Source of the DNA: Fontisphaera persica
GTDB taxonomy: Bacteria; Verrucomicrobiota; Verrucomicrobiia; Limisphaerales; Fontisphaeraceae
DNA length: 64,000 nt
Assembly (NCBI RefSeq): GCF_024832785.1
Contig: NZ_CP116615.1
Coordinates: forward strand, 2,480,001 to 2,544,000
Direction: 5' to 3'
Of this stretch, positions 1-64,000 are shown piece by piece. The first letter of the stretch is position 1, and each line of letters begins with the position of its first letter. The notes under the pieces are model-generated. The model made no database searches, was not told the origin of the DNA, and saw only the letters and a program-made list of their open reading frames with translations. The translations under genes were made by a program, and so were the position numbers.

Positions 1-389
1 TCAGCACCAAAGCCGAGTCCCGCCTCAATCACCAGCTCGGCGGCGCCGTCATCGGCATGACCAACCTCGGCGAGGCCAAATGCGCCCGCGAAGCCGAAAT
101 CGCCTACGCCAACCTGGCCCTCGTCACCGATTACGATTGCTGGAGTCCGGAGGAGGAGCATGTCTCGCTCTCGGTTATCCTGGACAACCTCCACCACAAT
201 GCCGCCCTGGCTCGGGCCATCATCGCCCGAGCCATTCCGGAAATTCCCCGCCAGCCGGGTTGCAAATGCCAGCGGGCGCTGGAACATGCCATTTTCACCG
301 ACCGGAGTCTCTGGCCCGCCAAAACAGTCAAGGAACTGCAGCCCCTGCTGGCGCGCTTCCTGAGCCAAAAGAAAAAAAAACCAAAATAA
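1..389 (+). CDS. mtnP: S-methyl-5'-thioadenosine phosphorylase, 3' part
   Basis: The frame is open from the window edge (codons from position 3), so only the C-terminal part of about 128 residues is seen. It matches the end of MTA phosphorylases: an AVIGMTN segment that contacts substrate, followed by E-A-K-x-A-R-E-A-E and YANLALVTDYDCW. The family cleaves 5'-methylthioadenosine with phosphate to adenine and methylthioribose-1-phosphate in methionine salvage, in the cytoplasm. The C-terminal tail (PGCKCQRAL) is also typical. The 5' end and any operon partners lie outside the window. The family call is firm; MTA rather than another purine nucleoside as substrate is inferred from the close match to MTAP tails. 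Confidence 0.88.
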   Translation, partial: STKAESRLNHQLGGAVIGMTNLGEAKCAREAEIAYANLALVTDYDCWSPEEEHVSLSVILDNLHHNAALARAIIARAIPEIPRQPGCKCQRALEHAIFTDRSLWPAKTVKELQPLLARFLSQKKKKPK

Positions 390-452
390 CCTTTGACGGC
401 AGGCTTATTCCAAGCCATTTCTTACTGCCCTGCGCTTTGGATAGTGTGATTT

Positions 453-773
453 ATGAGTCGGCATTTTGATGTGAACACATACAGCCCGCTCCGGCGGGCC
501 ACGCCTCAGAAGGTCAAGAAACCCGTCAATTTCCTCTTTGTGGCCCCCCAGGCGCACTCCGTAACGGTATGCGGGGATTTCAATGATTGGAATCCCACCT
601 CCCACCCTCTCAAACGCATGCCGGACGGCGCCTGGATGGCTACCATCGAACTGGCCCACGGCCATCACCGCTACGTCTTCATGGTGGACAACACCCCCCA
701 CCTCGACCCCCGGGCCCAGGGCATTGCCCGCAACGATAAAAACGAACGCGTCTCCTTAATCGCCGTGAGCTGA
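453..773 (+). CDS. Stand-alone CBM48/AMPK-type glycogen-binding domain protein
   Basis: A 106-residue protein that is almost entirely one early-set/CBM48 domain: a VNFLFVAPQAHSVTVCGDFN strand pair, then the W-N-P motif, G-x-W-x-x-x-I-x-L and H-x-Y-x-F-x-V-D, which are the usual aromatic carbohydrate-binding positions. In larger enzymes this domain precedes branching or debranching catalytic domains. Here there is none, so a glycogen-binding or regulatory role is inferred. The ATG is preceded by TT with no clear Shine-Dalgarno. The gene is convergent with tadA and overlaps its 3' end by 18 bp. Confidence 0.78.
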   Translation: MSRHFDVNTYSPLRRATPQKVKKPVNFLFVAPQAHSVTVCGDFNDWNPTSHPLKRMPDGAWMATIELAHGHHRYVFMVDNTPHLDPRAQGIARNDKNERVSLIAVS

Positions 774-1265
774 CGCGCCCCCGCCCTTCAGGGCGCGCTG
801 CCGCGCAAAAAACTCGCGCAACAGGGCGCGGCATTCCTCCGCGCGCACCAGGCCCGTGATTTCGCAGCGGTGATTGAACGTAGGAAACTGCAGCAGGTTT
901 AACGCTCCCCCTGCCGCGCCCGCCTTGGGGTCCGGCGCGCCAAAAACCACCCGGCCCACCCGCGCATGCACCAGCGCCCCCGCGCACATGGCGCAGGGCT
1001 CCTTGGTCACGTAGAGCGTGCAATCATTCAGGCGCCAGTCCCCCACCGCCTCCTGCGCCTGCGTCAACACCAGCATCTCCGCATGCGCCGTGGCATCCTT
1101 CAGCAACTCCACCTGGTTGTAGGCCCGCCCAATAATCTGCCCCCCACGCACCATCACCGCCCCCACCGGCACCTCCTCCGCCGCAAACGCCCGCGCTGCC
1201 TGCCGCAAAGCCTCGCCCATGAAATAGGCATCGCTGTGCAAATCTATGATTGCAGGCTCACCCAT
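756..1265 (-). CDS. tadA: tRNA-specific adenosine deaminase
   Basis: A 169-residue cytidine-deaminase-fold enzyme that converts wobble A34 to inosine in tRNA-Arg(ACG). The catalytic zinc motif is complete: H61-A-E63 (proton-shuttle Glu) and P90-C91-A-M-C94. Length and the end (LREFFARQR) match TadA. The frame extends further upstream to 1433, but that extension is low-complexity Arg/Gly sequence lying inside the Nudix gene. I chose the ATG at 1265 because the conserved part starts there and it overlaps the Nudix stop by 8 bp, which suggests translational coupling in the tig-Nudix-tadA operon. Confidence 0.93.
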   Translation of the reverse strand: MGEPAIIDLHSDAYFMGEALRQAARAFAAEEVPVGAVMVRGGQIIGRAYNQVELLKDATAHAEMLVLTQAQEAVGDWRLNDCTLYVTKEPCAMCAGALVHARVGRVVFGAPDPKAGAAGGALNLLQFPTFNHRCEITGLVRAEECRALLREFFARQRALKGGGASAHGD

Positions 1266-1761
1266 GCGCTGGCCGGCTTTCTTCCAATGTCCATTCCCGC
1301 CGGCCATCGGGATGCACATGACAATACGCCGCAAAAAAACCGCCACGATGCCGCCAGAATAACGGCCAGATTTGCTCGCGATCGGTCTCCGGCAGCGGCA
1401 AACGCTCCAACCCCTCCCGGCTGATAAACGCAAACCGCCCCTCCCGAATGGGGGGCGGCGCCACGCTCAAGGGCGGGAGAATCTCAAACAAAAACATCAG
1501 CCAGTGCGCCTGGCCGGCGTACCCATGCTCACTCACCATCCCCACCAGATGCAATTGCGCCGGCGTGAGCTGCAACCCCAGCTCCTCCCGCGCTTCCCGG
1601 CAGGCGCACATGTACGGCGATTCTCCCTCGGCCGTGTGCAGCTTCCCCCCGGGCGGACTCCACAAACCCAGGTTGGGCTCCTGCGCCCGTTCCATCAAGA
1701 GCACGCGGCCCTCGCCATCAAACCCGTAAAGCAGCGTGGATATTTTATGGGGCATGCTCAT
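1258..1761 (-). CDS. Nudix hydrolase (MutT/8-oxo-dGTPase-like)
   Basis: A 167-residue Nudix-fold protein. The Nudix box is visible as WSPPGGKLHTAEGESP followed by REAREELGL; the loop between GG and GE is two residues longer than the usual G-x5-E spacing. These enzymes hydrolyse nucleoside diphosphates linked to another moiety; the W-S-P-P-G-G approach and MTH1-like N-terminus suggest a nucleotide-pool cleaning role, but substrate cannot be read from sequence. It lies 42 bp downstream of tig and overlaps tadA, so the three are probably cotranscribed. A second ATG two codons in (1755) is an equally possible start. Confidence 0.82.
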   Translation of the reverse strand: MSMPHKISTLLYGFDGEGRVLLMERAQEPNLGLWSPPGGKLHTAEGESPYMCACREAREELGLQLTPAQLHLVGMVSEHGYAGQAHWLMFLFEILPPLSVAPPPIREGRFAFISREGLERLPLPETDREQIWPLFWRHRGGFFAAYCHVHPDGRREWTLEESRPAHG

Positions 1762-1803
1762 GCTTCACCGGCCTTCCGCCCCGCCGCCAGGCCCCGGCGG
1801 CCC

Positions 1804-3150
1804 TCAAGCGCCCCCAGCCGGCGCCTCCCCGGCATCACCGGCAGCCGCGGGCGCCTTTTCAGTGACTTGCGCCTGGTCCACCACAAAATCCAGGGCTCGG
1901 TCGAGCAAGAGCCGACGATACACCGCCGACAGCTCCCCGCTTTTCTGCATCTCTTTCACAAGCTGCTCCGCCGGCACCTGACGCTGGTAGGCCAGATAGG
2001 TCAGGTATTCCGCCACCTGCTGCTGGGTAACCTGGATGTTTTCCGCCTGGGCAATTTTTTCCAGAATGAAATCCAGCTTCACCCGCACAAAAGCCGTGCC
2101 TTGGCTGGAGGAAAAGATGTGGTCTTTCTGTTCCTCGATCTGCTGCGGCGACAAGCCCCGTTGCTGCAAATTGGCCACCCGCTGGTACACCTCATTGCGC
2201 GTTTCCTCCTGCAGCGCCGTTTCCGGCAATTCAAAATTCACGGCCTGCACCAGATGCATCACCACCTGATTCACTATCTGGTTTCGCCGGCGGTATTTCA
2301 CCTCGTTCTCCAAATCCTTCCGCACCCCCGCGCGCAAGGCCTCCACACTCTCCGCCCCCATCTGCTTCGCAAAAGCCTCATCCAAGGGCGGCACAAACGG
2401 CTCTCTAACCTCACGCACCTCCACTTCATAGGTCACGGTTTGCCCGGCCATTTCCTTCGTGGGATAATCCGCCGGATATGTCACTTGCAAGGTGCGTTTT
2501 TCCCCAGCGCCGGCCCCCACCAATTGCGCAAAGAAGTTCGGCCCCAATTCCCGCTGCGCCCCCACCCAGAAGCCCTTGGGCGATTCGTACATGGAGGTGT
2601 TGGCCCCCAATTTCTGCGAAATGGGCACCCCTTCCACGGTGGCCTTGGCATCAATCACCAGCACATCCTCCGCCGTCGCCACTCGCTCCACCGTCCGGTA
2701 ACCTTTCTGCTGCTGCCGCAATGCCTCCAGGGCGTCCTCCACGTCTTTGTCAGTCACCGTGCGGGCCTCCACCGTCACGGGAATCTGGCGGTAATTGGGC
2801 AGTTCAAACTCCGGTTTCACCTCCACCGTCACCGTGAACTGCATCGGCTGGCCCCGGTTGAAGCTGACCGTTTCCACATCCTGAATGTGGTAGATTTGTA
2901 TTTTTTGCTGCTCCACCGCGGCCTGAAAAAGGTCACGCACCAGTTTTTCGCGGGTTTCCTGGCTGATTTCCTTCTCAAACCGCCGCACCACCATGTCTTT
3001 GGGTGCCTTGCCGGGGCGGAAACCGGGCAAAGTCGCATGTTTGAGAAAATCACGTGTGACCTCTTCAAACCCCCTCTCCACCTCGTTGACATCCGCTTCC
3101 ACCCGCAACAGACGTTTGCAGGGGCCAATATTTTCAACCGTTACGTTCAC
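1804..3150 (-). CDS. tig: Trigger factor, ribosome-associated chaperone and PPIase
   Basis: A 448-residue protein with trigger-factor architecture: an N-terminal ribosome-binding domain containing LPGFRPGKAPKDMVVRRF (the signature loop that docks on L23), a central FKBP-like domain, and a long helical C-terminal chaperone domain. It binds nascent chains at the ribosomal exit tunnel. The start is GTG at 3150: an AAAGG lies 8 bases upstream, and the nearby ATG is out of frame. The Ala/Gly/Pro-rich tail is longer than usual but low complexity. It is the first gene of a leftward operon with the Nudix gene and tadA, divergent from the FecR-domain gene. Confidence 0.95.
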   Translation of the reverse strand: MNVTVENIGPCKRLLRVEADVNEVERGFEEVTRDFLKHATLPGFRPGKAPKDMVVRRFEKEISQETREKLVRDLFQAAVEQQKIQIYHIQDVETVSFNRGQPMQFTVTVEVKPEFELPNYRQIPVTVEARTVTDKDVEDALEALRQQQKGYRTVERVATAEDVLVIDAKATVEGVPISQKLGANTSMYESPKGFWVGAQRELGPNFFAQLVGAGAGEKRTLQVTYPADYPTKEMAGQTVTYEVEVREVREPFVPPLDEAFAKQMGAESVEALRAGVRKDLENEVKYRRRNQIVNQVVMHLVQAVNFELPETALQEETRNEVYQRVANLQQRGLSPQQIEEQKDHIFSSSQGTAFVRVKLDFILEKIAQAENIQVTQQQVAEYLTYLAYQRQVPAEQLVKEMQKSGELSAVYRRLLLDRALDFVVDQAQVTEKAPAAAGDAGEAPAGGA

Positions 3151-3285
3151 AAATCATGCCTTTCTATTGCGCTTGCGGGCCGGGCGGTCTCCTCCGCCCA
3201 TCGCCCCGCGGCGAGTCGGTGAACATAGGGGACATCCCAGGGAGCGTCAACGCCGAAAAAAAGCAAAAACCGGCAAATTAAACGG

Positions 3286-3313
3286 TTGACAACCCGTGGT
3301 GAACAAGTAAAGT
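3286..3313 (+). promoter_or_regulatory. Sigma-70-type promoter for the FecR-domain gene
   Basis: A perfect -35 hexamer TTGACA (3286-3291) is followed after 16 bp by TAAAGT (3308-3313), a reasonable -10. The start codon at 3370 is about 50 bp beyond the expected start site, and a GGGAG Shine-Dalgarno lies just before it. Confidence 0.6.
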
Positions 3314-3369
3314 TCTCCCTACAAACAAAGTACATAAGTTACGTGCAACCAAGCAACGGGAGATATTTT

Positions 3370-4152
3370 ATGAAATTCGCTCAACGTCTTATCGCGTGTG
3401 GGGTGGCGATGGTCATGGCTTGCTTGGCCTTGGAGGCTCAAGCCCAAGCCATGAAGGCCAGCAAAGCCAAGGTGCGCCAGGTGCGCGGGGACGCCCAATA
3501 CAAGGCCAATGCTGCCGCCGACTGGGCCCCCTTGAAAACCGGCATGGTGCTCAATCCCGGTGCCATCGTTGAAACCGGCCGCGGCGCGCAAGTGGACCTT
3601 TTCCTGAGCGATATCGGCTCGGTGGTGCGCATCACCGAACTGACCACCATGGGCATTGACAAGCTCAATTACAGCCGCGCCGAGGACGAAGTGATTGTGG
3701 AAACCGAGCTGAACCTCAAGGCCGGCACCATCCTGGGCAATGTCAAAAAACTCGCCGCCGCCTCGCGTTACGATGTCAAGGTTCCCAACGGCGTCTGCGG
3801 TATCCGCGGCACGGAATTCAAAATCAGCGCCAGCGGCGTGGTTTATGTCATCAGCGGCGTGGTCCGTGTGACCTACACTCCGCCCGGCGGTCAGCCCATC
3901 GTGCGGGACGTCCAGGCCGGCCAGGTCTTCATCCCGCCGGCCGCTCCGGGCGAGCAACCGCAGGTGCGTACTGTCGAACCCAACGACCCGACCTGGCAAC
4001 AAGTCAAGGATATGCCAGTTGTTACCCCGCCGCCTGAAATTCAGGTCGAGCCGCTGCCGGCAGCCAACCCGACCGAGCGTCCGACGCAGCAGCCGGGACA
4101 TCCGACCGGCGCGCCCAACAGCGGCCCCTCTTCCCCGTCGCCTGGCAGTTAA
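3370..4152 (+). CDS. Exported FecR-domain protein
   Basis: A 260-residue protein with a signal peptide (KFAQRL basic start, hydrophobic core, cleavage near A-Q-A). The mature part is a FecR-type domain: an imposed-threshold beta segment (VETGRGAQVDLFLSD), a strand pair around R-I-T-E-L, and the NGVCGIRGTEF motif characteristic of stand-alone FecR-like periplasmic proteins. The last 60 residues are Pro-rich and probably disordered. The gene has its own promoter and terminator, so it is monocistronic. No sigma factor or TonB receptor lies beside it, so a role in iron signalling is not supported; these proteins occur widely as envelope proteins of unknown function. The ATG at 3370 was chosen for its signal peptide and GGGAG ribosome site. 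Confidence 0.8.
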   Translation: MKFAQRLIACGVAMVMACLALEAQAQAMKASKAKVRQVRGDAQYKANAAADWAPLKTGMVLNPGAIVETGRGAQVDLFLSDIGSVVRITELTTMGIDKLNYSRAEDEVIVETELNLKAGTILGNVKKLAAASRYDVKVPNGVCGIRGTEFKISASGVVYVISGVVRVTYTPPGGQPIVRDVQAGQVFIPPAAPGEQPQVRTVEPNDPTWQQVKDMPVVTPPPEIQVEPLPAANPTERPTQQPGHPTGAPNSGPSSPSPGS

Positions 4153-4181
4153 TTCCAAGTCGGCGTGAAACGCCCTTTCAA

Positions 4182-4207
4182 CCCCTCCGGCAACGGAGGG
4201 GTTTTTT
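4182..4207 (+). terminator. Rho-independent terminator after the FecR-domain gene
   Basis: An 8-bp perfect stem CCCCTCCG/CGGAGGGG with a GCAA tetraloop is followed directly by six T. It lies 30 bp after the FecR-domain stop codon. Confidence 0.9.
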
Positions 4208-4293
4208 ATTGCCCCGCCCCACCCGCAATAAACTCCGGCTTTTTCTTGCTTTTCCCCCGCCCTCAACCTGCTACCATGCCGCTCAACGCACCC

Positions 4294-5703
4294 ATGAAAA
4301 AATGCCAATTATTGCTCTACACCACCCTGTGCGCCGCCGCCGGACCGGCCCTGGCCGCCGCGCCAGAACGCCCCTTCTACGTCCCCGAAAACCCGCGCTA
4401 CACCATTGTGAGCAGCGTCGTGGACTCCCTCCGCTTCACCCTGCACAAAACCCTCAAGCCCGACACCCGCGGCCACCTGGTCAGCATCTCCAGCTTCGTC
4501 AACCCCGAAGGCGAAATCATGGGCTGGCATGATTTCGGCAATCTGGAAGGCCCCGGCTGGGCGGCCAACGCCGTCGGCGGCGCGCACGAAATCTATCGCT
4601 GGGGCCGGTTCATGGGCCAACCCGAATGGCAGCAAATGGCCCTGCGCATCCTCGACCATGTGCTGGACTGCGGTTTCATCAACGAAACCAACGGCTTCAT
4701 CATTGGTTACCGCGAAACCACCACCGGCAAGTTTTGCCTGAATTACAAACATCACTCGGACTGGTTCTGCCCCGGCTCCATGGCCAAAATCGCCTACCAA
4801 CTGCTCATTTTTGCTGAGGATTTGGGAAATGACCCGCGCGCGGCTCGGATGCTTCAAACCGCGGCCCGCACCGCCCAATGGATTGCCCAAAACGTGGAAC
4901 CCGTCCCCAATGGCTGGTTTCCTCGCCGCACCACCCCGGACGGCAAGGTCTATCGCAAATCCCCCGACGGCGGCAACGACCCCTTCTGGCAAACCTCGGC
5001 CGACAGCTTGTTCATCCTGCAATTGCAAGCCGCCTTGACCGACCGCGGCCTGGCCGATTATCGCCCCGCCTTGCGTGAGAAAATCAGCGTCTTCATCAAA
5101 GCGGGCGGCATCTTTGGCAGCATCAATCACGATACCTACGACCCTCAGGAAAACGTGGCCTATGCCGTGGCCTTCCGCACGCTGCGCCTCGCCGCGCGCG
5201 TCCTTCAGGACGAATCCATCCGCCGCTTCGCTTACGACGTCTGCCTCGCCGGCCTCGACCAGTTCAAGATGAACGAAGACCGCAACGGCGTCGCCACCCG
5301 CGGATTATTGTACATGGAAAAATCCTGGGATACCGCCTACCTCTGGGAAAATGCCGAAGCTGCGTTGGCGTATTTTGAAGCCGCCGCCGACCACCGCCTC
5401 AGCAACCCCCGCCAGGCCCGTGAATGGGAACTAGACGGGCTCACCATCCTCCGCGCCATCGCCAAACACCATTACGGCCCTCATGGTTTCCTCACCGAAG
5501 GCGTGGACTGGAATGACCACGTGGGACAAAAACACCACATCAACCAGGCCAAATACGGCGCCATTCAATACACCGAGCCTTTCCTGAACAACCAGCACAT
5601 CGCGGAGCCAACCCTCTTTTATCTCGAACGCCTGGCCGCCAAAACCGGCCGCGGCAAAAACCGGGTGTACCGCGACCTCGAAGGCAACCTCCTCTGGCGT
5701 TGA
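4294..5703 (+). CDS. Secreted protein, probable (alpha/alpha)-barrel glycan-active enzyme
   Basis: A 469-residue protein with a signal peptide (MKKCQLLLYTTL start, A-L-A cleavage). The mature part is rich in Trp, His and aromatic residues and in evenly spaced helices, for example GWHDFGNLEGPGWAANA, HHSDWFCPGSMAKIAYQL and WDTAYLWENAEAALAYFE, a pattern seen in (alpha/alpha)6-barrel glycoside hydrolases and polysaccharide lyases. I cannot assign a family or catalytic residues. ATG at 4294 is preferred over 4276 because the signal peptide then begins with the basic residues. Role as an exported glycan-degrading enzyme is inferred from export and fold pattern only. Confidence 0.6.
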   Translation: MKKCQLLLYTTLCAAAGPALAAAPERPFYVPENPRYTIVSSVVDSLRFTLHKTLKPDTRGHLVSISSFVNPEGEIMGWHDFGNLEGPGWAANAVGGAHEIYRWGRFMGQPEWQQMALRILDHVLDCGFINETNGFIIGYRETTTGKFCLNYKHHSDWFCPGSMAKIAYQLLIFAEDLGNDPRAARMLQTAARTAQWIAQNVEPVPNGWFPRRTTPDGKVYRKSPDGGNDPFWQTSADSLFILQLQAALTDRGLADYRPALREKISVFIKAGGIFGSINHDTYDPQENVAYAVAFRTLRLAARVLQDESIRRFAYDVCLAGLDQFKMNEDRNGVATRGLLYMEKSWDTAYLWENAEAALAYFEAAADHRLSNPRQAREWELDGLTILRAIAKHHYGPHGFLTEGVDWNDHVGQKHHINQAKYGAIQYTEPFLNNQHIAEPTLFYLERLAAKTGRGKNRVYRDLEGNLLWR

Positions 5704-5710
5704 CGCCGCC

Positions 5711-7012
5711 CTATTCCCGGTTTTTCAAGGCTTTCGCCGCGATGTCCCGCCGGTAATGCGCTCCGTCAAACCGGATGCGCTCCACTGCCGCGTAGGCCGC
5801 CTCACGCGCCGCCGGCAAATCCTTGCCCCACGCCGTCACCCCCAGCACGCGGCCCCCGCTCGTCACCACCCGCCCATCCGCCAGCGCCGTGCCAGCATGG
5901 AAAACCTTGGTATTCGGCCACGCAGCCACTGCCTCCAGGCCGCTGATGACCTTGCCCTTCTCGTACTTGCCGGGATACCCGCCACTGGCCATGATGACAC
6001 AAACCGCCGTCATCGCATTGAACTTCAACTCCACTTTGGCCAACGTCCCCTCCACACACGCCATCATCAGCTCCACCAAATCATTTTCCAACCGGGGCAG
6101 ATACACCTGCGTTTCCGGGTCCCCAAAGCGCGCATTAAACTCCAACACCTTCGGCCCCTGCCGCGTGAGCATCAGCCCCGGATACAAAATGCCCCGATAA
6201 TCTATGCCCTCGGCCGCGCAGCCCTTCAACCACGGCTCCAGGATTTGCCGCACCACCACAATTGCATCCCCCGGCCCAAAAAACGGCGTCGGCGAATACG
6301 TCCCCATCCCGCCCGTGTTCAACCCCTGGTCACCATCCAGAGCCCGCTTGTGGTCCTGGGCGTCAGGAAACAGCTTGGCCGTCTTCCCATCACACAGGGC
6401 ATGCAACGATACCTCCACCCCCTCCAGCAATTCCTGAATCACCACCCGCCGCCCCGCCTCGCCAAAAGCGCGCCGCACCAGAATCTCTTCAATGGCCGCA
6501 TCCGCCTGCTGCATATCCCGGCAAATCAGCACCCCTTTGCCCAGCGCCAGCCCATCCGCTTTGACCGCGCATTTGCCCCCCAAACCAGCCGCAAATCGCG
6601 ACGCCGCCGCCGGCTCCTCAAATATGCCGCTCCGAGCGGTGGCAATCCCATACTTCTCCATGAACTGCTGGGAAAAAACTTTCGAGGCCTCAAACTGCGC
6701 CGCCCGCTGATTCGGCCCCCAGATGCGCAGACCCGCCGCCTGAAACTGGTCCACAATGCCCATCGCCAGCGGATTGTCCGGCCCCACCACCGTTAAATCC
6801 GGCTTTTGCTCCCGCGCAAAGGCCAGCAGCCCCGGCAAATCCTCCGCGCCAATGGGCACGCATTGCACCAGCGCCCCATTGGCCGCCAGCCGCTCCTGCC
6901 CAATGCCCGCGTTGCCCGGCGCGCACCACATCTGGCGCGCATGCGGGGATTGCGCCAACTTCCACACCAGGGCGTGCTCGCGCCCTCCTGAACCCACAAC
7001 CAAAATCTTCAT
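5711..7012 (-). CDS. purD: Phosphoribosylamine-glycine ligase
   Basis: A 433-residue ATP-grasp enzyme that makes GAR from phosphoribosylamine, glycine and ATP, the second step of purine synthesis. The N-terminal MKILVVGSGGREHALVWKL is diagnostic, with VGPDNPLA, the ATP-grasp loop KADGLALGKGV, and ARFGDPETQ near the metal site. Length is normal. The frame reaches upstream to 7102 but the extra residues are not conserved, so the ATG at 7012 is the start. It is divergent from the zinc-ribbon gene. Confidence 0.96.
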   Translation of the reverse strand: MKILVVGSGGREHALVWKLAQSPHARQMWCAPGNAGIGQERLAANGALVQCVPIGAEDLPGLLAFAREQKPDLTVVGPDNPLAMGIVDQFQAAGLRIWGPNQRAAQFEASKVFSQQFMEKYGIATARSGIFEEPAAASRFAAGLGGKCAVKADGLALGKGVLICRDMQQADAAIEEILVRRAFGEAGRRVVIQELLEGVEVSLHALCDGKTAKLFPDAQDHKRALDGDQGLNTGGMGTYSPTPFFGPGDAIVVVRQILEPWLKGCAAEGIDYRGILYPGLMLTRQGPKVLEFNARFGDPETQVYLPRLENDLVELMMACVEGTLAKVELKFNAMTAVCVIMASGGYPGKYEKGKVISGLEAVAAWPNTKVFHAGTALADGRVVTSGGRVLGVTAWGKDLPAAREAAYAAVERIRFDGAHYRRDIAAKALKNRE

Positions 7013-7144
7013 GCCCGCGGATTGTGTCACGCGCCCCCCTTCTGGCAAAGCGCAAAACAGGCGCCGCCGCCGCTCGCCCCCCACGCCGTCCCCACCGGCC
7101 ACCCCCTGCTGGACGCCTCCCCTCCCGTCCTATATCGTAACGCC

Positions 7145-7477
7145 ATGGCAACCAATCTCATCGGCGTATGCCAGGCCTGCGGACGGCGGTTGGAATTTTC
7201 GGTGGAGCACAGCGGGCAATCCATCTCCTGCCCTCATTGCGGACGCCCCACCCGGCTGAAGCCTGCGCCTCCCGAATTGATTGAGGCGGCTCCTCCTGAC
7301 GTAGCGCCCTCCCAGCCCCTCGCGGCCTCGGAAACCGAGCCGGAACCCGATGCCACCCAGCGCCGCCTTCAACGCAGTTACCTTAAGCTGGCGATCGTAA
7401 CCGTGATTCTGCTGGCGCTTTTAATCGGCTTGGTTCAGGTGGCGGAATGGCTGCGCAACCAGGCCCACCAGCCCTGA
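7145..7477 (+). CDS. Zinc-ribbon protein with one C-terminal membrane segment
   Basis: A 110-residue protein. The N-terminus has a C-x2-C (CQAC) and a second C-x2-C (CPHC) with the spacing of a small zinc ribbon; a Pro/Glu-rich linker follows, then a single hydrophobic segment (LAIVTVILLALLIGLVQV) and a short basic tail. Topology with the ribbon in the cytoplasm is likely. Function is unknown; a second, unrelated-length protein with the same type of N-terminal ribbon is encoded at 44280. The ATG at 7145 begins the ribbon; the upstream extension is not protein-like. Confidence 0.65.
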   Translation: MATNLIGVCQACGRRLEFSVEHSGQSISCPHCGRPTRLKPAPPELIEAAPPDVAPSQPLAASETEPEPDATQRRLQRSYLKLAIVTVILLALLIGLVQVAEWLRNQAHQP

Positions 7478-7491
7478 ACACGCCCGCTTCT

Positions 7492-7683
7492 TCAGGGGTC
7501 AGCCCGGCCCAGAAAACGCAACGGCAACGCCGCGGCAAACCACACCACCGTCCCCACCGTCAGCACCTGCTTGGCGGCCTCATGCCCCAAACGGCCCGCG
7601 CAAAACCACCAGACCGCCAGCAACATCACCACCAGCGCCATCACCGCAACGGCCAGCGCCACTATTTTCAAGCTTTTGGGCAT
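7492..7683 (-). CDS. Small 63-residue protein with two membrane segments
   Basis: The protein starts MPKSLKIVALAV and has two hydrophobic stretches separated by a short polar loop (CAGRLGHEAAK), ending in a basic tail. The ATG at 7683 lies inside the 3' end of the NCS1 permease gene (16-bp overlap, different frame), so translation is probably coupled to the permease. The reading frame continues upstream through the permease gene, but only this terminal part is protein-like. A small accessory or membrane protein of the transporter is inferred; no family is recognised. Confidence 0.55.
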   Translation of the reverse strand: MPKSLKIVALAVAVMALVVMLLAVWWFCAGRLGHEAAKQVLTVGTVVWFAAALPLRFLGRADP

Positions 7684-9080
7684 ACACGCGATTGCAGCCA
7701 CAGGGAGAAAACCAAATACAACCCTCCCGCCATCAACCAGGCCGGCACTGCCAGGAAATAAACCTGAATCCCCAGCCACACATTCAGTGCCGCGCACAAA
7801 TACAGCGTCACCACCCACGCCAGCCCGGCCGCCAGGTTGAATTTCAAGCCCCGCCGCTCCGCCAGGTTGGAAGCCAGACCGAATTTTTCCAGCAGATACA
7901 CATCCACCATCACGATTGCTCCCATCGGCGCCAGAATCGTGCCGTACAAACCCACAAAATCCAGCAGCTTCATCACCAGCGCCGGAAAGATTGCCGCGCC
8001 CGTGGCCAGCGCCCCCGCCACCACCGTCAGGGCAAATCGTGAACGCTTTTGAAAGATGCTCTGAAAAGCCAGCCCCGCCCGGTACAGCGTGGGATTGGCC
8101 GTCGTCCACCCCGCAATCAGCACGCACAACACCCCCGCCACTCCCACCGCCTCATACGCCATGGGCCCCGGCGCCACTGTCGTGTTGTTGGGGTCCCGCG
8201 CAATTTGCAGAGCCAGCAGCAGCGACGCCGCAATCCACGCCATGAAATGCCCAATGAACATCCCCACCCCGGAAGCCGCGCCGTACGTCCACTTTTTGGC
8301 GTAACGGAAAATCGCCATGTCCACCAGCCCCAGATGCATCGCCGCGTTGCACGTCCACGCAAAAAACATCACGTGCCAGAACGTGAACTTCGGCTGCCCC
8401 GGAAACGGCTCGCCCCCCTTCCAGATGCGCGTCTTGGCCACCTCCCAAAACTCACCCGGCGAATGCACCCCCAGCGCCGGCAGGGTCACCAGCCCGCACG
8501 CCAGAAAAATCACAATCATCCACGGCACCGCCACCTCCGCCACCCGGGCCATGGCGTCATAGCCGCGGGCGGCCACGTACGTGAACACCGCCCCCACCAA
8601 CACCACCCCCACCACCCACGCCACACTGTTGGGCATCCAATCCTGCAACCCCGGCATCTTCCATTGAAAGGGCACCCCCAGCGCCGTCACCCCCACCGAT
8701 ATCATCGCGCCCGCCAGAATGCAAAACAACACCCCGTTCACCACATTGTACAAGGTGACCAATTGCAGCCCGCAAACCTGCTCCAGCTTGCGGTACAACG
8801 TGACCCGCAGCCGCGTGGCCACCGGCGCGCAAATGAACAGCCAGCTCAGCGTCGCCAGCGCATTGCCCGCCAACAAACCGAAAATCAAATCAAACGCGCT
8901 CACCCCCGCCGCCAAAAACAGCGGACCAATCATGAACTCCGTCCCCGCCACATGCTCCCCCGCGTACATGGCAAGAAAGGAACGCAGACTCTTCCAGTGC
9001 GCAGGCGGCACCGGCACCCGCTCAAACTCATTAACGCCAGCCGCCACACTTTCCGGCGCCTGGCCTGTTTCAGTACTCAT
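7668..9080 (-). CDS. NCS1-family permease (purine/cytosine or allantoin type)
   Basis: A 470-residue integral membrane protein with about 12 hydrophobic segments in the NCS1 (LeuT-fold, cation-coupled nucleobase symporter) pattern. Features include AGEHVAGTEFMIGPLFLAAG in the first helix region, which is broken as in this family, and GLVDMAIFRYAKKW in the middle. It would import a purine, pyrimidine or related compound across the inner membrane; the substrate cannot be predicted. A tiny membrane gene overlaps its 3' end. No catabolic genes for nucleobases are adjacent. Confidence 0.78.
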   Translation of the reverse strand: MSTETGQAPESVAAGVNEFERVPVPPAHWKSLRSFLAMYAGEHVAGTEFMIGPLFLAAGVSAFDLIFGLLAGNALATLSWLFICAPVATRLRVTLYRKLEQVCGLQLVTLYNVVNGVLFCILAGAMISVGVTALGVPFQWKMPGLQDWMPNSVAWVVGVVLVGAVFTYVAARGYDAMARVAEVAVPWMIVIFLACGLVTLPALGVHSPGEFWEVAKTRIWKGGEPFPGQPKFTFWHVMFFAWTCNAAMHLGLVDMAIFRYAKKWTYGAASGVGMFIGHFMAWIAASLLLALQIARDPNNTTVAPGPMAYEAVGVAGVLCVLIAGWTTANPTLYRAGLAFQSIFQKRSRFALTVVAGALATGAAIFPALVMKLLDFVGLYGTILAPMGAIVMVDVYLLEKFGLASNLAERRGLKFNLAAGLAWVVTLYLCAALNVWLGIQVYFLAVPAWLMAGGLYLVFSLWLQSRVCPKA

Positions 9081-9175
9081 AGGGATGTCTGCCGCGCAAT
9101 CAACCAGTTTTGGGCCATGGCGTCAATCCCGCAGCCACGCCCAGCCCCGCCCCACTCTTCGCCCCATCCCCTGCG

Positions 9176-10117
9176 TCAGGGCGGCGCCAAACGCAACCGT
9201 TGCGCCACCGGCTGGCGCTCCCACACCTCCAGCATTCGCATCACCCGCGCCCCATCCCGCCGGCGCCGCAGTTGCCTCGCCGCATCAGCCGGCCACTGCT
9301 CCAAACGATAATACACCGTGTCCACAATCGCCGTGGCCAGCGCCGGCATGCACCGGCAAATCACCGCGTGCGGCCCCCGCGTCCGCCCCTCCAAGTACAC
9401 CATCGGCCCAAACACCACCGGCCCATCCTCCACCACCAGCGGCATGACCAGCGCCGGCGCCTCCGCCACCGCCGGCTCCACTGCGAAACGCCGCCCGGGC
9501 AGCCTTCCCCCAAAATGGCGCAAACTGGCGTGCTCCACCGAACCGGCCACATAAACCTCCTGCCGCCCTTGCGGCGCGGCCAGCATCTCCCAAATCACGG
9601 GAAATCCCTGCCGGTTCAACGTAATGCGCACCCCCTGCGCCGGCAATGCCTCGTCCGCCTCGCCCCCGGCATAAAGCCAGAGATACATCATCTGCGTGTG
9701 AACCACCCCTCCCCACGGCGTGGTACCCGCGCGAAAATAAACCACCGCAGAACTCCCGGCCGCCCCCGGCAGCGGCACACCAAAAGCAGCCCGCTGCCGC
9801 GCCACCTCCCCCGCCCCGGCGCCCGTGCTCTGCAAAATAAACGGCGCCAGCACCGTCTCCAATTTCTGGGTATCCTGAGAAACCGGTTTGAACAAAAGCA
9901 CCGCCCCTGCCGTGTTGGTGGCCCGGTGATAGACGGCTTCCCCATCGAAGGTCGGCCTCGCCGCCTCCAGAACTCCCCCCATGAACCACGCCAGAACAAT
10001 GGCGGCCAGCAGGATGCCCGCCCGACGCACGCCGCCCCGTCCCCGCCGCACGTGCGGTGCCCCTCCGCGCCCCTCAACCCGCGTGCGCGCCGCCCTTGAC
10101 CAAGCTCTCCGGCGCAT
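9176..10117 (-). CDS. Membrane-anchored protein of unknown function
   Basis: A 313-residue protein. The first 30 residues are Arg-rich, followed by one hydrophobic segment (AGILLAAIVLAWFMGGVL), so the rest is probably outside the cytoplasm. The remainder has beta-rich character with segments such as SAVVYFRAGTTPWGG and PLVVEDGPVVFGPMVYLEG. I recognise no family and no catalytic motif. It is 54 bp downstream of rplS on the same strand and could be at the end of that operon, or stand alone. Confidence 0.5.
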   Translation of the reverse strand: MRRRAWSRAARTRVEGRGGAPHVRRGRGGVRRAGILLAAIVLAWFMGGVLEAARPTFDGEAVYHRATNTAGAVLLFKPVSQDTQKLETVLAPFILQSTGAGAGEVARQRAAFGVPLPGAAGSSAVVYFRAGTTPWGGVVHTQMMYLWLYAGGEADEALPAQGVRITLNRQGFPVIWEMLAAPQGRQEVYVAGSVEHASLRHFGGRLPGRRFAVEPAVAEAPALVMPLVVEDGPVVFGPMVYLEGRTRGPHAVICRCMPALATAIVDTVYYRLEQWPADAARQLRRRRDGARVMRMLEVWERQPVAQRLRLAPP

Positions 10118-10171
10118 GGCGAAAAAAAACGGGCGAGAGGCCGCCCCCTCGCCCGTGGCATAAAAACAGCC

Positions 10172-10582
10172 TCAGGCCTTGGTGTCCGCCGCCGGTGCCT
10201 CGGCGGGCGTGCCCGGCACCACAATGGCGCGCTCCTTGCGCTCGCGCACCAGCATGGCCCCCTTCCCAATGCGCTTGCGCAAGTAGGTCAACTTGGCCCG
10301 GCGCACCACCCCGCGGCGCTCAATTTCAATCTTCTCAATGCGCGGTGAATGCAGCGGAAACACGCGCTCCACCCCTTCCCCGTAGCTGATGCGGCGCACG
10401 GTGAAGGTCTCGTTCAAACCCCGCCCGCGCCGGCCAATCACCACCCCGGTGAAGACCTGGATGCGTTCCTTGTCCCCTTCCACCACGCGCGTATGCACAC
10501 GGATGGTGTCGCCCACCCGGAAATCCGGGCGGTCCTTCTTCAGTTGTTCCGACTCAATGCGATCCAATATTGCCTGATTCAT
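10172..10582 (-). CDS. rplS: Ribosomal protein L19
   Basis: A 136-residue bL19 with the family core: [20 protein letters not shown], then FTGVVI-x-R-R-G-R-G, [20 protein letters not shown] and R-R-A-K-L-T-Y-L-R. It sits at the 30S/50S interface. The C-terminal 20 residues (Ala/Pro-rich) extend the usual 115-residue protein. The ATG lies three bases after the trmD stop, so it is in the rpsP-khpA-trmD-rplS operon. Confidence 0.97.
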
Positions 10583-10585
10583 AAA

Positions 10586-11323
10586 TCATTCTTTTTCTTG
10601 GGGCGGCGGCCCTTTCGACCGCCGCTTCCTTTCTTCTGCCGCCGGCAGCGCCTGCCCCGCCAGCAAATCGGGCCGCCGCCGCCGGGTCCGCTCCAGCGCC
10701 TGGGCGGCCCGCCAGCGCGCAATCTCCGCGTGATTGCCCGACAACAACACCTCGGGCACCTTCCAGCCCCGGAATTCCGCCGGCCGCGTGTAGTGCGGGC
10801 ACTCCAGCAAACCGTGGCTGAAGGATTCTTCCACCGCGCTTTGGTCATCCCCCAGCGCCCCCGGCAACAAGCGGGTCACCGCATCAATCACCACCATGGC
10901 GGGCAGCGCCCCATTGGTCAGCACATAATCCCCAATGGACAGCTCATCATCCGCCAGGTGCTCGTGCACCCGCTCGTCAAATCCCTCGTAACTGCCGCAG
11001 ACCAGCAACAAGTGTTTCTCCTGCGCCAGCTCCCGGGCAATCGCCTGATTAAACAGCCGCCCCGCCGGCGTCATCAAAATGACCTTCGTCTCCGGCGTGC
11101 CCAGCGCTTCCACCGCTTCAAAGATCGGTTCGGGCTTCATCAACATCCCCGGCCCGCCCCCAAACGGACGATCATCCACGGTTTGATGGCGGTCGTGGGT
11201 GTAGTCCCGCAAATTAATAATCCGCAGCTCCAGCAATCCCTTGTCCCGAGCCCGCCGGATGATGCTCTCATCCAGCGGCCCGGCAAACATCCCCGGGAAC
11301 AGGGTGAGCACATCAATCTTCAT
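10586..11323 (-). CDS. trmD: tRNA (guanine-37-N1)-methyltransferase
   Basis: A 245-residue SPOUT methyltransferase that methylates G37 of tRNAs with G36 using SAM. It begins [13 protein letters not shown] as in the family, with [17 protein letters not shown] near the active site and the trefoil-knot SAM-binding part ([30 protein letters not shown]). The lysine/arginine-rich tail is poorly conserved. It lies between khpA and rplS. Confidence 0.97.
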
Positions 11324-11355
11324 GGCCGCTGACGGCGGCCCGGGCCGCCTTGCCG

Positions 11356-11625
11356 TTACTCCCCGGCCGCAGGCGCGCCGGGCGCGGCGGCCTCTTCCTC
11401 CACGATCTCCAGCGCGCAGCGCAAGCCCTTCCGCGCCGCGCCCGCCTGCAACAACACCCGGATGGCGTTGATCATCGCCCCCTGCTTCCCAATCACCTTG
11501 CCCACATCGTCCGGATGCAGGCGCAACTCATAGACCGTGAGTCCGCCGCGTTCCGCCGGCGTAATGGTCACCTGCTCCGGGTGGTCCACCACGCCCTTGA
11601 CCACGTATTCCAAAAAAGCTTGCAT
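11356..11625 (-). CDS. khpA: KH-domain RNA-binding protein KhpA
   Basis: An 89-residue single KH-domain protein (YlqC family). The GxxG RNA-binding loop is G-K-Q-G at residues 46-49 in [19 protein letters not shown]. It begins [19 protein letters not shown] as in the family. KhpA usually pairs with KhpB and binds many small RNAs. Position after rpsP is conserved in Gram-positive bacteria; here it occupies the place where rimM is usual. Confidence 0.92.
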
Positions 11626-11644
11626 CGTGGCCCTCCCGGCCGGC

Positions 11645-11896
11645 TCAACCCGCCGCCGCCCGCTCCGCTTGCCGCAGGAAGGATTTCACCGTGTCCGTGG
11701 GCTGCGCCCCCACGCTCAACCAGTACTTGGCGCGCTCCAGATTCAGCGTCACCTTCTGGTCCTTGCGCCCGGGATGATACGTCCCCAGTTCCTCAATGAA
11801 CCGGCCATCCCGCGGGCTGCGGCTGTCGGCCACCACCACCCGGTACACGGGGCTGTTCTTGGCTCCGATGCGTTTCAGTCGTATGCGTACTGCCAT
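11645..11896 (-). CDS. rpsP: Ribosomal protein S16
   Basis: An 83-residue bS16: [20 protein letters not shown] start, then [18 protein letters not shown]-x-Y and W-L[10 protein letters not shown]. The frame continues upstream to 12142 without conservation, so the ATG at 11896 is the start. First gene of the rpsP-khpA-trmD-rplS operon; the 222-bp gap to the divergent gene at 12119 must hold its promoter. Confidence 0.96.
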
Positions 11897-12043
11897 AGCT
11901 ATGTTGATTCCCAAAAATCCACTCGACGGCACATGCCATGCGCCCTCCCGGCTTGCCCGCCGGACGGCGCCTGTCCGTCCAAAGAGCGCAAAGCCTAGAC
12001 CTCGCCGCGCCCGTTGGCAAGTCCTGATTTTTGTTTTTTGCGT

Positions 12044-12073
12044 TTGACCTCCCGCCCGTCCCGCGGGTAGGCT
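12044..12073 (+). promoter_or_regulatory. Possible sigma-70-type promoter for the PpiD-like gene
   Basis: TTGACC (12044-12049) is followed after 18 bp by TAGGCT (12068-12073), with the start codon about 45 bp further on. The -10 match is moderate, so this is tentative. Confidence 0.4.
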
Positions 12074-12118
12074 GCGCGCTCTGTTGGCGCTGTTAATGCC
12101 ACAGTTTTTGATAACCTT

Positions 12119-13831
12119 ATGTTTGGGACCATTCGCAAGCACTCAACCTGGATGTGGGCCATCATCATCGTGGTGGTGGTCATCAGCTTCGTCATCTACT
12201 TCTCCCCCGACGCCCGCTACCACGTGCTCGGCCGCCGCGGAAAATCCGGGTTCCATGTCAACAACCGCCCCATCTCCGGCCCCGAATACGAAGACGCCCT
12301 CAACGAGGCCAAACTCCAGTTCTTCTTCCGCTACGGCACCTTCCCGGACCGCACCGACGAAATGGCCCGCCAGAATTTCCATCCCGAGGAAGCCGCCAAC
12401 AGCCGCCTCCTCCTGGCCGAGCTGCTGCGCCAGATGAACATCCAGGTCGGCATCGAGGCCACCCTGCGCCTGCGCGATGAGCTCCTGACCCTCGCCACCG
12501 GCGGCCAAACCCGCGACATGGCCGCCGCCTTGAACGCCTTTGAAGAACAAGTGCTCCGCAAAAACCAGCTCAGCCTGCTCGACTTCGAGCGCTTCCTGCG
12601 CCACGAAGCCGGCCTCCAACACCTCGTCGAACTCTGCGGCATCGCCGGCCGCCTCACCACCCCCCAGGAGGCCGAAGCCATTTTCCGCCGCGAACACGAA
12701 GAACTCGACGCCGCCCTGGTCTATTTCAACGCCTCCAACTACCTCGCCTCCATCACCAATTTCCCCCCTGAGGCCATCAGCCAGTTGTACAGCAACCGCC
12801 TCGCCGAGTATGCCATCCCTGAACGTGTCCAACTGGTTTATGTGCATTTCCCCCTCACCAATTTCTGGTCCCAGGCCATCACCAACCTCACCCGCCAGAC
12901 CAACATGACCGCCCTGGTCGCTTCCATCTACTCCCGCCAACCCACCAATTTCTGGAAAGACAAGGACGGCAACCCCCTCAATGAAGCCGACGCCAAGGCC
13001 CGCATCGAAAAAGACCTCATCGAAGACCAGGCCCGCCGCCTGGCCATGCGCGCCGTCAACGAATTCACCCACGGCTTCAACCTGGAAAAAACCAACACCC
13101 TCCAGGATTTCATCGCCCTCGCCGCCCGCAGCAACCTCACCGTCCACACCGCCAAACCCTTTGACCTCCTTGAAGGCCCCTCCGACTTGAAACTGCCCGA
13201 GCGCGCCATCCCCGTCCTCTACCGCCTCCAACCCGAAGACCCCGTCCTCATCAATCCCATCCCTGCCGAAGACGGCGCCTATCTCTTCGCCTTGAAACAA
13301 CGATTGCCCCGCGAAATCCCCACCCTCGACGCCGTCCGCAATAAGGTCATCGAAGATTACAAACACGAGCAAGCCAAAGCCATGGCCAAATTACGCGCCG
13401 ATATCTTCTACAACACCCTTACCAATGGCCTGGCCCAAGGCCAAAACTTCACCCAAATCTGCCTGGACAACGGCCTCCTGCCCATTGTCCTGCCCCCCTT
13501 CTCCCGCGTTTCCGGCGAGGTCACCAATCTGCCCCCCGCCGTCACCCTGAATGAAGTGCGCAATCTTCTGGCCGACCTCGCCCCCGGCAACGTCACCGCC
13601 ATCCGCGAATCCCAGCACGGCTATTGGCTGGCCTTCCTGCGCCAGCGCCTGCCCGTGGACGAAAACAAACTCAAAAAAGAATTGCCCGTCTTCCTGGCCA
13701 ATTTGCGCGAACGCCGCCAAAATGAAGCCGCCAACGAATTCATCAGCCGCCAATACCGCAACATCCCGGCGCGCCTGATGGAATCCAGCCGGACCGATGC
13801 CACCGCCAAAGGCCCCCGCCCCAAATCCTGA
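12119..13831 (+). CDS. Membrane-anchored SurA/PpiD-like periplasmic folding factor
   Basis: A 570-residue protein with one N-terminal membrane anchor ([18 protein letters not shown]) and a large periplasmic part. As in PpiD/SurA, the anchor is followed by a helical chaperone domain ([16 protein letters not shown]-x-x-F-x-R-x-E-A-G-L) and a C-terminal segment resembling the region after a parvulin domain ([20 protein letters not shown], then R-N-K-V-I-E-D-Y). I do not see a complete parvulin active site, so it may act as a chaperone rather than an isomerase. A hairpin terminator follows it. Confidence 0.72.
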
Positions 13832-13889
13832 GCCGGTTGCCTGGAGGCCCGAAAGCAGTTTTTTTTCTAACCCATTTAAGACCGCCTTA

Positions 13890-13921
13890 ATGGCCGGGTG
13901 AAAGCATCGCCCGGCCATTTT
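13890..13921 (+). terminator. Rho-independent terminator after the PpiD-like gene
   Basis: A 9-bp perfect stem ATGGCCGGG/CCCGGCCAT with an 11-base loop is followed by TTT, 58 bp after the stop codon. The rest of the 243-bp gap to the next gene is AT-richer and holds nothing else I can support. Confidence 0.7.
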
Positions 13922-14074
13922 CTTTGTAAGCCATTTCCCTACAAGGCCTTAAGCATTTCACTCTCCATCAATCAACCGGCTTGCAAAGCCATGAAAATAG
14001 GCCTAAATTTTTCTTGCCGAAATCCGATAAAAGATATAGAAACGTAATAACTACTTAGCCGAACCGCGACTTTG

Positions 14075-14932
14075 ATGAGCGCAAAAATGCATTTGCCCGC
14101 TTTGGTCTTGTGGCGCCAAAGCCGGGGAAATGGTTGTGGTGCAACCTCCGGGGGAGGAGGGCACGCCGCGTTCACGCTCATCGAATTGCTGGTGGTGATT
14201 GCCATCATCGCCATCCTCGCCGCCCTCCTGCTCCCCGTCATCAATCGCTCCGTCGAACAAAGCCGCAGCCTCGCCTGCCTCAATAATCTCAAACAATTGC
14301 AAATGTGCTGGCTGATGTACGTGGACGACAATGAAGGCTGGCTGCCCCCCAACAATTACGTGTACGACGTCAACCGCAAAGACTCCATCATGCGCGGCGT
14401 CTCCTGGTGTCCCGGCAACACCCGCCTCGATGCCGATACCCGCAACATCGAGCAGGGCGTCCTCTTCCAATACAACCGCAACACCAGCATCTACCGCTGC
14501 CCTTCCGACCTATCCACCATCGAAGATGAAAATGGCAACCCCTTGAACCAGCCTCGCACCCGCAGTTACAACATGAGCAGCGCCGTCAACTGCGACGTCG
14601 CCGCCGGTCTCATCCCCTCCTACAAAAAATACAGCGAAATCACCCGCCCCACGCCCGACCGCTTTTTTGTCTTCATTGACACCCATGAGGATTCCATCCT
14701 CGATGCCCACTTTGGCCTTTGCCAGCCCAATTCCTATTTTGGCAATGTCTGGTTTGACCTCCCGGCCAACCGCCACAATCAGGGCGCCAATCTCAGCTTT
14801 GCCGACGGCCACGTGGACCATTGGAAATGGGCCTGGCCCAAAACCTACCAGCGCACCCCGCAATCGGTGGCCAACGCCCAGGACCTGAAAGACATGCGCC
14901 GTCTCCAATCGGCCATGAAGCCGATGAACTAA
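14075..14932 (+). CDS. Type II secretion pseudopilin-like protein
   Basis: A 285-residue protein with a long leader ending in the prepilin peptidase site: [22 protein letters not shown], with the conserved Glu five residues after the cleavage Phe. Downstream are L-N-N-L-K-Q-L-Q and a C-terminal [13 protein letters not shown] motif, a hallmark of the pseudopilin-like families greatly expanded in Verrucomicrobia and Planctomycetes. Exported and N-methylated after cleavage by family knowledge; its substrate or partner is unknown. Start: TTG at 14072 is followed directly by ATG at 14075, and I use the ATG. No other secretion gene is adjacent. Confidence 0.85.
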
Positions 14933-15033
14933 CCCGGCTTCCCTCCTCCCCACCGCTCCCGCAGCCGCTCAAAAATCCATTGGCACGCTCCCGCTTTTTC
15001 CCTATCTTCAGCCCCCTGATTTGGGACTTGTGT

Positions 15034-18000
15034 ATGACAAGCCGTGACATTCGCCAGTCGTTCCTCGACTTTTTCCGGTCGAAGCAGCACACCATCGTGC
15101 CTTCGTCCAGCCTCCTGCCGGACTCGCCCAACCTCCTCTTCACCAACGCCGGCATGAATCAATTTGTCCCCATCTTCCTGGGACAAATCCCCTGCCCCTA
15201 CCAACCCGGCCGCGCCGCCGATACTCAGAAATGCATCCGCGCCGGCGGCAAGCACAACGACCTTGAAGACGTGGGGCTGGATACCTACCACCACACCTTC
15301 TTTGAAATGCTCGGCAACTGGAGTTTCGGCGATTACTTCAAAAAAGAAGCCATCGAATGGGCTTGGGAACTCGTCGTCGGCCTCTGGAAATTTCCCCCCC
15401 AACGCCTCTACGCCACCGTTTATAAACCCGGCCCCGGGGAACCGGCCGAGTTTGACCAGGAAGCCTATGACCTCTGGGCCGCCATTTTCTCCCAGGCCGG
15501 CCTCGACCCCCACGTCCATATCCATTACGGCGGCAAAAAAGACAATTTCTGGATGATGGGCGAAACCGGCCCCTGCGGCCCCTGCTCCGAGCTGCACGTG
15601 GACCTCACCCCCGCCGGCGACACCCGCGGCGCCCTCGTGAACAAAGGCAGCGCCCAATGCATTGAAATCTGGAACCTCGTGTTCATGCAATTCAATGCCA
15701 ACCCCGACGGCTCCTTCTCCCCGCTCCCCGCCAAAAGCGTGGATACCGGCATGGGATTCGAGCGCGTGACCGGCATCATTCAGAATACCCGGGGTTTTAC
15801 GGACTTCAGCCGCATCATCTCCAATTACGAAACCGACATCTTCCGCCCGCTCTTTGACCGGCTCGAGGCGCTCAGCGGCAAAAAATATGGCGCCACCCTC
15901 CCCCGCCCCGATGCCGCCGGCAACCTCGTGCCCGCCACCGAACAGGAACGCGTGGACGTCGCCTTCCGCGTCATCGCCGACCACATCCGCACGCTGAGCT
16001 TTGCCATCGCCGATGGCATCCTCCCCGGCAACACGGACCGCCATTACGTCCTCCGCCGCATCCTCCGCCGCGCCGTGCGCTACGGGCGCTCCCTGGGCTT
16101 TCACGAGCCGTTCTTTTTCAAACTCGTGCCGGTCCTGGCCGAAACCATGGGCGATGTTTTCCCCGAAATCCGCGCCCGCCAGGCCCACGTGGAAGAAGTC
16201 ATCCGCCAGGAGGAGGAAGCCTTCAATCGCACCCTCGACCGCGGCATCGAACTCTTCAACCAATACGTGGAATCCGTCTCGGGGACCGCACGCGTCTCGC
16301 GTGCCGGTTCCGGCGTCCCGCCGGAACCCTCTCCCAAAAACATTCATTATTCCAAACGCAACCTTCCTCATTTTGAGCGGCCGTGGAGCAAATACATGGT
16401 CACGTTTTCAACGTATAACCACCGGGTACTGACTCCGGAGGAACGCGATAGGGTGTTGGACAGCTTGATCTTTGGGCATCGGGAAAAAAGGTACTTTCTC
16501 TATGCCGCTTGCGTCATGCCCGACCATGTCCACCTCCTCATTGAACCACAAATCAAACAAGAAGATGCCTCCGGGACTCCCGTCTTTTGGTCGTTAACGG
16601 AAATTTTGCATGGCATTAAATCATTTACCGCACACCAAATCAACCGCCTGCGCGGCGCTGACGGTCCGGTTTGGGAAAAGGAATCCTTTGACCGTTTGAT
16701 TCGTGGACAAGCCGATTTGGAGGAAAAATTTCATTACATTTGTCAAAACCCATGGAGAGCAAAGATTGTTTCTGAGTCAGAAGGTTACCCGTGGGTTTGG
16801 ACGAAACAAAATGAAAGGGATACACCTCGGCGAGACGCCGAGGTAAGCACGCGAGACGCGTGCGCTCCCCGAGACCCAACCGAGGCTCACCAGCCGCTGG
16901 TCATTTCGGGTGACTTCGCTTTCAAACTTTATGACACCTACGGTTTCCCGCTCGATTTGACCGAGCTCATGGCCCGCGAACGCGGCCTGAAAGTGGACGT
17001 GGCCGAATTCAACCGTCTGATGGAGGAACAACGTGAGCGCGCCCGCAAAGCCCAAAAACGCGAAATCATCGAGCTTTCCCAAATCGAAACCGACACCCCC
17101 ACCCGCTTTGTGGGTTTCGACACCCTTCAAACTCCCGCCCGCGTCCTCGAAGTCGTCCAAATCAAAGACAAAACCGCCGTCATCCTCGATGCCACCGCCT
17201 GCTACGCCGAAATGGGCGGCCAGGTCGGCGACACCGGCGAGCTGCGCGCCGGCGAGATTTGCTGGCGCATTGAGGACACCCAAAAATCAGGCGCCACCTG
17301 GCTGCATTATCTGTCCCTGTCCGACAATCCTCCCTCGCGCCTGCCCCAACCCGGCGAGCCTGTCCTGCTGCAAGTCGAGGCCCCCCGCCGCGCCAGCATT
17401 CAGCGCCATCACACCGTTACGCACCTGCTGCACTGGGCCATCCATGAAGTCGTCAGCCCCGAAGCCTCCCAAAAGGGCTCCTTTGTCGGCCCCGACAAAT
17501 TGACCTTCGACTTCAACTGCCCGCCCCTCACGCCCCAACAAGTGGCTGACGTCGAAAAACTGGTCAACGAGCGCATCCTCGAAAACGCCGGCGTAAGCTG
17601 GACCGAGGTCCCCTACGCGGAGGTCAAAGGCCGCAAAGACGTCATGCAATTCTTTGGCGACAAATACGGCGACACCGTGCGCGTCGTGCAAATCGGCGGC
17701 CACCCCGGCCGTCTGGACGGTTATTCCATGGAACTCTGCGGCGGCACGCACACCCGCGCCACCGGCGAAATCGGCCTTTTCCGCATCGTCGCCGAGACCG
17801 CCATCGCCGCCGGCGTGCGCCGCATCGAAGCCGTGGCCGGCCTGGAGTCCTACCGCCGCGCCTGGGACGAAGCGCGCCGCCTCCGGGCGCTGGCCGACAA
17901 ACTGAACACGCCCGTCGGCGAGCTGGAAAAACGCATTGAAAACCTGCTCCAGCAACAAAAGGAGCTGGAAAAACAATGGCGCGCCCTCCAGCAAAAACAG

Positions 18001-18351
18001 GCCGGCGAAATGGCCCGCAGCCTCACCACCAAAGCCCGCACCATCAACCAGGTGCCTGTCATCATTGAACGCGTGGACGCCGATGCCGACACTCTGCAGG
18101 CCATGGTCAACGAACTCAAAGGCTGCTTCCAGGGTGTCGTGGTCCTCGGTGGCGCCGCCCAAAACGCCGTCACCCTCATGGCCACCGTTTCCCCCGCCTA
18201 CACCCAGCGCGTGCAAGCCGGCAAAATCCTCCAGCAAATCGCCCCCATCACCGGCGGCAAGGGCGGCGGCAAGCCCGATTTCGCCCGCGGCGGCGGCAAG
18301 GAGGTCAGCCGCCTGGATGAAGCCCTCGCCAAGGCGGCCACCCTCATCTAA
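15034..18351 (+). CDS. alaS: Alanyl-tRNA synthetase with an in-frame RAYT transposase insertion
   Basis: One open frame of 1105 residues. Residues 1-414 are normal AlaRS: MTSRDIRQSFLDFF, the motif TNAGMNQFVP, GETGPCGPCSELH and ILPGNTDRHYVLRRILRRAV. Residues 615-1105 resume normally with ISGDFAFKLYDTYGFPLDL, the editing-domain H-T-V-T-H and CGGTHTRATGEIG, and a C-terminal Gly-rich KGGGKPDFARGGGKE. Residues 415-614 (exactly 200 codons) are a REP-flanked RAYT transposase; without them the protein would be 905 residues, near the family norm of about 880. The site is the loop before the ISGDFAFKLYDTYG element, variable in length across AlaRSs. No stop or frameshift is visible, so the synthetase is presumably functional, either as a fusion or after processing. 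The ATG at 15034 begins the conserved part; the upstream extension is shadow. Confidence 0.95.
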   Translation: MTSRDIRQSFLDFFRSKQHTIVPSSSLLPDSPNLLFTNAGMNQFVPIFLGQIPCPYQPGRAADTQKCIRAGGKHNDLEDVGLDTYHHTFFEMLGNWSFGDYFKKEAIEWAWELVVGLWKFPPQRLYATVYKPGPGEPAEFDQEAYDLWAAIFSQAGLDPHVHIHYGGKKDNFWMMGETGPCGPCSELHVDLTPAGDTRGALVNKGSAQCIEIWNLVFMQFNANPDGSFSPLPAKSVDTGMGFERVTGIIQNTRGFTDFSRIISNYETDIFRPLFDRLEALSGKKYGATLPRPDAAGNLVPATEQERVDVAFRVIADHIRTLSFAIADGILPGNTDRHYVLRRILRRAVRYGRSLGFHEPFFFKLVPVLAETMGDVFPEIRARQAHVEEVIRQEEEAFNRTLDRGIELFNQYVESVSGTARVSRAGSGVPPEPSPKNIHYSKRNLPHFERPWSKYMVTFSTYNHRVLTPEERDRVLDSLIFGHREKRYFLYAACVMPDHVHLLIEPQIKQEDASGTPVFWSLTEILHGIKSFTAHQINRLRGADGPVWEKESFDRLIRGQADLEEKFHYICQNPWRAKIVSESEGYPWVWTKQNERDTPRRDAEVSTRDACAPRDPTEAHQPLVISGDFAFKLYDTYGFPLDLTELMARERGLKVDVAEFNRLMEEQRERARKAQKREIIELSQIETDTPTRFVGFDTLQTPARVLEVVQIKDKTAVILDATACYAEMGGQVGDTGELRAGEICWRIEDTQKSGATWLHYLSLSDNPPSRLPQPGEPVLLQVEAPRRASIQRHHTVTHLLHWAIHEVVSPEASQKGSFVGPDKLTFDFNCPPLTPQQVADVEKLVNERILENAGVSWTEVPYAEVKGRKDVMQFFGDKYGDTVRVVQIGGHPGRLDGYSMELCGGTHTRATGEIGLFRIVAETAIAAGVRRIEAVAGLESYRRAWDEARRLRALADKLNTPVGELEKRIENLLQQQKELEKQWRALQQKQAGEMARSLTTKARTINQVPVIIERVDADADTLQAMVNELKGCFQGVVVLGGAAQNAVTLMATVSPAYTQRVQAGKILQQIAPITGGKGGGKPDFARGGGKEVSRLDEALAKAATLI
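16276..16304. repeat. Left terminal inverted repeat with outer REP palindrome
   Basis: It contains the palindrome GCACGCGTCTCGCGTGC at 16288-16304 (7-bp stem, TCT loop) preceded by GTCTCGGGGACC. Its reverse complement occurs at 16847-16875 with a single mismatch (C at 16286). It is translated within alaS as part of V-S-G-T-A-R-V-S-R-A. Confidence 0.92.
16306..16328. repeat. Left inner REP hairpin
   Basis: A 9-bp perfect stem GGTTCCGGC/GCCGGAACC with loop GTCCC. Its core CGGCGTCCCGCCG matches the right inner hairpin (read on the other strand) at 12 of 13 positions, while the outer stem bases differ in a paired, compensatory way. Confidence 0.88.
16337..16812 (+). other. RAYT (REP-associated tyrosine transposase) domain within AlaRS
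   Basis: About 158 residues of Y1_Tnp/RAYT sequence in the alaS frame. Recognisable parts are YMVTFSTYNHRVLTPEERD, YAACVMPDHVHLLIEP with the metal-binding H-x-H (16525-16533; fusion residues 498 and 500), LTEILHGIKSFTAHQINR, GPVWEKESFDRLIR, and FHYICQNPWRAKIV with the catalytic Tyr (codon 16735, residue 568), ending EGYPWVW. Family enzymes cut and join single-stranded DNA at REP hairpins. All motif residues are intact. There is no stop of its own: the frame runs out through the right REP into AlaRS. An in-frame ATG at 16396 could allow internal initiation, but no ribosome site is obvious. Confidence 0.9.
16825..16843. repeat. Right inner REP hairpin
   Basis: CCTCGGCGAGACGCCGAGG forms an 8-bp perfect stem with AGA loop. 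It is the right-end counterpart of the hairpin at 16306-16328 and is separated from the outer palindrome by TAA (16844-16846), which is out of frame for alaS. Confidence 0.9.
16847..16875. repeat. Right terminal inverted repeat with outer REP palindrome
   Basis: GCACGCGAGACGCGTGC (16847-16863) is the exact reverse complement of the left outer palindrome, followed by GCTCCCCGAGAC, which pairs with the left end except at one base. It is translated within alaS as S-T-R-D-A-C-A-P-R-D. Confidence 0.92.
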
Positions 18352-18420
18352 TTCCCCTTTGACCGGCCGCCAGAGGTTGCCCTAGGGCGGCCCCGCTCTG
18401 CTTTAACTGCGATTCGACCT

Positions 18421-18966
18421 ATGAACGAAGACAGCGACCCTTCATCAACCAAACGCCCCCGGCGGCGGCGCTCCCGCGCCTCCTCTCCGGCGGTCGAAAT
18501 CCGCGAAATGCGCCTCGAAGACGTGCCCCAGGTCTTCGCCCTCGGCCAGGAATTGTTCACTGCCGAAAAACTGCCCACCCTCTACCGCTCCTGGGACGAC
18601 CACGAGCTGGCCCAACTCTTCAGCTCGGAGGCCGAATTTTGCCTCGTTGCCGAAAGCCAGGACCGCATCGTCGGCTTTGCCCTCGGCCGCGTCATGGAAA
18701 AACCCCAAAACGCATGGAAATACGGCTGGCTCCTCTGGCTGGGAGTCTCCCCCCAATTCAAGGGACGCGGCCTCGCCCGGCGTCTGCTCAATCAGCTCAC
18801 CGAGCGCTTCATCGCCCGCGAAGCGCGCATCATGCTGGTGGACACCGACGAGGAAAACCATGAAGCGCTCAAGTTTTTCCGTAAAAACGGCTTCGGCCAG
18901 GAAATCCGCCACGTGTACCTCTCCCGCAATCTCGACGATTACCCCCGCAAAAACGGCGGCGGCTGA
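18421..18966 (+). CDS. GNAT-family N-acetyltransferase (RimI-like)
   Basis: A 181-residue protein: a Lys/Arg-rich leader of about 25 residues, then a GNAT fold. The acetyl-CoA-binding motif A is W-L-L-W-L-G-V-S-P-Q-F-K-G-R-G-L-A-R-R-L-L, with the usual late F-F-R-K-N-G-F. The acceptor is unknown; RimI-like enzymes acetylate protein N-termini or small amines. It follows alaS by 69 bp on the same strand and may be cotranscribed. The ATG is preceded by CCT with no Shine-Dalgarno. Confidence 0.85.
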   Translation: MNEDSDPSSTKRPRRRRSRASSPAVEIREMRLEDVPQVFALGQELFTAEKLPTLYRSWDDHELAQLFSSEAEFCLVAESQDRIVGFALGRVMEKPQNAWKYGWLLWLGVSPQFKGRGLARRLLNQLTERFIAREARIMLVDTDEENHEALKFFRKNGFGQEIRHVYLSRNLDDYPRKNGGG

Positions 18967-18982
18967 ACCCGGCGCCTCCCGC

Positions 18983-20359
18983 TCAAATCACAAAATCGTG
19001 GTACTCCGGCGTAATCGCCCGCGGCGGCGGCAGCAACATGCCGGCCGCCACCGTGGCATTGGTGCCCGGCTCAATCAGTATAAAGGCTCCCGTCATGCGG
19101 TTGGTGGCGTACCCGTCATACACCAGCGGACGCGACGTCTTCAACCGCACCTGCCCAATGTCGTTCAACCCCAGCTCGCGGGCCGGCTCCGGCTCAAACG
19201 TCAAAATATTCATGCGGTGCTCCACCTCCATCACCGCCGCCTGCACCGTCGCCGTGGTGTGTTTGAGCAGATACTTCCTCCCGGCCTGCAGCGGCCGCCC
19301 ATGCATCCAACACACCTGGGCCCGCACCTCCTGGTCCATCCCCGGCAAATGCTCAAACCCCACCACCATGTCCCCCCGGCTCACGTCGAGATCATGCTCC
19401 AGTAACAACGTGATGGACTGCGGACAAAACGCCTCCGGCAACGACCCGTCGTACGTCCAGATTTCCTTCACCCGGCTCTTCAGCCCCGCCGGCAGCACCA
19501 GCACTGCATCCCCCACCCGCACAATGCCCCCGGCAATCTGGCCGCTGTACCCGCGAAAATCATGATAACGCGGGTCCCGCGGCGCCTGCGGACGGTTCAC
19601 CCACTGCACCGGCAGGCGGAACCCCTGGAGATTGTAGTCACTGGCAATGTGCACCGTCTCCAAATGGCCCAGCAGCGTGGGACCGCAATACCACGGCGTA
19701 TGCCGCGACGGCTCCACCACATTGTCCCCGTTCAACGCGCTGATTGGGATGAACTTCACATCCTTGATGTCCAGCCGCGGCAGAAACGCCTCAAAATCCG
19801 CCCGAATCTCCAGAAAACGCTCCTCCGACCAGTCCACCAAATCCATCTTGTTCACCGCAATAATCAAGTGCGGTATCCGCAGCAGCGAGGCAATGAACGT
19901 ATGCCGCCGGCTCTGCTCGCTCACCCCCTGCCGCGCATCCACCAGCACCACCGACAAATTGGCCGTCGAAGCGCCCGTGACCATGTTGCGCGTGTACTGC
20001 ACATGCCCCGGCGTGTCCGCCACAATGAATTTCCGCCGCGGCGTCGCAAAATACCGGTACGCCACATCAATCGTAATCCCCTGCTCCCGCTCCGCCCGCA
20101 GCCCGTCCGTCAAATTCGCCAGGTTAATCTGCCCCCCCCCAGTAATCTCCGCTGAGCGCTCCAGCGACTCAAGCTGGTCCTCCATCAGCGACTTTGAATC
20201 ATACAGCAGCCGCCCAATCAGGGTGGACTTGCCGTCATCCACCGACCCGCACGTGTTGAACCGCAAAATTTCCACCGCGTGCGCCAGCGCGCGCGGACGC
20301 TCCGCCACCGCCCCGCCCGGCGCTGCCGAACCCTGTGCCATCACTGTGTGTGTTTGCAT
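18983..20359 (-). CDS. cysN: Sulfate adenylyltransferase subunit 1 (GTPase)
   Basis: A 458-residue EF-Tu-like GTPase that drives APS formation by CysD. Motifs: P-loop GSVDDGKSTLIGRLLYDSK, switch-region EREQGITIDVAYRYFAT, DTPGHVQYTRNM (G3) and NKMDLVDW (G4). It has the three-domain length of unfused CysN; there is no C-terminal APS kinase (CysC) domain. It is the last gene of the cysI-cysH-cysD-cysN operon. ATG at 20359 is possible; a second Met six codons in is an alternative. Confidence 0.96.
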   Translation of the reverse strand: MQTHTVMAQGSAAPGGAVAERPRALAHAVEILRFNTCGSVDDGKSTLIGRLLYDSKSLMEDQLESLERSAEITGGGQINLANLTDGLRAEREQGITIDVAYRYFATPRRKFIVADTPGHVQYTRNMVTGASTANLSVVLVDARQGVSEQSRRHTFIASLLRIPHLIIAVNKMDLVDWSEERFLEIRADFEAFLPRLDIKDVKFIPISALNGDNVVEPSRHTPWYCGPTLLGHLETVHIASDYNLQGFRLPVQWVNRPQAPRDPRYHDFRGYSGQIAGGIVRVGDAVLVLPAGLKSRVKEIWTYDGSLPEAFCPQSITLLLEHDLDVSRGDMVVGFEHLPGMDQEVRAQVCWMHGRPLQAGRKYLLKHTTATVQAAVMEVEHRMNILTFEPEPARELGLNDIGQVRLKTSRPLVYDGYATNRMTGAFILIEPGTNATVAAGMLLPPPRAITPEYHDFVI

Positions 20360-20401
20360 GAAGTTTCCCTTGTCCCTTCGCTGTCCCTTGCCGCCTTCCC
20401 C

Positions 20402-21304
20402 TTAAAAATATCCAGCCTTCTTGCGGTCCTCCATGGCCGCCTCCGATACCTTGTCATCCGCCCGCGAACCGCGCTCGGTCACCCGCGCCGCCGCAATTTC
20501 CGCGATGATGTCGTCCAGACTGTCGGCCCGCGATTCAATCATGCCTGTGCTGATGATGTCGCCAATCGTGCGCACCCGCACAACCAGCTCCCGCACCTCC
20601 TCCCCCGGCCGCGGCGGCAAAAACTCATTCACCGGCAGCCACTGCCCCTGCCGCCGCACACACAACCGCGGATGACTGAAATAAATCGAAGGCACCTCCA
20701 ATCCCTCGCGCCGGATGTACTGCCACACATCCAGCTCCGTCCAGTTGCTCAACGGAAACACCCGCATGTGCTCGCCCGGATTCACCCGCGCATTGTACAG
20801 ATTCCAAATCTCCGGCCGCTGGTTCTTGGGGTCCCACTGCCCAAAGGCGTCTCGAAAACTGAAAAAACGCTCCTTCGCGCGCGCTTTCTCCTCGTCCCGC
20901 CGCGCCCCCCCAATGCAGGCATCAAACCGAAACTCCTCAATCGCCGCCAGCAACGTCGGAATTTGCAGCTTGTTGCGGCTCACCTCCCCCGGCGCCGGCG
21001 TGGCCACCCCCTGCGCAATCGCATCCTCCACCTTCCGCACGATGAGTTTCGCGCCCAGCTCCCGCGCCCGCCGGTCCCGAAATTCGTTCAGCTCCGGAAA
21101 ATGATGGCCCGTATCCACATTCAACAAGGGCATGGGAATGTCCGACGGCCGAAACGCCTTCTCCGCCAGTCGCAACAGGCAGATTGAATCCTTGCCCCCG
21201 CTGAACAAAAGGCACGGGCGCTCAAACTCCGCCGCCACTTCACGCATCACATGAATGGCCTCAGTCTCCAAATACTGCAAATGGTCCAAATGATAACTTC
21301 TCAT
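20402..21304 (-). CDS. cysD: Sulfate adenylyltransferase subunit 2
   Basis: A 300-residue PP-loop ATP pyrophosphatase that adenylylates sulfate to APS in complex with CysN. It shows the P-loop LLFSGGKDSICLLRLAEKAF, VDTGHHFPELNEFRD, and the conserved GGARRDEEKARAKER and PLSNWTELDVWQYI stretches; the end RKKAGYF is the usual tail. It lies 42 bp before cysN and 57 bp after cysH. Confidence 0.97.
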   Translation of the reverse strand: MRSYHLDHLQYLETEAIHVMREVAAEFERPCLLFSGGKDSICLLRLAEKAFRPSDIPMPLLNVDTGHHFPELNEFRDRRARELGAKLIVRKVEDAIAQGVATPAPGEVSRNKLQIPTLLAAIEEFRFDACIGGARRDEEKARAKERFFSFRDAFGQWDPKNQRPEIWNLYNARVNPGEHMRVFPLSNWTELDVWQYIRREGLEVPSIYFSHPRLCVRRQGQWLPVNEFLPPRPGEEVRELVVRVRTIGDIISTGMIESRADSLDDIIAEIAAARVTERGSRADDKVSEAAMEDRKKAGYF

Positions 21305-21361
21305 GTAAGGTCCTCCTTCGGGCTGGAGCCTTCAAGGTCCATGGCACGTGGCGCCGCTCGC

Positions 21362-22021
21362 TCAGGCCCCTTTCCCTTCCTGGCCCCAGCGCACGTGCAA
21401 ACCACACTCCCGTTTCTCGTCGCCCTTGGCCGGGTCAAAGTAGTCCCATTCCACCGGCAAATCATGGGCCTGGACATACGCCGCCATCTGTTCATCCGTC
21501 CACTCCACCAGCGGACTCACCTTCAAAACACCCACCTGGGCATCTCGCACCACCATCTCCATCCCCGCCCGATGCGGATTTTGCACGCGGCGCAGCGCCG
21601 TGAGCCATACCGCGGGCGCCATCTCCCGCATCGCCCGCTGAAACGGCTCCAGCTTGAACACCTGGCTGAACTGCCGCAGGGCCTCCTCCTGCTCTGCCGT
21701 CGGCGGCGCCCCGTGCAACGCCTGATAACGCGCCACCGTCATCGTCGGCGTGTACACCTTCAAATTCAGCCGCAACCGCCGCGTTAAATCCTCCGCGTGC
21801 CGATACGTCGCCGGCCGGTTCCACCCGTGGTCCACCCACAACACCGGTATGTCCGGCTGCACCCGCGTCACCAAATGCAGCAACACCGCCTCATAGGCGC
21901 GAAAATTCGTGGTCACCACCGCCCGCCCCTTCGCCACCAGGAGCGCCCATTCCACAATCTCCTCCACCGGCCTGCCCTGCCAGTGCCGGTTCCATTGACT
22001 GATTTCCGCGTCCGTGAACAT
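21362..22021 (-). CDS. cysH: Phosphoadenylyl-sulfate reductase family protein
   Basis: A 219-residue PAPS/APS reductase that releases sulfite from the activated sulfate. TTNFRAYEAVLLHLV is the modified PP-loop, VDHGWNRPATYRHAEDL follows, and the C-terminus has the catalytic KRECGLH. The paired cysteines (CC...C-x2-C) that hold the iron-sulfur cluster of APS reductases are absent, pointing to the PAPS type. That needs an APS kinase, and none is present in this operon. Substrate is therefore inferred with some doubt. Confidence 0.88.
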   Translation of the reverse strand: MFTDAEISQWNRHWQGRPVEEIVEWALLVAKGRAVVTTNFRAYEAVLLHLVTRVQPDIPVLWVDHGWNRPATYRHAEDLTRRLRLNLKVYTPTMTVARYQALHGAPPTAEQEEALRQFSQVFKLEPFQRAMREMAPAVWLTALRRVQNPHRAGMEMVVRDAQVGVLKVSPLVEWTDEQMAAYVQAHDLPVEWDYFDPAKGDEKRECGLHVRWGQEGKGA

Positions 22022-22042
22022 GAAAAAGAAAAAATGTGAGGG

Positions 22043-23719
22043 TTAGGCCGCCGCTTCCAACCACAATACCCGCGCCGCCCAGTCGCCAAACCGCTCATGG
22101 GCCACACGCTCCCGCCGGAATCGCTCAAACAACGCCCGCAATTCCCCAATAATCTCCCCCTCCTTGACCGTTTCCTTGTACACCCGATTCAGCCGCGTCC
22201 CGGCCGCGTTGCCGCCCACAAACAGTTGATACCGCCCCGGCGCCTTGCCCACCAACGCAATCTCCGCCATGTACGGCCGCGCGCAACCATTCGGGCAGCC
22301 CGTCATGCGAATGATGATTTCCTCGCCCCCCAAACCCGTCTCCTGCAACGCCTGCTCAATCTCCGTCATCAGGTTGGGCAGGTACCGCTCCGCCTCCGCC
22401 AGCGCCAGTCCGCACGTCGGCAACGCCACGCACGCCATCGAGGCGCCCCGTACGGCGCTGACCGCCCGCCCCGGGTCCGCCCCATGCTCCGCCAATATCC
22501 GCGTCACCTCGGCCCGTTGCCCCTCCTGAATCCCCACCAGCAGCAAATTATTCGCCGGCGTCAGATGCACCTCCAAGCCCAGCTCCTCCACCACCCGCCG
22601 CAAGGCCGTCTTGAGCCGCCGCGACTCCGTATCCCGGATGCGCCCCGTCTCAATGAACATCCCCAGCACCCAGGTGCCGTCCGCCAGTTGCCGCCATCCG
22701 TACCAATCCCCCTGCCGGGTGAACACAAACGGCCGTGCCGCCTCCAGCTTGAAGCCCAGCCGCTGCTCCAGCTCCGCCCGAAACCAGTCCACCCCGCGAT
22801 CCGCCAGCACATACTTCAACCGCGCATGCTTGCGGTTGGCCCGGTCCCCATAATCCCGGTGAATCCCCACCACCGCCCGCGCCGCCGCCTCCACCGCCCC
22901 CCGCGGGATGTACCCAATCAAATCCCCCAGCCGCGGGAAGGTCTGCTGGTTGCCATGCGACCTCCCCATGCCCCCGCCCGCCACCACGTTGTAGCCCGCC
23001 ACCTGCCCGTCTTCTTGGATGGCAATGAACCCCAGGCACTGCGCAAAAATATCCACATCGTTCACCGGCGGAATGGCAAAGGAAATCTTGAACTTCCGCG
23101 GCAAATAGGTCTTGCCATACAGCGGGTCCACAAAATCCCCCGCCACCTCGGACTCCAACTTCAATCTCTCGCCATTCAACCAGATTTCATGATAAGCCGG
23201 CGTCTGCGGCAGCAACGATTGCGAAAGCAGTCGCGCATCCGCCAGCACCTGCTGCCCGGCCAGCCCATGCAGCACCGGCGGCGGCGTCACCACATTCCGC
23301 ACCACATCACCGCATGCCGCCAGCGTGGTCAACAACGCCTCATTGATTCCCCGTATGGTCCGGGCCAGCCCGCTCTTCAAAACCCCATGAAACTGGATGC
23401 CCTGCCGCGAAGTCACCCGCAGCGTATCGTTGCCATACTCACTGGCCAGGCGGTCCATCGCCACATACTGCGCCGGTTTCAATACTCCGCCCGGCATCCG
23501 CACCCGCACCATCATGATGAACTTCTTCCCCTGCTTCCGCACATCCCGGTCATCCTGCTGGTAGCAACCGTGAAACTTGAGAAACTGGGCATCCTCCTCG
23601 CTAAAATGGTCGGCCTGCTCGTCCGCCAAAGTTTGCGCCAGCGTGCCCGCCAGGGTGGGGCAACCGGCCTTCAGCAATTCATTTGGCGAAACCTTCGCCT
23701 CGGCAACATTCGTTTCCAT
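22043..23719 (-). CDS. cysI: Sulfite reductase haemoprotein (siroheme/4Fe-4S)
   Basis: A 558-residue enzyme of the nitrite/sulfite reductase family, reducing sulfite to sulfide with six electrons. Two ferredoxin-like halves are followed by the cluster ligands: ACVALPTCGLA and R-M-T-G-C-P-N-G-C-A-R-P-Y, the siroheme-4Fe-4S motif. RVTSRQGIQFHGV and the Arg/Lys set of the anion site are present. No flavoprotein (CysJ) is adjacent, so a ferredoxin donor is possible. Leading gene of the leftward cys operon; two matched palindromes lie directly upstream. The upstream sequence has no Shine-Dalgarno. Confidence 0.95.
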   Translation of the reverse strand: METNVAEAKVSPNELLKAGCPTLAGTLAQTLADEQADHFSEEDAQFLKFHGCYQQDDRDVRKQGKKFIMMVRVRMPGGVLKPAQYVAMDRLASEYGNDTLRVTSRQGIQFHGVLKSGLARTIRGINEALLTTLAACGDVVRNVVTPPPVLHGLAGQQVLADARLLSQSLLPQTPAYHEIWLNGERLKLESEVAGDFVDPLYGKTYLPRKFKISFAIPPVNDVDIFAQCLGFIAIQEDGQVAGYNVVAGGGMGRSHGNQQTFPRLGDLIGYIPRGAVEAAARAVVGIHRDYGDRANRKHARLKYVLADRGVDWFRAELEQRLGFKLEAARPFVFTRQGDWYGWRQLADGTWVLGMFIETGRIRDTESRRLKTALRRVVEELGLEVHLTPANNLLLVGIQEGQRAEVTRILAEHGADPGRAVSAVRGASMACVALPTCGLALAEAERYLPNLMTEIEQALQETGLGGEEIIIRMTGCPNGCARPYMAEIALVGKAPGRYQLFVGGNAAGTRLNRVYKETVKEGEIIGELRALFERFRRERVAHERFGDWAARVLWLEAAA

Positions 23720-23723
23720 ATAT

Positions 23724-23740
23724 ACGACTAATTTTGTCGT
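23724..23740. promoter_or_regulatory. Operator-like palindrome 1 upstream of cysI
   Basis: ACGACTAATTTTGTCGT, an interrupted palindrome with arms ACGAC and GTCGT and a 7-bp spacer, starting 5 bp upstream of the cysI ATG. It matches a second copy at 23818. The regulator is not identified in this window. Confidence 0.6.
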
Positions 23741-23817
23741 TATTTGCCGACTTAAATTCGGCCGAAGGCTCCCTCAGCTCCTCGGCCTCTTTCTTCTACC
23801 GCGCTCTCAGTCGAATA

Positions 23818-23834
23818 ACGACTTATTCTGTCGT
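23818..23834. promoter_or_regulatory. Operator-like palindrome 2 upstream of cysI
   Basis: ACGACTTATTCTGTCGT has the same arms and the same spacing as the first copy, 94 bp away, about nine helical turns. It lies between cysI and the divergent radical-SAM gene, so it could control either or both. Confidence 0.6.
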
Positions 23835-23904
23835 TAATCTTTCCCACACCACGCCCTTTGTCAAAAAAAATTTTTTCCTTTTTTCATCCCACCCCACCCC
23901 CCGT

Positions 23905-23921
23905 CATCAACCGTCTTGATG
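23905..23921. promoter_or_regulatory. Palindrome CATCAA-N5-TTGATG upstream of ahbD
   Basis: A perfect 6-bp inverted repeat around CCGTC, 58 bp before the ahbD start. The half-sites resemble those of CRP/FNR-type sites but in the outward orientation, so assignment to that family is not supported. Confidence 0.35.
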
Positions 23922-23978
23922 GTATTCATTGCAGTACCTTGAAATGGGCGTTATGCTTGATGCAGGTCATGGCCTATC

Positions 23979-25085
23979 ATGACCGCGCCGACGAACATGA
24001 TACCGATGCTTGGGCAACCGATGTTTGATTTTAACGACCACCCCTTTCTGGTCGTCTGGGAAATGACCCGCGCCTGCGCGCTGGTATGCCGCCACTGCCG
24101 CGCCGCCGCCAAGATTCACCGTCATCCCCAGGAATTGGACGGCGAGGAAGCCTACCGCTTCGTGGACCAGGTGGTCCGCGCGCACCCCGGCATTTTTATT
24201 TTGACCGGCGGCGACCCCATGCAGCGGCCGGACCTCTATGACATCGTGGCCTACGCCTCCAGCAAAGGTTTGCGCGTCGCCCTGAGTCCCAGCGTTACGC
24301 CCCTTTTCCTGCAGGCCGACCTCCAGCGCCTCAAGGAGGCCGGTTGCGCCCGCATCTCCATCAGCATTGACGGCGCCACCCGCGAGAGCCATGACCGCTT
24401 CCGCGGCATCAAAGGCACCTGGGACATGACGATGCAGGCCCTGCAAAACATCCGTGCCGCCGGCATCGAAGTCCAGGTCAACACCACCTTCACCCGGCAA
24501 AACATCAAGGATTTTGACGGCTTCGTGAAATTGCTGGAGGACATCAAGCCGGTATTGTGGAGTGTCTTCCAGCTCGTGCCCACCGGCCGGGGCAAGGTGG
24601 CTGATTTGCTCAACGCCTTTGAAATGGAAGAGCTGTTCGTCAAGCTGGCCCACCTTTCCACGCGCGTCCCCTACGACATCAAAACCACCGAAGGCCATCA
24701 TTACCGCCGGGTGGTGTTGCAACAGTTGCATGACGAGAAAGCCCTGAAAAAGCGCGCCCCCATCGGCATCAACGACGGCAAAGGGTTTGTGTTCGTCTCG
24801 CACATTGGCGAAATCCAGCCCAGCGGCTTCCTGCCCATCACCGGCGGCAACGCCCGCACCGACGAATTGATTGACGTGTACCGCAACCATGAAGTGTTCC
24901 GCAACCTGCGCAACTCCAGCCTGCTCAAGGGCAAGTGCGGCGTCTGCGAGTACAAGGACATTTGTGGCGGCTCCCGCGCCCGCGCCTACGCGCTGACAGG
25001 CGATTACCTCGGCGAGGAACCCCTCTGCGCTTACGTGTCACCCCATTATCATCCAGCGCCCGTGTCCGCTCCGGCGGCCACCTGA
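23979..25085 (+). CDS. ahbD: Radical SAM/SPASM protein, AhbD-like haem synthase
   Basis: A 368-residue radical-SAM enzyme. The cluster motif C33-x3-C37-x2-C40 (ACALVCRHC) binds the 4Fe-4S that cleaves SAM; a C-terminal SPASM-like region with GKCGVCEYKDICGGSRARAY and a later Cys carries an auxiliary cluster. GSRARAYALTGDYLGEEPLC is the hallmark of AhbD/TIGR04053 proteins, which in the siroheme-dependent route oxidatively decarboxylate Fe-coproporphyrin III to haem. Followed 26 bp later by the AhbC-like gene. Function is by family; a few members act on other tetrapyrroles or peptides. Confidence 0.78.
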   Translation: MTAPTNMIPMLGQPMFDFNDHPFLVVWEMTRACALVCRHCRAAAKIHRHPQELDGEEAYRFVDQVVRAHPGIFILTGGDPMQRPDLYDIVAYASSKGLRVALSPSVTPLFLQADLQRLKEAGCARISISIDGATRESHDRFRGIKGTWDMTMQALQNIRAAGIEVQVNTTFTRQNIKDFDGFVKLLEDIKPVLWSVFQLVPTGRGKVADLLNAFEMEELFVKLAHLSTRVPYDIKTTEGHHYRRVVLQQLHDEKALKKRAPIGINDGKGFVFVSHIGEIQPSGFLPITGGNARTDELIDVYRNHEVFRNLRNSSLLKGKCGVCEYKDICGGSRARAYALTGDYLGEEPLCAYVSPHYHPAPVSAPAAT

Positions 25086-25111
25086 GCGCGCCCCTTTTAA
25101 GTCGTAGTACC

Positions 25112-26305
25112 ATGCTGAATCTGACTCGTTTGTATTGTGGCGTGGCCCAGCCCGCCGACCACCTGCGTTACGGCCAGGGCCATGGCGCCCCGCGCTCCGC
25201 CGCGGAACGCCGTCCCATTGTCGTTTGGAACATCACCCGCCGTTGCAACCTGAATTGCATCCATTGCTATTCCGATTCCACCGCCCAGGTCTATCCCGGC
25301 GAGCTTTCGCTCGAGCAATGTTATGCCGTGATTGACGATTTGGCCGCCTTCAAGGTGCCGGCCGTCCTGCTCTCCGGCGGCGAGCCGCTCATTCACCCCC
25401 ACTTTTTCGACCTGGCCACCCGCGCTGTGCAAAAGGGCCTGCGCCTCACCCTCTCCACCAATGGCACTTTGATTGATTTGGCCACCGCCAAAAAAATCAA
25501 GGAACTGGGCTTCTCCTACGTCGGCATCTCCCTTGATGGAATCGGCGAAACCCACGACTATTTCCGCGGGCGCAAAGGCGCCTTTGAAAAAACCATCGAA
25601 GCCTTCCGCAACTGCAAAGCCGTCGGCCAGAAAGTGGGCCTCCGCCTCACCCTCACCCGCAACACCGTGGACGATTTGGACCGCATCCTCGACTTCATCG
25701 AATTCGAGAACATTGACCGCGTGTGCTTCTACCATCTGGTCTATAGCGGGCGCGGCGCCAACCTCGTCAGCGTGCCGCCCGCGCGCACCCGCGCCGCCAT
25801 TGACCGCATCATTGACCGCACCGCCCAGTGGAATCAAAACGGCAAATCCCGCGAAGTCCTCACCGTGGACCAGCCCGCCGACAATGCCTTTCTTTACCTG
25901 CGGCTCCTGCGCGAGCATTCACCCCGCGCCCAGGAAGTCTATGACCTGTTGAAATGGAACGGCGGCGGCGCCAACAGCTCCGGCGTCGGCATCGGCAACA
26001 TTGACACCCAGGGCAATGTGCACCCGGACCAGTTCTGGCAGAGCGTCACCCTCGGCAACGTCAAGGATACCCCCTTCAGCCAGATTTGGACCCGCACCGA
26101 CCATCCCCTGCTCAACGGCCTGCGCAACCGCCGCCCCCTCCTCAAGGGCCGCTGCGGCATCTGCCGCTTCCAGGAAATCTGCGGCGGCGGCTTCCGCGTC
26201 CGCGCCGAACAAGTCTTCGGCGACCCCTGGGCCGAAGACCCGGGCTGTTACCTGACCATGGACGAAATCGCCGCCGCCCCTGCCGCGGCGCTCGCCGGAG
26301 TCTGA
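25112..26305 (+). CDS. ahbC: Radical SAM protein, AhbC/NirJ-like (didecarboxysiroheme to Fe-coproporphyrin)
   Basis: A 397-residue radical-SAM enzyme with C45-x3-C49-x2-C52 (RRCNLNCIHCYSDS) and a C-terminal SPASM region (CGICRFQEICGGGFRVRAE). The start MLNLTRLYCGVAQPADHLRY closely follows AhbC, which removes two acetate side chains from 12,18-didecarboxysiroheme; NirJ of haem d1 synthesis is a close relative, so either tetrapyrrole reaction is possible. Presence of an AhbD neighbour favours haem. The ATG at 25112 begins the conserved part. Siroheme precursor genes are not in the window. Confidence 0.8.
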   Translation: MLNLTRLYCGVAQPADHLRYGQGHGAPRSAAERRPIVVWNITRRCNLNCIHCYSDSTAQVYPGELSLEQCYAVIDDLAAFKVPAVLLSGGEPLIHPHFFDLATRAVQKGLRLTLSTNGTLIDLATAKKIKELGFSYVGISLDGIGETHDYFRGRKGAFEKTIEAFRNCKAVGQKVGLRLTLTRNTVDDLDRILDFIEFENIDRVCFYHLVYSGRGANLVSVPPARTRAAIDRIIDRTAQWNQNGKSREVLTVDQPADNAFLYLRLLREHSPRAQEVYDLLKWNGGGANSSGVGIGNIDTQGNVHPDQFWQSVTLGNVKDTPFSQIWTRTDHPLLNGLRNRRPLLKGRCGICRFQEICGGGFRVRAEQVFGDPWAEDPGCYLTMDEIAAAPAAALAGV

Positions 26306-26313
26306 GCAAGCCT

Positions 26314-26517
26314 ATGCCCCAGGTCATTGCCAACGGCCAGCCGGTGGACGCAGCCCTCCCCTGCACGCTCGAGGAATTTCTACGCGCCCATAACTTCTTT
26401 CCCCGCAGCGTCGTCGTGGAACTCAACGGCGAACCCGTGTCCCCGTCCGAATTCTCCCAGCGCCACCTCAAAGACGGCGACCGCCTCGAAATCGTCAAAA
26501 TCGTCGCCGGTGGGTAA
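26314..26517 (+). CDS. thiS: ThiS/MoaD-like sulfur carrier protein
   Basis: A 67-residue beta-grasp protein beginning MPQVIANGQPVDA, with the ThiS-like V-V-V-E-L-N-G-E-P-V and D-R-L-E-I-V-K-I-V-A-G-G ending. The C-terminal Gly-Gly is what gets adenylylated and thiocarboxylated. It starts 8 bp after ahbC, so it is the third gene of that operon. No thiG, thiF or thiazole gene is nearby, so whether it serves thiamine synthesis or another sulfur transfer is open. Too small for most gene finders. Confidence 0.82.
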   Translation: MPQVIANGQPVDAALPCTLEEFLRAHNFFPRSVVVELNGEPVSPSEFSQRHLKDGDRLEIVKIVAGG

Positions 26518-26592
26518 AGCTCCATCATCCCCCACCCTCGTCCCAAACAGTTTGCTTGGACAAGGCCAGCCGCCCAGCCCTAAAATAGGGGC

Positions 26593-28887
26593 ATGACATT
26601 GCCTCGTTTTACCCGGCCCATGAAGGGGGCTTCCCAGCCACGGCGGCTTGCCCGTCTGGGGGTGGGGCTTGCGGGGATGCTGTGTTTTTGGGGATTTTTC
26701 CTGGCAGCTACCGCGCACTCGGCGGAGGCCGGCCCCGTGGTCCCCGTTGGCCCCGGCGGTTATTTGACCACCCTCCCCCGCCCCTGCAAACCGCTCCCGG
26801 AGCGCATTTATCGCACCGCCGATTTGCGCGGCCCCATGCTCACCGGCCAATGGTGGAGCTCCCTCGTGTGGCAGCCGTACTCACAAAACCTTTTTGCGCA
26901 TCCCCTGGTATTGCTCTGCGCCTCCAATGGCCTCGTCGTCAGCCAGCACGGCGCCCGCGTGCATGGCACCGCCGCCGGCGTCTTCGGCAGCGGCGGCGGA
27001 CGCCAGGGCGATTTGCGGCTGGAGCACTCGGCGACCCCCACCTTTCCCGAGGCCCTTTGCGGTGATTATTCCGATTGGTTTGTGACCGTGGTTTTCGCCA
27101 CCAACAACGCCAGCCTGCGCGCCAGTTTCGGCCACGGCAGCCCTTATGTTTATTGCCTCTACGCCGGCGGCCAGCCGGTGATTTCCTTCGCCCAAACCCC
27201 GCGGTTGTGGGCCGGTAATGCCCGCGAACCAGTCCTGGGCCTCACCCTCAACAACCATCATTACGCGCTGTTTGGCGCCACCGGCTCGACCTGGGCCGGA
27301 CTCGAAGGACGCCGCTGGACCAACCTGAGCGGCGGCAAGCCTTATTTCAGCCTCGCCGTGCTCCCGGATGACCGCCCCGAAACTTTGGCCCGTTTCCGCC
27401 AACATGCTTACAACCACGTGACCGGCACACGGCTGGAGTTTGTTTACCAGGACGGAAAAGTGCGCGCCGATTATCGCTTCACCCTCCGCCCTTACGAAGG
27501 CCGCGACAACGGCACCCTCTTCGCCCTCTACCCCCACCAATGGAAATACACCACCACCCCGCTGACCCCCATGACCTACAACTCCGTGCGCGGCCTGATG
27601 AAAGTAGTTGCAGGGGCCGGCTTCTCCACCACGGTGCCCGTGCAGGGTTTATTGCCGTTGCTGCCCCCCCAGGGCTTGCCGGACCGCGAGCGCGCCCTCC
27701 ACTACCTGCGCACCGAAGCCGCCAAAAAACCGGCGGGATGGGGCGACACTTATTGGGAGGGCAAACACTTGGGCAAACTCGCCACCCTCAGCGGTGTGGC
27801 CGAGGCCGCCGGCGCACCGGAGTTGCAGGCGGTTTTTGTGAACGAAATCAAACGCCGCCTGGAGCAGTGGTTCACCGCCACTCCCGGCAAGGAGCAGGCC
27901 GTCTTTTACTACAACGCCCAGTGGGGAGCGCTGGTGGGCAGCCGCCCATCCTACGGCAGCGACCGCCCCCTTAATGACCATCATTTTCATTACGGCTACT
28001 TCATCCGGGCCGCCGCCGAAGTGGCACGCAAGGACCCCGAATGGGCCCGCCGCTGGGCCCCCATGGTGGAGCTGCTAATCCGCGACATTGCCTCCCCGGA
28101 CCGCCAGGACCCGCTCTTCCCCTATTTGCGTTGCTTCGACAAATATGCCGGCCACTCCTGGGCCTCTGGCGATGCCAACTTCGCCGACGGCAACAACCAG
28201 GAGTCCTCCAGCGAATCGCTCAATGCCTGGTATGGCCTGATGCTCTGGGGCGAGGCCACCGGCAACCGCCGCGTGCGCGACCTGGGGCTGGCCTTGTTCA
28301 ACACCGAGCGCACCGCCGTCGAAGAATACTGGTTTGACGTCGCGGGCACCAATTTCCCCCAGGACTTCCCCGAAGTGGCGCTGGGCATGGTATGGGGCGG
28401 CAAAGGCGCCTTTGCCACGTGGTTCTCGGGCGACATTGACTGCATTCATGGCATCAACTGGCTCCCCTTCACCCCCGCCAGCGTCTATATGGGGCGGCAT
28501 CCGGCGTACGTGAAAAAAAACCATGACCGCATCATCGCCCGCCGCAAAGGCGGCGCCGATTATAACCATGGCTGGGGAGATTTGGTCATCATGTTCCGTG
28601 CCCTAACTGAACCGGCGCCGGCGGCGGAATATGTGGACGCCAACCCCAACTGCAAAATCGAAAGCGGCAACACCCATGCCTTCATGTACCACTGGATACA
28701 TACGCTGAATCGCTTGGGACTTAATGACACCGGCCTCACCGCCGACCACCCGTTTTTCAACGTGTATCAAAAAGCCGGACGCAAAACGTACGCCGTTTAT
28801 AACTTCCAGTCCCAACCCCTGACGGTCACCTTTTCCGATGGTTACCATTTGAAGGCGCAACCCGCCACGCTCACCGTCGCCCCGTGA
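26593..28887 (+). CDS. Secreted GH81-like endo-beta-1,3-glucanase
   Basis: A 764-residue protein with an N-terminal signal peptide (Arg-rich start, hydrophobic core, A-H-S-A cleavage). The N-terminal beta-sandwich and C-terminal (alpha/alpha)6 barrel of GH81 are recognisable; the barrel has DHHFHYGYFIRAAAEVA (catalytic Asp region) and NNQESSSESLNAWYGL (catalytic Glu), both typical. The family cleaves beta-1,3-glucans such as laminarin or callose with inversion. It is probably exported to the periplasm or outside. It stands alone between thiS and the photolyase. Confidence 0.85.
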   Translation: MTLPRFTRPMKGASQPRRLARLGVGLAGMLCFWGFFLAATAHSAEAGPVVPVGPGGYLTTLPRPCKPLPERIYRTADLRGPMLTGQWWSSLVWQPYSQNLFAHPLVLLCASNGLVVSQHGARVHGTAAGVFGSGGGRQGDLRLEHSATPTFPEALCGDYSDWFVTVVFATNNASLRASFGHGSPYVYCLYAGGQPVISFAQTPRLWAGNAREPVLGLTLNNHHYALFGATGSTWAGLEGRRWTNLSGGKPYFSLAVLPDDRPETLARFRQHAYNHVTGTRLEFVYQDGKVRADYRFTLRPYEGRDNGTLFALYPHQWKYTTTPLTPMTYNSVRGLMKVVAGAGFSTTVPVQGLLPLLPPQGLPDRERALHYLRTEAAKKPAGWGDTYWEGKHLGKLATLSGVAEAAGAPELQAVFVNEIKRRLEQWFTATPGKEQAVFYYNAQWGALVGSRPSYGSDRPLNDHHFHYGYFIRAAAEVARKDPEWARRWAPMVELLIRDIASPDRQDPLFPYLRCFDKYAGHSWASGDANFADGNNQESSSESLNAWYGLMLWGEATGNRRVRDLGLALFNTERTAVEEYWFDVAGTNFPQDFPEVALGMVWGGKGAFATWFSGDIDCIHGINWLPFTPASVYMGRHPAYVKKNHDRIIARRKGGADYNHGWGDLVIMFRALTEPAPAAEYVDANPNCKIESGNTHAFMYHWIHTLNRLGLNDTGLTADHPFFNVYQKAGRKTYAVYNFQSQPLTVTFSDGYHLKAQPATLTVAP

Positions 28888-28939
28888 GCCGCCCTCCCCC
28901 AGCTTGAAGTAGGAAGGCGCCTGCGCCATTGTTCCAGCC

Positions 28940-30385
28940 ATGAGTGCCACCCTCCTATGGTTTCGCCTGGATTTGCGCTGGGAAGACCAGCCGGCCTTGC
29001 ATGCCGCCCTCGAACGCGGACGGCCGGTCATCCCGGTGTTTATCTGGGCCCCCGAAGAAGAAGGCGCCTGGCCGCCGGGAGGCGCTTCCCGTTGGTGGCT
29101 GCATCAATCGTTGCGTGCCCTGGATACCGGCCTGCGCCAACTGGGCAGCCGTTTGCTCCTCCGCCAGGGCCCCACACTCGAAACTCTGCAAACCCTGATT
29201 AAAGAATCGGGCGCCGATGCCATCTTCTGGAATCGCCGTTACGAGCCAGCCATCCTGGCGCGCGATAAAGCCCTCAAAGAAACCCTGCGCGCCCAGGGCC
29301 TGCTCGTCCAAAGTTTCAACGCCGCCTTGTTGTTCGAGCCGTGGACCCTCCACAATCGCAGCGGCGCTCCCTTTCAAGTGTTCACCCCTTTCTGGAAACA
29401 TTGCCTCGCCCAACCTTCGCCCTCGCCGCCCCTGCCGGCCCCGGCCTCGTTGCCCGCGCCCCGCTCATGGCCATCTTCCCTGCCTCTGGAAGCCCTGGCC
29501 TTGGAGCCCAAAATTGACTGGGCCGCCGGCCTGCGCGCCGCCTGGCAACCCGGCCCCGCGGGCGCCGCGCACCAACTCGAACGCTTCCTCTCCACCGCTT
29601 TTGCCCGGTACAACGATGGGCGCAACCACCCCGCCATCCCCGGCACCTCCCGCCTCTCGCCCCACTTGCATTTCGGCGAAATCAGCCCCCGGCAAATCTG
29701 GCATCGCCTCAGCGCCTGGGCCAAACAGCAACAGCCACCCCTCAAAAACTGGGCGGCTTCCCAGTTTGTGGCCGAACTGGGCTGGCGTGAATTCGCCTAT
29801 CACCTCCTCTACCACTTTCCCCACACCCCTGAGGAACCCCTGCGGGCGGCCTTCAAACATTTCCCCTGGCACCCCGACCCCGGCGACACCCTCCGCGCCT
29901 GGCAAAAAGGACGCACCGGCTACCCCATCGTGGACGCCGGCATGCGGGAATTGTGGGCCACCGGCTGGATGCACAACCGCGTCCGCATGATTGCCGGCTC
30001 CTTCTTGGTCAAAGATTTGCTGCTGGACTGGCGGCATGGCGCGCGCTGGTTTTGGGATACCCTGGTGGACGCCGATTTGGCCAGCAACACCCTCGGCTGG
30101 CAATGGGTGGCCGGTTGCGGCGCCGATGCCGCGCCTTATTTCCGCGTCTTCAACCCGGTCATGCAGGGAGAAAAGTTTGACCCCGAAGGGCACTACGTTC
30201 GCCGCTGGGTGCCCGAGTTGGCCGCATTACCGGCCCGCTGGATTCATCGTCCGTGGGAAGCCCCGCCGGACGTCCTGGCCCAGGCGGGCGTGGAACTGGG
30301 CCGCACTTACCCCCGGCCCATCGTCAACCACGCCATTGCGCGGGAGGTGGCCCTGGAGGCTTTCCATCGTTTGCCCAAGCCCTGA
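28940..30385 (+). CDS. phrB: Deoxyribodipyrimidine photolyase
   Basis: A 481-residue CPD photolyase of class I type. The N-terminal Rossmann antenna domain (TLLWFRLDLRWEDQPAL) is followed by the FAD-binding helical domain with L-S-P-H-L-H-F-G-E-I-S, ELGWREFAYHLLYHFP, and W-M-H-N-R-V-R-M-I-A-G-S-F-L-V-K, which are diagnostic. The antenna chromophore (folate or deazaflavin) cannot be told. It is convergent with priA, whose stop is two bases away. Confidence 0.95.
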   Translation: MSATLLWFRLDLRWEDQPALHAALERGRPVIPVFIWAPEEEGAWPPGGASRWWLHQSLRALDTGLRQLGSRLLLRQGPTLETLQTLIKESGADAIFWNRRYEPAILARDKALKETLRAQGLLVQSFNAALLFEPWTLHNRSGAPFQVFTPFWKHCLAQPSPSPPLPAPASLPAPRSWPSSLPLEALALEPKIDWAAGLRAAWQPGPAGAAHQLERFLSTAFARYNDGRNHPAIPGTSRLSPHLHFGEISPRQIWHRLSAWAKQQQPPLKNWAASQFVAELGWREFAYHLLYHFPHTPEEPLRAAFKHFPWHPDPGDTLRAWQKGRTGYPIVDAGMRELWATGWMHNRVRMIAGSFLVKDLLLDWRHGARWFWDTLVDADLASNTLGWQWVAGCGADAAPYFRVFNPVMQGEKFDPEGHYVRRWVPELAALPARWIHRPWEAPPDVLAQAGVELGRTYPRPIVNHAIAREVALEAFHRLPKP

Positions 30386-30387
30386 AA

Positions 30388-32625
30388 TCACAGCAGCGTC
30401 ACCGGGTCCACGTCCACGGCCATGACCAAATCCTCCGGCAATGGCAGCTTGGGCAACAGATTCGCCAGGGCGGCACTGAGTTTGGTCATCTGCCGCGTGC
30501 GCAAAGTCAGGTGATAACGGAAAAACGTTTCCGCGCGCGCCAGCGGCGCGGCGGCCGGCCCGGCCATGACCAGGTCCGGCAGTTCCTTCCCCAGCCCCTC
30601 CAGTTGCCGCCGGCAATACTCCGCAAAAAAGGCCACCTTTTCTTCATTGCGCCCCCGAAACAACAAACGCACCATCCGGCTGAACGGCGGATAACGCAAC
30701 TGCTGCCGGAATTCAATCTCCTGCTCGTAAAACCCGTTGAAATCATGGCGGCGCGCGTACTGAATGGCCGGATGAAACGGCGTAAAGGACTGCACAAAAA
30801 CCTCCCCCTCCACCTCGCCGCGCCCCGCCCGCCCGGCCACCTGCGTGAGCAGTTGAAACGTGCGCTCACCCGCGCGGAAATCAGGCAGATGCAGGCTCAA
30901 ATCAGCATGAATGACCCCCACCAACGTGACATTTTCAAAGTGCAACCCCTTGGCAATCATCTGCGTGCCCACCAGAATATCTATCTTGCCGGCTTTGAAA
31001 TCGCCCAAAATCCGCCGGTAATCCTCCTTGCGCTGCAACACATCCGAATCCATCCGGCAAATCCGCGCGGACGGAAACAGCTTGCCCAGCACATGCTCCA
31101 CCTTTTGCGTGCCCAGCCCCGCGTAACGAATGGCGGGGTTCCGGCACGCGGACTGGGGACACTCCAGCGGCGCTTCCGCATCATAATTGCAGATATGACA
31201 GCGCAACCGCGCCTGGGGCCGGTGATACGTCAGCGCCACACTGCAGTTGGGACATTTGGCCACGTACCCACACAGGGGGCATTCCAAAGCCGTGGCGTAC
31301 CCGCGCCGGTTCAAAAATAGAATGACCTGCTCGTGCCGCTCCAGCCGCCGCACTATGGCCTCGCGCAACGCCTGCGAAAAAACCACCATCTGGCCCCGCT
31401 CCCGCCGCGCCTCGGCCCGCATGTCCACCACGCGCACCACCGGCATCTTTTTCTGGTCCACCCGCCGCGACAGCTCCAATAGCGTGTATTTACCCCGCCG
31501 GGCATTGTAGTAACTCTCCAGCGAGGGCGTGGCCGACCCCAGCACCACCACCGCGTTTTCCCGGCTCCCGCGCACCACCGCCACATCCCGCGCATGATAC
31601 CGCGGCGCCTCCTCCTGTTTGTACGAATGCTCATGCTCCTCATCCACAATGATGAGGCCCAGCGGCTCCACCGGCGCAAAAATGGCCGACCGCGCCCCAA
31701 TCACAATGCGCGCGCGCCCCTGCCGGATTTTATGCCATTCATCATGGCGCTCCCCCGCGGAAAGATGACTGTGCAACACCGCCACCAGCGTCTGCAACGG
31801 CCCGCTGCTGAAGCGCGCCTTGAAGCGCTCCACCGTCTGCGGCGTCAGCGAAATCTCCGGCACCAGCACAATCGCGCCCCGCCCCAGGCTCAAGGCATGG
31901 GCAATTGCCTGCAAATATACCTCGGTCTTGCCGCTGCCCGTGACGCCATGCAACAAAAACACCGCGGACTTCTCCGGCGCCGCCTGCCCCGGCGCGCCCA
32001 TCGCGCGCGTAATGGCCGCCAGCGCCCGCGCCTGCTCTTCGTTCAAGGGCAGCGGTTGGGTGGGCAGGATCAGCTCCGCGGCGTAGGGGTCGCGCTCGTC
32101 CACCTCCGGCGTGATGGTCACCAGCCCCTTGTCCTCCAGGCGCCGGATGGTTTGCGGCGTGGCGCCCGTCAGCGCCATGAGCCGCTTCAGCGGCAGCGCC
32201 CGCATCTCCTCCACCACCCGCCAGATTTCCTCCTGGCGCGGGGTCAGCTCCGGCATCTCGCCCACCCGCGGCGCCACCCGCACAAACAACCGCTCACGCC
32301 AGCCTTCTTTCTCGCGGCGCACCACCTCCGGCAGCACCGAGCGCAGGGCCACCTCCGGCGCGCAGCAGTAATACTCGGCAATCCACCGCGCCAGCGCGAG
32401 CACCTTGGGCGTGACCAGGCTGGGCCGACCCACAATCTTGAGGATGGACTTGAGGCGGGGATGACGGGATTGCTCCAACAGGGCCGTGACGCATCCCAAA
32501 ACCTCCCGGCCACCAAAGGGCACCTTGACCCTTGTGCCCACGTCCACCAGCGGCTCCAGCTCCGGCGGAATGAGGTAATCAAAATCCTTTCCCAGGGCGA
32601 TTTCTAATGTGACCCGCGCTACCAT
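30388..32625 (-). CDS. priA: Primosomal protein N', replication restart helicase
   Basis: A 745-residue SF2 helicase: Walker A GVTGSGKTEVYL, DEEH box (IVDEEHEHSYKQ) and the zinc module CPLCGYVAKCPNCSVAL plus CHICNYDAEAPLECP, which together define PriA. It restarts stalled forks by loading DnaB. The reading frame continues upstream to 32862 without conservation; the start MVARVTLEIALGKDFDYLIP at 32625 fits the family N-terminal 3' DNA-binding domain. It is divergent from the epimerase gene. Confidence 0.96.
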   Translation of the reverse strand: MVARVTLEIALGKDFDYLIPPELEPLVDVGTRVKVPFGGREVLGCVTALLEQSRHPRLKSILKIVGRPSLVTPKVLALARWIAEYYCCAPEVALRSVLPEVVRREKEGWRERLFVRVAPRVGEMPELTPRQEEIWRVVEEMRALPLKRLMALTGATPQTIRRLEDKGLVTITPEVDERDPYAAELILPTQPLPLNEEQARALAAITRAMGAPGQAAPEKSAVFLLHGVTGSGKTEVYLQAIAHALSLGRGAIVLVPEISLTPQTVERFKARFSSGPLQTLVAVLHSHLSAGERHDEWHKIRQGRARIVIGARSAIFAPVEPLGLIIVDEEHEHSYKQEEAPRYHARDVAVVRGSRENAVVVLGSATPSLESYYNARRGKYTLLELSRRVDQKKMPVVRVVDMRAEARRERGQMVVFSQALREAIVRRLERHEQVILFLNRRGYATALECPLCGYVAKCPNCSVALTYHRPQARLRCHICNYDAEAPLECPQSACRNPAIRYAGLGTQKVEHVLGKLFPSARICRMDSDVLQRKEDYRRILGDFKAGKIDILVGTQMIAKGLHFENVTLVGVIHADLSLHLPDFRAGERTFQLLTQVAGRAGRGEVEGEVFVQSFTPFHPAIQYARRHDFNGFYEQEIEFRQQLRYPPFSRMVRLLFRGRNEEKVAFFAEYCRRQLEGLGKELPDLVMAGPAAAPLARAETFFRYHLTLRTRQMTKLSAALANLLPKLPLPEDLVMAVDVDPVTLL

Positions 32626-32734
32626 CCGTTGCCACGCATAGCAAGCTGGCGTCACAAACAAAAGAACGAAATCTCCCCCATTGCCAACTCCCGCAGGGTA
32701 ATGATACGTTGGCGCGGCTTTTTGGCAACGGAAC

Positions 32735-33832
32735 ATGGCTATGCAAAAACATTCAAACTCGGCTCCCAGCGCTGCCTTCGGCCAGCCCGCGGCGCGTCCC
32801 TGGGTGGAAAATCGTGCGGCCAAAGATGAACTCATTCTGGTGACCGGCGCCGGTGGTTTCATCGGCGGCGCGCTGGTGCGCTATTTCAAAAACCTCGGCT
32901 ACCAGCGCATCCGCGCCGTGGACCGCAAACCCCTGCCCCATTGGTATCAGCGCGTGCCGGGCGTGGAGGAATTAAGCCTGGATTTGCGGATTGAGGAAAA
33001 CTGCCGCCGGGCCGTGGAGGGCGCCGCGGAAGTCTATAATCTGGCCGCCGACATGGGCGGCATGGGATTCATTGAACGCTTCCGCGTGGAGTGCCTCCGC
33101 AGCATCCTCATCAACACCCATCTCATCGAGCACGCCTGGCGCGCCGGCGTCCGCCGCTATTTCTTCTCCAGCTCCGCCTGTGCCTACAACACCGAGCTCC
33201 AGAAAGACCCCAACTGCCGCGCCCTTAAAGAATCCGATGCCTATCCCGCCATGGCCGAGCGCGGCTACGGCTGGGAGAAACTGATGTCCGAAATGTTCTG
33301 CCAGGAATATACCGCCGAGCGCGGCCTGGCCACCTTCATTGCGCGCTTCCACAACGTTTATGGGCCCTGGGGCACCTGGGACGGCGGCCGCGAAAAAGCG
33401 CCCGCCGCCATCTGCCGCAAGGTCATCGAGGCCAAGGCCACCGGCAAACTGGAAATTGAGATTTGGGGCGACGGCACGCAAACCCGCAGCTTCATGTACA
33501 TTGATGACTGCGTCAAAGGCGTGGACATGATCATGCACACCGACGCCCTCAAAGCCACCCCCGTCAACCTCGGCACCAGCGAGATGATTTCCATCAATGA
33601 CCTGGTCTCCCTCGTCGAAGACATCGGCGGCGTGAAACTCAAACGTCATTACAACCTCGACGCCCCGCGCGGCGTGGCCGGACGCAATAGTGACAACACC
33701 TTCATCAAGCAAATGCTCGGATGGGAACCTTCCATCCCCCTGCGGGAAGGATTGAAAACCACCTACCACTGGATTGAGGAGCAATTCCGCAAACGTCAGG
33801 CAGGTGAGCACACCGTGCAGGACCTCTATTGA
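32735..33832 (+). CDS. GDP-mannose 3,5-epimerase-like SDR
   Basis: A 365-residue extended SDR: VTGAGGFIGGALVRYF (NAD-binding Rossmann), NLAADMGGMGFI, YFFSSSACAYN, YGWEKL (Tyr-x3-Lys catalytic pair), ARFHNVYGPWGTWDGGREKA and GDGTQTRSFMYIDDCVKG. These stretches are highly specific to GDP-mannose 3,5-epimerases, known from plant vitamin C synthesis and some bacteria, which make GDP-L-galactose or GDP-L-gulose. The N-terminal 30 residues are an extra, unconserved leader. Start ATG at 32735 or 32741. First gene of a cluster ending at 36858. Confidence 0.88.
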   Translation: MAMQKHSNSAPSAAFGQPAARPWVENRAAKDELILVTGAGGFIGGALVRYFKNLGYQRIRAVDRKPLPHWYQRVPGVEELSLDLRIEENCRRAVEGAAEVYNLAADMGGMGFIERFRVECLRSILINTHLIEHAWRAGVRRYFFSSSACAYNTELQKDPNCRALKESDAYPAMAERGYGWEKLMSEMFCQEYTAERGLATFIARFHNVYGPWGTWDGGREKAPAAICRKVIEAKATGKLEIEIWGDGTQTRSFMYIDDCVKGVDMIMHTDALKATPVNLGTSEMISINDLVSLVEDIGGVKLKRHYNLDAPRGVAGRNSDNTFIKQMLGWEPSIPLREGLKTTYHWIEEQFRKRQAGEHTVQDLY

Positions 33833-33835
33833 TGG

Positions 33836-34651
33836 ATGGGCATGTCGGCCGCCAACTCTCCCCCCTCCGGCATGGAGCAGTCCACACCGCCTTGGGGCAA
33901 TTTCCCCTTCCGCCTCGCCCTGGCCGGGGGCTGGATTGACCAGCCCTTCGTCTCGCGCCTGAATCCATCCCCGCCGGGCAGCATGGTGGTGGTGGCCGTG
34001 CAGCCCGTGGCCCCATGGATGGACCGGGCCGGCCTTGCCACCGGCACCCGCACCGTCGCGCGCCGCCTTTGGCAGGACCGCCTCCCGGAAGGCGACCCCG
34101 CCCTGTTGGTGCGGCAACTCTACGACGCGGAAAATGCCGGACGCAGCGACCCCTCCGGCTCGCAGGACATGATTGGCCTGCTCTATCCCGGCATCAACCG
34201 CCTCGATTATGACGCGCGGCATGAGGGCGGCATCTTCCCCTGCCATATCGAAACCTGCCGCGACCCCGCCATGGCTCAATGGCTGGCCCAGGTCCTGCAC
34301 ATCATCCCCATTGCCCCACGCCCGAAGGGCTACCACCCCTTGGGCAAAAAAAATCTTGAACCAGACTGGGTGCGGCGCCTCGGCCAGACCGGCAAGGATT
34401 GTTTTGCCGCCATTCTGGCCCGGGATGCCGCCGCCCTGGGGCGGTCCTTCAACGAATGCATGGCCTGCTGGGAACACCTGCTCCCGCACACCGTGCGCCA
34501 TCCGAGCTTGACCGTGGACTTGTGCGCCATCCTGCGCTATTACCAGCAGCGCTACCCCGGCGCCATGTATTCCGGCTGTGGCGGCGGGTATCTTTATATC
34601 GTCTCGGAAAAACCCGTCCCGGGCGCCTTTCACCCTTCTCTTAGGATTTGA
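33836..34651 (+). CDS. GHMP-kinase-like protein with degenerate ATP loop
   Basis: A 271-residue protein starting three bases after the epimerase stop. It resembles GHMP sugar kinases in RLALAGGWIDQP (motif 1), G-R-S-D-P-S-G-S-Q-D-M-I-G-L, F-N-E-C-M-A-C-W-E and a C-terminal S-G-C-G-G-G-Y-L (motif 3). Motif 2, the ATP-binding P-x3-G-L-G-S-S loop, is not present in usual form (only ATGTRTVARRLW), and the protein is 60 residues shorter than usual. Kinase activity is therefore uncertain; it may be a divergent or inactive member. Context suggests sugar phosphorylation before nucleotidyl transfer. Confidence 0.6.
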   Translation: MGMSAANSPPSGMEQSTPPWGNFPFRLALAGGWIDQPFVSRLNPSPPGSMVVVAVQPVAPWMDRAGLATGTRTVARRLWQDRLPEGDPALLVRQLYDAENAGRSDPSGSQDMIGLLYPGINRLDYDARHEGGIFPCHIETCRDPAMAQWLAQVLHIIPIAPRPKGYHPLGKKNLEPDWVRRLGQTGKDCFAAILARDAAALGRSFNECMACWEHLLPHTVRHPSLTVDLCAILRYYQQRYPGAMYSGCGGGYLYIVSEKPVPGAFHPSLRI

Positions 34652-34654
34652 CCT

Positions 34655-35479
34655 ATGCAGGACCAGGTCCAGGTAGTCGTGTCCGGCCCGTTTGACGACT
34701 TGCGCTCGCACCACGTGCGCCTGCTGCAGGAAGCCGCGCGCCGCGGCCCCGTGCGGGTGCTGTTGTGGGAAGATGCCGCCATTGAATGCGCCACCGGCAA
34801 GCCCCCTCAATTTCCGCTGGCGGAACGCCATTACTTTTTAAGCGCCATCCGCTACGTCCATTCCGTGGAGGTCATTCCGGCGGAGGCTGGCCTGCCAGCG
34901 TTGCCCCGGCCGGCCTCTAATCAGGCCACGGATTGGGTGTACCCCCAAGCGGAAGATTCCCCCGCGCGCCGGCAGTTCTGCGCACAGGCAGGCTGGCGTC
35001 CCGTGCCGCTTCCCCCGGAAGCCTTAAGTGGTTTTCCCGAGCCGGCGCCCGGCCCCATGCATCCGGAGAGGAAAAAAGTCATCGTCACCGGCTGTTATGA
35101 CTGGCTGCACTCCGGCCATGTGCGCTTTTTCGAGGAAGTGTCGGCGCTGGGCGACCTGTATGTGGCGGTGGGCAATGACGCCAACGTGCGCCATCTCAAG
35201 GGCGCAGGCCATCCCCTGCTCTGCCAGGCCGAACGTCTTTATATGGTGGGCAGCATCCGCTTCGTCACTCAAGCCCTGCTCACCACCGGCTGGGGCTGGC
35301 TGGATGCCGAGCCGGAAATCCGTCGCCTCCGCCCCGACCTTTACGCCGTGAATGAAGACGGCGACAAACCGGAAAAGCGCGCCTTTTGCGAGGCCAACGG
35401 CATCCAGTATGTGGTGCTGAAACGGGTGCCCGCCCCCGGTTTGCCGCCCCGCTCCAGCACCGCCTTGCGCGGTTTTTAA
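34655..35479 (+). CDS. Tandem nucleotidyltransferase-like (cytidylyltransferase-type) protein
   Basis: A 274-residue protein with two copies of the cytidylyltransferase fold. The C-terminal copy is complete in the motif HSGH (GCYDWLHSGHVRFFEEVSALG), with GDLYVAVGND and R-P-D-L-Y-A-V-N-E-D-G, and ends with R-S-S-T-A-L-R, near the usual R-x-S-T-T. The N-terminal copy (VVSGPFDDLRSHHVRLLQEA) has a degenerate motif (S-H-H). CTP-dependent activation of a sugar phosphate or polyol phosphate is inferred; substrate unknown. It starts four bases after the kinase-like gene. Confidence 0.7.
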   Translation: MQDQVQVVVSGPFDDLRSHHVRLLQEAARRGPVRVLLWEDAAIECATGKPPQFPLAERHYFLSAIRYVHSVEVIPAEAGLPALPRPASNQATDWVYPQAEDSPARRQFCAQAGWRPVPLPPEALSGFPEPAPGPMHPERKKVIVTGCYDWLHSGHVRFFEEVSALGDLYVAVGNDANVRHLKGAGHPLLCQAERLYMVGSIRFVTQALLTTGWGWLDAEPEIRRLRPDLYAVNEDGDKPEKRAFCEANGIQYVVLKRVPAPGLPPRSSTALRGF

Positions 35480-35502
35480 CCGGCCGCCCGGCCTTTCCCG
35501 GC

Positions 35503-36858
35503 ATGTCTGCCGCCTCCCCAGAAACGCCACGCCTGCCGCCGGGCTTCCGCAACGCCTACTGGTTTGCTTGGTTCAATGCGCTCTCGTTTCAAATCGTCCT
35601 CAGCAGCCCCATGGTGCTTTACGCTAAAAGCCTGGGCGCCAGCGCCACCGTCCTCGGCGTGGTCGTGAGCATGATGCCGCTGCTGGTCATTTTCCAAATC
35701 CCCGCCGCCCAATACATCCCCCGCCTTGGCTTCCGGCGCTTTGTCTATGCGGGCTGGGGCATTCGCGTGGCCTTTATTTTCGGCATGGCGGCCGTGCCAC
35801 TGCTGGGGGCGTTTCTGGACCACGGTACCCAGTTGGCGCTGCTGTTATTCCTCCTTTTCGGTTTCAACCTCTCCCGGGGCATCTCCAGTTGCGCCTGGCT
35901 GCCCTGGATCACCAGCCTCGTGCCGGAGGCCATCCGCGGCCGCTACCTCGCCCGCGACGCTGCCGTCGTCAACCTGGGCAGCATCATGGTATTTCTGCTG
36001 GCCGCCCTCTTCCTGGGCAGCGAGCCCCGCCCCTACCAGTTCAGTTTGCTCTTTGCTTTCAGCGCCGTGGCCGGCGCCGCCAGTTTGAGTTTCCTCAAGC
36101 GCATCCCCGATGTGCCCGTCCCCCAGGAACCCGCCGGCAGCACCGGCGAAGTGCCTTGGGGCGCCATCCTGCGCCACGCGCCTTTTCAAAGAATCCTTGC
36201 CACTGTCATGCTCTGGGCCGTGGTCTATGGGGGCATGCAGGCGTTTCCCGTGGCTTATTTGAAAACCGAAGCCGCCCTCTCCGAAGGCCGCATTCTCCTG
36301 CTCTCCGCCACCCTCTATCTGGGCGGCATGGGCAGTCTCTGGCTGTTTGGCTCCCGCCTCGATGCCGCCGGCAGCAAACCCGTTCTGGCGCTGGCCTTTG
36401 GTGTTTTCGTGTTGATTTTGGGCGGCTGGTGGCTCATGGCCGGCCGGGCCTTGCCGGCTTCCACCGCCCTCATCATGGCCCTCCTGGGCAGCATGGGTCT
36501 GTTTGCCGCCTCCGCCAACATGGCCTTCACCCGCCTGGCCATGGCCTCGGTGCCCGTCATGGGACGCAACCATTTCTTTGCCCTGTTCTCCGTGGCCTGG
36601 AACGTCACCCAGGGCGTCGCCCCCATCCTCTGGGGCATGATGATTGACGCCATTGGCGAGTTTCGCGCGCGCAGCCTCGGCGTGGAATGGAATCGCTACA
36701 GCCTCTTCTTTGCCGCCGCCGCGCTGGTGACCCTCGCCGCGTTGATGAGCACCCGCCGTTTAATGGAGCCTAAAGCCGCCAGTTTCGAGGAGCTCTTGCG
36801 CGACCTCCTCCTCCGCGCCCCCCTTAAATTCTGGTTCCGCCTCTGGCCGCGGGGCTGA
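35503..36858 (+). CDS. MFS transporter
   Basis: A 451-residue protein with about 12 membrane segments in MFS order. The first begins FRNAYWFAWFNALSFQIVLSSPMV; a cytoplasmic loop motif G-F-R-R-F-V-Y follows, and the second half repeats the pattern. A cytoplasmic C-terminal tail of about 60 residues ends F-R-L-W-P-R-G. Substrate unknown. It lies 23 bp after the nucleotidyltransferase gene; export or uptake of a sugar related to that pathway is inferred. The ATG at 35503 begins the transporter. Confidence 0.75.
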   Translation: MSAASPETPRLPPGFRNAYWFAWFNALSFQIVLSSPMVLYAKSLGASATVLGVVVSMMPLLVIFQIPAAQYIPRLGFRRFVYAGWGIRVAFIFGMAAVPLLGAFLDHGTQLALLLFLLFGFNLSRGISSCAWLPWITSLVPEAIRGRYLARDAAVVNLGSIMVFLLAALFLGSEPRPYQFSLLFAFSAVAGAASLSFLKRIPDVPVPQEPAGSTGEVPWGAILRHAPFQRILATVMLWAVVYGGMQAFPVAYLKTEAALSEGRILLLSATLYLGGMGSLWLFGSRLDAAGSKPVLALAFGVFVLILGGWWLMAGRALPASTALIMALLGSMGLFAASANMAFTRLAMASVPVMGRNHFFALFSVAWNVTQGVAPILWGMMIDAIGEFRARSLGVEWNRYSLFFAAAALVTLAALMSTRRLMEPKAASFEELLRDLLLRAPLKFWFRLWPRG

Positions 36859-36920
36859 ACACTTCCCCTGCCTGCCGCTTTCGCTCGCCAGTGCGGCGTT
36901 CGCATGTTACTCTTTAAGGC

Positions 36921-38243
36921 ATGATGACTGCTCTGCGACTCTACACGGCATGGATTTGCTGTTGCTGCGCCGCAGGCCTGATGCCACGCCTTGCCGCCGC
37001 CGACACGGCCCAACCCGCCGCCGCCGCCCGGCTGATTCCTTCCGCCGAGCCAGGCTGGCCCCAATGGCGCGGCCCCTACCGGGATGGCATCGCGCGTGAA
37101 GTCAACCTGCTCAAACAATGGCCGGAAGGCGGCCCCAAGGTTTTATGGGAAATCCAATACCTGGGCCGGGGCTATTCCGCCCCCGTCATCGCCCGCGATA
37201 CCCTCTTCATCACCGGCGATGTCGGCGAGCATCTGGTCATTTATGCCCTGGACCTGCAAGGCAAACTCCGCTGGCAAACCACCAATGGCGCCGCCTGGAA
37301 GGACCCCTATCCCGGCGCCAGAGCCTCGGTGGCCTTTGACCACCACCGCCTCTACCACCTCAACGCCCACGGACGCTTGGTCTGCCTCGACGCCAACGAC
37401 GGCCGCGAGTTATGGGTGGTGGACATCCTGGAACGTTTCCAGGCCCGCAACATCACCTGGGCCTTGAGCGAGTGTCTCCTGGTGGATGAAAAGCATGTGT
37501 ACCTCACCGCCGGCGGCGACACCGCCTTGATGGCCGCTCTCGACAAACAAACAGGCGCAACCCGCTGGGCCAGTCCGCCCCTGCGCCTGGCCGAGCCGCC
37601 CCATGCCGCCGACCGCGCCAGTTATGCCTCCCCCATCCTCTTTGAATGGGCCGGCCGCCGCCACCTCGTGAATTGTTCGCAGACCCACGCTTTCGGGGTG
37701 GACGCCGCCACCGGCGCCCTCTTGTGGACCCACCCCATGCCCACCACCTACAAAGTCCTGGCTTCCACCCCCGTCCTGGTCGGCAACGCCGTCTTCGTCA
37801 CCGGCCCGGACAGCCCCGGCGGCACCCTGCTCCAAATCCAGGACTCCGGCAGCCAGGTCACCGCCTCGCCCAAGTGGATTTCCAAGCTCGACACCTGCCA
37901 CGGCGGAGTGATTCACGTCAACGGCCTGCTCGTCGGTTCATGGTATCGCGGCCGCCGGGGCTGGGCGTGTCTGGATGCCCACACCGGCGAGTTGCTCCAC
38001 CAAACCAACGCCCTGGCCAAAGGCAGTCAGATTTATGCCAACGACCGCTTCTACTGGCTCACCGAGGACGGCCTTATGACCCTCGTGCAGGCTGACCGCC
38101 AAAAATTCACCTTTCACGGGCAGTTTCGCTTCGTTGAGAAACACAAAAATGATGTTTGGGCGCATCCTGTCCTGCTTCAGGGCCGCCTATATCTGCGCTA
38201 CCATGAGCGCCTGGTTTGTTATGACGTGCGCCAGCCGGACTAA
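36921..38243 (+). CDS. Secreted PQQ-type beta-propeller protein
   Basis: A 440-residue exported protein: hydrophobic signal region (A-W-I-C-C-C-C-A-A-G), then WPQWRGPYRDGIARE, the usual entry to PQQ/BamB-like propellers in Planctomycetes and Verrucomicrobia. Repeats of the type A-L-D-x-x-x-G-x-L-R-W, L-D-A-N-D-G-R-E-L-W and L-D-A-H-T-G-E-L-L are the propeller blades. No catalytic motif of PQQ dehydrogenases is evident, so a binding or scaffolding role is more likely. Not obviously linked to its neighbours. Confidence 0.75.
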   Translation: MMTALRLYTAWICCCCAAGLMPRLAAADTAQPAAAARLIPSAEPGWPQWRGPYRDGIAREVNLLKQWPEGGPKVLWEIQYLGRGYSAPVIARDTLFITGDVGEHLVIYALDLQGKLRWQTTNGAAWKDPYPGARASVAFDHHRLYHLNAHGRLVCLDANDGRELWVVDILERFQARNITWALSECLLVDEKHVYLTAGGDTALMAALDKQTGATRWASPPLRLAEPPHAADRASYASPILFEWAGRRHLVNCSQTHAFGVDAATGALLWTHPMPTTYKVLASTPVLVGNAVFVTGPDSPGGTLLQIQDSGSQVTASPKWISKLDTCHGGVIHVNGLLVGSWYRGRRGWACLDAHTGELLHQTNALAKGSQIYANDRFYWLTEDGLMTLVQADRQKFTFHGQFRFVEKHKNDVWAHPVLLQGRLYLRYHERLVCYDVRQPD

Positions 38244-38288
38244 TCCGCCACCGCCGCCTGCCCCCCCGCGTCCGGGCGCGGAAATTTT

Positions 38289-38387
38289 ATGAAAAATTTT
38301 TGTGGATATTTGGGAGAAGTTTGGTACATTCCCTCGCTCTTGCAGGGCCAGGCCGGTTGCCTGGCAACCGTCAAGCAAGAGACATAA
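38289..38387 (+). other. Leader region with alternative hairpins upstream of the DksA-like gene
   Basis: Within the 171-bp gap is an outer stem CTCTTGC (38337-38343)/GCAAGAG (38375-38381) enclosing GCCAGGC-cggtt-GCCTGGC (38347-38365). The same bases can instead form the palindrome CGGTTGCCTGGCAACCG (38354-38370). A 32-codon open frame from ATG at 38289 to TAA at 38385 spans the structure. An attenuator, an operator or chance are all possible. Confidence 0.4.
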
Positions 38388-38414
38388 AACGCTATTGGCT
38401 TGAGGATTGGTACC

Positions 38415-39107
38415 GTGACCGCAAAGAAAAAAACGGCTGAAAAAAAAGCCCCCGGCAAAACCGTGAGCAAGGCCGCCGATAAAAAGGCGCCGCCCGCAAA
38501 AACGGCGTCTCCGGCCAGGCCGGCGGCTGCGGCGCCCAAAACCAGCGGGCCGAACAAATCCAGCGCTCCGCCCAAACGCGTGGCGGCCACTGCCGCGGCC
38601 ATCCTGGGTCGCCCCTTGACCAAGCAAGGCCCCGTCGTGCCCGTCAAAATCAAGCCGGAATGGCAGAAATACTACGATATTTTGATGGACTTGCGCGACC
38701 GTCTGCAACAGCAGATGAACGGTCTCGCCAAAGATTCCGCCGAACAACTGCCCGGTTACAGCCTCCACATGGCCGATACCGGAACCGACAATTTTGACCG
38801 CGATTTTGCGCTGAGCCTTCTCTCCAGCGACCAGGACGCCATTTACGAAATCGAAGAGGCGCTCAAGCGCATCGAACGCGGCACCTATGGCGTCTGCGAG
38901 CTCACGGGCAAGCCCATCCCCAAGGCCCGGCTGGACGCCATCCCCTGGACCCGCTTCACCGTCGAGGCCCAAATCCAACTGGAACGCGAAGGCCAGTTGC
39001 GCCAGCGCCGCCTCGGCGCCCTGGGCACGGTGGACACCGTCGGCGCCGTGGAAGTCGAAGACACGGAGGCCGAGGAGGAGGAACGCCCTGTTAAAGAACG
39101 CGAATAA
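38415..39107 (+). CDS. DksA/TraR-like protein with degraded zinc finger
   Basis: A 230-residue protein. The first 90 residues are Lys/Ala/Pro-rich; the rest is DksA-like: [54 protein letters not shown]-x-R. DksA binds RNA polymerase through the secondary channel and tunes rRNA transcription. Of the four zinc-finger cysteines only the first remains (CELT for C-x2-C, and T-V-E-A for C-x-x-C). The start is GTG at 38415, with GAGGA 8 bases upstream; the TTG at 38400 lacks support. It is the first of three genes with rpmG and rpsR. Confidence 0.8.
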
Positions 39108-39115
39108 TTTTTCCT

Positions 39116-39283
39116 ATGCCACGAGAAATCGTCACCTTGGAATGCACGGAAGCCCGCAAGGAAGGCAAGCCGCCTTCCCGGTACATCACCACCCGCAACA
39201 AAAAGTTGCAAACCGAAAAGCTGGAGCTCAAAAAGTACAATCCCCATCTCCGGCGGCACACGGTGCATCGCGAAATCAAGTAA
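39116..39283 (+). CDS. rpmG: Ribosomal protein L33
   Basis: A 55-residue bL33: [14 protein letters not shown], then [20 protein letters not shown] and [10 protein letters not shown]. Only one cysteine remains, so it is the zinc-free type. It starts nine bases after the DksA-like stop and ends six bases before rpsR. No Shine-Dalgarno is visible before ATG (TTCCT). Confidence 0.93.
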
Positions 39284-39289
39284 CGACTT

Positions 39290-39544
39290 ATGCCTCGTAA
39301 AACCCACACTGACCGCAAAGAACGCGCTCACCCCTCCCGGATGGCGCCCCGCACCCCGCGGCCCAAGCCCAAGATTGACTTTACGGTGGACGCCCTGGAC
39401 TACCGCAACACGGCCTTGTTGCGCAATTTCGTCACCGAACAGGGCCGCATTCTGCCGCGCAAATACACCAACCTGCCGGCTCACTATCAGCGCCGCCTGA
39501 CCCGGATGATTAAACGCGCCCGGGCCATGCTCCTCATGCGCTGA
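39290..39544 (+). CDS. rpsR: Ribosomal protein S18
   Basis: An 84-residue bS18 with the family core DALDYRNTALLRNFVTEQG, then R-I-L-P-R-K-Y-T-N-L-P-A-H-Y-Q-R-R-L-T-R. The N-terminal basic extension of about 25 residues is longer than average. S18 binds S6 and 16S rRNA in the platform. Last gene of the operon, followed by a strong terminator. Confidence 0.95.
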   Translation: MPRKTHTDRKERAHPSRMAPRTPRPKPKIDFTVDALDYRNTALLRNFVTEQGRILPRKYTNLPAHYQRRLTRMIKRARAMLLMR

Positions 39545-39567
39545 CGGCTTCCTCCTCTTCCCGGCCC

Positions 39568-39605
39568 AACCGGCGGTGGTTTCACCGCCGGTTGACCTTT
39601 TTGCC
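39568..39605 (+). terminator. Rho-independent terminator after rpsR
   Basis: An 11-bp perfect stem AACCGGCGGTG/CACCGCCGGTT (39568-39578 with 39583-39593) with loop GTTT is followed by GACC and then five T. It lies 23 bp after the rpsR stop. Confidence 0.88.
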
Positions 39606-39678
39606 TGCGCCTCCTGCCTTCCCTCCCCTGCCGCTGGTGGTAAGGTGAGCCGCTGCTCTTTGCTCCGCCTCTCTTGGC

Positions 39679-40038
39679 CTATATCAGGCGGCCTTCGGTG
39701 AGGCGTTTGGCCTTGTGCCGCACCGCTTCCTTGTGTTTCCGCGCCTTGGCCTTGCTGTGGCGTTCCCGGATTTGCTGCTCCAGTTTCTTCACCACCTTGT
39801 CAATGGCCACGTACATGTCGAAGTCGGTGTGCTCCGCAAACAAATCCGGCCCGCGCACACCCAGGCGCATGTTGCAGGTGAACTGTCGTTCCGGCGCGCG
39901 AGTCTCGTTATGCTCCAGCGTCACTCGCACGTCCACCGCCCTCCGGTGCAATTTCTCCAGCTTTTGCACCCGCTTGATGATGTGGTTCTCAATCGCTTCG
40001 GTGAGGGAGAGATTGTGCGTCGAGAGAACTAATTTCAT
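39679..40038 (-). CDS. hpf: Ribosome hibernation promoting factor
   Basis: A 119-residue short-type HPF/RaiA: MKLVLSTHNLSLTEAIENH, then I-x-K-R-V-Q-K-L-E-K-L, TLEHNETRAPERQFTCNMRL and DMYVAIDKVVKKLEQQIRERH. The basic tail (SKAKARKHKE) follows. It binds the 30S decoding centre in stationary phase. ATG at 40038 is the family start; the ten upstream residues in frame are not conserved. Divergent from metY. Confidence 0.92.
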   Translation of the reverse strand: MKLVLSTHNLSLTEAIENHIIKRVQKLEKLHRRAVDVRVTLEHNETRAPERQFTCNMRLGVRGPDLFAEHTDFDMYVAIDKVVKKLEQQIRERHSKAKARKHKEAVRHKAKRLTEGRLI

Positions 40039-40209
40039 ACACTGCAAACATGCCTCATCCACGGCCAAAAATCCAGCGCCGTCACACCGATTTTCCCACT
40101 TTTTTCGCCCCGCGCCCCACCGTCGCCCCCGCGGTACAACCGGGGCCGGTGCGCCGTAAGCCCAAAAAAGATTTGCGCCCCGCCCGCGAGATGTTCAGAT
40201 TTTGGCCCG

Positions 40210-41502
<1,293 letters not shown>

Positions 41503-41519
41503 GCGCCGCGGGAAGCTGA

Positions 41520-43172
41520 TTATTGCGCTGATTTTTTGCCCCTGGCCGCGGGGGCGGCGCCGGGCGGGGGCAGGCCGGCCTGCTCCCGAAATTGCGCCTC
41601 CAGCCGCTGCCACAGCGCGTTCATCTCCGCCACTCGCGCGGGCTGCTCTGCGGCCCGGTTGCGACTCTCGCCCCGGTCCACGCTCAAGTCATACAGCTCC
41701 CACGGCCCCTGCGCCCCGGCCGCCACCAGTTTCCAATCGCCCACCCGCAACGCACGATTGCCCTGGTGATGGAAAAACAAATACTCCCGGGCCAGCGGCA
41801 CGTCGCGGGCAAAAGTGGGCGCCAGACTCCGGCCGGGCAACGGCGGAGCAACCTTTCCCTCCCACTCGGCAGTAAAACGAATGCCTGCCAATTCCAACAT
41901 CGTCGGCAGCAAATCAATAAAATGCCCCGGCGCGCGCCGCACCCCTCCGCCTTCCTTGATTCCTGCCGGCCAATGCACAATCAACGGCGAGCTGATGCCG
42001 CCCTCATGCACCCAGAACTTGTGCAGGCGAAAAGGCGCGTTGGCCGCGCTGGCCCAGCCGGGCCCCAGACATAAAAAAGTCCGCGCCGAACCGGCAGGCG
42101 CCTGCGGGTCATGCCTGTCCCCGCGAATGATTTGCTCTGCGCTCGCCCCGTTGTCCGACACAAAAAAGGTGACCGTGTTCTGCGCCTGCCCCATTGCCCG
42201 AACCTGCGCCAGCACCCGCCCGATTTCCTGGTCCATCCGGTCCACCATCGCCGCATGGACCGCCATCTTTTGGGCCTGAAATATTTTCTGCTCCACCGTC
42301 AGGGCATGCCACGGAACCGCCCGCCCGCATTCCCCCGCCCCGATGCGCCCCTGCAACTCAGCCTCGGCCAGACTCCACGGCGCAAAATAATGCGGCTCCA
42401 GCTCGGGCAGCGCGTGATTCACCAGCCCCATGCCCAAGGTCCGCTGCCAGCGCTGCTGCCGCACCACGTCCCACCCCGCCAGATACCGGCCCTCATACTT
42501 CGCAATGTCCTGCGGCAACGCCTGCAGCGGAAAATGCGGAGCCAGAAACGCCAGATACAGGAAAAACGGCTTCTCCCGATGCTGCTGCTGATGCTCCCGC
42601 AGAAACCGTATGGCGTAATCCGCTATGGCCATCGTGGAATAATAACCGGCATTCGTGGCCACCGGCGGCAGCGGTTGATCATCCAACAGCGTGTTTTGCG
42701 GATAAAAGAAACGATCATGATCCTCCACCGAGTAGGAGCGATCAAAACCGCCATCCGCCAGCCGTTTGGGCGCGCCATTCACATGCCATTTGCCGCTGTG
42801 ATAGGAACGATAACCCGCCGTCTTGAGAAAATGTGGCGCCAGCCGCGCCCACGCCGGCAACCGCCCCTGCGGCGGGTCCATGCGCACCTGCTGCGCATAG
42901 TACCCCGTCAACAGGCAGGCCCGCGACGGCCAGCAACGCGCCGTGGAATAAAATTGCGTGTACCGCAACCCTCCGCGCGCCAGCGCATCCAGGTTCGGCG
43001 TGGCAATCTCCCCCCCGTAACACCCCACATCCGAAAACCCAAGGTCATCCGCCACAATGACAAGAAAATTTGGCGGGCGCTGCGCGGCCCAAACCGGCAA
43101 CCAGCCCAGCACCAAAACCACCCCCAGCCCAAACCATCGGCGGCACACCCGCCGGAGCTTACCATTTCTCAT
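41520..43172 (-). CDS. Secreted sulfatase
   Basis: A 550-residue alkaline-phosphatase-superfamily sulfatase with a signal peptide (VVLVLGWLPVWAA). NFLVIVADDLGFSDVGCYGG supplies metal ligands (two Asp at 42-43) and C80-W-P-S-R84 is the C-x-P-S-R site whose Cys is converted to formylglycine. The end matches family C-terminal domains (YLFFHHQGNRALRVGDWKL). Likely removes sulfate from polysaccharides in the periplasm. The activating enzyme is not in the window. The ATG at 43172 overlaps the nitroreductase 3' end by 14 bp, so the two are probably coupled. Confidence 0.9.
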   Translation of the reverse strand: MRNGKLRRVCRRWFGLGVVLVLGWLPVWAAQRPPNFLVIVADDLGFSDVGCYGGEIATPNLDALARGGLRYTQFYSTARCWPSRACLLTGYYAQQVRMDPPQGRLPAWARLAPHFLKTAGYRSYHSGKWHVNGAPKRLADGGFDRSYSVEDHDRFFYPQNTLLDDQPLPPVATNAGYYSTMAIADYAIRFLREHQQQHREKPFFLYLAFLAPHFPLQALPQDIAKYEGRYLAGWDVVRQQRWQRTLGMGLVNHALPELEPHYFAPWSLAEAELQGRIGAGECGRAVPWHALTVEQKIFQAQKMAVHAAMVDRMDQEIGRVLAQVRAMGQAQNTVTFFVSDNGASAEQIIRGDRHDPQAPAGSARTFLCLGPGWASAANAPFRLHKFWVHEGGISSPLIVHWPAGIKEGGGVRRAPGHFIDLLPTMLELAGIRFTAEWEGKVAPPLPGRSLAPTFARDVPLAREYLFFHHQGNRALRVGDWKLVAAGAQGPWELYDLSVDRGESRNRAAEQPARVAEMNALWQRLEAQFREQAGLPPPGAAPAARGKKSAQ

Positions 43173-43683
43173 AGTGCACAGATTGCGCCTGATAACGTGA
43201 CCGCGGCTCTTTGAACTCCGCCGGATGCCCAATGGCAATGGCCGATACGGGCACAACCTGCTCCGGCAAACCCAGCACCGTGCGCACGTGGCGGATGCGA
43301 TTTTCCCGCGGATGCACCCCCAGCCAGCACGCCCCCAACCCCAGAACATGCGCCGCCAGCAACAGATTTTCGATGGCCGCGCTGCAGTCCTGCAACAGGT
43401 AACTCAATTGCCGGTCATGCGCCGCCTCAAGGTCCCCGCACACCACCACCCCCACCGCTGCCTCCGCCAGCATTTTCCCGTTGGGCAGCTCCTCGGTGAG
43501 CCGCTGCAACGTGGCCCGCTCGCGCACCACCACAAACCGCCACGGATCCTTCGCCACCGCGCTGGGCGCCGACATCGCGGCGTGCAACAGCGCCTCCACC
43601 ATCGCCGGCGCCACCGGCTCGGCCGTGTAGGCCCGGATGCTGCGCCGCCCAAAAATAAAGTCTAATCGCGCGTCCATAAACAA
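43159..43683 (-). CDS. Nitroreductase-family FMN protein
   Basis: A 174-residue single-domain nitroreductase: DFIFGRRSIRAYTAEPV (FMN-binding R-R-S-x-R), SAPSAVAKDPWRFVVV, and GACWLGVHPRENR near the C-terminus. These use NAD(P)H to reduce quinones, flavins or nitro groups; substrate unknown. ATG at 43683 or 43677. It overlaps the sulfatase start and follows nikR by only 4 bp, so the three may be one operon. Confidence 0.88.
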   Translation of the reverse strand: MFMDARLDFIFGRRSIRAYTAEPVAPAMVEALLHAAMSAPSAVAKDPWRFVVVRERATLQRLTEELPNGKMLAEAAVGVVVCGDLEAAHDRQLSYLLQDCSAAIENLLLAAHVLGLGACWLGVHPRENRIRHVRTVLGLPEQVVPVSAIAIGHPAEFKEPRSRYQAQSVHYEKW

Positions 43684-43687
43684 AGCC

Positions 43688-44116
43688 TCAAGCCGGCATG
43701 TCCTTGCCGGTGGTCGTGACCGTCAGTTTGCCATGTTTCAAACCTTTAATGGCCAGCAGCCGGTCCGAGATGCGCTGGATTTCCGCCACCTTGCCCCGCA
43801 CCACCAGCACCTCCAGACAATTGTGATGATCCAGATGCACGTGCAGGGTGGAGATGATGGAATGATGATGATCGTGTTGGAAATCCGTCAGGGCCTCCGT
43901 CAAATGCGGTTTGTGATGATCATAGACCAGCGTGATCGTGCCCGCGATCTCCCGCTCCGGCGACTCCTGCATCTGATCCACCAGCCGGTCCCGAATCATG
44001 TCCGCCACCGCCTGCGAACGATTGTCAAAACCCTTGGCCCGCACCCAGTCATCCAACTGCTTCAACAACTGCGGGGGAAGACTCACCGTGAAACGCGCCG
44101 CTAATTCTTTTTTCAT
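43688..44116 (-). CDS. nikR: NikR-type nickel-responsive regulator
   Basis: A 142-residue protein: N-terminal ribbon-helix-helix (ARFTVSLPPQLLKQLDDW-x-R) and C-terminal ACT-like domain with nickel ligands in STLHVHLDHHNCLEVLVVRG (H-x-H ... C). It represses nickel uptake genes in response to Ni(II). No nickel transporter or urease lies in the window, so its targets are elsewhere, or it controls the nitroreductase and sulfatase downstream. ATG at 44116 is used; the TTG at 44122 is a weaker alternative. Confidence 0.93.
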   Translation of the reverse strand: MKKELAARFTVSLPPQLLKQLDDWVRAKGFDNRSQAVADMIRDRLVDQMQESPEREIAGTITLVYDHHKPHLTEALTDFQHDHHHSIISTLHVHLDHHNCLEVLVVRGKVAEIQRISDRLLAIKGLKHGKLTVTTTGKDMPA

Positions 44117-44279
44117 AGGCAATTTCGCTATGACTCAGCATTTTGCCCAACGCCCAACATCGCGCAATCCAAAACCCGGCGTCCCTCGCCCCCTCCAAGC
44201 AACCCTGCGGCCAATCTTCTGCTGGCCAAGACCGCGCGCCGGGCGTATAATGTTTTTGAAAAATAACTGCGCTCAACCT

Positions 44280-44768
44280 ATGGACATCACCTTCAAGTGC
44301 CCCGCCTGTGAACAGGAGCTGGAAGTGGACGCCTCCGGCGCCGGCAGCGAAATCGAATGCCCCTCCTGCAGCACGCTCATCGTCATCCCCAGTCCGCCGG
44401 AGGAAGCGGCCCCGGCCACGCCGGAAGCCGTCTTGAATCCCATCGCCACCTCCGCCGCCGCCAAGGAAGAAAAGCATTTCAAGGTGCCCACCACCAAGGC
44501 CCCCGTCCAGGCGCTCATTAAAAAAGCCGCCCGTCCGCTCGAATTCGCCGCCCAGGAAAGTGACCGTGTCCTGCGCATCAAAACCGTCCGCCGCTCGGAA
44601 TGCCTGGAATTCGGCAAGGACAAATTTGACGAAACCGTCTCCGACATCCTGCAAAAAATCGGGGAAAAACACCTCCTCGGCCTGTACCCGGTGACCTATT
44701 CCCATATTGACCCCACTTCCCAGAAACTCGTCGAGGATTACGGCGTCATCATCTACTTCCGCGGCTAG
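44280..44768 (+). CDS. Zinc-ribbon protein of unknown function
   Basis: A 162-residue protein starting MDITFKCPACEQELEVDASG, with two C-x2-C pairs (CPAC and CPSC) forming a zinc ribbon; a Pro/Ala linker and a C-terminal globular part of about 80 residues follow, with RSECLEFGKDKFDETVSDIL and D-Y-G-V-I-I-Y-F-R-G. The same ribbon type begins the gene at 7145. The C-terminal part is not recognised. It is convergent with nothing and precedes coaB by 23 bp on the same strand. Confidence 0.6.
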   Translation: MDITFKCPACEQELEVDASGAGSEIECPSCSTLIVIPSPPEEAAPATPEAVLNPIATSAAAKEEKHFKVPTTKAPVQALIKKAARPLEFAAQESDRVLRIKTVRRSECLEFGKDKFDETVSDILQKIGEKHLLGLYPVTYSHIDPTSQKLVEDYGVIIYFRG

Positions 44769-44791
44769 CGTCCGGCCCGCATCCTCCCGCC

Positions 44792-45457
44792 ATGCAATGC
44801 CTGGTCACCGCCGGCCCCACGTACGAGCCGCTCGATGAAGTCCGCCGCCTCACCAATTTTTCCACCGGCGCCCTCGGCTGCCGGCTGGCCGCCGCCCTCC
44901 GGCAGGCGGGCCATGCAGTGTGCCTCCTCCTCAGCGAACAGGCCACCGCCGCGCCCCCCGCCGGCTGGACCGGCAACATCCGGCGATTCTCCACCACGCA
45001 AAGCCTGCACGACCAGCTCGCTGCCCTCGCCGGCCCCAGCATCCAGGCCGTGTTTCATGCCGCCGCCGTGAGCGACTTCACCTTCGGCCGCATCTATCGC
45101 CAGTTGGCCGCCGGCCAGTTGCAGGAAATTCACGGAGCGAAAATCGAATCCCGCGGCGCCCCTTTGCTGGCCGAACTGACCCCCACCCCCAAGCTCCTTC
45201 CCCGCATGGCCGGCTGGTTTCCCCGCGCCCTGATTGTCGGATGGAAATACGAACTCGAGGGCACGCCCGACGATGCCCTCGCCAAAGCCCGGCGCCAGCT
45301 CGAGGAAGCCCGCACTCACGCCTGCGTCCTCAACGGCCGCGCCTACGGCCCCGGCTTTGCCCTGGTCACGCCCGGTCATCCCCCCCGGCACTGCGACGAC
45401 CAGCCCGCGCTGTTTGCCGCCCTCCTTCGCCTGCTGGGCGAGCACCCGCCCCGTTGA
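44792..45457 (+). CDS. coaB: Phosphopantothenoylcysteine synthetase (stand-alone CoaB-type)
   Basis: A 221-residue protein beginning MQCLVTAGPTYEPLDEVRRL, the signature of CoaB: T-A-G-G/P-T-x-E-P-x-D-x-V-R. FHAAAVSDFT and IVGWKYELE follow. CoaB condenses phosphopantothenate with cysteine using CTP or ATP in CoA synthesis. In most bacteria it is fused to the decarboxylase CoaC; here it is separate. It is convergent with recG. Confidence 0.82.
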   Translation: MQCLVTAGPTYEPLDEVRRLTNFSTGALGCRLAAALRQAGHAVCLLLSEQATAAPPAGWTGNIRRFSTTQSLHDQLAALAGPSIQAVFHAAAVSDFTFGRIYRQLAAGQLQEIHGAKIESRGAPLLAELTPTPKLLPRMAGWFPRALIVGWKYELEGTPDDALAKARRQLEEARTHACVLNGRAYGPGFALVTPGHPPRHCDDQPALFAALLRLLGEHPPR

Positions 45458-45484
45458 GCCGTGCCGGCCGCGCCGCCCCTTCGC

Positions 45485-47563
<2,079 letters not shown>

Positions 47564-47625
47564 CCAGTCCGCGCGTCCCGAACGACGGTAAACACAGAAA
47601 CATTTTCTGGTTGGCCAGCTTGCTT

Positions 47626-48138
47626 ATGAAACCGTTGGGCTTTCCCGACTCGCATTATCTTTCTGCCGCCCATGGATGGCTCGAATTGGGGCTTGTCTCC
47701 GAAGCCGAAGCCGAGCTTCAGCGCCTCGCCCCCGCCCATCGTCAACATCCGGAAGTCTTGCGCTTGCTCTGCCGGGTGGCCTGGGAAAACCAGCGCTGGC
47801 GTCAGTGCGCCGAAGCCGCCCGAAGCCTCGCGCAGGCAGCGCCCGAGGATAGCGCCGGCTGGGTGTACCTCGCACACAGCCTCCACCAATTGGGCAGAAC
47901 CACCGAAGCGTATCAGTTGCTGAGCCAGGTGCAGGACACTGCGAAACCAGACCCGGGAATGGCCTTGGGGCTCTCCTGCCTGGCCTGCTGTCTGGGGCAT
48001 TGGGAGGAAAGCCAGGATTGGCTCGCCCGCGCCTTCGAGCTGGCCGCCCAGCCCCACGAACGCGAACAACTCAAGGCAAGGGCGCTTATTGAACCGGCGC
48101 TGGCCCCCCTGCGCGACATCATCCAGCATCTGGCCTGA
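47626..48138 (+). CDS. Small TPR-repeat protein
   Basis: A 170-residue protein of paired helices with TPR character: HGWLELGLVSEAEAELQRLA, then A-W-E-N-Q-R-W-R-Q-C-A-E-A-A-R-S-L-A and V-Y-L-A-H-S-L-H-Q-L-G-R-T. About four repeats. These mediate protein-protein contacts; the partner is unknown. The ATG at 47626 is preceded by CTT with no Shine-Dalgarno. Divergent from recG. Confidence 0.65.
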   Translation: MKPLGFPDSHYLSAAHGWLELGLVSEAEAELQRLAPAHRQHPEVLRLLCRVAWENQRWRQCAEAARSLAQAAPEDSAGWVYLAHSLHQLGRTTEAYQLLSQVQDTAKPDPGMALGLSCLACCLGHWEESQDWLARAFELAAQPHEREQLKARALIEPALAPLRDIIQHLA

Positions 48139-48150
48139 TGCCCGGGCGGT

Positions 48151-49032
48151 TCAAGGAATGAGCACCCGCAGGCACCGCGCACGCACCTCGAAGCGGCACG
48201 GCGTCCGACACAGGGACTCCCCATCCGCACAAATCCACAGGGGAGCCTGCGGCGTCTCGTATTCCACCCACGCGCTGGTCAGCACACGCACGCGCGGATG
48301 CGTGAGATGCGTGCCCCGCATCACCCGCGGCAGCATCCGCACCACCGTCCACCGCGAGACCTGCTCCACCAAAGTAAGGTGAAATCGCCCGTCATCCGGC
48401 ACCGCCCCCGGCGCAATCATCATCGCGCCCCCGTAACTGGGCGAATTGGCCGTCGCCGCCAGCAAAATGCGCCCCTCATACGCGCCAAACTCGCCCCGCA
48501 GGCGCACCACTGGAAACTGGAAATGCGCAAGCACCCGCAAAACGGCGTAAAGGTAGGCCGCCGTCCCGCGCAACCATAATTGCCGGGTCTCCACAAAACG
48601 GCTGGCCTCGGAATCAAAACCCAAGGTCGCCACCGTCAAAAACACACGCGAGCCGGCGATGCCCAAATCCACCGCCCGTGTTTTTCCGGCCAATATGGTT
48701 TCCGCCAGCCGCTCCGGCGGGGCATGCCGCGACACCCCCACCGCCCGCGCAAAATCATTGCACCGCCCGCGCGGCAACACACCCAATGCCACCGGCGTCC
48801 CCGCCAGAGCCGCGGCCACCTCCTGCAAGGTCCCATCGCCACCCGAGACAATGACCGCATCGCATCCGGCCGCCATCGCGGCGCGCGCCCGCCTTTCGGC
48901 ATCCCCTCGGGCAGTGGTGGCTTCCAGCCGGGCCTCATGCCCCGCCTCCTGCAAAAGGCGTTGGACCCGCTCCGCGGTGACCATTGCGGAACGGTTGCCT
49001 GAGACGGGGTTGACCAGCAGGTAATACCGCAT
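48151..49032 (-). CDS. Diacylglycerol/lipid kinase (YegS family)
   Basis: A 293-residue protein: YYLLVNPVSGNRSA, then V-S-G-G-D-G-T-L-Q-E-V (nucleotide-binding GGDGT) and ALGVLPRGRCNDFARAVGV. It belongs to the YegS/DagK-catalytic fold which phosphorylates lipids. The usual G-T-x-N-D-F is here R-G-R-C-N-D-F. Substrate not predictable. The 228 bp upstream to position 49260 holds no gene I can support. Confidence 0.9.
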   Translation of the reverse strand: MRYYLLVNPVSGNRSAMVTAERVQRLLQEAGHEARLEATTARGDAERRARAAMAAGCDAVIVSGGDGTLQEVAAALAGTPVALGVLPRGRCNDFARAVGVSRHAPPERLAETILAGKTRAVDLGIAGSRVFLTVATLGFDSEASRFVETRQLWLRGTAAYLYAVLRVLAHFQFPVVRLRGEFGAYEGRILLAATANSPSYGGAMMIAPGAVPDDGRFHLTLVEQVSRWTVVRMLPRVMRGTHLTHPRVRVLTSAWVEYETPQAPLWICADGESLCRTPCRFEVRARCLRVLIP

Positions 49033-49260
49033 GCCTGGATTGTGCCCGCAAGCCCATGGCCGCCCAAGGCGAAAATGAGGAATGGCCCGGGGCTCGCCGG
49101 CCAGGGCCAGAGGAAGATACTTTCACCCTCCGACTGGCGCACCCCCCAACCCTGATGCCATGCGATTGCCCGGCGGAGCTTCCTTCGCCTTCCGGGCTTT
49201 CAATCAGGGCCGCCCCAAAAGCGCCGCCCGGACGAGTGCCCTAAACCGCAAGCCAATGGC

Positions 49261-50613
49261 TCAATACTCGCGCTTGCCCAACTTGCCCGGTTGCGGCACC
49301 GGATAACGGCCGTCCGCTCCCAGTTGCAGCGGGGCCGGACTATCCATGGTGACCTTGTCAATGCCCGGCGCAAATTCATGCTCACAGTTGAGCATGTCCT
49401 CATAGGTAATAATCTGGCCGGTATGCGCCGCCATGCGGCCCATCGAGGTCACCAGGCTGGCAATCGCGCCGCGCTTGGCTTCGTTGTAGGGCAGGTCTTT
49501 GCGAATGGCCTCCACCAAATCGTCCCACTCCAACTGATACGGGCTGGGCTCCGGCTGCGGAAAGGCCCAAATCAGGTCCTCGCTGGAAATGTTGTGCGAT
49601 TTGAACAGCCGCACCCGCCCTGGCGTGTGGGCATTGGTGCTCACAATGCCCGAGCCTTTGGTCCCGTGCACATAGCTGGCAAATTCATTATGGCACCCAG
49701 GCATGTGCCGGCCCGTGAACCACAGCTTGGTGCCGTCAGGATAGGTATATTCGATGGAGTAACTGTCAAAGTTCTGGTCCAGCGAATCCCCCCGGTAATG
49801 GCGCCCCCCCACCGCATGCGCCCGCACCGGCCACGCATTTTTCATCCACGAGCACTCGTCAATCTGGTGGATGTTGTAGTCGCTGAAAACGCCCCCGCTG
49901 GCCCACAGGAACGCATGGAAGCGCTGGATTTGATACAACGTCTCATTCATGTTCGCCGGCCTGCGCCCGACCGTCGCCGCCGTGCCGCCGGTGCGATACG
50001 CGCGCATCAGGACAATGTCCCCAATCTGCCCGTCCGCAATGCGCTTGTGCAATTCCTGCCGTCCCTTGCAATGCCGCACCATCAAACCCACCCCCACCTT
50101 CAGGTTGAGCTTCTCGGAGCGCTCGGCCAGCTCCAGCATCTTGCGGGTGGTGGGGCCGTCCACGGTAACCGGCTTCTCCATGAACACATTAAGCCCCTTC
50201 TCGATCGCATATTGGAAATAGGGCCAGCGAAAGGCCGGCGGCGTGGCAAAGATTGCAATGTCCCCCTTCCGCAAACAATCCATGGCCTTTTTGGCGGCGT
50301 CAAAGCCCAGAAACTTCCGCTCCTCCGGCACGTCAAACTTGCCGCTGTTCGCGTACTTGTTGCTCAGGCTTTCAAAGCTGCGGTTGAGCTTGCCCTCAAA
50401 TACATCCGCCATGGCCACCAGTTTGATGGGGCCGCTCTTGGTGGAAAGGGCGTTGTCCGCAGCGCCGGTACCCCGGCCACCGCAGCCAATCAAGGCCACT
50501 TGAATCGTGTTGTTTTCAGCAGCATAACCGGGGCGGGCCACGGCGGCCACAAGCGCGGCGCCAGTCACCGCTTTGGCAGAAGTACGCAAAAATGCGCGGC
50601 GAGTCGTTTCCAT
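49261..50613 (-). CDS. Gfo/Idh/MocA oxidoreductase with Tat signal
   Basis: A 450-residue protein with an N-terminal Tat motif (T-R-R-A-F-L-R) and hydrophobic core ending near P-G-Y-A-A-E. VALIGCGGRGTGAADNAL is the Rossmann NAD(P) site and MEKPVTVDG the E-K-P active-site loop. These enzymes oxidise, reduce or epimerise sugars and cyclitols; in this family from Verrucomicrobia and Planctomycetes secretion with bound cofactor is common. Substrate unknown. Next to mqnD but with no obvious link. Confidence 0.9.
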   Translation of the reverse strand: METTRRAFLRTSAKAVTGAALVAAVARPGYAAENNTIQVALIGCGGRGTGAADNALSTKSGPIKLVAMADVFEGKLNRSFESLSNKYANSGKFDVPEERKFLGFDAAKKAMDCLRKGDIAIFATPPAFRWPYFQYAIEKGLNVFMEKPVTVDGPTTRKMLELAERSEKLNLKVGVGLMVRHCKGRQELHKRIADGQIGDIVLMRAYRTGGTAATVGRRPANMNETLYQIQRFHAFLWASGGVFSDYNIHQIDECSWMKNAWPVRAHAVGGRHYRGDSLDQNFDSYSIEYTYPDGTKLWFTGRHMPGCHNEFASYVHGTKGSGIVSTNAHTPGRVRLFKSHNISSEDLIWAFPQPEPSPYQLEWDDLVEAIRKDLPYNEAKRGAIASLVTSMGRMAAHTGQIITYEDMLNCEHEFAPGIDKVTMDSPAPLQLGADGRYPVPQPGKLGKREY

Positions 50614-50714
50614 ATGTTTTGGGCTAATTTTTCGCCCTCCATTTTAGCCCGATACCCCGCGCTTGTCCAAACCATATTGGCGCAACGGCAAAAAAATCAG
50701 CGCCGCCAGCCAGC

Positions 50715-51566
50715 TCAGGTCACAAACTCCAGCTCCGGCGCGCGGGGAATCAGACCCCGCTCAAAGGCCAGACCCAAAAAACGCCGGATGCTTTCCCGCC
50801 CGCGCTCGCCATAGTCCAGCGTCCAATGATTGACATACATGCCCACAAAACGATCCGCCAAAGCCCGGCCCATGTCCCGGGCAAATTGCAGCGCGTATTC
50901 CACGGCCTCCGGCCGGTGCTCCAGGCTGTAGCGAATGCTGGCCGTGAGCCAGTCGCTGATGCGCTTCCGGTCCGCCGGCGCAAAACGTTTGTGAATGACG
51001 TTGCCGCCCAACGGCAAGGGCAGGCCGTCCTGCTGGCGGCCCCACCACGCTCCCAAATCCTCGCACACCACCAGCCCCTCGTTCTGATAGGTAAGCTGGC
51101 CTTCATGGATGATCAGCCCCACGTCCGCCTCGCCACGGCGCACGGCCGCAAAAATCTGGTCAAAGGGCACCACCACATGGTTGAACTCCCGCGCCGGCCG
51201 TTCAAGCCACAGTTGCAGCGCTAGAAAAGCGCTGGTCATCACCCCCGGCACCGCAATGCGCCGTCGAGCGATTTCCTCGCGGCTCAAATGTTGTCGGGCC
51301 ACCAGCATCGGGCCGTAACCATCGCCCATGCTCGCCCCGCTGGGCAGCAGCGCATACTGGTCGCAAACATACGCATAAGCATGGATGCTGATGGCCGTGA
51401 TGTCCAGCTCGCCCCGGGTGGCGCGCTCATTCAAGGTCTGAATATCCTGCAAAATATGTTGAAAACGGAAACCCGGCGTGGGCAGCAGCTCCTTGGCCAG
51501 CGCGTAAAACATGAAGGCATCATCCGGGTCCGGCGAGTGCCCCAGCGTCAGCAAACGTTCATTCAT
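50715..51566 (-). CDS. mqnD: 1,4-dihydroxy-6-naphthoate synthase (futalosine pathway)
   Basis: A 283-residue MqnA/MqnD-type protein: LTLGHSPDPDDAFMFYALA, TLNERATRGELDITAISIHA, GDGYGPMLVAR, VPFDQIFAAVRRGEADVGLI and I-H-E-G-Q-L-T-Y. It makes the naphthoate ring from cyclic dehypoxanthine futalosine in the alternative menaquinone pathway. The ATG at 51566 is chosen because SPDPDD begins just after it; the long in-frame extension up to 52094 is shadow of the divergent gene. Confidence 0.92.
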   Translation of the reverse strand: MNERLLTLGHSPDPDDAFMFYALAKELLPTPGFRFQHILQDIQTLNERATRGELDITAISIHAYAYVCDQYALLPSGASMGDGYGPMLVARQHLSREEIARRRIAVPGVMTSAFLALQLWLERPAREFNHVVVPFDQIFAAVRRGEADVGLIIHEGQLTYQNEGLVVCEDLGAWWGRQQDGLPLPLGGNVIHKRFAPADRKRISDWLTASIRYSLEHRPEAVEYALQFARDMGRALADRFVGMYVNHWTLDYGERGRESIRRFLGLAFERGLIPRAPELEFVT

Positions 51567-51713
51567 GCAGGCAAGGTAGAAACAGGGACCCTGCCATGCA
51601 AGCTCCGATGCACCTGGCCGGCCCCCTCTCAAAGCGGTCTTACCCCCTGCATATCTCAAACATTCCCTGCATTTCTCTTGGCCAGCGCCGCCACGCCGAC
51701 GTATAACCGCCGC

Positions 51714-53123
51714 ATGAAAACCATGCTCACCTTCCTGGCGTCCGCGGCATCTGCCGGCCATCTGCTGGCCGCCACCGCCTTGGCGCCCCTGTCCCTGCAT
51801 CCGGAGAACCCGCATTATTTCCTGTTTCGCGGCCAACCCACCGTGCTCATCACCTCGGCGGAACACTACGGCGCCGTCTTGAACCGGGATTTCAATTACG
51901 TGAAATACCTGCACACCCTGGCGCAGGACGGCCTCAATAACACCCGCACTTTCAGCGGCGCTTACGTCGAGCCACAGGGCGCCTTCAACATCGAACGCAA
52001 CACCCTCGCCCCCGCCCCCGGCCGTTTCATTTGCCCCTGGGCGCGCAGCGACGTTCCCGGCTACGCCAACGGCGGCACTAAATTCGACCTGCACCGCTGG
52101 GATGAAGACTATTTCCGGCGGCTCAAGGATTTCCTGGCCACGGCCTCACGCTACGGCATCGTGGTGGAAATGAACCTTTTCTGCCCGTTTTATGAGGAAG
52201 CCCAATGGCGCCTTAGCCCGCAAAACGCCATCAACAATATCCAGGGCCTCGGCACCGTACCCCGCACCAATGTGTACACGCTCGACAAACATGGCGGCCT
52301 GCTGGCCGTGCATGAGGCCATGACCCGCAAAATTGTCACCGAATTGAAGGACTTTGATAATCTCTACTACGAGATTTGCAACGAACCCTACTTCGGCGGC
52401 GTGACCATGGCCTGGCAAAAACACATCGCTGACGTCATCGTGGCCACCGAAAAGGAATTGGGCGTCCGCCATCTCATTTCCATGAACATCGCCAACGGCA
52501 AGGCCAAAGTCACCGACCCGCACCCGGCCATCTCCATCTTCAACTTCCATTATGCCTTCCCGCCGGACACCGTGGCGATGAACTACGATTTGAACAAAAT
52601 CATCGGCGACAACGAAACCGGCTTCAAGGGCACCAATGACACCCATTACCGCATGGAAGGCTGGGCCTTCATCCTGGCGGGCGGCGGCCTCTACAACAAT
52701 CTGGATTATTCGTTCACCGTGGGCTTCGAGGACGGCACCTTCGCCTACCACGCCAAACAACCCGGCGGCGGCAACCCCGACTTTCGCCGCCAGATGCGCA
52801 CGCTCAGCCAGTTCATTCATTCCTTTGACTTCGTCAAAATGCGGCCCGCGCGCGAGCTGGTGAAGGGCGGCCTCCCGGACAAGGCCCATGTCCAAATGCT
52901 GGCCGAGCCGGGCCGGCAGTATGCGCTTTACCTCTTTGGCGGCAAGGAGGCCCAACTGCAACTGGATGTGCCCGCCGGAACTTATTCCGTCCAATGGGTG
53001 TACCCGCGAACCGGTCAGAAAACGCCCGCACAGCCCGTGCGGCATGAAGGCGGACTGCTCACGCTGGCCACGCCGGCCTACGAGCCGGACATTGCCCTGC
53101 GGCTGGTGCGCGCTCAACCTTAG
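51714..53123 (+). CDS. Secreted GH5-like beta-glycosidase
   Basis: A 469-residue exported protein (signal TMLTFLASAASAGHLLAATA). A TIM-barrel glycosidase pattern is visible: RYGIVVEMNLFCPFYEEAQW, DNLYYEICNEPYFGG (N-E-P with the acid/base Glu), and a later IIGDNETGFKGTND that could hold the nucleophile Glu. The C-terminal 90 residues are beta-rich (Y-A-L-Y-L-F-G-G-K-E). Family GH5-like is an inference; exact substrate unknown. It is divergent from mqnD and convergent with the S9 peptidase. Confidence 0.7.
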   Translation: MKTMLTFLASAASAGHLLAATALAPLSLHPENPHYFLFRGQPTVLITSAEHYGAVLNRDFNYVKYLHTLAQDGLNNTRTFSGAYVEPQGAFNIERNTLAPAPGRFICPWARSDVPGYANGGTKFDLHRWDEDYFRRLKDFLATASRYGIVVEMNLFCPFYEEAQWRLSPQNAINNIQGLGTVPRTNVYTLDKHGGLLAVHEAMTRKIVTELKDFDNLYYEICNEPYFGGVTMAWQKHIADVIVATEKELGVRHLISMNIANGKAKVTDPHPAISIFNFHYAFPPDTVAMNYDLNKIIGDNETGFKGTNDTHYRMEGWAFILAGGGLYNNLDYSFTVGFEDGTFAYHAKQPGGGNPDFRRQMRTLSQFIHSFDFVKMRPARELVKGGLPDKAHVQMLAEPGRQYALYLFGGKEAQLQLDVPAGTYSVQWVYPRTGQKTPAQPVRHEGGLLTLATPAYEPDIALRLVRAQP

Positions 53124-53137
53124 GCGCCGGCCCCCCT

Positions 53138-55657
53138 TTACAGATTGCGCGGCTCGATGCCATGCAGATGGCGCACGAGAAAATCCATGCGCCGCCGGTT
53201 GCCGTAAGGCGTCTCCGCCGCGCCGTGACCCACGCCCGGGATGACGAGCAAGTCGAAGTCTTTGTCGGCTTTAATCAGGGCATTGACCACCTGCATGGTG
53301 GACGCCGGGTCCACATTTTCATCCATCTCCCCCACAATCAGCATTAATTTGCCCTGCAAACGGTGCGCCTGGGTCACATTGCTTTGCTCCGCATAATGCG
53401 GCCCCACCGGCCAGCCCATCCATTGCTCATTCCACCAGATTTTATCCATGCGGTTGTCATGGCAGCCACAATCCGCCACCGCCACCTTGTAAAAATCAGG
53501 ATGCGCAATCAAGGCCCGCGCCGCATTTTGCCCGCCCGCCGAGCCGCCAAAAATGCCCACGCGGCTCAAATCCATATAAGGATACTTTTGCGCCGCCGCC
53601 TTCATCCACAAGATGCGGTCCGGGAAACCGGCGTCGCCGAGGTTTTTCCAGCAAACATCATGAAACGCCTTAGAACGATGCGACGTCCCCATGCCGTCCA
53701 TTTGCACCACAATGAACCCCAGCTCCGCATAAGCCTGCCCCTGATGCGAGGGCTGAAAGTTTTTGGGAGTGAAGGAGCCTTGCGGGCCGGCATAAATCCG
53801 CTCCACCACCGGATATTTTTTGCCGGGGTCCAACCGCGTGGGCCGCCAAATCACCCCGTAAATATCGGTCTGTCCATCGCGGCCTTTGGCCACAAACGGC
53901 TCCGGCAGCCGCCACCCCAACTGGCTCATGGCCGAGGCATCCGCCGTCTCCAGCACACACACCAGCCGCCCGTCCTCCGCCCGCCGCAGCTCATGCACCG
54001 GCGGAGCGTCCACCCGCGACCAGGTATCTATGAAAAACCGGCGGTCCGGCGAAAATTGCACCGTGTGCGTGCCGTTGCCCTCGGTCAATAGCGTGAGCTG
54101 GCTGCCGTCAAAATTCACCCGCGCATAATGCACATAATAAGGATCCTGGCCGGGATGAATGCCCCCCGCCCGAAACCATATTTGCCGACGCTCCTCGTCC
54201 ACCCGCTCCACCCCGCGCACCACCCACGGGCCGCGCGTCATCTGATGCTTCACCTTCCCCGTGCGTGCATCATATAGATAAAGATGATTCCACCCGTCCC
54301 GCTCCGACATCCAAATCAGCTCGCCGCTCCGCTCCAGGTAGTGCAAAAAAAACTTGCCCGAGTAATCAATGAACGTGGCGCTGCGCTCGTCTATGAGCGC
54401 CCGGGCTTCCCCGGTAGCGGCATTCACCGCAATCAACCGCAAGATTTGATGCCCCCGCCGATTGTGCACAAAGGTGAATTGACTCGAATCCGCCGCCCAC
54501 CGCACGTCCTGATTGGACCACGGATTCTCAAACAGCGCCGGAACAATTTCAATTTTGCGGCGCTGCGCCACATCGAAAAGCTGCGGCATCGGCTGCGGCA
54601 CGCGGTCCCCCGGCTTGAGGTAATCATACGAATGCAGCTTGGGCTGCAACTGGTCCTTGGGGGAAGACTCCACGTAATACACCTTGCGCGTGTCCCCCTG
54701 TTTCACGCGCATGACCACCAGCTTCCGGCTGTCCGGCGCCCAGTAGAACCGCCCCTCATAACGGTCCTCCGCTGTCCCATCCGTGCTCAGCGCAAATTCC
54801 TGCTGGTCAGAAACCCGCCGCAAAAAAACATTGTTTTCCCGGTAAAACGCCTGCCACTGCCCGTCGGGCGACAACCCCTCGCGCGAACGCGCAGCCCGCG
54901 CCGGCTCCGTCGCTGCCGGAGAGGGAGCCGCCCGATTGGGCTTCTCAATCACCGCCTCCCCGCCGCCTTCCACCGCCTCAAACACCGCCACCGTATTGCC
55001 GTCACCATCCGTCACCTGCCACACATGCCCGGCAAAAGTGTGCTGGTCCCGCTCCGCGCCGGCCGCCAGGGTCCCATACGCCTGCGGGCGGCCCTCAGGA
55101 TTAATCCAGAACAGCCGCACTTCCTGCCCGGTCCGATTGATGAACCGGATGGAGGTCTCCTCCCCCGTCCGCCGGGAGGGCCGCACATTGCGCGAGGCGG
55201 CCAGATTTTCCGTTTTGGCCGCCTCGCGGGGCACTTCGGAAAGTGCATAACTGGCCAGGGCCAGCCTCCAGGATTTTCCTTCAGCGCGGAATTGCACCCA
55301 TTGCCCCGCAGCGTCCCATTCCAAGGCGTCCATGGGCAGGCGGTGGGATGGCACCTCCTTTTTCAAGGCCCGGCTCAACGCTTCCGCCAACCGGGCATGG
55401 TCAAACGCCGGCCGCCGCTCCCCCCGCACCGCATCCACCACCACGAATTCACGCGCCCCGCCCGCCAGCTCTTTGCGATACCAAAAGCGCTCCCCGCCCG
55501 CGAACCAGTGGGGAGTGAGGCGCGCGTTCAACACCTTGCCCTCACAAAGCCTGCTCCATTGAAATGCCCGCTGGTAGTCCTCCCTGGTAATTTGTGACTT
55601 CAAGCCGGTCGTCCCTGCTGCCAGCAAGCAGAGCCAAACCATCAACATGCGTCGCAT
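53138..55657 (-). CDS. Secreted S9-family (DPP IV-like) peptidase with VHL-like domain
   Basis: An 839-residue protein with a signal peptide (MVWLCLLAAGTTGL). The DPP IV N-terminal propeller (YYVESSPKDQL, YEGRFYWAPDSRKLVVMR) precedes an alpha/beta-hydrolase with the catalytic GGSAGG (Ser) and G-V-G-H-G-A-A (His). Between the N-terminal strands and the propeller (about residues 165-238, nucleotides 54944-55153) is a VHL-beta-like domain: SIRFINRTGQEVRLFWINPE, G-R-P-Q-A-Y-G-T-L and T-F-A-G-H-V-W-Q-V. It would cleave peptides in the periplasm. Five bases follow the upstream gene stop. Confidence 0.85.
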   Translation of the reverse strand: MRRMLMVWLCLLAAGTTGLKSQITREDYQRAFQWSRLCEGKVLNARLTPHWFAGGERFWYRKELAGGAREFVVVDAVRGERRPAFDHARLAEALSRALKKEVPSHRLPMDALEWDAAGQWVQFRAEGKSWRLALASYALSEVPREAAKTENLAASRNVRPSRRTGEETSIRFINRTGQEVRLFWINPEGRPQAYGTLAAGAERDQHTFAGHVWQVTDGDGNTVAVFEAVEGGGEAVIEKPNRAAPSPAATEPARAARSREGLSPDGQWQAFYRENNVFLRRVSDQQEFALSTDGTAEDRYEGRFYWAPDSRKLVVMRVKQGDTRKVYYVESSPKDQLQPKLHSYDYLKPGDRVPQPMPQLFDVAQRRKIEIVPALFENPWSNQDVRWAADSSQFTFVHNRRGHQILRLIAVNAATGEARALIDERSATFIDYSGKFFLHYLERSGELIWMSERDGWNHLYLYDARTGKVKHQMTRGPWVVRGVERVDEERRQIWFRAGGIHPGQDPYYVHYARVNFDGSQLTLLTEGNGTHTVQFSPDRRFFIDTWSRVDAPPVHELRRAEDGRLVCVLETADASAMSQLGWRLPEPFVAKGRDGQTDIYGVIWRPTRLDPGKKYPVVERIYAGPQGSFTPKNFQPSHQGQAYAELGFIVVQMDGMGTSHRSKAFHDVCWKNLGDAGFPDRILWMKAAAQKYPYMDLSRVGIFGGSAGGQNAARALIAHPDFYKVAVADCGCHDNRMDKIWWNEQWMGWPVGPHYAEQSNVTQAHRLQGKLMLIVGEMDENVDPASTMQVVNALIKADKDFDLLVIPGVGHGAAETPYGNRRRMDFLVRHLHGIEPRNL

Positions 55658-55662
55658 AAAAC

Positions 55663-58584
55663 TTAGCGTGCGGACAACTGCCCCGCCGCGGCAGCAGAGG
55701 GTTCCTGAAGAAGGTCTGCCCATGGTTGGCGGTACTGGCGCAGTTCCTTTTCCTGGCGCTCATCAAACGCCCCCCGGCGCTGCGCATACAAATCCATCCA
55801 CACCACCCACCGCTCCCAATCCGCCGGCGTCAACGGCGGCTTGCCGCAGGCCGTGTCCGGCTTTTGCAAAAATTGCAACAGCACACTGCGCTGGGCAATG
55901 CCGTCGCCTTCGATGGAATAACCGCGGGCGTAAGCGTCCTTGACCTGTTTCAGAAGGCTCGGTTTGCCGTAACGGGTAAGTTGCTCATAGGCGGCCTCCG
56001 CCGTCAGATTGATTTTGCGCGCCGCAAGCTGGTCAGCAGCGGGAGAATGGCAGCGCACACAATCGCGATTAAGCATCGGTTGAATCAACGTATCAAAGCG
56101 CAAAGGCCACGTCCCCTCCGGGCCGGGTTGAATGCGCGACGGCTCGCGCGCCGCAGCCAACGCCCGCCGGCTGGCCGGCGCAGTAGAACGATGCTCATGA
56201 CAGCCGGCGCAGCTCAGGGTCTGTCCCGGCTGCACATGCGCCGCGCTGCGCATGGTCTGCACGGCCAGCCCCCGCTCATCCAGCGCCTGAAAAAACACAA
56301 TCACCCCCGCCGGCACCCGGAAATACGCCGAGCCATCCGCCTCCACCGGCACCGTGCCCAACAGCAACTTCCCCGGGTCATCCTTCGTCAGCCCCAGATT
56401 CGGATAGTCCATCGTGGGATGGGTCTTGGGCGGAATGGCCACGATGCGCAACGCCTTGATGTCGCCGCGCTTCACGGTGTGCAAACCGCGGTAAACATCC
56501 GTCAGCAAAAACCGTCCCTCCTGGCTCGCCTCCCATTGTGCCTGCGCGGCAATCACCGGCGGCGTCGGCCGCGGCCTGAGCGGGATGGGTTCCAGGGAGG
56601 AAATGCGCGGGTCGCGATAAATCAGCTCGCGGCAGCCCATGGCGTCATAAAGGTAGAGCGACATGCTGTTGTCCGGCCGCTGCACCGCATGCCAGCGCTC
56701 CCACCCTTCCGGCCCCGGCACGGATACGCCCTCATAGCTCCACGCCACCAGGTAAAACCGCTCCGACAACGGCCACGGGCTGGCATAATACGTCTTGGGC
56801 CACGTCTCCACCTCAGGCATTGGCACCTCCGGCGTCAGGCGCGTGATGGGCGCGGCCCCCTCCGTGCCCACGCTGGGGTCCAAGAGCACCAGGCTGCCCA
56901 TCGTTTGCGAATGATGCCCCGACGCCGTAAACACAATCTTCCGGCTGTTGGGCACCGGTTTCGCCTCAAACGCGCAGTGCGGCGCCACCGTGTAGTTGCC
57001 GTACACCACGCGCGGATTCGTGCCATCCGGATTCATGGCCCACAAACCCATGTAGGGCATGTTGTCGCGGTCCACATAATCCCAGCGCGAATACAAAATC
57101 GCCCCATCGTGCCCCACCTCCGGCGTCCATTCAAACATCTCAAACGGCGAAATGGCCGTCAGGTCCGAACCGTCCGCCTTCATCGTGTGCAACGTGTACA
57201 CCGCCACCGGCCGCTCCGGCCCCCCGCCGCAGCGCACGTAAATATCCGGCTGCGCCCCCCGCTCCACCGATTGCCGCGCCGTGGCCTTGTTCACCTGCAA
57301 CGCCTGCCCGCGCCGCGTGGACAAAAACACAATCCGCCCATCCGGCAGATACCGCCCGTCGAAATCGTCATACTTGCCAAAGGTCAACTGCCGCAATCCC
57401 GTGCCGTCCACGTTCATCTCAAAGAGATGGTAAAAGGCGTCTTCGGGAATGTTGGCCTTGTCCAGCTTGTTGGTCTCCTTGTGCAGATGCGGATAGTGCC
57501 GGCACCACGCAAACAAGATTTTGCGCCCGTCGTAAGACAAGGTGGGCCGCAGAAAACTCCCCGGCGCCGTGAACGCCGTGGTCAGGCACACCTCCTCCGG
57601 CGACTCGCTCTTGAAGTGGCGCAACAAATAAATGCCACCCCCCGGCCTGCTCCACCACCCATAATACTGGTCCGACATGTGATTGAATGAAGCCGGCGCC
57701 CGCTTGTTGAACACCAGCGTGTCAAAATCCAGCAGCGGATTCGCCAGCGCAATCTCCCGCTGCACCCACCGCGCCGCCAGGTAATGCTCCCGCGTGTAGG
57801 CGCGCGCAGGCACGGCGGCATAATCGGCCAGCAACCGTTGCAATCGCGCCTCCAGCGCCCGGGTGTCCACCCCCTCCTGCCGCAGTTCCCCCAGCCGCAG
57901 CCGGCAGTAGGCGTGCACCCGCTCCGTCATCGCCCGCCAGTCCGGCTCCTGCGGCGCCAGATGGTTCTGGGACCAGCGCGACAGGCTGGATTGTTTGGCC
58001 GGCCGGCGCAGCGCCACGTTTTGCCGGGGATGCGTGCTGGTGAACACCTCAATTTCATCAAGATGCAAAAACCCCCGCGCCGGCAACTGCACGCGCACAT
58101 ACCGCGCCCGCTCGCCATTGAGTTTGATGTCCAGCGGCTTGCGGTCCGCGTGGCCCTTGAACACCCGCCCGTCGTGCGCGTACACCCGCCGCCATTGCTG
58201 GCCATCCAGCGACAAGTGCACCTCCAGCTCCCGCGCCCGTTCGGCCGCCTCGGTGCGATTCCAAATCACCACCTGCCCCAGCGTGTGAATCTGCTGCAAA
58301 TCCACCTGCCACCAGGGCGTGGCATCCTCCCCCGTGTGAAAACCCCAGCCCCCGTTGATGACCCCGTCACAACCGCCGGCGGCGTCCGCCTCGCAGGTGA
58401 GATTGGTGTGCTGCGCCACCGCCAAATCCGCATAAGCCTCCGCCAGATAATTGGACGCAACCAATTGCCGCCATGCCCCCGCCTCCAGCCGCGTTGCCGG
58501 CGCCTCCGCCAGCAACTGCCACGCCACCCAGCCCATGCCTGCGGCCAGCAGCCATCCGCACCCACGCCTTTGAGTCACGCGCAT
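55663..58584 (-). CDS. Secreted F5/8C, PD40 and HZS-alpha-like di-haem protein
   Basis: A 973-residue exported protein. After the signal peptide comes an F5/8-type-C-like domain (TPWWQVDLQQIHTLGQVVIW, G-F-L-H-L-D-E-I-E-V-F), then PD40-type propeller repeats (L-P-D-G-R-I-V-F-L-S-T-R-R and Y-L-F-E-M-N-V-D-G-T-G-L), then a segment resembling the middle domain of hydrazine synthase alpha (SAYFRVPAGVIVFFQALDE) with two haem-binding sites, CAGCH and CVRCH. Such proteins are common in Verrucomicrobia and Planctomycetes; hydrazine synthesis is not implied. It precedes the S9 peptidase by 5 bp and is probably cotranscribed. Confidence 0.78.
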   Translation of the reverse strand: MRVTQRRGCGWLLAAGMGWVAWQLLAEAPATRLEAGAWRQLVASNYLAEAYADLAVAQHTNLTCEADAAGGCDGVINGGWGFHTGEDATPWWQVDLQQIHTLGQVVIWNRTEAAERARELEVHLSLDGQQWRRVYAHDGRVFKGHADRKPLDIKLNGERARYVRVQLPARGFLHLDEIEVFTSTHPRQNVALRRPAKQSSLSRWSQNHLAPQEPDWRAMTERVHAYCRLRLGELRQEGVDTRALEARLQRLLADYAAVPARAYTREHYLAARWVQREIALANPLLDFDTLVFNKRAPASFNHMSDQYYGWWSRPGGGIYLLRHFKSESPEEVCLTTAFTAPGSFLRPTLSYDGRKILFAWCRHYPHLHKETNKLDKANIPEDAFYHLFEMNVDGTGLRQLTFGKYDDFDGRYLPDGRIVFLSTRRGQALQVNKATARQSVERGAQPDIYVRCGGGPERPVAVYTLHTMKADGSDLTAISPFEMFEWTPEVGHDGAILYSRWDYVDRDNMPYMGLWAMNPDGTNPRVVYGNYTVAPHCAFEAKPVPNSRKIVFTASGHHSQTMGSLVLLDPSVGTEGAAPITRLTPEVPMPEVETWPKTYYASPWPLSERFYLVAWSYEGVSVPGPEGWERWHAVQRPDNSMSLYLYDAMGCRELIYRDPRISSLEPIPLRPRPTPPVIAAQAQWEASQEGRFLLTDVYRGLHTVKRGDIKALRIVAIPPKTHPTMDYPNLGLTKDDPGKLLLGTVPVEADGSAYFRVPAGVIVFFQALDERGLAVQTMRSAAHVQPGQTLSCAGCHEHRSTAPASRRALAAAREPSRIQPGPEGTWPLRFDTLIQPMLNRDCVRCHSPAADQLAARKINLTAEAAYEQLTRYGKPSLLKQVKDAYARGYSIEGDGIAQRSVLLQFLQKPDTACGKPPLTPADWERWVVWMDLYAQRRGAFDERQEKELRQYRQPWADLLQEPSAAAAGQLSAR

Positions 58585-58636
58585 AAGGTCGCCTGTCCCC
58601 CCGCCATCGGCCCACGAGCCCTGCGGGAAGTCTGCC

Positions 58637-59392
58637 TCATGCTACGGAATCCTCGGGAGAGGGACAAGCCGGATGTGCGGGGCCGCTGACCAACACCACA
58701 AATTCACCCTTGAGCGGCCGCTGCCGGGCGCGCTCCAACAGCTCCGCCGGCCGCCCGCGCAGCACTTCTTCAAACTTCTTGGTCAATTCCCGCGCCAGCA
58801 CCACCTCCCGCTCCGGGCAAACCTCGGCCAGCTCCTCAAGCAGCCGCTGGATGCGAAACGGCGATTCATACAGCACCAACGTGCCCGGCACTCCGCCCAA
58901 CGCCTCCAGCCGCTTGCGCCGCGCCCCGCTTTTGTGCGGCAAAAAGCCCACAAAATGAAACTCGTCCGTCGGCAGCCCGCTCACCGTCAATGCCGCCACC
59001 AGCGCGCACGGCCCGGGCACGGCTTCCACCCGATAACCCGCCGCCCGCGCCGCCCGCACCACCCGCTCCCCCGGGTCGCTGATGCCCGGACTGCCGGCGT
59101 CGGTGACGAGCGCCACCTTCTCCCCCCGGGCCAGCCGCTCCAAAATGGCCTCGCTCCGCCGCGCCTCATTAAACTTGAAGCAACTGATGAGCGGCTTGCG
59201 AATGCCATAATGTTGCAACAACCGCGCCGAATGCCGCGTGTCCTCCGCCGCCACCACATCGCATTCCCGCAACACCCGCAGCGCGCGCAGGGTGATATCC
59301 TCCAGATTCCCAATCGGCGTGGCCACCAGGTACAACGTGCCGGGCGTCAGGGGCGGCAGCTCTGCCGTCGGCGCTGGGGCGGCCTCGCTCAT
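58637..59392 (-). CDS. rsmI: 16S rRNA 2'-O-ribose methyltransferase (C1402)
   Basis: A 251-residue tetrapyrrole-methylase-fold enzyme: TLYLVATPIGNLEDITLRAL, EDTRHSARLLQHYGI, VTDAGSPGISDPGERVV and VPGPCALVAALTVSGLP, all diagnostic of RsmI. It methylates C1402 in the decoding centre using SAM. The ATG at 59392 overlaps the HAD-gene stop (ATGA), so translation is coupled; the in-frame extension to 59428 lies inside that gene. Confidence 0.95.
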   Translation of the reverse strand: MSEAAPAPTAELPPLTPGTLYLVATPIGNLEDITLRALRVLRECDVVAAEDTRHSARLLQHYGIRKPLISCFKFNEARRSEAILERLARGEKVALVTDAGSPGISDPGERVVRAARAAGYRVEAVPGPCALVAALTVSGLPTDEFHFVGFLPHKSGARRKRLEALGGVPGTLVLYESPFRIQRLLEELAEVCPEREVVLARELTKKFEEVLRGRPAELLERARQRPLKGEFVVLVSGPAHPACPSPEDSVA

Positions 59393-60012
59393 GTCCGGGC
59401 AGAAATGGAATTTTCCAGAATCGCCCACACCGCTGGCACCGTCTGGGCCGGGTCATGATGCACCATCCCCTGCCACCCCCGGGCCACGCCCGCCGCCACA
59501 TTCTCCGGCCGGTCATCCAGATAAAGAATCTCCGCCCCCCGGCAGCCGGAGCGCTGCTCCAGCGTCTCATACATGGGCGGATGCGGTTTCATGCTGCGGA
59601 TTTCGTAGGAATAAATGTAGCCGGTGAACTTCCGGAAAAACTCAAAATCCTCATATACGCACCGCGCCGCAATGTCATTGGTGTTGCTGAACAGCCACGT
59701 CGGATAACCCCGGGCGCGAATCTCCTCCAACAGCTCCACCATCGGCGCGATGGGCACGAAAATATGCCCCAGCCAGTGCTCGAAATATTCACGCGTGCCG
59801 CGGTAACCGGTGGCCCGGCAAAAGCCGGTATAAAACAATTCGGAGGAAATGGCGCTGATTTCATATTGAACCAGCCAGCCATCCGCAAACAGAAACCGGT
59901 AGATTTCCTCGGCGGAAGCGCTCGCGTGCTCCGCCAGCGCCCGGGCGGAGTCGCGGTAATCAAAATCCACCAGCACATTCCCCAAATCAAAAACCACAAT
60001 TTTCGGTTTCAT
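59389..60012 (-). CDS. HAD-superfamily hydrolase
   Basis: A 207-residue HAD protein: V-F-D-L-G-N-V-L-V-D-F (first Asp motif, with G-N in place of the usual D-x-T), WLFSNTNDIAARCV (motif 2 Ser/Asn), S-M-K-P-H-P-P (Lys) and I-L-Y-L-D-D-R-P-E-N (motif 4). Similar to YihX-type sugar-phosphate phosphatases; substrate unknown. It sits between recR and rsmI with an ATGA overlap to the latter. Confidence 0.9.
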   Translation of the reverse strand: MKPKIVVFDLGNVLVDFDYRDSARALAEHASASAEEIYRFLFADGWLVQYEISAISSELFYTGFCRATGYRGTREYFEHWLGHIFVPIAPMVELLEEIRARGYPTWLFSNTNDIAARCVYEDFEFFRKFTGYIYSYEIRSMKPHPPMYETLEQRSGCRGAEILYLDDRPENVAAGVARGWQGMVHHDPAQTVPAVWAILENSISART

Positions 60013-60021
60013 GCCCTTGCG

Positions 60022-60624
60022 TTACTCCACTCGGCGGCGCCCCTCCAGCGCGCGGGACAACGTGATTTCATCGGCAAACTCCAGCCCCGCTCCCGCCGGC
60101 AGCCCCTGCGCCAGCCGCGTGACCGGCACCCCCTGACCCGCCAGCCGCCGGGCCAGATAATAACAGGTGGCGTCGCTCTCCACGTCGCTGCCCAGGGCCA
60201 ACACCACTTCCTTCACCCTGCCCTCCGCCAACCGCGCCTCCAGCTCCGCAATCCGCAAATCCTCCGGCTCCACGCCGGTGGTGGGTGAGAGCCGCCCTCC
60301 CAACACATGATACAAACCGCGATACGCCCCCGCCTTCTCCAGCCGCAAAATGTCCACCGGCGTTTCCACCACGCACAACAGCGCGGCATCCCGCCGGGGG
60401 TCCGCACACAGCGCGCATGGCTGGATTTCGGTCAGGCCGCCGCATTGCGCGCAGGCCTGCACCTTCTCGCGCGCTTCCACCAGGGCCGCCGCCAGCAACT
60501 TCACCGCTTCCGGCTCCCGCTGCACCAGATGCAACGCCAGCCGCTCGGCCGTACGCGGCCCGATGCCGGGCAACTGGCCCAACGCCCCCACCAGCCGTTG
60601 CAGCGATTCAGGCAATGCGCCCAT
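60022..60624 (-). CDS. recR: Recombination mediator RecR
   Basis: A 200-residue RecR: the helix-hairpin-helix (LPGIGPRTAERLALHLV), zinc site CAQCGGLTEIQPCALC, and Toprim region (CVVETPVDILRLEKAGAYRG). It acts with RecF/RecO to load RecA at gaps. It follows ybaB and dnaX in the conserved dnaX-ybaB-recR order. Confidence 0.97.
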   Translation of the reverse strand: MGALPESLQRLVGALGQLPGIGPRTAERLALHLVQREPEAVKLLAAALVEAREKVQACAQCGGLTEIQPCALCADPRRDAALLCVVETPVDILRLEKAGAYRGLYHVLGGRLSPTTGVEPEDLRIAELEARLAEGRVKEVVLALGSDVESDATCYYLARRLAGQGVPVTRLAQGLPAGAGLEFADEITLSRALEGRRRVE

Positions 60625-60666
60625 GCCAATGTCTCATCCGCACGCCCCCCTTCCACCCCGGGCGCC

Positions 60667-60978
60667 TCACGTCAAGCCGGGCAGGTTGAAGCCGGCGGTC
60701 ACTTTCTGCATTTCCGTTTCGTTGATTTTCCGCGCCTGGTCCAGAGCCTGATTCACCGCCGTCAGCACCAGGTCTTCCAGCACCTCGGCATCGCCCGGAT
60801 TCAGCGTCTGCGGGTCCAGCCGGATGGACTTCAGCCGCCCGTCGCACGTCGCCACCGCCTTCACCGCGCCCCCGCCACTCGTCGCCTCCACGGTCTGCTG
60901 GGCCAGTTGCTGTTGGATGGCGGTGATCTGCTGCTGCATCCGCGCCGCCTGCTTCATGAGTTTGCCAATGCTCGACAT
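60667..60978 (-). CDS. ybaB: YbaB/EbfC nucleoid-associated protein
   Basis: A 103-residue protein: M-S-S-I-G-K-L-M-K-Q-A-A-R-M-Q-Q-Q, a coiled-coil start, then GGGAVKAVATCDGRLKSIRL and VLTAVNQALDQARKIN. It binds DNA as a dimer; exact role is unclear. In the dnaX-ybaB-recR cluster; start at ATG 60978, 31 bp after the dnaX stop. Confidence 0.94.
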   Translation of the reverse strand: MSSIGKLMKQAARMQQQITAIQQQLAQQTVEATSGGGAVKAVATCDGRLKSIRLDPQTLNPGDAEVLEDLVLTAVNQALDQARKINETEMQKVTAGFNLPGLT

Positions 60979-61009
60979 GGTTGAAAAAAATCTCGCTTAG
61001 GATTGATGC

Positions 61010-62779
61010 TCAAGTATTCCCCGATGGATGGACCACCTGCCGCAACATGCCCCGAAACAGCTCCAGCGCCCGGGCAATTTCCGGATCATTCTTATAGTCA
61101 TTCAAATTCTTGGGCGCACCCTTGGGCGCCGCCGCCGGGGCCGCCGCCGATGCACCCGCCTCGGCTGGCGCGGACGCCGTCACCGCCGGCAACGGGGCCG
61201 CAGGCGGACTCGCCTCGATGAACTTCAGCCGCACGTCCGGCCACCCCAGGGCCGCCAGCCGCTGCACCAGCCACGCCCGATGCGCATCCCCACTGGCCAA
61301 TACCATATTGGCCTTGTTATCGGGCGCAAAACCAATGACCAAATCCCCCCGCTCAAAGGAAACGGGAAACGCCAGCGCAAACGAGGAATACAACATGGGG
61401 CGCTGCTCCCGCATCTCCGCCAGCAACCGCCCCCACAGCTCCTGCAACGCCGTCCCCGCCACCGGCTCGTTGGCGGCTCGCGCCTGCGGCGGTGGCGCCC
61501 CCGAAGGCGGATTGGCCGGTGCTGCCGCCGGCGCCGGTCGTGAGGCCCGGCCCGTTTGCGCCTCCACCGCCGCGCGCAACGAACCCGCAGGCGGGGCCGC
61601 TGCGGAGGCCGGCGCCTCACTGGCCCCGCCCGCCGCCGCCTCCGTGCGCAGTCGCTGCAACTGCTGCAACACCGCCTCCAAACTCACCGCCTGCCGCGCC
61701 TGACAGGCCTTCCACAACGCCAGCTCGATGAGTATCTTGCGCGAGGCCGCCTCCCGCAGTTGCAGCTCGCACTCGCTCAACACCTCCATGATGCGCGTCA
61801 GCGTGTCCGTCGTCACCCCCGCCAACTGCGGCTTCATGGCTTCCCATTCCGCCTCAGACACCTCCAGCAGGCTGCGGTCCCCCTGGGACACCTGATAAAT
61901 CAACAAATTGCGGAAATGCCGCAACAAATCGCCCACCAGCCGCGCCAGGTCCTTGCCCGCCTGCGCCGCCGCGTCCAGCTCGCGCATGGCCTGAACCGCG
62001 TCCCCGGCCAGCACGGCCCCCGCCATGGACAACAATTGCGACTGCGCGGCCAGGCCGTACATGGAAAGCACGTCCGCCTCCACAATCTTCCCCCCGCAGA
62101 AGCTGATGAGCTGGTCCAGCGCCGACTCCGCGTCACGCATGCCCCCATCGCAACCCCGCGCAATCGCCTGCAGAGCCGCCTCCTCCACCTCCACCCCCTC
62201 GGCCTTCGCAATGCGCGCCAGTTGCTGCACTATCAGCAGGGACGGTATGCGCCGCAAATCAAACCGCTGGCACCGCGACAAAATGGTGGGCAGCACCTTC
62301 TCCGGGTCCGTCGTCGCAAAGAAAAACTTCACATGCGGCGGCGGCTCCTCCAGCGTCTTCAACAAGGCGTTGAACGCCGAGGTCGAAAGCATGTGCACCT
62401 CGTCTATGATGTAAATCTTGAAACGCGACGCCGCCGGCGCGTATTTCACCGTCTCCCGCAAATCGCGCACCTGCTCCACGCTGTTGTTGCTCGCGCCGTC
62501 AATCTCCAGCACGTCCATCGAGCGCCCCTCGGTGATCTCCACCACCCGGGGGTCGTCCTCGCGAAAATCCACCCTCGGCCCGTCCGTGCAGTTCAGGCAC
62601 TTGGCAAAAATCCGCGCAATGGTCGTCTTGCCGGTGCCCCGCGGCCCGCAAAAAATGTAGGCATGCGCAATGCGGTTTTGCTGGATTGCCTGCGCCAGCG
62701 TGCGCGTCACATGCTCCTGCCCCACCACATCGCTGAAACGCTGCGGGCGGTATTTGCGTGCTAAAACCTGGTATGCCAT
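61010..62779 (-). CDS. dnaX: DNA polymerase III subunits gamma/tau
   Basis: A 589-residue clamp-loader ATPase: YQVLARKYRPQRFSDVVGQE, Walker A GPRGTGKTTIARIF, IDEVHMLSTSAFNALLKTLE (Walker B/sensor) and S-R-C-Q-R-F-D-L-R. The usual four-cysteine zinc module after the P-loop is reduced to CLNC followed by VDFREDDPRV, so two ligands are missing. The C-terminal third is Ala/Pro-rich linker plus a tau-like domain. Start MAYQVLARKYRP at 62779. Confidence 0.96.
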   Translation of the reverse strand: MAYQVLARKYRPQRFSDVVGQEHVTRTLAQAIQQNRIAHAYIFCGPRGTGKTTIARIFAKCLNCTDGPRVDFREDDPRVVEITEGRSMDVLEIDGASNNSVEQVRDLRETVKYAPAASRFKIYIIDEVHMLSTSAFNALLKTLEEPPPHVKFFFATTDPEKVLPTILSRCQRFDLRRIPSLLIVQQLARIAKAEGVEVEEAALQAIARGCDGGMRDAESALDQLISFCGGKIVEADVLSMYGLAAQSQLLSMAGAVLAGDAVQAMRELDAAAQAGKDLARLVGDLLRHFRNLLIYQVSQGDRSLLEVSEAEWEAMKPQLAGVTTDTLTRIMEVLSECELQLREAASRKILIELALWKACQARQAVSLEAVLQQLQRLRTEAAAGGASEAPASAAAPPAGSLRAAVEAQTGRASRPAPAAAPANPPSGAPPPQARAANEPVAGTALQELWGRLLAEMREQRPMLYSSFALAFPVSFERGDLVIGFAPDNKANMVLASGDAHRAWLVQRLAALGWPDVRLKFIEASPPAAPLPAVTASAPAEAGASAAAPAAAPKGAPKNLNDYKNDPEIARALELFRGMLRQVVHPSGNT

Positions 62780-62840
62780 GAAATCACCGGACGCCCCGCG
62801 GGGCGTTGCCGCCTCCGCCTCGAGTTAATCTAAAAAGAAA

Positions 62841-62934
62841 TGCCAGGGTGACCACGGCGCATGCTGAGCATACTACCGCTGCTGCCTTCCGGCCCTCACG
62901 GGGTTTGTAAGTCCGCATTCCATGGGCCCTGGCA
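62841..62934 (-). ncRNA. ffs: Signal recognition particle RNA (bacterial small type)
   Basis: Read on the minus strand, the RNA has the conserved SRP hairpin: GGCCGGAAGGC with the GGAA tetraloop, followed by AGCAGC of the asymmetric internal loop, which binds Ffh. An 8-bp closing stem TGCCAGGG/CCCTGGCA (62841-62848 with 62927-62934) brackets it, giving about 94 nt. It is upstream of dnaX on the same strand, a position also seen in other bacteria. The exact ends are set by the closing stem. Confidence 0.88.
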
Positions 62935-63048
62935 AATTCCCAAAGTCACCCCCTCATTTAGCCCCACCGGCCCACCCCCCGCAAGCCCTTATTTGCGCCC
63001 GCAAAATTTCCTTTTACCCCTTGCCCGCCGGGCTACACTTCCGGCCCG

Positions 63049-64000
63049 ATGGCTTCAGAAACACAACTGACTCCCATGATGGCGCAGTATCGCCGCATCA
63101 AAAGCGAGCTGCCCAAGGATGCCCTGTTGCTGTTTCGCCTCGGCGACTTCTACGAAATGTTCTTCGATGACGCCAAAACCGGCGCCGAAGTCTGCCATCT
63201 GGCCCTCACCCGCCGCCAGCAGGTCCCCATGTGCGGCATCCCCTACCATGCCGCCTCCGGTTACATCGCCAAACTCCTCCGCGCCGGCCACAAAGTCGCC
63301 ATTTGCGACCAGATGGAAGACGCCCGCCCCGGCCATCTGGTCAAACGCGAAGTCACCCAAATCCTTTCCCCCGGCACCCATTTCGACGAACGCCTCCTCC
63401 AGGCCGAGCGCAACAATTTCCTTGCCTCCGTCTATCCGCTCAACGGCCGCTTCGGCGTCGCCGTCGTGGACCTCACCACCGCCAGTTTCCGCGCCACCGA
63501 ATTAACCTCGGAAACCGAACTCACCGCCGAACTCGACCGCCTGGCCCCCGCTGAAATCATCGTGCCCGCCGAAGCCGCCGCCCTCCAGACCCTCCTCCGC
63601 CCCCTTCACCGCTTCCTCAACGGCTACGAAGACTGGGTCTTCGCCCCGGAAACCGCCGTCCACACCGTCCGCGAACATTTCAAGGTGGCCACCCTCGATG
63701 GTTTCGGCCTGCGCGGCCATCCCGCCGCCGTGGGCGCCGCCGGCGGCGCCTTGCATTACCTCACCCAGCACCTCCGGCGCGACGTCTCCCACCTCACCAC
63801 CCTTTCCTATTACCAAACCAGCGAGTTCCTGACTCTCGACGCCACCACCCTCCGCCACCTCGAAGTCCTGGAACCCTTGCACCGCGACGCCCCCAAAGCC
63901 GCCACCCTCCACGGCGCCTGCAACCGCACCCGCACCCCCATGGGCGCCCGCAGACTGCGCGACTGGCTCTCCCAGCCCCTCGCCAATGCCACCGCCATCC
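63049..64000 (+). CDS. mutS: DNA mismatch repair protein MutS, 5' part
   Basis: An open frame from the ATG at 63049 to the window end, about 317 residues of an expected 850-plus. The start has the MutS mismatch-recognition domain: T-P-M-M-A-Q-Y-R-R-I-K, then LLFRLGDFYEMFFDDAKTGA (Phe-x-Glu mismatch contact FYEM), TRRQQVPMCGIPYHAASGYI and VTQILSPGT. The connector domain follows (FLASVYPLNGRFGVAVVDL). It recognises mispairs and recruits MutL. The ATPase part lies beyond the window. Divergent from the SRP RNA/dnaX unit. Confidence 0.95.
   Translation, partial: MASETQLTPMMAQYRRIKSELPKDALLLFRLGDFYEMFFDDAKTGAEVCHLALTRRQQVPMCGIPYHAASGYIAKLLRAGHKVAICDQMEDARPGHLVKREVTQILSPGTHFDERLLQAERNNFLASVYPLNGRFGVAVVDLTTASFRATELTSETELTAELDRLAPAEIIVPAEAAALQTLLRPLHRFLNGYEDWVFAPETAVHTVREHFKVATLDGFGLRGHPAAVGAAGGALHYLTQHLRRDVSHLTTLSYYQTSEFLTLDATTLRHLEVLEPLHRDAPKAATLHGACNRTRTPMGARRLRDWLSQPLANATAI

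Follow-up and report, generated by a model that had tools for sequence, protein, structure and literature searches.

The window analyzed here is a 64,000-nucleotide stretch of the Fontisphaera persica genome (contig NZ_CP116615.1, positions 2,480,001 to 2,544,000). In it, the alanyl-tRNA synthetase gene alaS forms a single open frame, within which a complete REP-associated tyrosine transposase (RAYT) is read in the same frame (Table 1). This is what the preliminary description had proposed, and it holds: the frame has no stop, the profiles match, and inverted REPs lie on both sides of the guest. The alaS product scored 836.6 with TIGR00344 (cut-off, 457) in two stretches, and the Pfam tRNA-synt_2c match was interrupted at profile position 379/381. 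The genome is one contig of 4,726,914 bp, in which a profile search found one alaS, matched as two pieces of one frame. The search found no second intact copy, one of the circumstances that the preliminary description had said would refute its claim.

Table 1. Features of the alaS locus, in window coordinates
Feature	Positions	Strand	Basis or remark
alaS, alanyl-tRNA synthetase host gene	15034..18351	+	1105 codons, sole copy found in genome
Host N-part, catalytic and tRNA-recognition part	15034..16276	+	Pfam profile 1-379
Left REP end, TCTCGGGGACC-GCACGCGTCTCGCGTGC, read in frame within left linker	16277..16304	+	28-nt inverted repeat, 1 mismatch; pattern sites
Left REP second hairpin and linker	16305..16347	+	Sequence; residues 418-448 pLDDT under 50
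Guest RAYT domain, YSKRNLPHFE ... WVWT	16348..16803	+	NF047646, Y1_Tnp, AlphaFold lobe, PDB fold match 4er8_A
Right linker with right REP second hairpin CTCGGCGAGACGCCGAG	16804..16846	+	Sequence; residues 595-620 pLDDT under 50
Right REP end, inverted, TCTCGGGGAGC-GCACGCGTCTCGCGTGC	16847..16874	-	28-nt inverted repeat, 1 mismatch; pattern sites
Host C-part: remaining AlaRS core, editing domain (tRNA_SAD), DHHA1	16875..18351	+	Core from Pfam profile 381

The RAYT profile NF047646 (REP_Tyr_transpos) matched residues 446 to 587 of the whole protein with 76.1 bits, below its cut-off of 80, and the insert alone with 80.3 bits, above it; Y1_Tnp was above its cut-off in both searches. The guest carries HVH in the motif PDHVH and the catalytic tyrosine in FHYICQNP. 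The size first given for the insert, about 600 bp or 200 codons, stands, but its boundaries at residues 415 to 614 are better placed at about 415 to 622, with the folded guest at about 449 to 595. Both inverted REPs around the RAYT lie inside the open host frame. Their heads are GGAG on the right and GGAC on the left, not the GT(A/G)G of RAYT/TnpAREP elements. The GGGGAGC found in many flanks of embedded elements differs by one letter in eight from GGGGWSAS, a motif reported in TIR-associated tyrosine transposases, and we file the guest as RAYT-like in the wide sense. In a pattern search of the F. persica genome allowing up to three mismatches, we found no amplified family of this GGAG-type REP: two of 34 sites flank the guest, one (at 3513903) has one mismatch, and the other 31, with two or three mismatches, are GTAG-type, two of them flanking another RAYT at 2809409.

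AlphaFold models the guest as a lobe of its own, joined to the host by two disordered linkers that the REPs encode; the preliminary description had proposed this structural check. Its best fold match in the PDB is 4er8_A (TnpAREP; E 3.2e-7, TM 0.63/0.62). The pTM of the chimera model is only 0.42, and the N terminus of the synthetase is modelled poorly.

The empty site that the preliminary description had proposed to look for in relatives is found in a congener (G001), whose AlaRS halves are 94.8% and 91.3% identical to those of F. persica and whose alaS lacks the insert. By BLAST ends, residues 423 to 623 stand opposite a single congener residue. GC3 is 0.545 in the insert, lower than in the host parts on either side of it (0.80 and 0.78). 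Because the congener site is empty and GC3 has not ameliorated, the guest appears to have entered this genome fairly late.

Across genomes, other in-frame RAYT insertions in proteins, for which the preliminary description had proposed a search, turned up in many Verrucomicrobiota. In a set of 320 genomes of the order, with up to 12 candidates scored per genome and close relatives defined as matches up to E 1e-30, all 41 close relatives of the guest, from 33 genomes, lie in long frames (555 to 1540 amino acids). Their hosts are AlaRS (31, in two loops), ThrRS (5), and PriA (5). In a phylum sample of 387 genomes (up to 10 candidates scored per genome), all eight clade matches, our own included, lie in long frames, from eight genomes; the hosts of the seven others are AlaRS (5) and RecG (2). 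In a species-level collection drawn from the best 80 of 216 matches, 75 of the 79 loci kept are inside AlaRS, RecG, MetH, ThrRS, PriA, or CarB, and four are in short frames, with no match to nine host references in their surroundings. Guests sit in a variable loop or interdomain linker of the host; in one genome (G004), a break interrupts the frame next to the guest. The insertion is thus not the single oddity it was first taken for, since the sampled members of the clade are nearly all in-frame guests, in six host families. As a control, 29 of 150 RAYT rows among the matches listed (97 order genomes) are in frames of at least 500 amino acids; sorted by place, 20 of these belong to the guest's clade and nine do not. 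With nine RAYTs outside the clade in long frames among the matches listed, embedding is not wholly clade specific.

These counts bear on whether the fusion is an artefact of assembly or annotation. Proximity to a contig end is in excess among the guests: within 200 nt we counted 7 of 41 (1.4 expected), and within 600 nt we counted 9 of 41 (4.1 expected). However, the F. persica genome is one contig, and the same anatomy recurs in many separate assemblies with the host halves continuous in frame, so that we regard an artefact as extremely improbable.

The alaS loop before FAFKLYDTYG had been called tolerant, which our analysis supports. The preliminary description had also considered that relatives might carry a homologous domain here that is not a transposase. 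This is so only in part: in this loop or the second alaS loop, 8 of 38 relatives carry the same transposase type, by profile, and a few, G002 and G026 among them, have different in-frame inserts with no match to the RAYT profile. Because such non-RAYT inserts also occur there, the loop is open to guests of different kinds. A variable loop that takes other inserts, together with the empty congener site, would suit a chance neutral insertion, in which a RAYT happened to land in frame in a tolerant loop and decays harmlessly. Essential genes tolerate no insertions other than in-frame sense ones, and this filter alone would give same-frame insertions that look like a pattern without any adaptation. 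Against this stand the clade relatives, all in long frames in the order set and the phylum sample, whereas RAYTs outside the clade, among the matches listed, mostly are not. Decay also fits poorly with the guests' conservation described below, and we judge chance insertion unlikely.

Catalytic residues are kept in nearly all embedded guests: the first His in 87 of 89, the second His in 89 of 89, and the Tyr in 89 of 89. The two exceptions, L196 and L177, have Tyr in place of the first His. In the 24 closest embedded same-site pairs, dN/dS is 0.02 to 0.18 (0.04 to 0.18 when restricted to the 15 of these whose dS is below 1.5); across all 57 pairs with guest dS under 1.5, it reaches 0.44. By these sequence measures, embedded guests evolve under purifying selection, but because many dS values are saturated, part of the constraint may date from periods outside the present site. 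The proposal that an essential host shields the transposase fits this selection and the conserved catalytic residues. Scored as a shared inverted stretch of at least 12 nt, paired REP ends are retained by 72 of 85 embedded elements, or by 75 of 89 when the short-frame rows are included, versus 0 of 89 with shuffled flanks; this count used 89 of 93 rows, four being dropped for short flanks. Of the 85 embedded elements, 59 carry GGGGAGC in one or both flanks, 39 of them in both.

To relate the guests to one another, we built a tree from unique RAYT sequences with at least 100 bits over at least 125 profile positions; of eight loci chosen as the outgroup, seven gave a row (L051 gave none). Short-frame RAYTs that matched clpB or dinG references through unmasked RAYT sequence were classed by frame length. 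The 89 embedded and four short-frame rows fall on one side of a 100/99 branch, and the seven other RAYTs fall on the other. A single origin of the 35 main-loop AlaRS guests was rejected (AU p 1.7e-6), as was one ancestral AlaRS insertion for both loops together (p 1.6e-4); groups were set by host and site before the tree, and the test was run after the tree was known. In a recG pair (L216/L229), the RAYT (dN 0.036, dS 0.58) and host (dN 0.038, dS 0.49) have diverged alike. In some pairs, the guest is younger than its host by dS, for example, in the priA pair L108/L109 (guest dS 0.28, host dS 0.93). Guest and host divergence are uncorrelated in the second AlaRS loop (rho 0.02) and in ThrRS (rho -0.24); the comparison for the second MetH site has six pairs only. 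The sequence divergences and the tree test indicate that some guests co-diverged with their host and that others entered the same loop separately.

This history also bears on domestication, in which the HUH lobe would serve the host, for example, by binding single-stranded DNA or RNA for synthetases and helicases. Most hosts act on nucleic acids (AlaRS, ThrRS, PriA, and RecG), purifying selection on the guests is strong, and a single site can stay occupied across large distances, as in AlaRS of five Opitutia loci. However, the hosts also include MetH and CarB, guests are scattered (present in 33 of 320 order genomes and 8 of 387 phylum-sample genomes), the mobile ends are mostly retained, and one site has been entered independently, or had its guest replaced, several times. 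We consider a host function for the lobe improbable.

An ATG is rare between the left REP and the RAYT. Only 6 of 82 embedded guests have one in the 25 codons that precede LPHFE; this count covered 82 embedded and four short-frame rows, the others lacking the motif or 25 upstream codons. When ATG, GTG, or TTG was counted, 43 of the 82 had a possible start near LPHFE, two with a Shine-Dalgarno-like site, which makes an absent start codon a weak marker of the clade, not a sharp one. By a wider measure, 35 of 87 guests had an ATG, compared with 17 of 29 generic RAYTs; for starts that also had a Shine-Dalgarno-like site, the counts were 3 of 87 and 9 of 29.

Inteins and homing endonucleases keep a nuclease gene in conserved genes and recur at the same sites, and the siting of the guests in conserved, indispensable proteins recalls them. 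The guest might likewise be removed from the protein or the transcript, leaving an ordinary mature enzyme. Against an intein, Pfam at E 0.001 gives the AlaRS parts and Y1_Tnp and nothing else, and neither Pfam nor NCBIfam at that threshold gives a Hint splicing domain; the guest is instead an HUH transposase with its own REP ends. A self-splicing intron or IStron was rejected since Rfam, up to E 1, gives no match and thus no catalytic intron RNA in 16000 to 17200. In place of known splice elements, the guest has REP hairpins at its ends, and because the AlaRS loops of homologues differ in length, exact restoration of the loop is unnecessary. Removal of the guest therefore strikes us as very doubtful. 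An unorthodox yeast homing family was also compared (PMC7282813, in the part available).

Taken together, these results make it probable that the guest is a REPtron (inverted REPs plus RAYT) of a clade specialized as an unspliced in-frame passenger of indispensable proteins; we infer both its mobility and its protein product. The cell would make an unspliced fusion in which, according to the model, the HUH nuclease stands apart as a lobe of its own, joined by two flexible linkers that the REPs encode. Presumably, the host enzyme still works with the guest in place, because alaS is the only copy. Guest expression would be secured because the host must be expressed, and guest loss would be rare because most deletions would break the host. 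The nuclease may still process its own REP hairpins as single-stranded DNA, which could lead to occasional reinsertion at the same permissive loops. More tentatively, and with somewhat less than an even chance in our estimate, the clade may represent a new mobile-DNA lifestyle: an unspliced in-frame HUH domain, dependent on the host's start and protected from deletion, that homes between alleles and a few permissive loops in AlaRS, ThrRS, RecG, PriA, MetH, and CarB, like an intein without splicing.

In the available sections of PMC2817692 and PMC8266576, RAYT/TnpAREP REPtrons are genes between two inverted REPs. The guest shares their HUH and Tyr core, flanking inverted REPs, the 4er8_A fold, and a four-base head before the stem. 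It differs in being in frame with another protein, in rarely having an ATG just upstream, and in its head, GGAG (GGAC at the left end) where GTAG or GTGG is described. Intragenic REPs, including those of Opitutus terrae, occur within repair and tRNA synthetase genes, where they are read in frame, and the richest GTAG case comes from the same phylum (PMC3733652). Both alaS REPs are likewise in frame within a host gene. The intragenic REPs encode stretches of 20 to 82 amino acids, and the available part of that paper reports no transposase gene inside the host gene. Rickettsia RPE elements are also in-frame palindromic insertions in protein genes, but the same part describes them as palindromic repeats and reports no RAYT. 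The literature covered, which excludes preprints and most subscription papers, yielded no earlier report of a host gene containing a RAYT.

The available part of PMC8049555 describes RAYTs as single-copy transposases inherited vertically and treats the persistence of REPIN populations with them as a question. A clade built into indispensable enzymes offers a testable answer to it, deletion being costly and expression guaranteed. It suggests that a nuclease that appears catalytically intact can ride as a bead in a tRNA synthetase or a replication-restart helicase, and it broadens the notion of a mobile element. The TnpAY1 superfamily survey classifies the same nuclease family and, in its available sections, discarded a few unexpectedly long proteins per subclass as gene fusions or annotation errors (PMC6006769); in-frame guests could explain some of the long proteins that it set aside.

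The alaS gene in the window is a single open frame (15034-18351, 1105 codons), as the preliminary description had read it. In a profile search, its product scored far over the AlaRS family cut-off, yet in two stretches about 200 residues apart, and the gap between them contains a match to NF047646 and Y1_Tnp, the profiles matching REP-associated tyrosine transposases (RAYTs). Two oppositely oriented REPs, TCTCGGGGA[C/G]CGCACGCGTCTCGCGTGC, enclose this RAYT, and a second hairpin lies on the inner side of each. Only one alaS was found when we looked for a second copy in the single-contig Fontisphaera persica genome (G000). The alaS of G001, a genome of the same genus, lacks the insert, its two parts being 94.8% and 91.3% identical to those of the window; GC at third positions was 0.545 in the insert versus 0.80 and 0.78 in the two host parts. 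Because of this empty site and the lower GC of the insert, the guest is most likely a fairly late arrival in the window's lineage, or was lost in the congener. No RAYT match in G001 was obtained in the clade-profile search of the order or among the matches listed in the NF047646 search of order genomes. The window observation as a whole is real and confirmed.

REPs flanking the guest in the window alaS
Feature	Position	Orientation	Length and match
Left REP	16277-16304	inverted relative to right REP	28 nt, one mismatch
Right REP	16847-16874	inverted relative to left REP	28 nt, one mismatch

The whole window enzyme was modelled with AlphaFold by using an input of 26 guest-bearing sequences. The guest (about residues 449 to 595) was predicted to fold as its own lobe (block-mean pLDDT mostly 75-94, one block 60), and the linkers at 418-448 and 595-620 had pLDDT values below 50. 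Mean pLDDT for this model was 72 and pTM was 0.42, with the synthetase N-terminus modelled poorly. A Foldseek search with it returned AlaRS structures together with 4er8_A, the REP-bound TnpAREP, which was also the top structure match of the guest modelled alone (pLDDT 87.4, pTM 0.81). These models suggest a folded nuclease tethered flexibly on both sides. The insertion place is a variable-length loop in empty relatives.

The embedded RAYT is not an isolated case but recurs across a clade. An alaS match, incomplete in some cases, was obtained for 38 of the 39 relatives searched. In 8 of the 38, alaS carried a RAYT, either at the main loop used in the window (G007, G027, G029, and G034) or at another loop that precedes it by about 115 residues in reference numbering (G004, G012, G015, and G023), here called the second loop. 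In G004 (L032/L175), the AlaRS N-part is in one frame and the RAYT and C-part are in another, the break adjoining the guest; either the gene is split here or the assembly is in error. The proposed search for other in-frame RAYTs, made against 320 genomes of the order with a profile built from seven of the alaS guests, gave 41 matches with E values no higher than 1e-30, spread over 33 genomes. All 41 lie within frames of 555 to 1540 aa, the hosts being AlaRS (31; 21 at the main loop and 10 at the second), ThrRS (5), and PriA (5), and three genomes (G067, G139, and G140) have guests in both AlaRS loops at once. A phylum sample of 387 genomes yielded eight clade matches, all within frames of 730 to 1316 aa: the window guest itself, five others in AlaRS, and two in RecG. 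Finally, a scan of a species-level collection returned 240 stretches and 216 relatives, and 79 loci from the best 80 of the 216 were kept. Their hosts were AlaRS (37), RecG (20), MetH (12), ThrRS (4), PriA (1), and CarB (1), with 4 of the 79 being short-frame members; RecG, MetH, ThrRS, and CarB were identified by profile on representatives and by BLAST for the remainder of each group. The record titles name Verrucomicrobiota or its subgroups, bar one Kiritimatiellaeota MAG and one "bacterium."

Several side observations concern these loci. At L164, a MetH frame ends shortly past the right REP peptide, with the contig end soon after, and looks broken there. Of the 41 order matches, 7 had a contig end no more than 200 nt from the guest (1.4 expected, P about 0.0003), and 9 had one no more than 600 nt away (4.1 expected, P 0.013), both thresholds having been picked after the data were seen; the excess perhaps comes from repeats or from sampled populations in which empty alleles occur alongside occupied ones. 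Different in-frame inserts of about 85 to 115 aa occupy the main alaS loop in G002 (L042) and G026 (L043); they have an FKFFGREPS motif in common and gave no match to the RAYT profile at E 10. Peptides of 20 to 24 aa at the second loop in G005 (L029) and G011 (L019), REP-like by eye and without a RAYT, are perhaps scars or REP-only insertions.

As a control, the NF047646 family was searched against 97 order genomes. Of the 150 RAYT rows among the matches listed, 29 were in frames of at least 500 aa, 20 of them clade members by place and 9 not; therefore, short frames are the rule for the listed non-clade RAYTs, and none was seen for the clade in the control genomes. Besides the RAYT, the nine non-clade long frames (L142 to L145, L148, and L149 among them) contain PriA, ClpB, a DinG-type helicase, a UDPGP-family protein, a DnaE-like part, or an N6 methylase (Eco57I-type or other), with host sequence on both sides of the RAYT for PriA, ClpB, and the helicase; no further domain was found in two of the nine (L146 and L147). 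Because of these nine, the embedding habit is not wholly confined to the clade.

When 100 RAYTs were placed in a tree, a branch with support 100/99 divided the 93 rows of the clade (89 embedded and 4 short-frame) from 7 others. Host-and-site labels required 18 changes on this tree versus 59.7 with shuffled labels, and the ThrRS guests form one side of a branch (100/98). A single clade of the 35 main-loop AlaRS guests was rejected (p 1.7e-6), so the sequences indicate more than one entry into the same host loops; a single clade of AlaRS guests from both loops was also rejected (p 1.6e-4). Individual pairs differ in history. Guest and host diverged jointly in recG L216/L229 (dN 0.036 and 0.038; dS 0.58 and 0.49), very different guests occupy close hosts in recG L194/L202 (dN 0.36 and 0.057), and dS makes the guest the younger partner in priA L108/L109 (0.28 versus 0.93 for the host) and metH L217/L225 (0.47 versus 1.20). 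Guest dN was correlated with host dN (rho 0.47-0.77) at the AlaRS main loop, in RecG, at the first MetH site, and in PriA, and no such correlation was seen at the second AlaRS loop or in ThrRS; the second MetH site provided six pairs only.

One explanation for the shared frame is a survival filter, in which an essential gene retains an insertion only if it is in-frame and sense. This alone accounts for the frame; however, it leaves the conserved active site and ends unexplained. In embedded guests, the first His was kept in 87 of 89, and the second His and the Tyr were kept in all 89. The closest 24 embedded same-site pairs had dN/dS of 0.02-0.18 (0.04-0.18 in the 15 with dS below 1.5), and the range was 0.04-0.44 over the full set of 57 same-site pairs whose guest dS was below 1.5; the measure is rough because many dS values are saturated. 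In an alaS guest (L196) and a metH guest (L177), Tyr stands in place of the first HUH-motif His, and these guests may be inactive. One of the four short-frame members, L192, has Ser for the catalytic Tyr, which might fit a free copy under weaker constraint.

As for the ends, an inverted stretch of at least 12 nt common to both flanks was found in 72 of 85 embedded elements, the longest being 55 nt; with short-frame rows included, the count was 75 of 89, versus 0 of 89 with one flank shuffled. Of the 85, 59 had GGGGAGC in one flank or both, including 39 with it in both. CT stands immediately outside GGGG at both ends of the window element. In the available part of a study of TnpAREP proteins, single-stranded REP was cut at CT, by one protein also at CA, and cleavage-site choice involved a GTAG motif (PMC8266576); the window's CT is compatible with, though no proof of, shared cleavage chemistry. 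Elsewhere in G000, a single further site, L234 (3513903), differs from the guest's GGAG-type REP by no more than one mismatch; it lies in a region with frames resembling a YD-repeat protein by eye, with the REP peptide in a different frame. Another RAYT (2809018-2809856, a 221-aa frame) lies between two GTAG-type REPs, a pair included in the 31 such sites in G000 (2-3 mismatches).

In 6 of 82 embedded guests, an in-frame ATG was present among the 25 codons preceding the conserved LPHFE; with GTG and TTG included, a possible start was present there in 43, 2 of them with an SD-like site. The window guest has no possible start before residue 455, already within the first strand of the fold. On a wider measure, which makes the contrast with generic RAYTs smaller, ATG was present in 35 of 87 guests versus 17 of 29 generic RAYTs, and a start with an SD-like site in 3 of 87 versus 9 of 29. 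Because of these counts, each by its own measure, dependence on the host's start is likely for the window guest and plausible for the clade.

The best-supported account is a REPtron (inverted REPs around a RAYT) whose REPs and RAYT make up one stop-free stretch, which would be translated within an indispensable host. The anatomy, the frame, the recurrence, the conservation, and the empty site of the congener are all shown by the sequences. The product would be a stable, unspliced host-guest fusion in which the host enzyme works despite its guest, and the guest nuclease would act on REP hairpins and re-insert. The suggestion that embedding shields the guest from loss is consistent with these data but not proven by them. 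The interpretation should be broadened accordingly, from one unusual gene to a whole clade whose members live as in-frame passengers.

The literature searched, preprints and most subscription papers lying outside it, gave no earlier description of a RAYT within a host protein. A survey of the TnpAY1 superfamily, in the part available, excluded a few proteins that were longer than expected, treating them as fusions or as errors of annotation (PMC6006769). Intragenic REPs are already described, with Opitutus terrae among the hosts; in contrast to the whole transposase embedded here, the accessible portion of that account gives REP-encoded stretches of 20 to 82 residues, which several species carry in genes for tRNA synthetases and for repair (PMC3733652).
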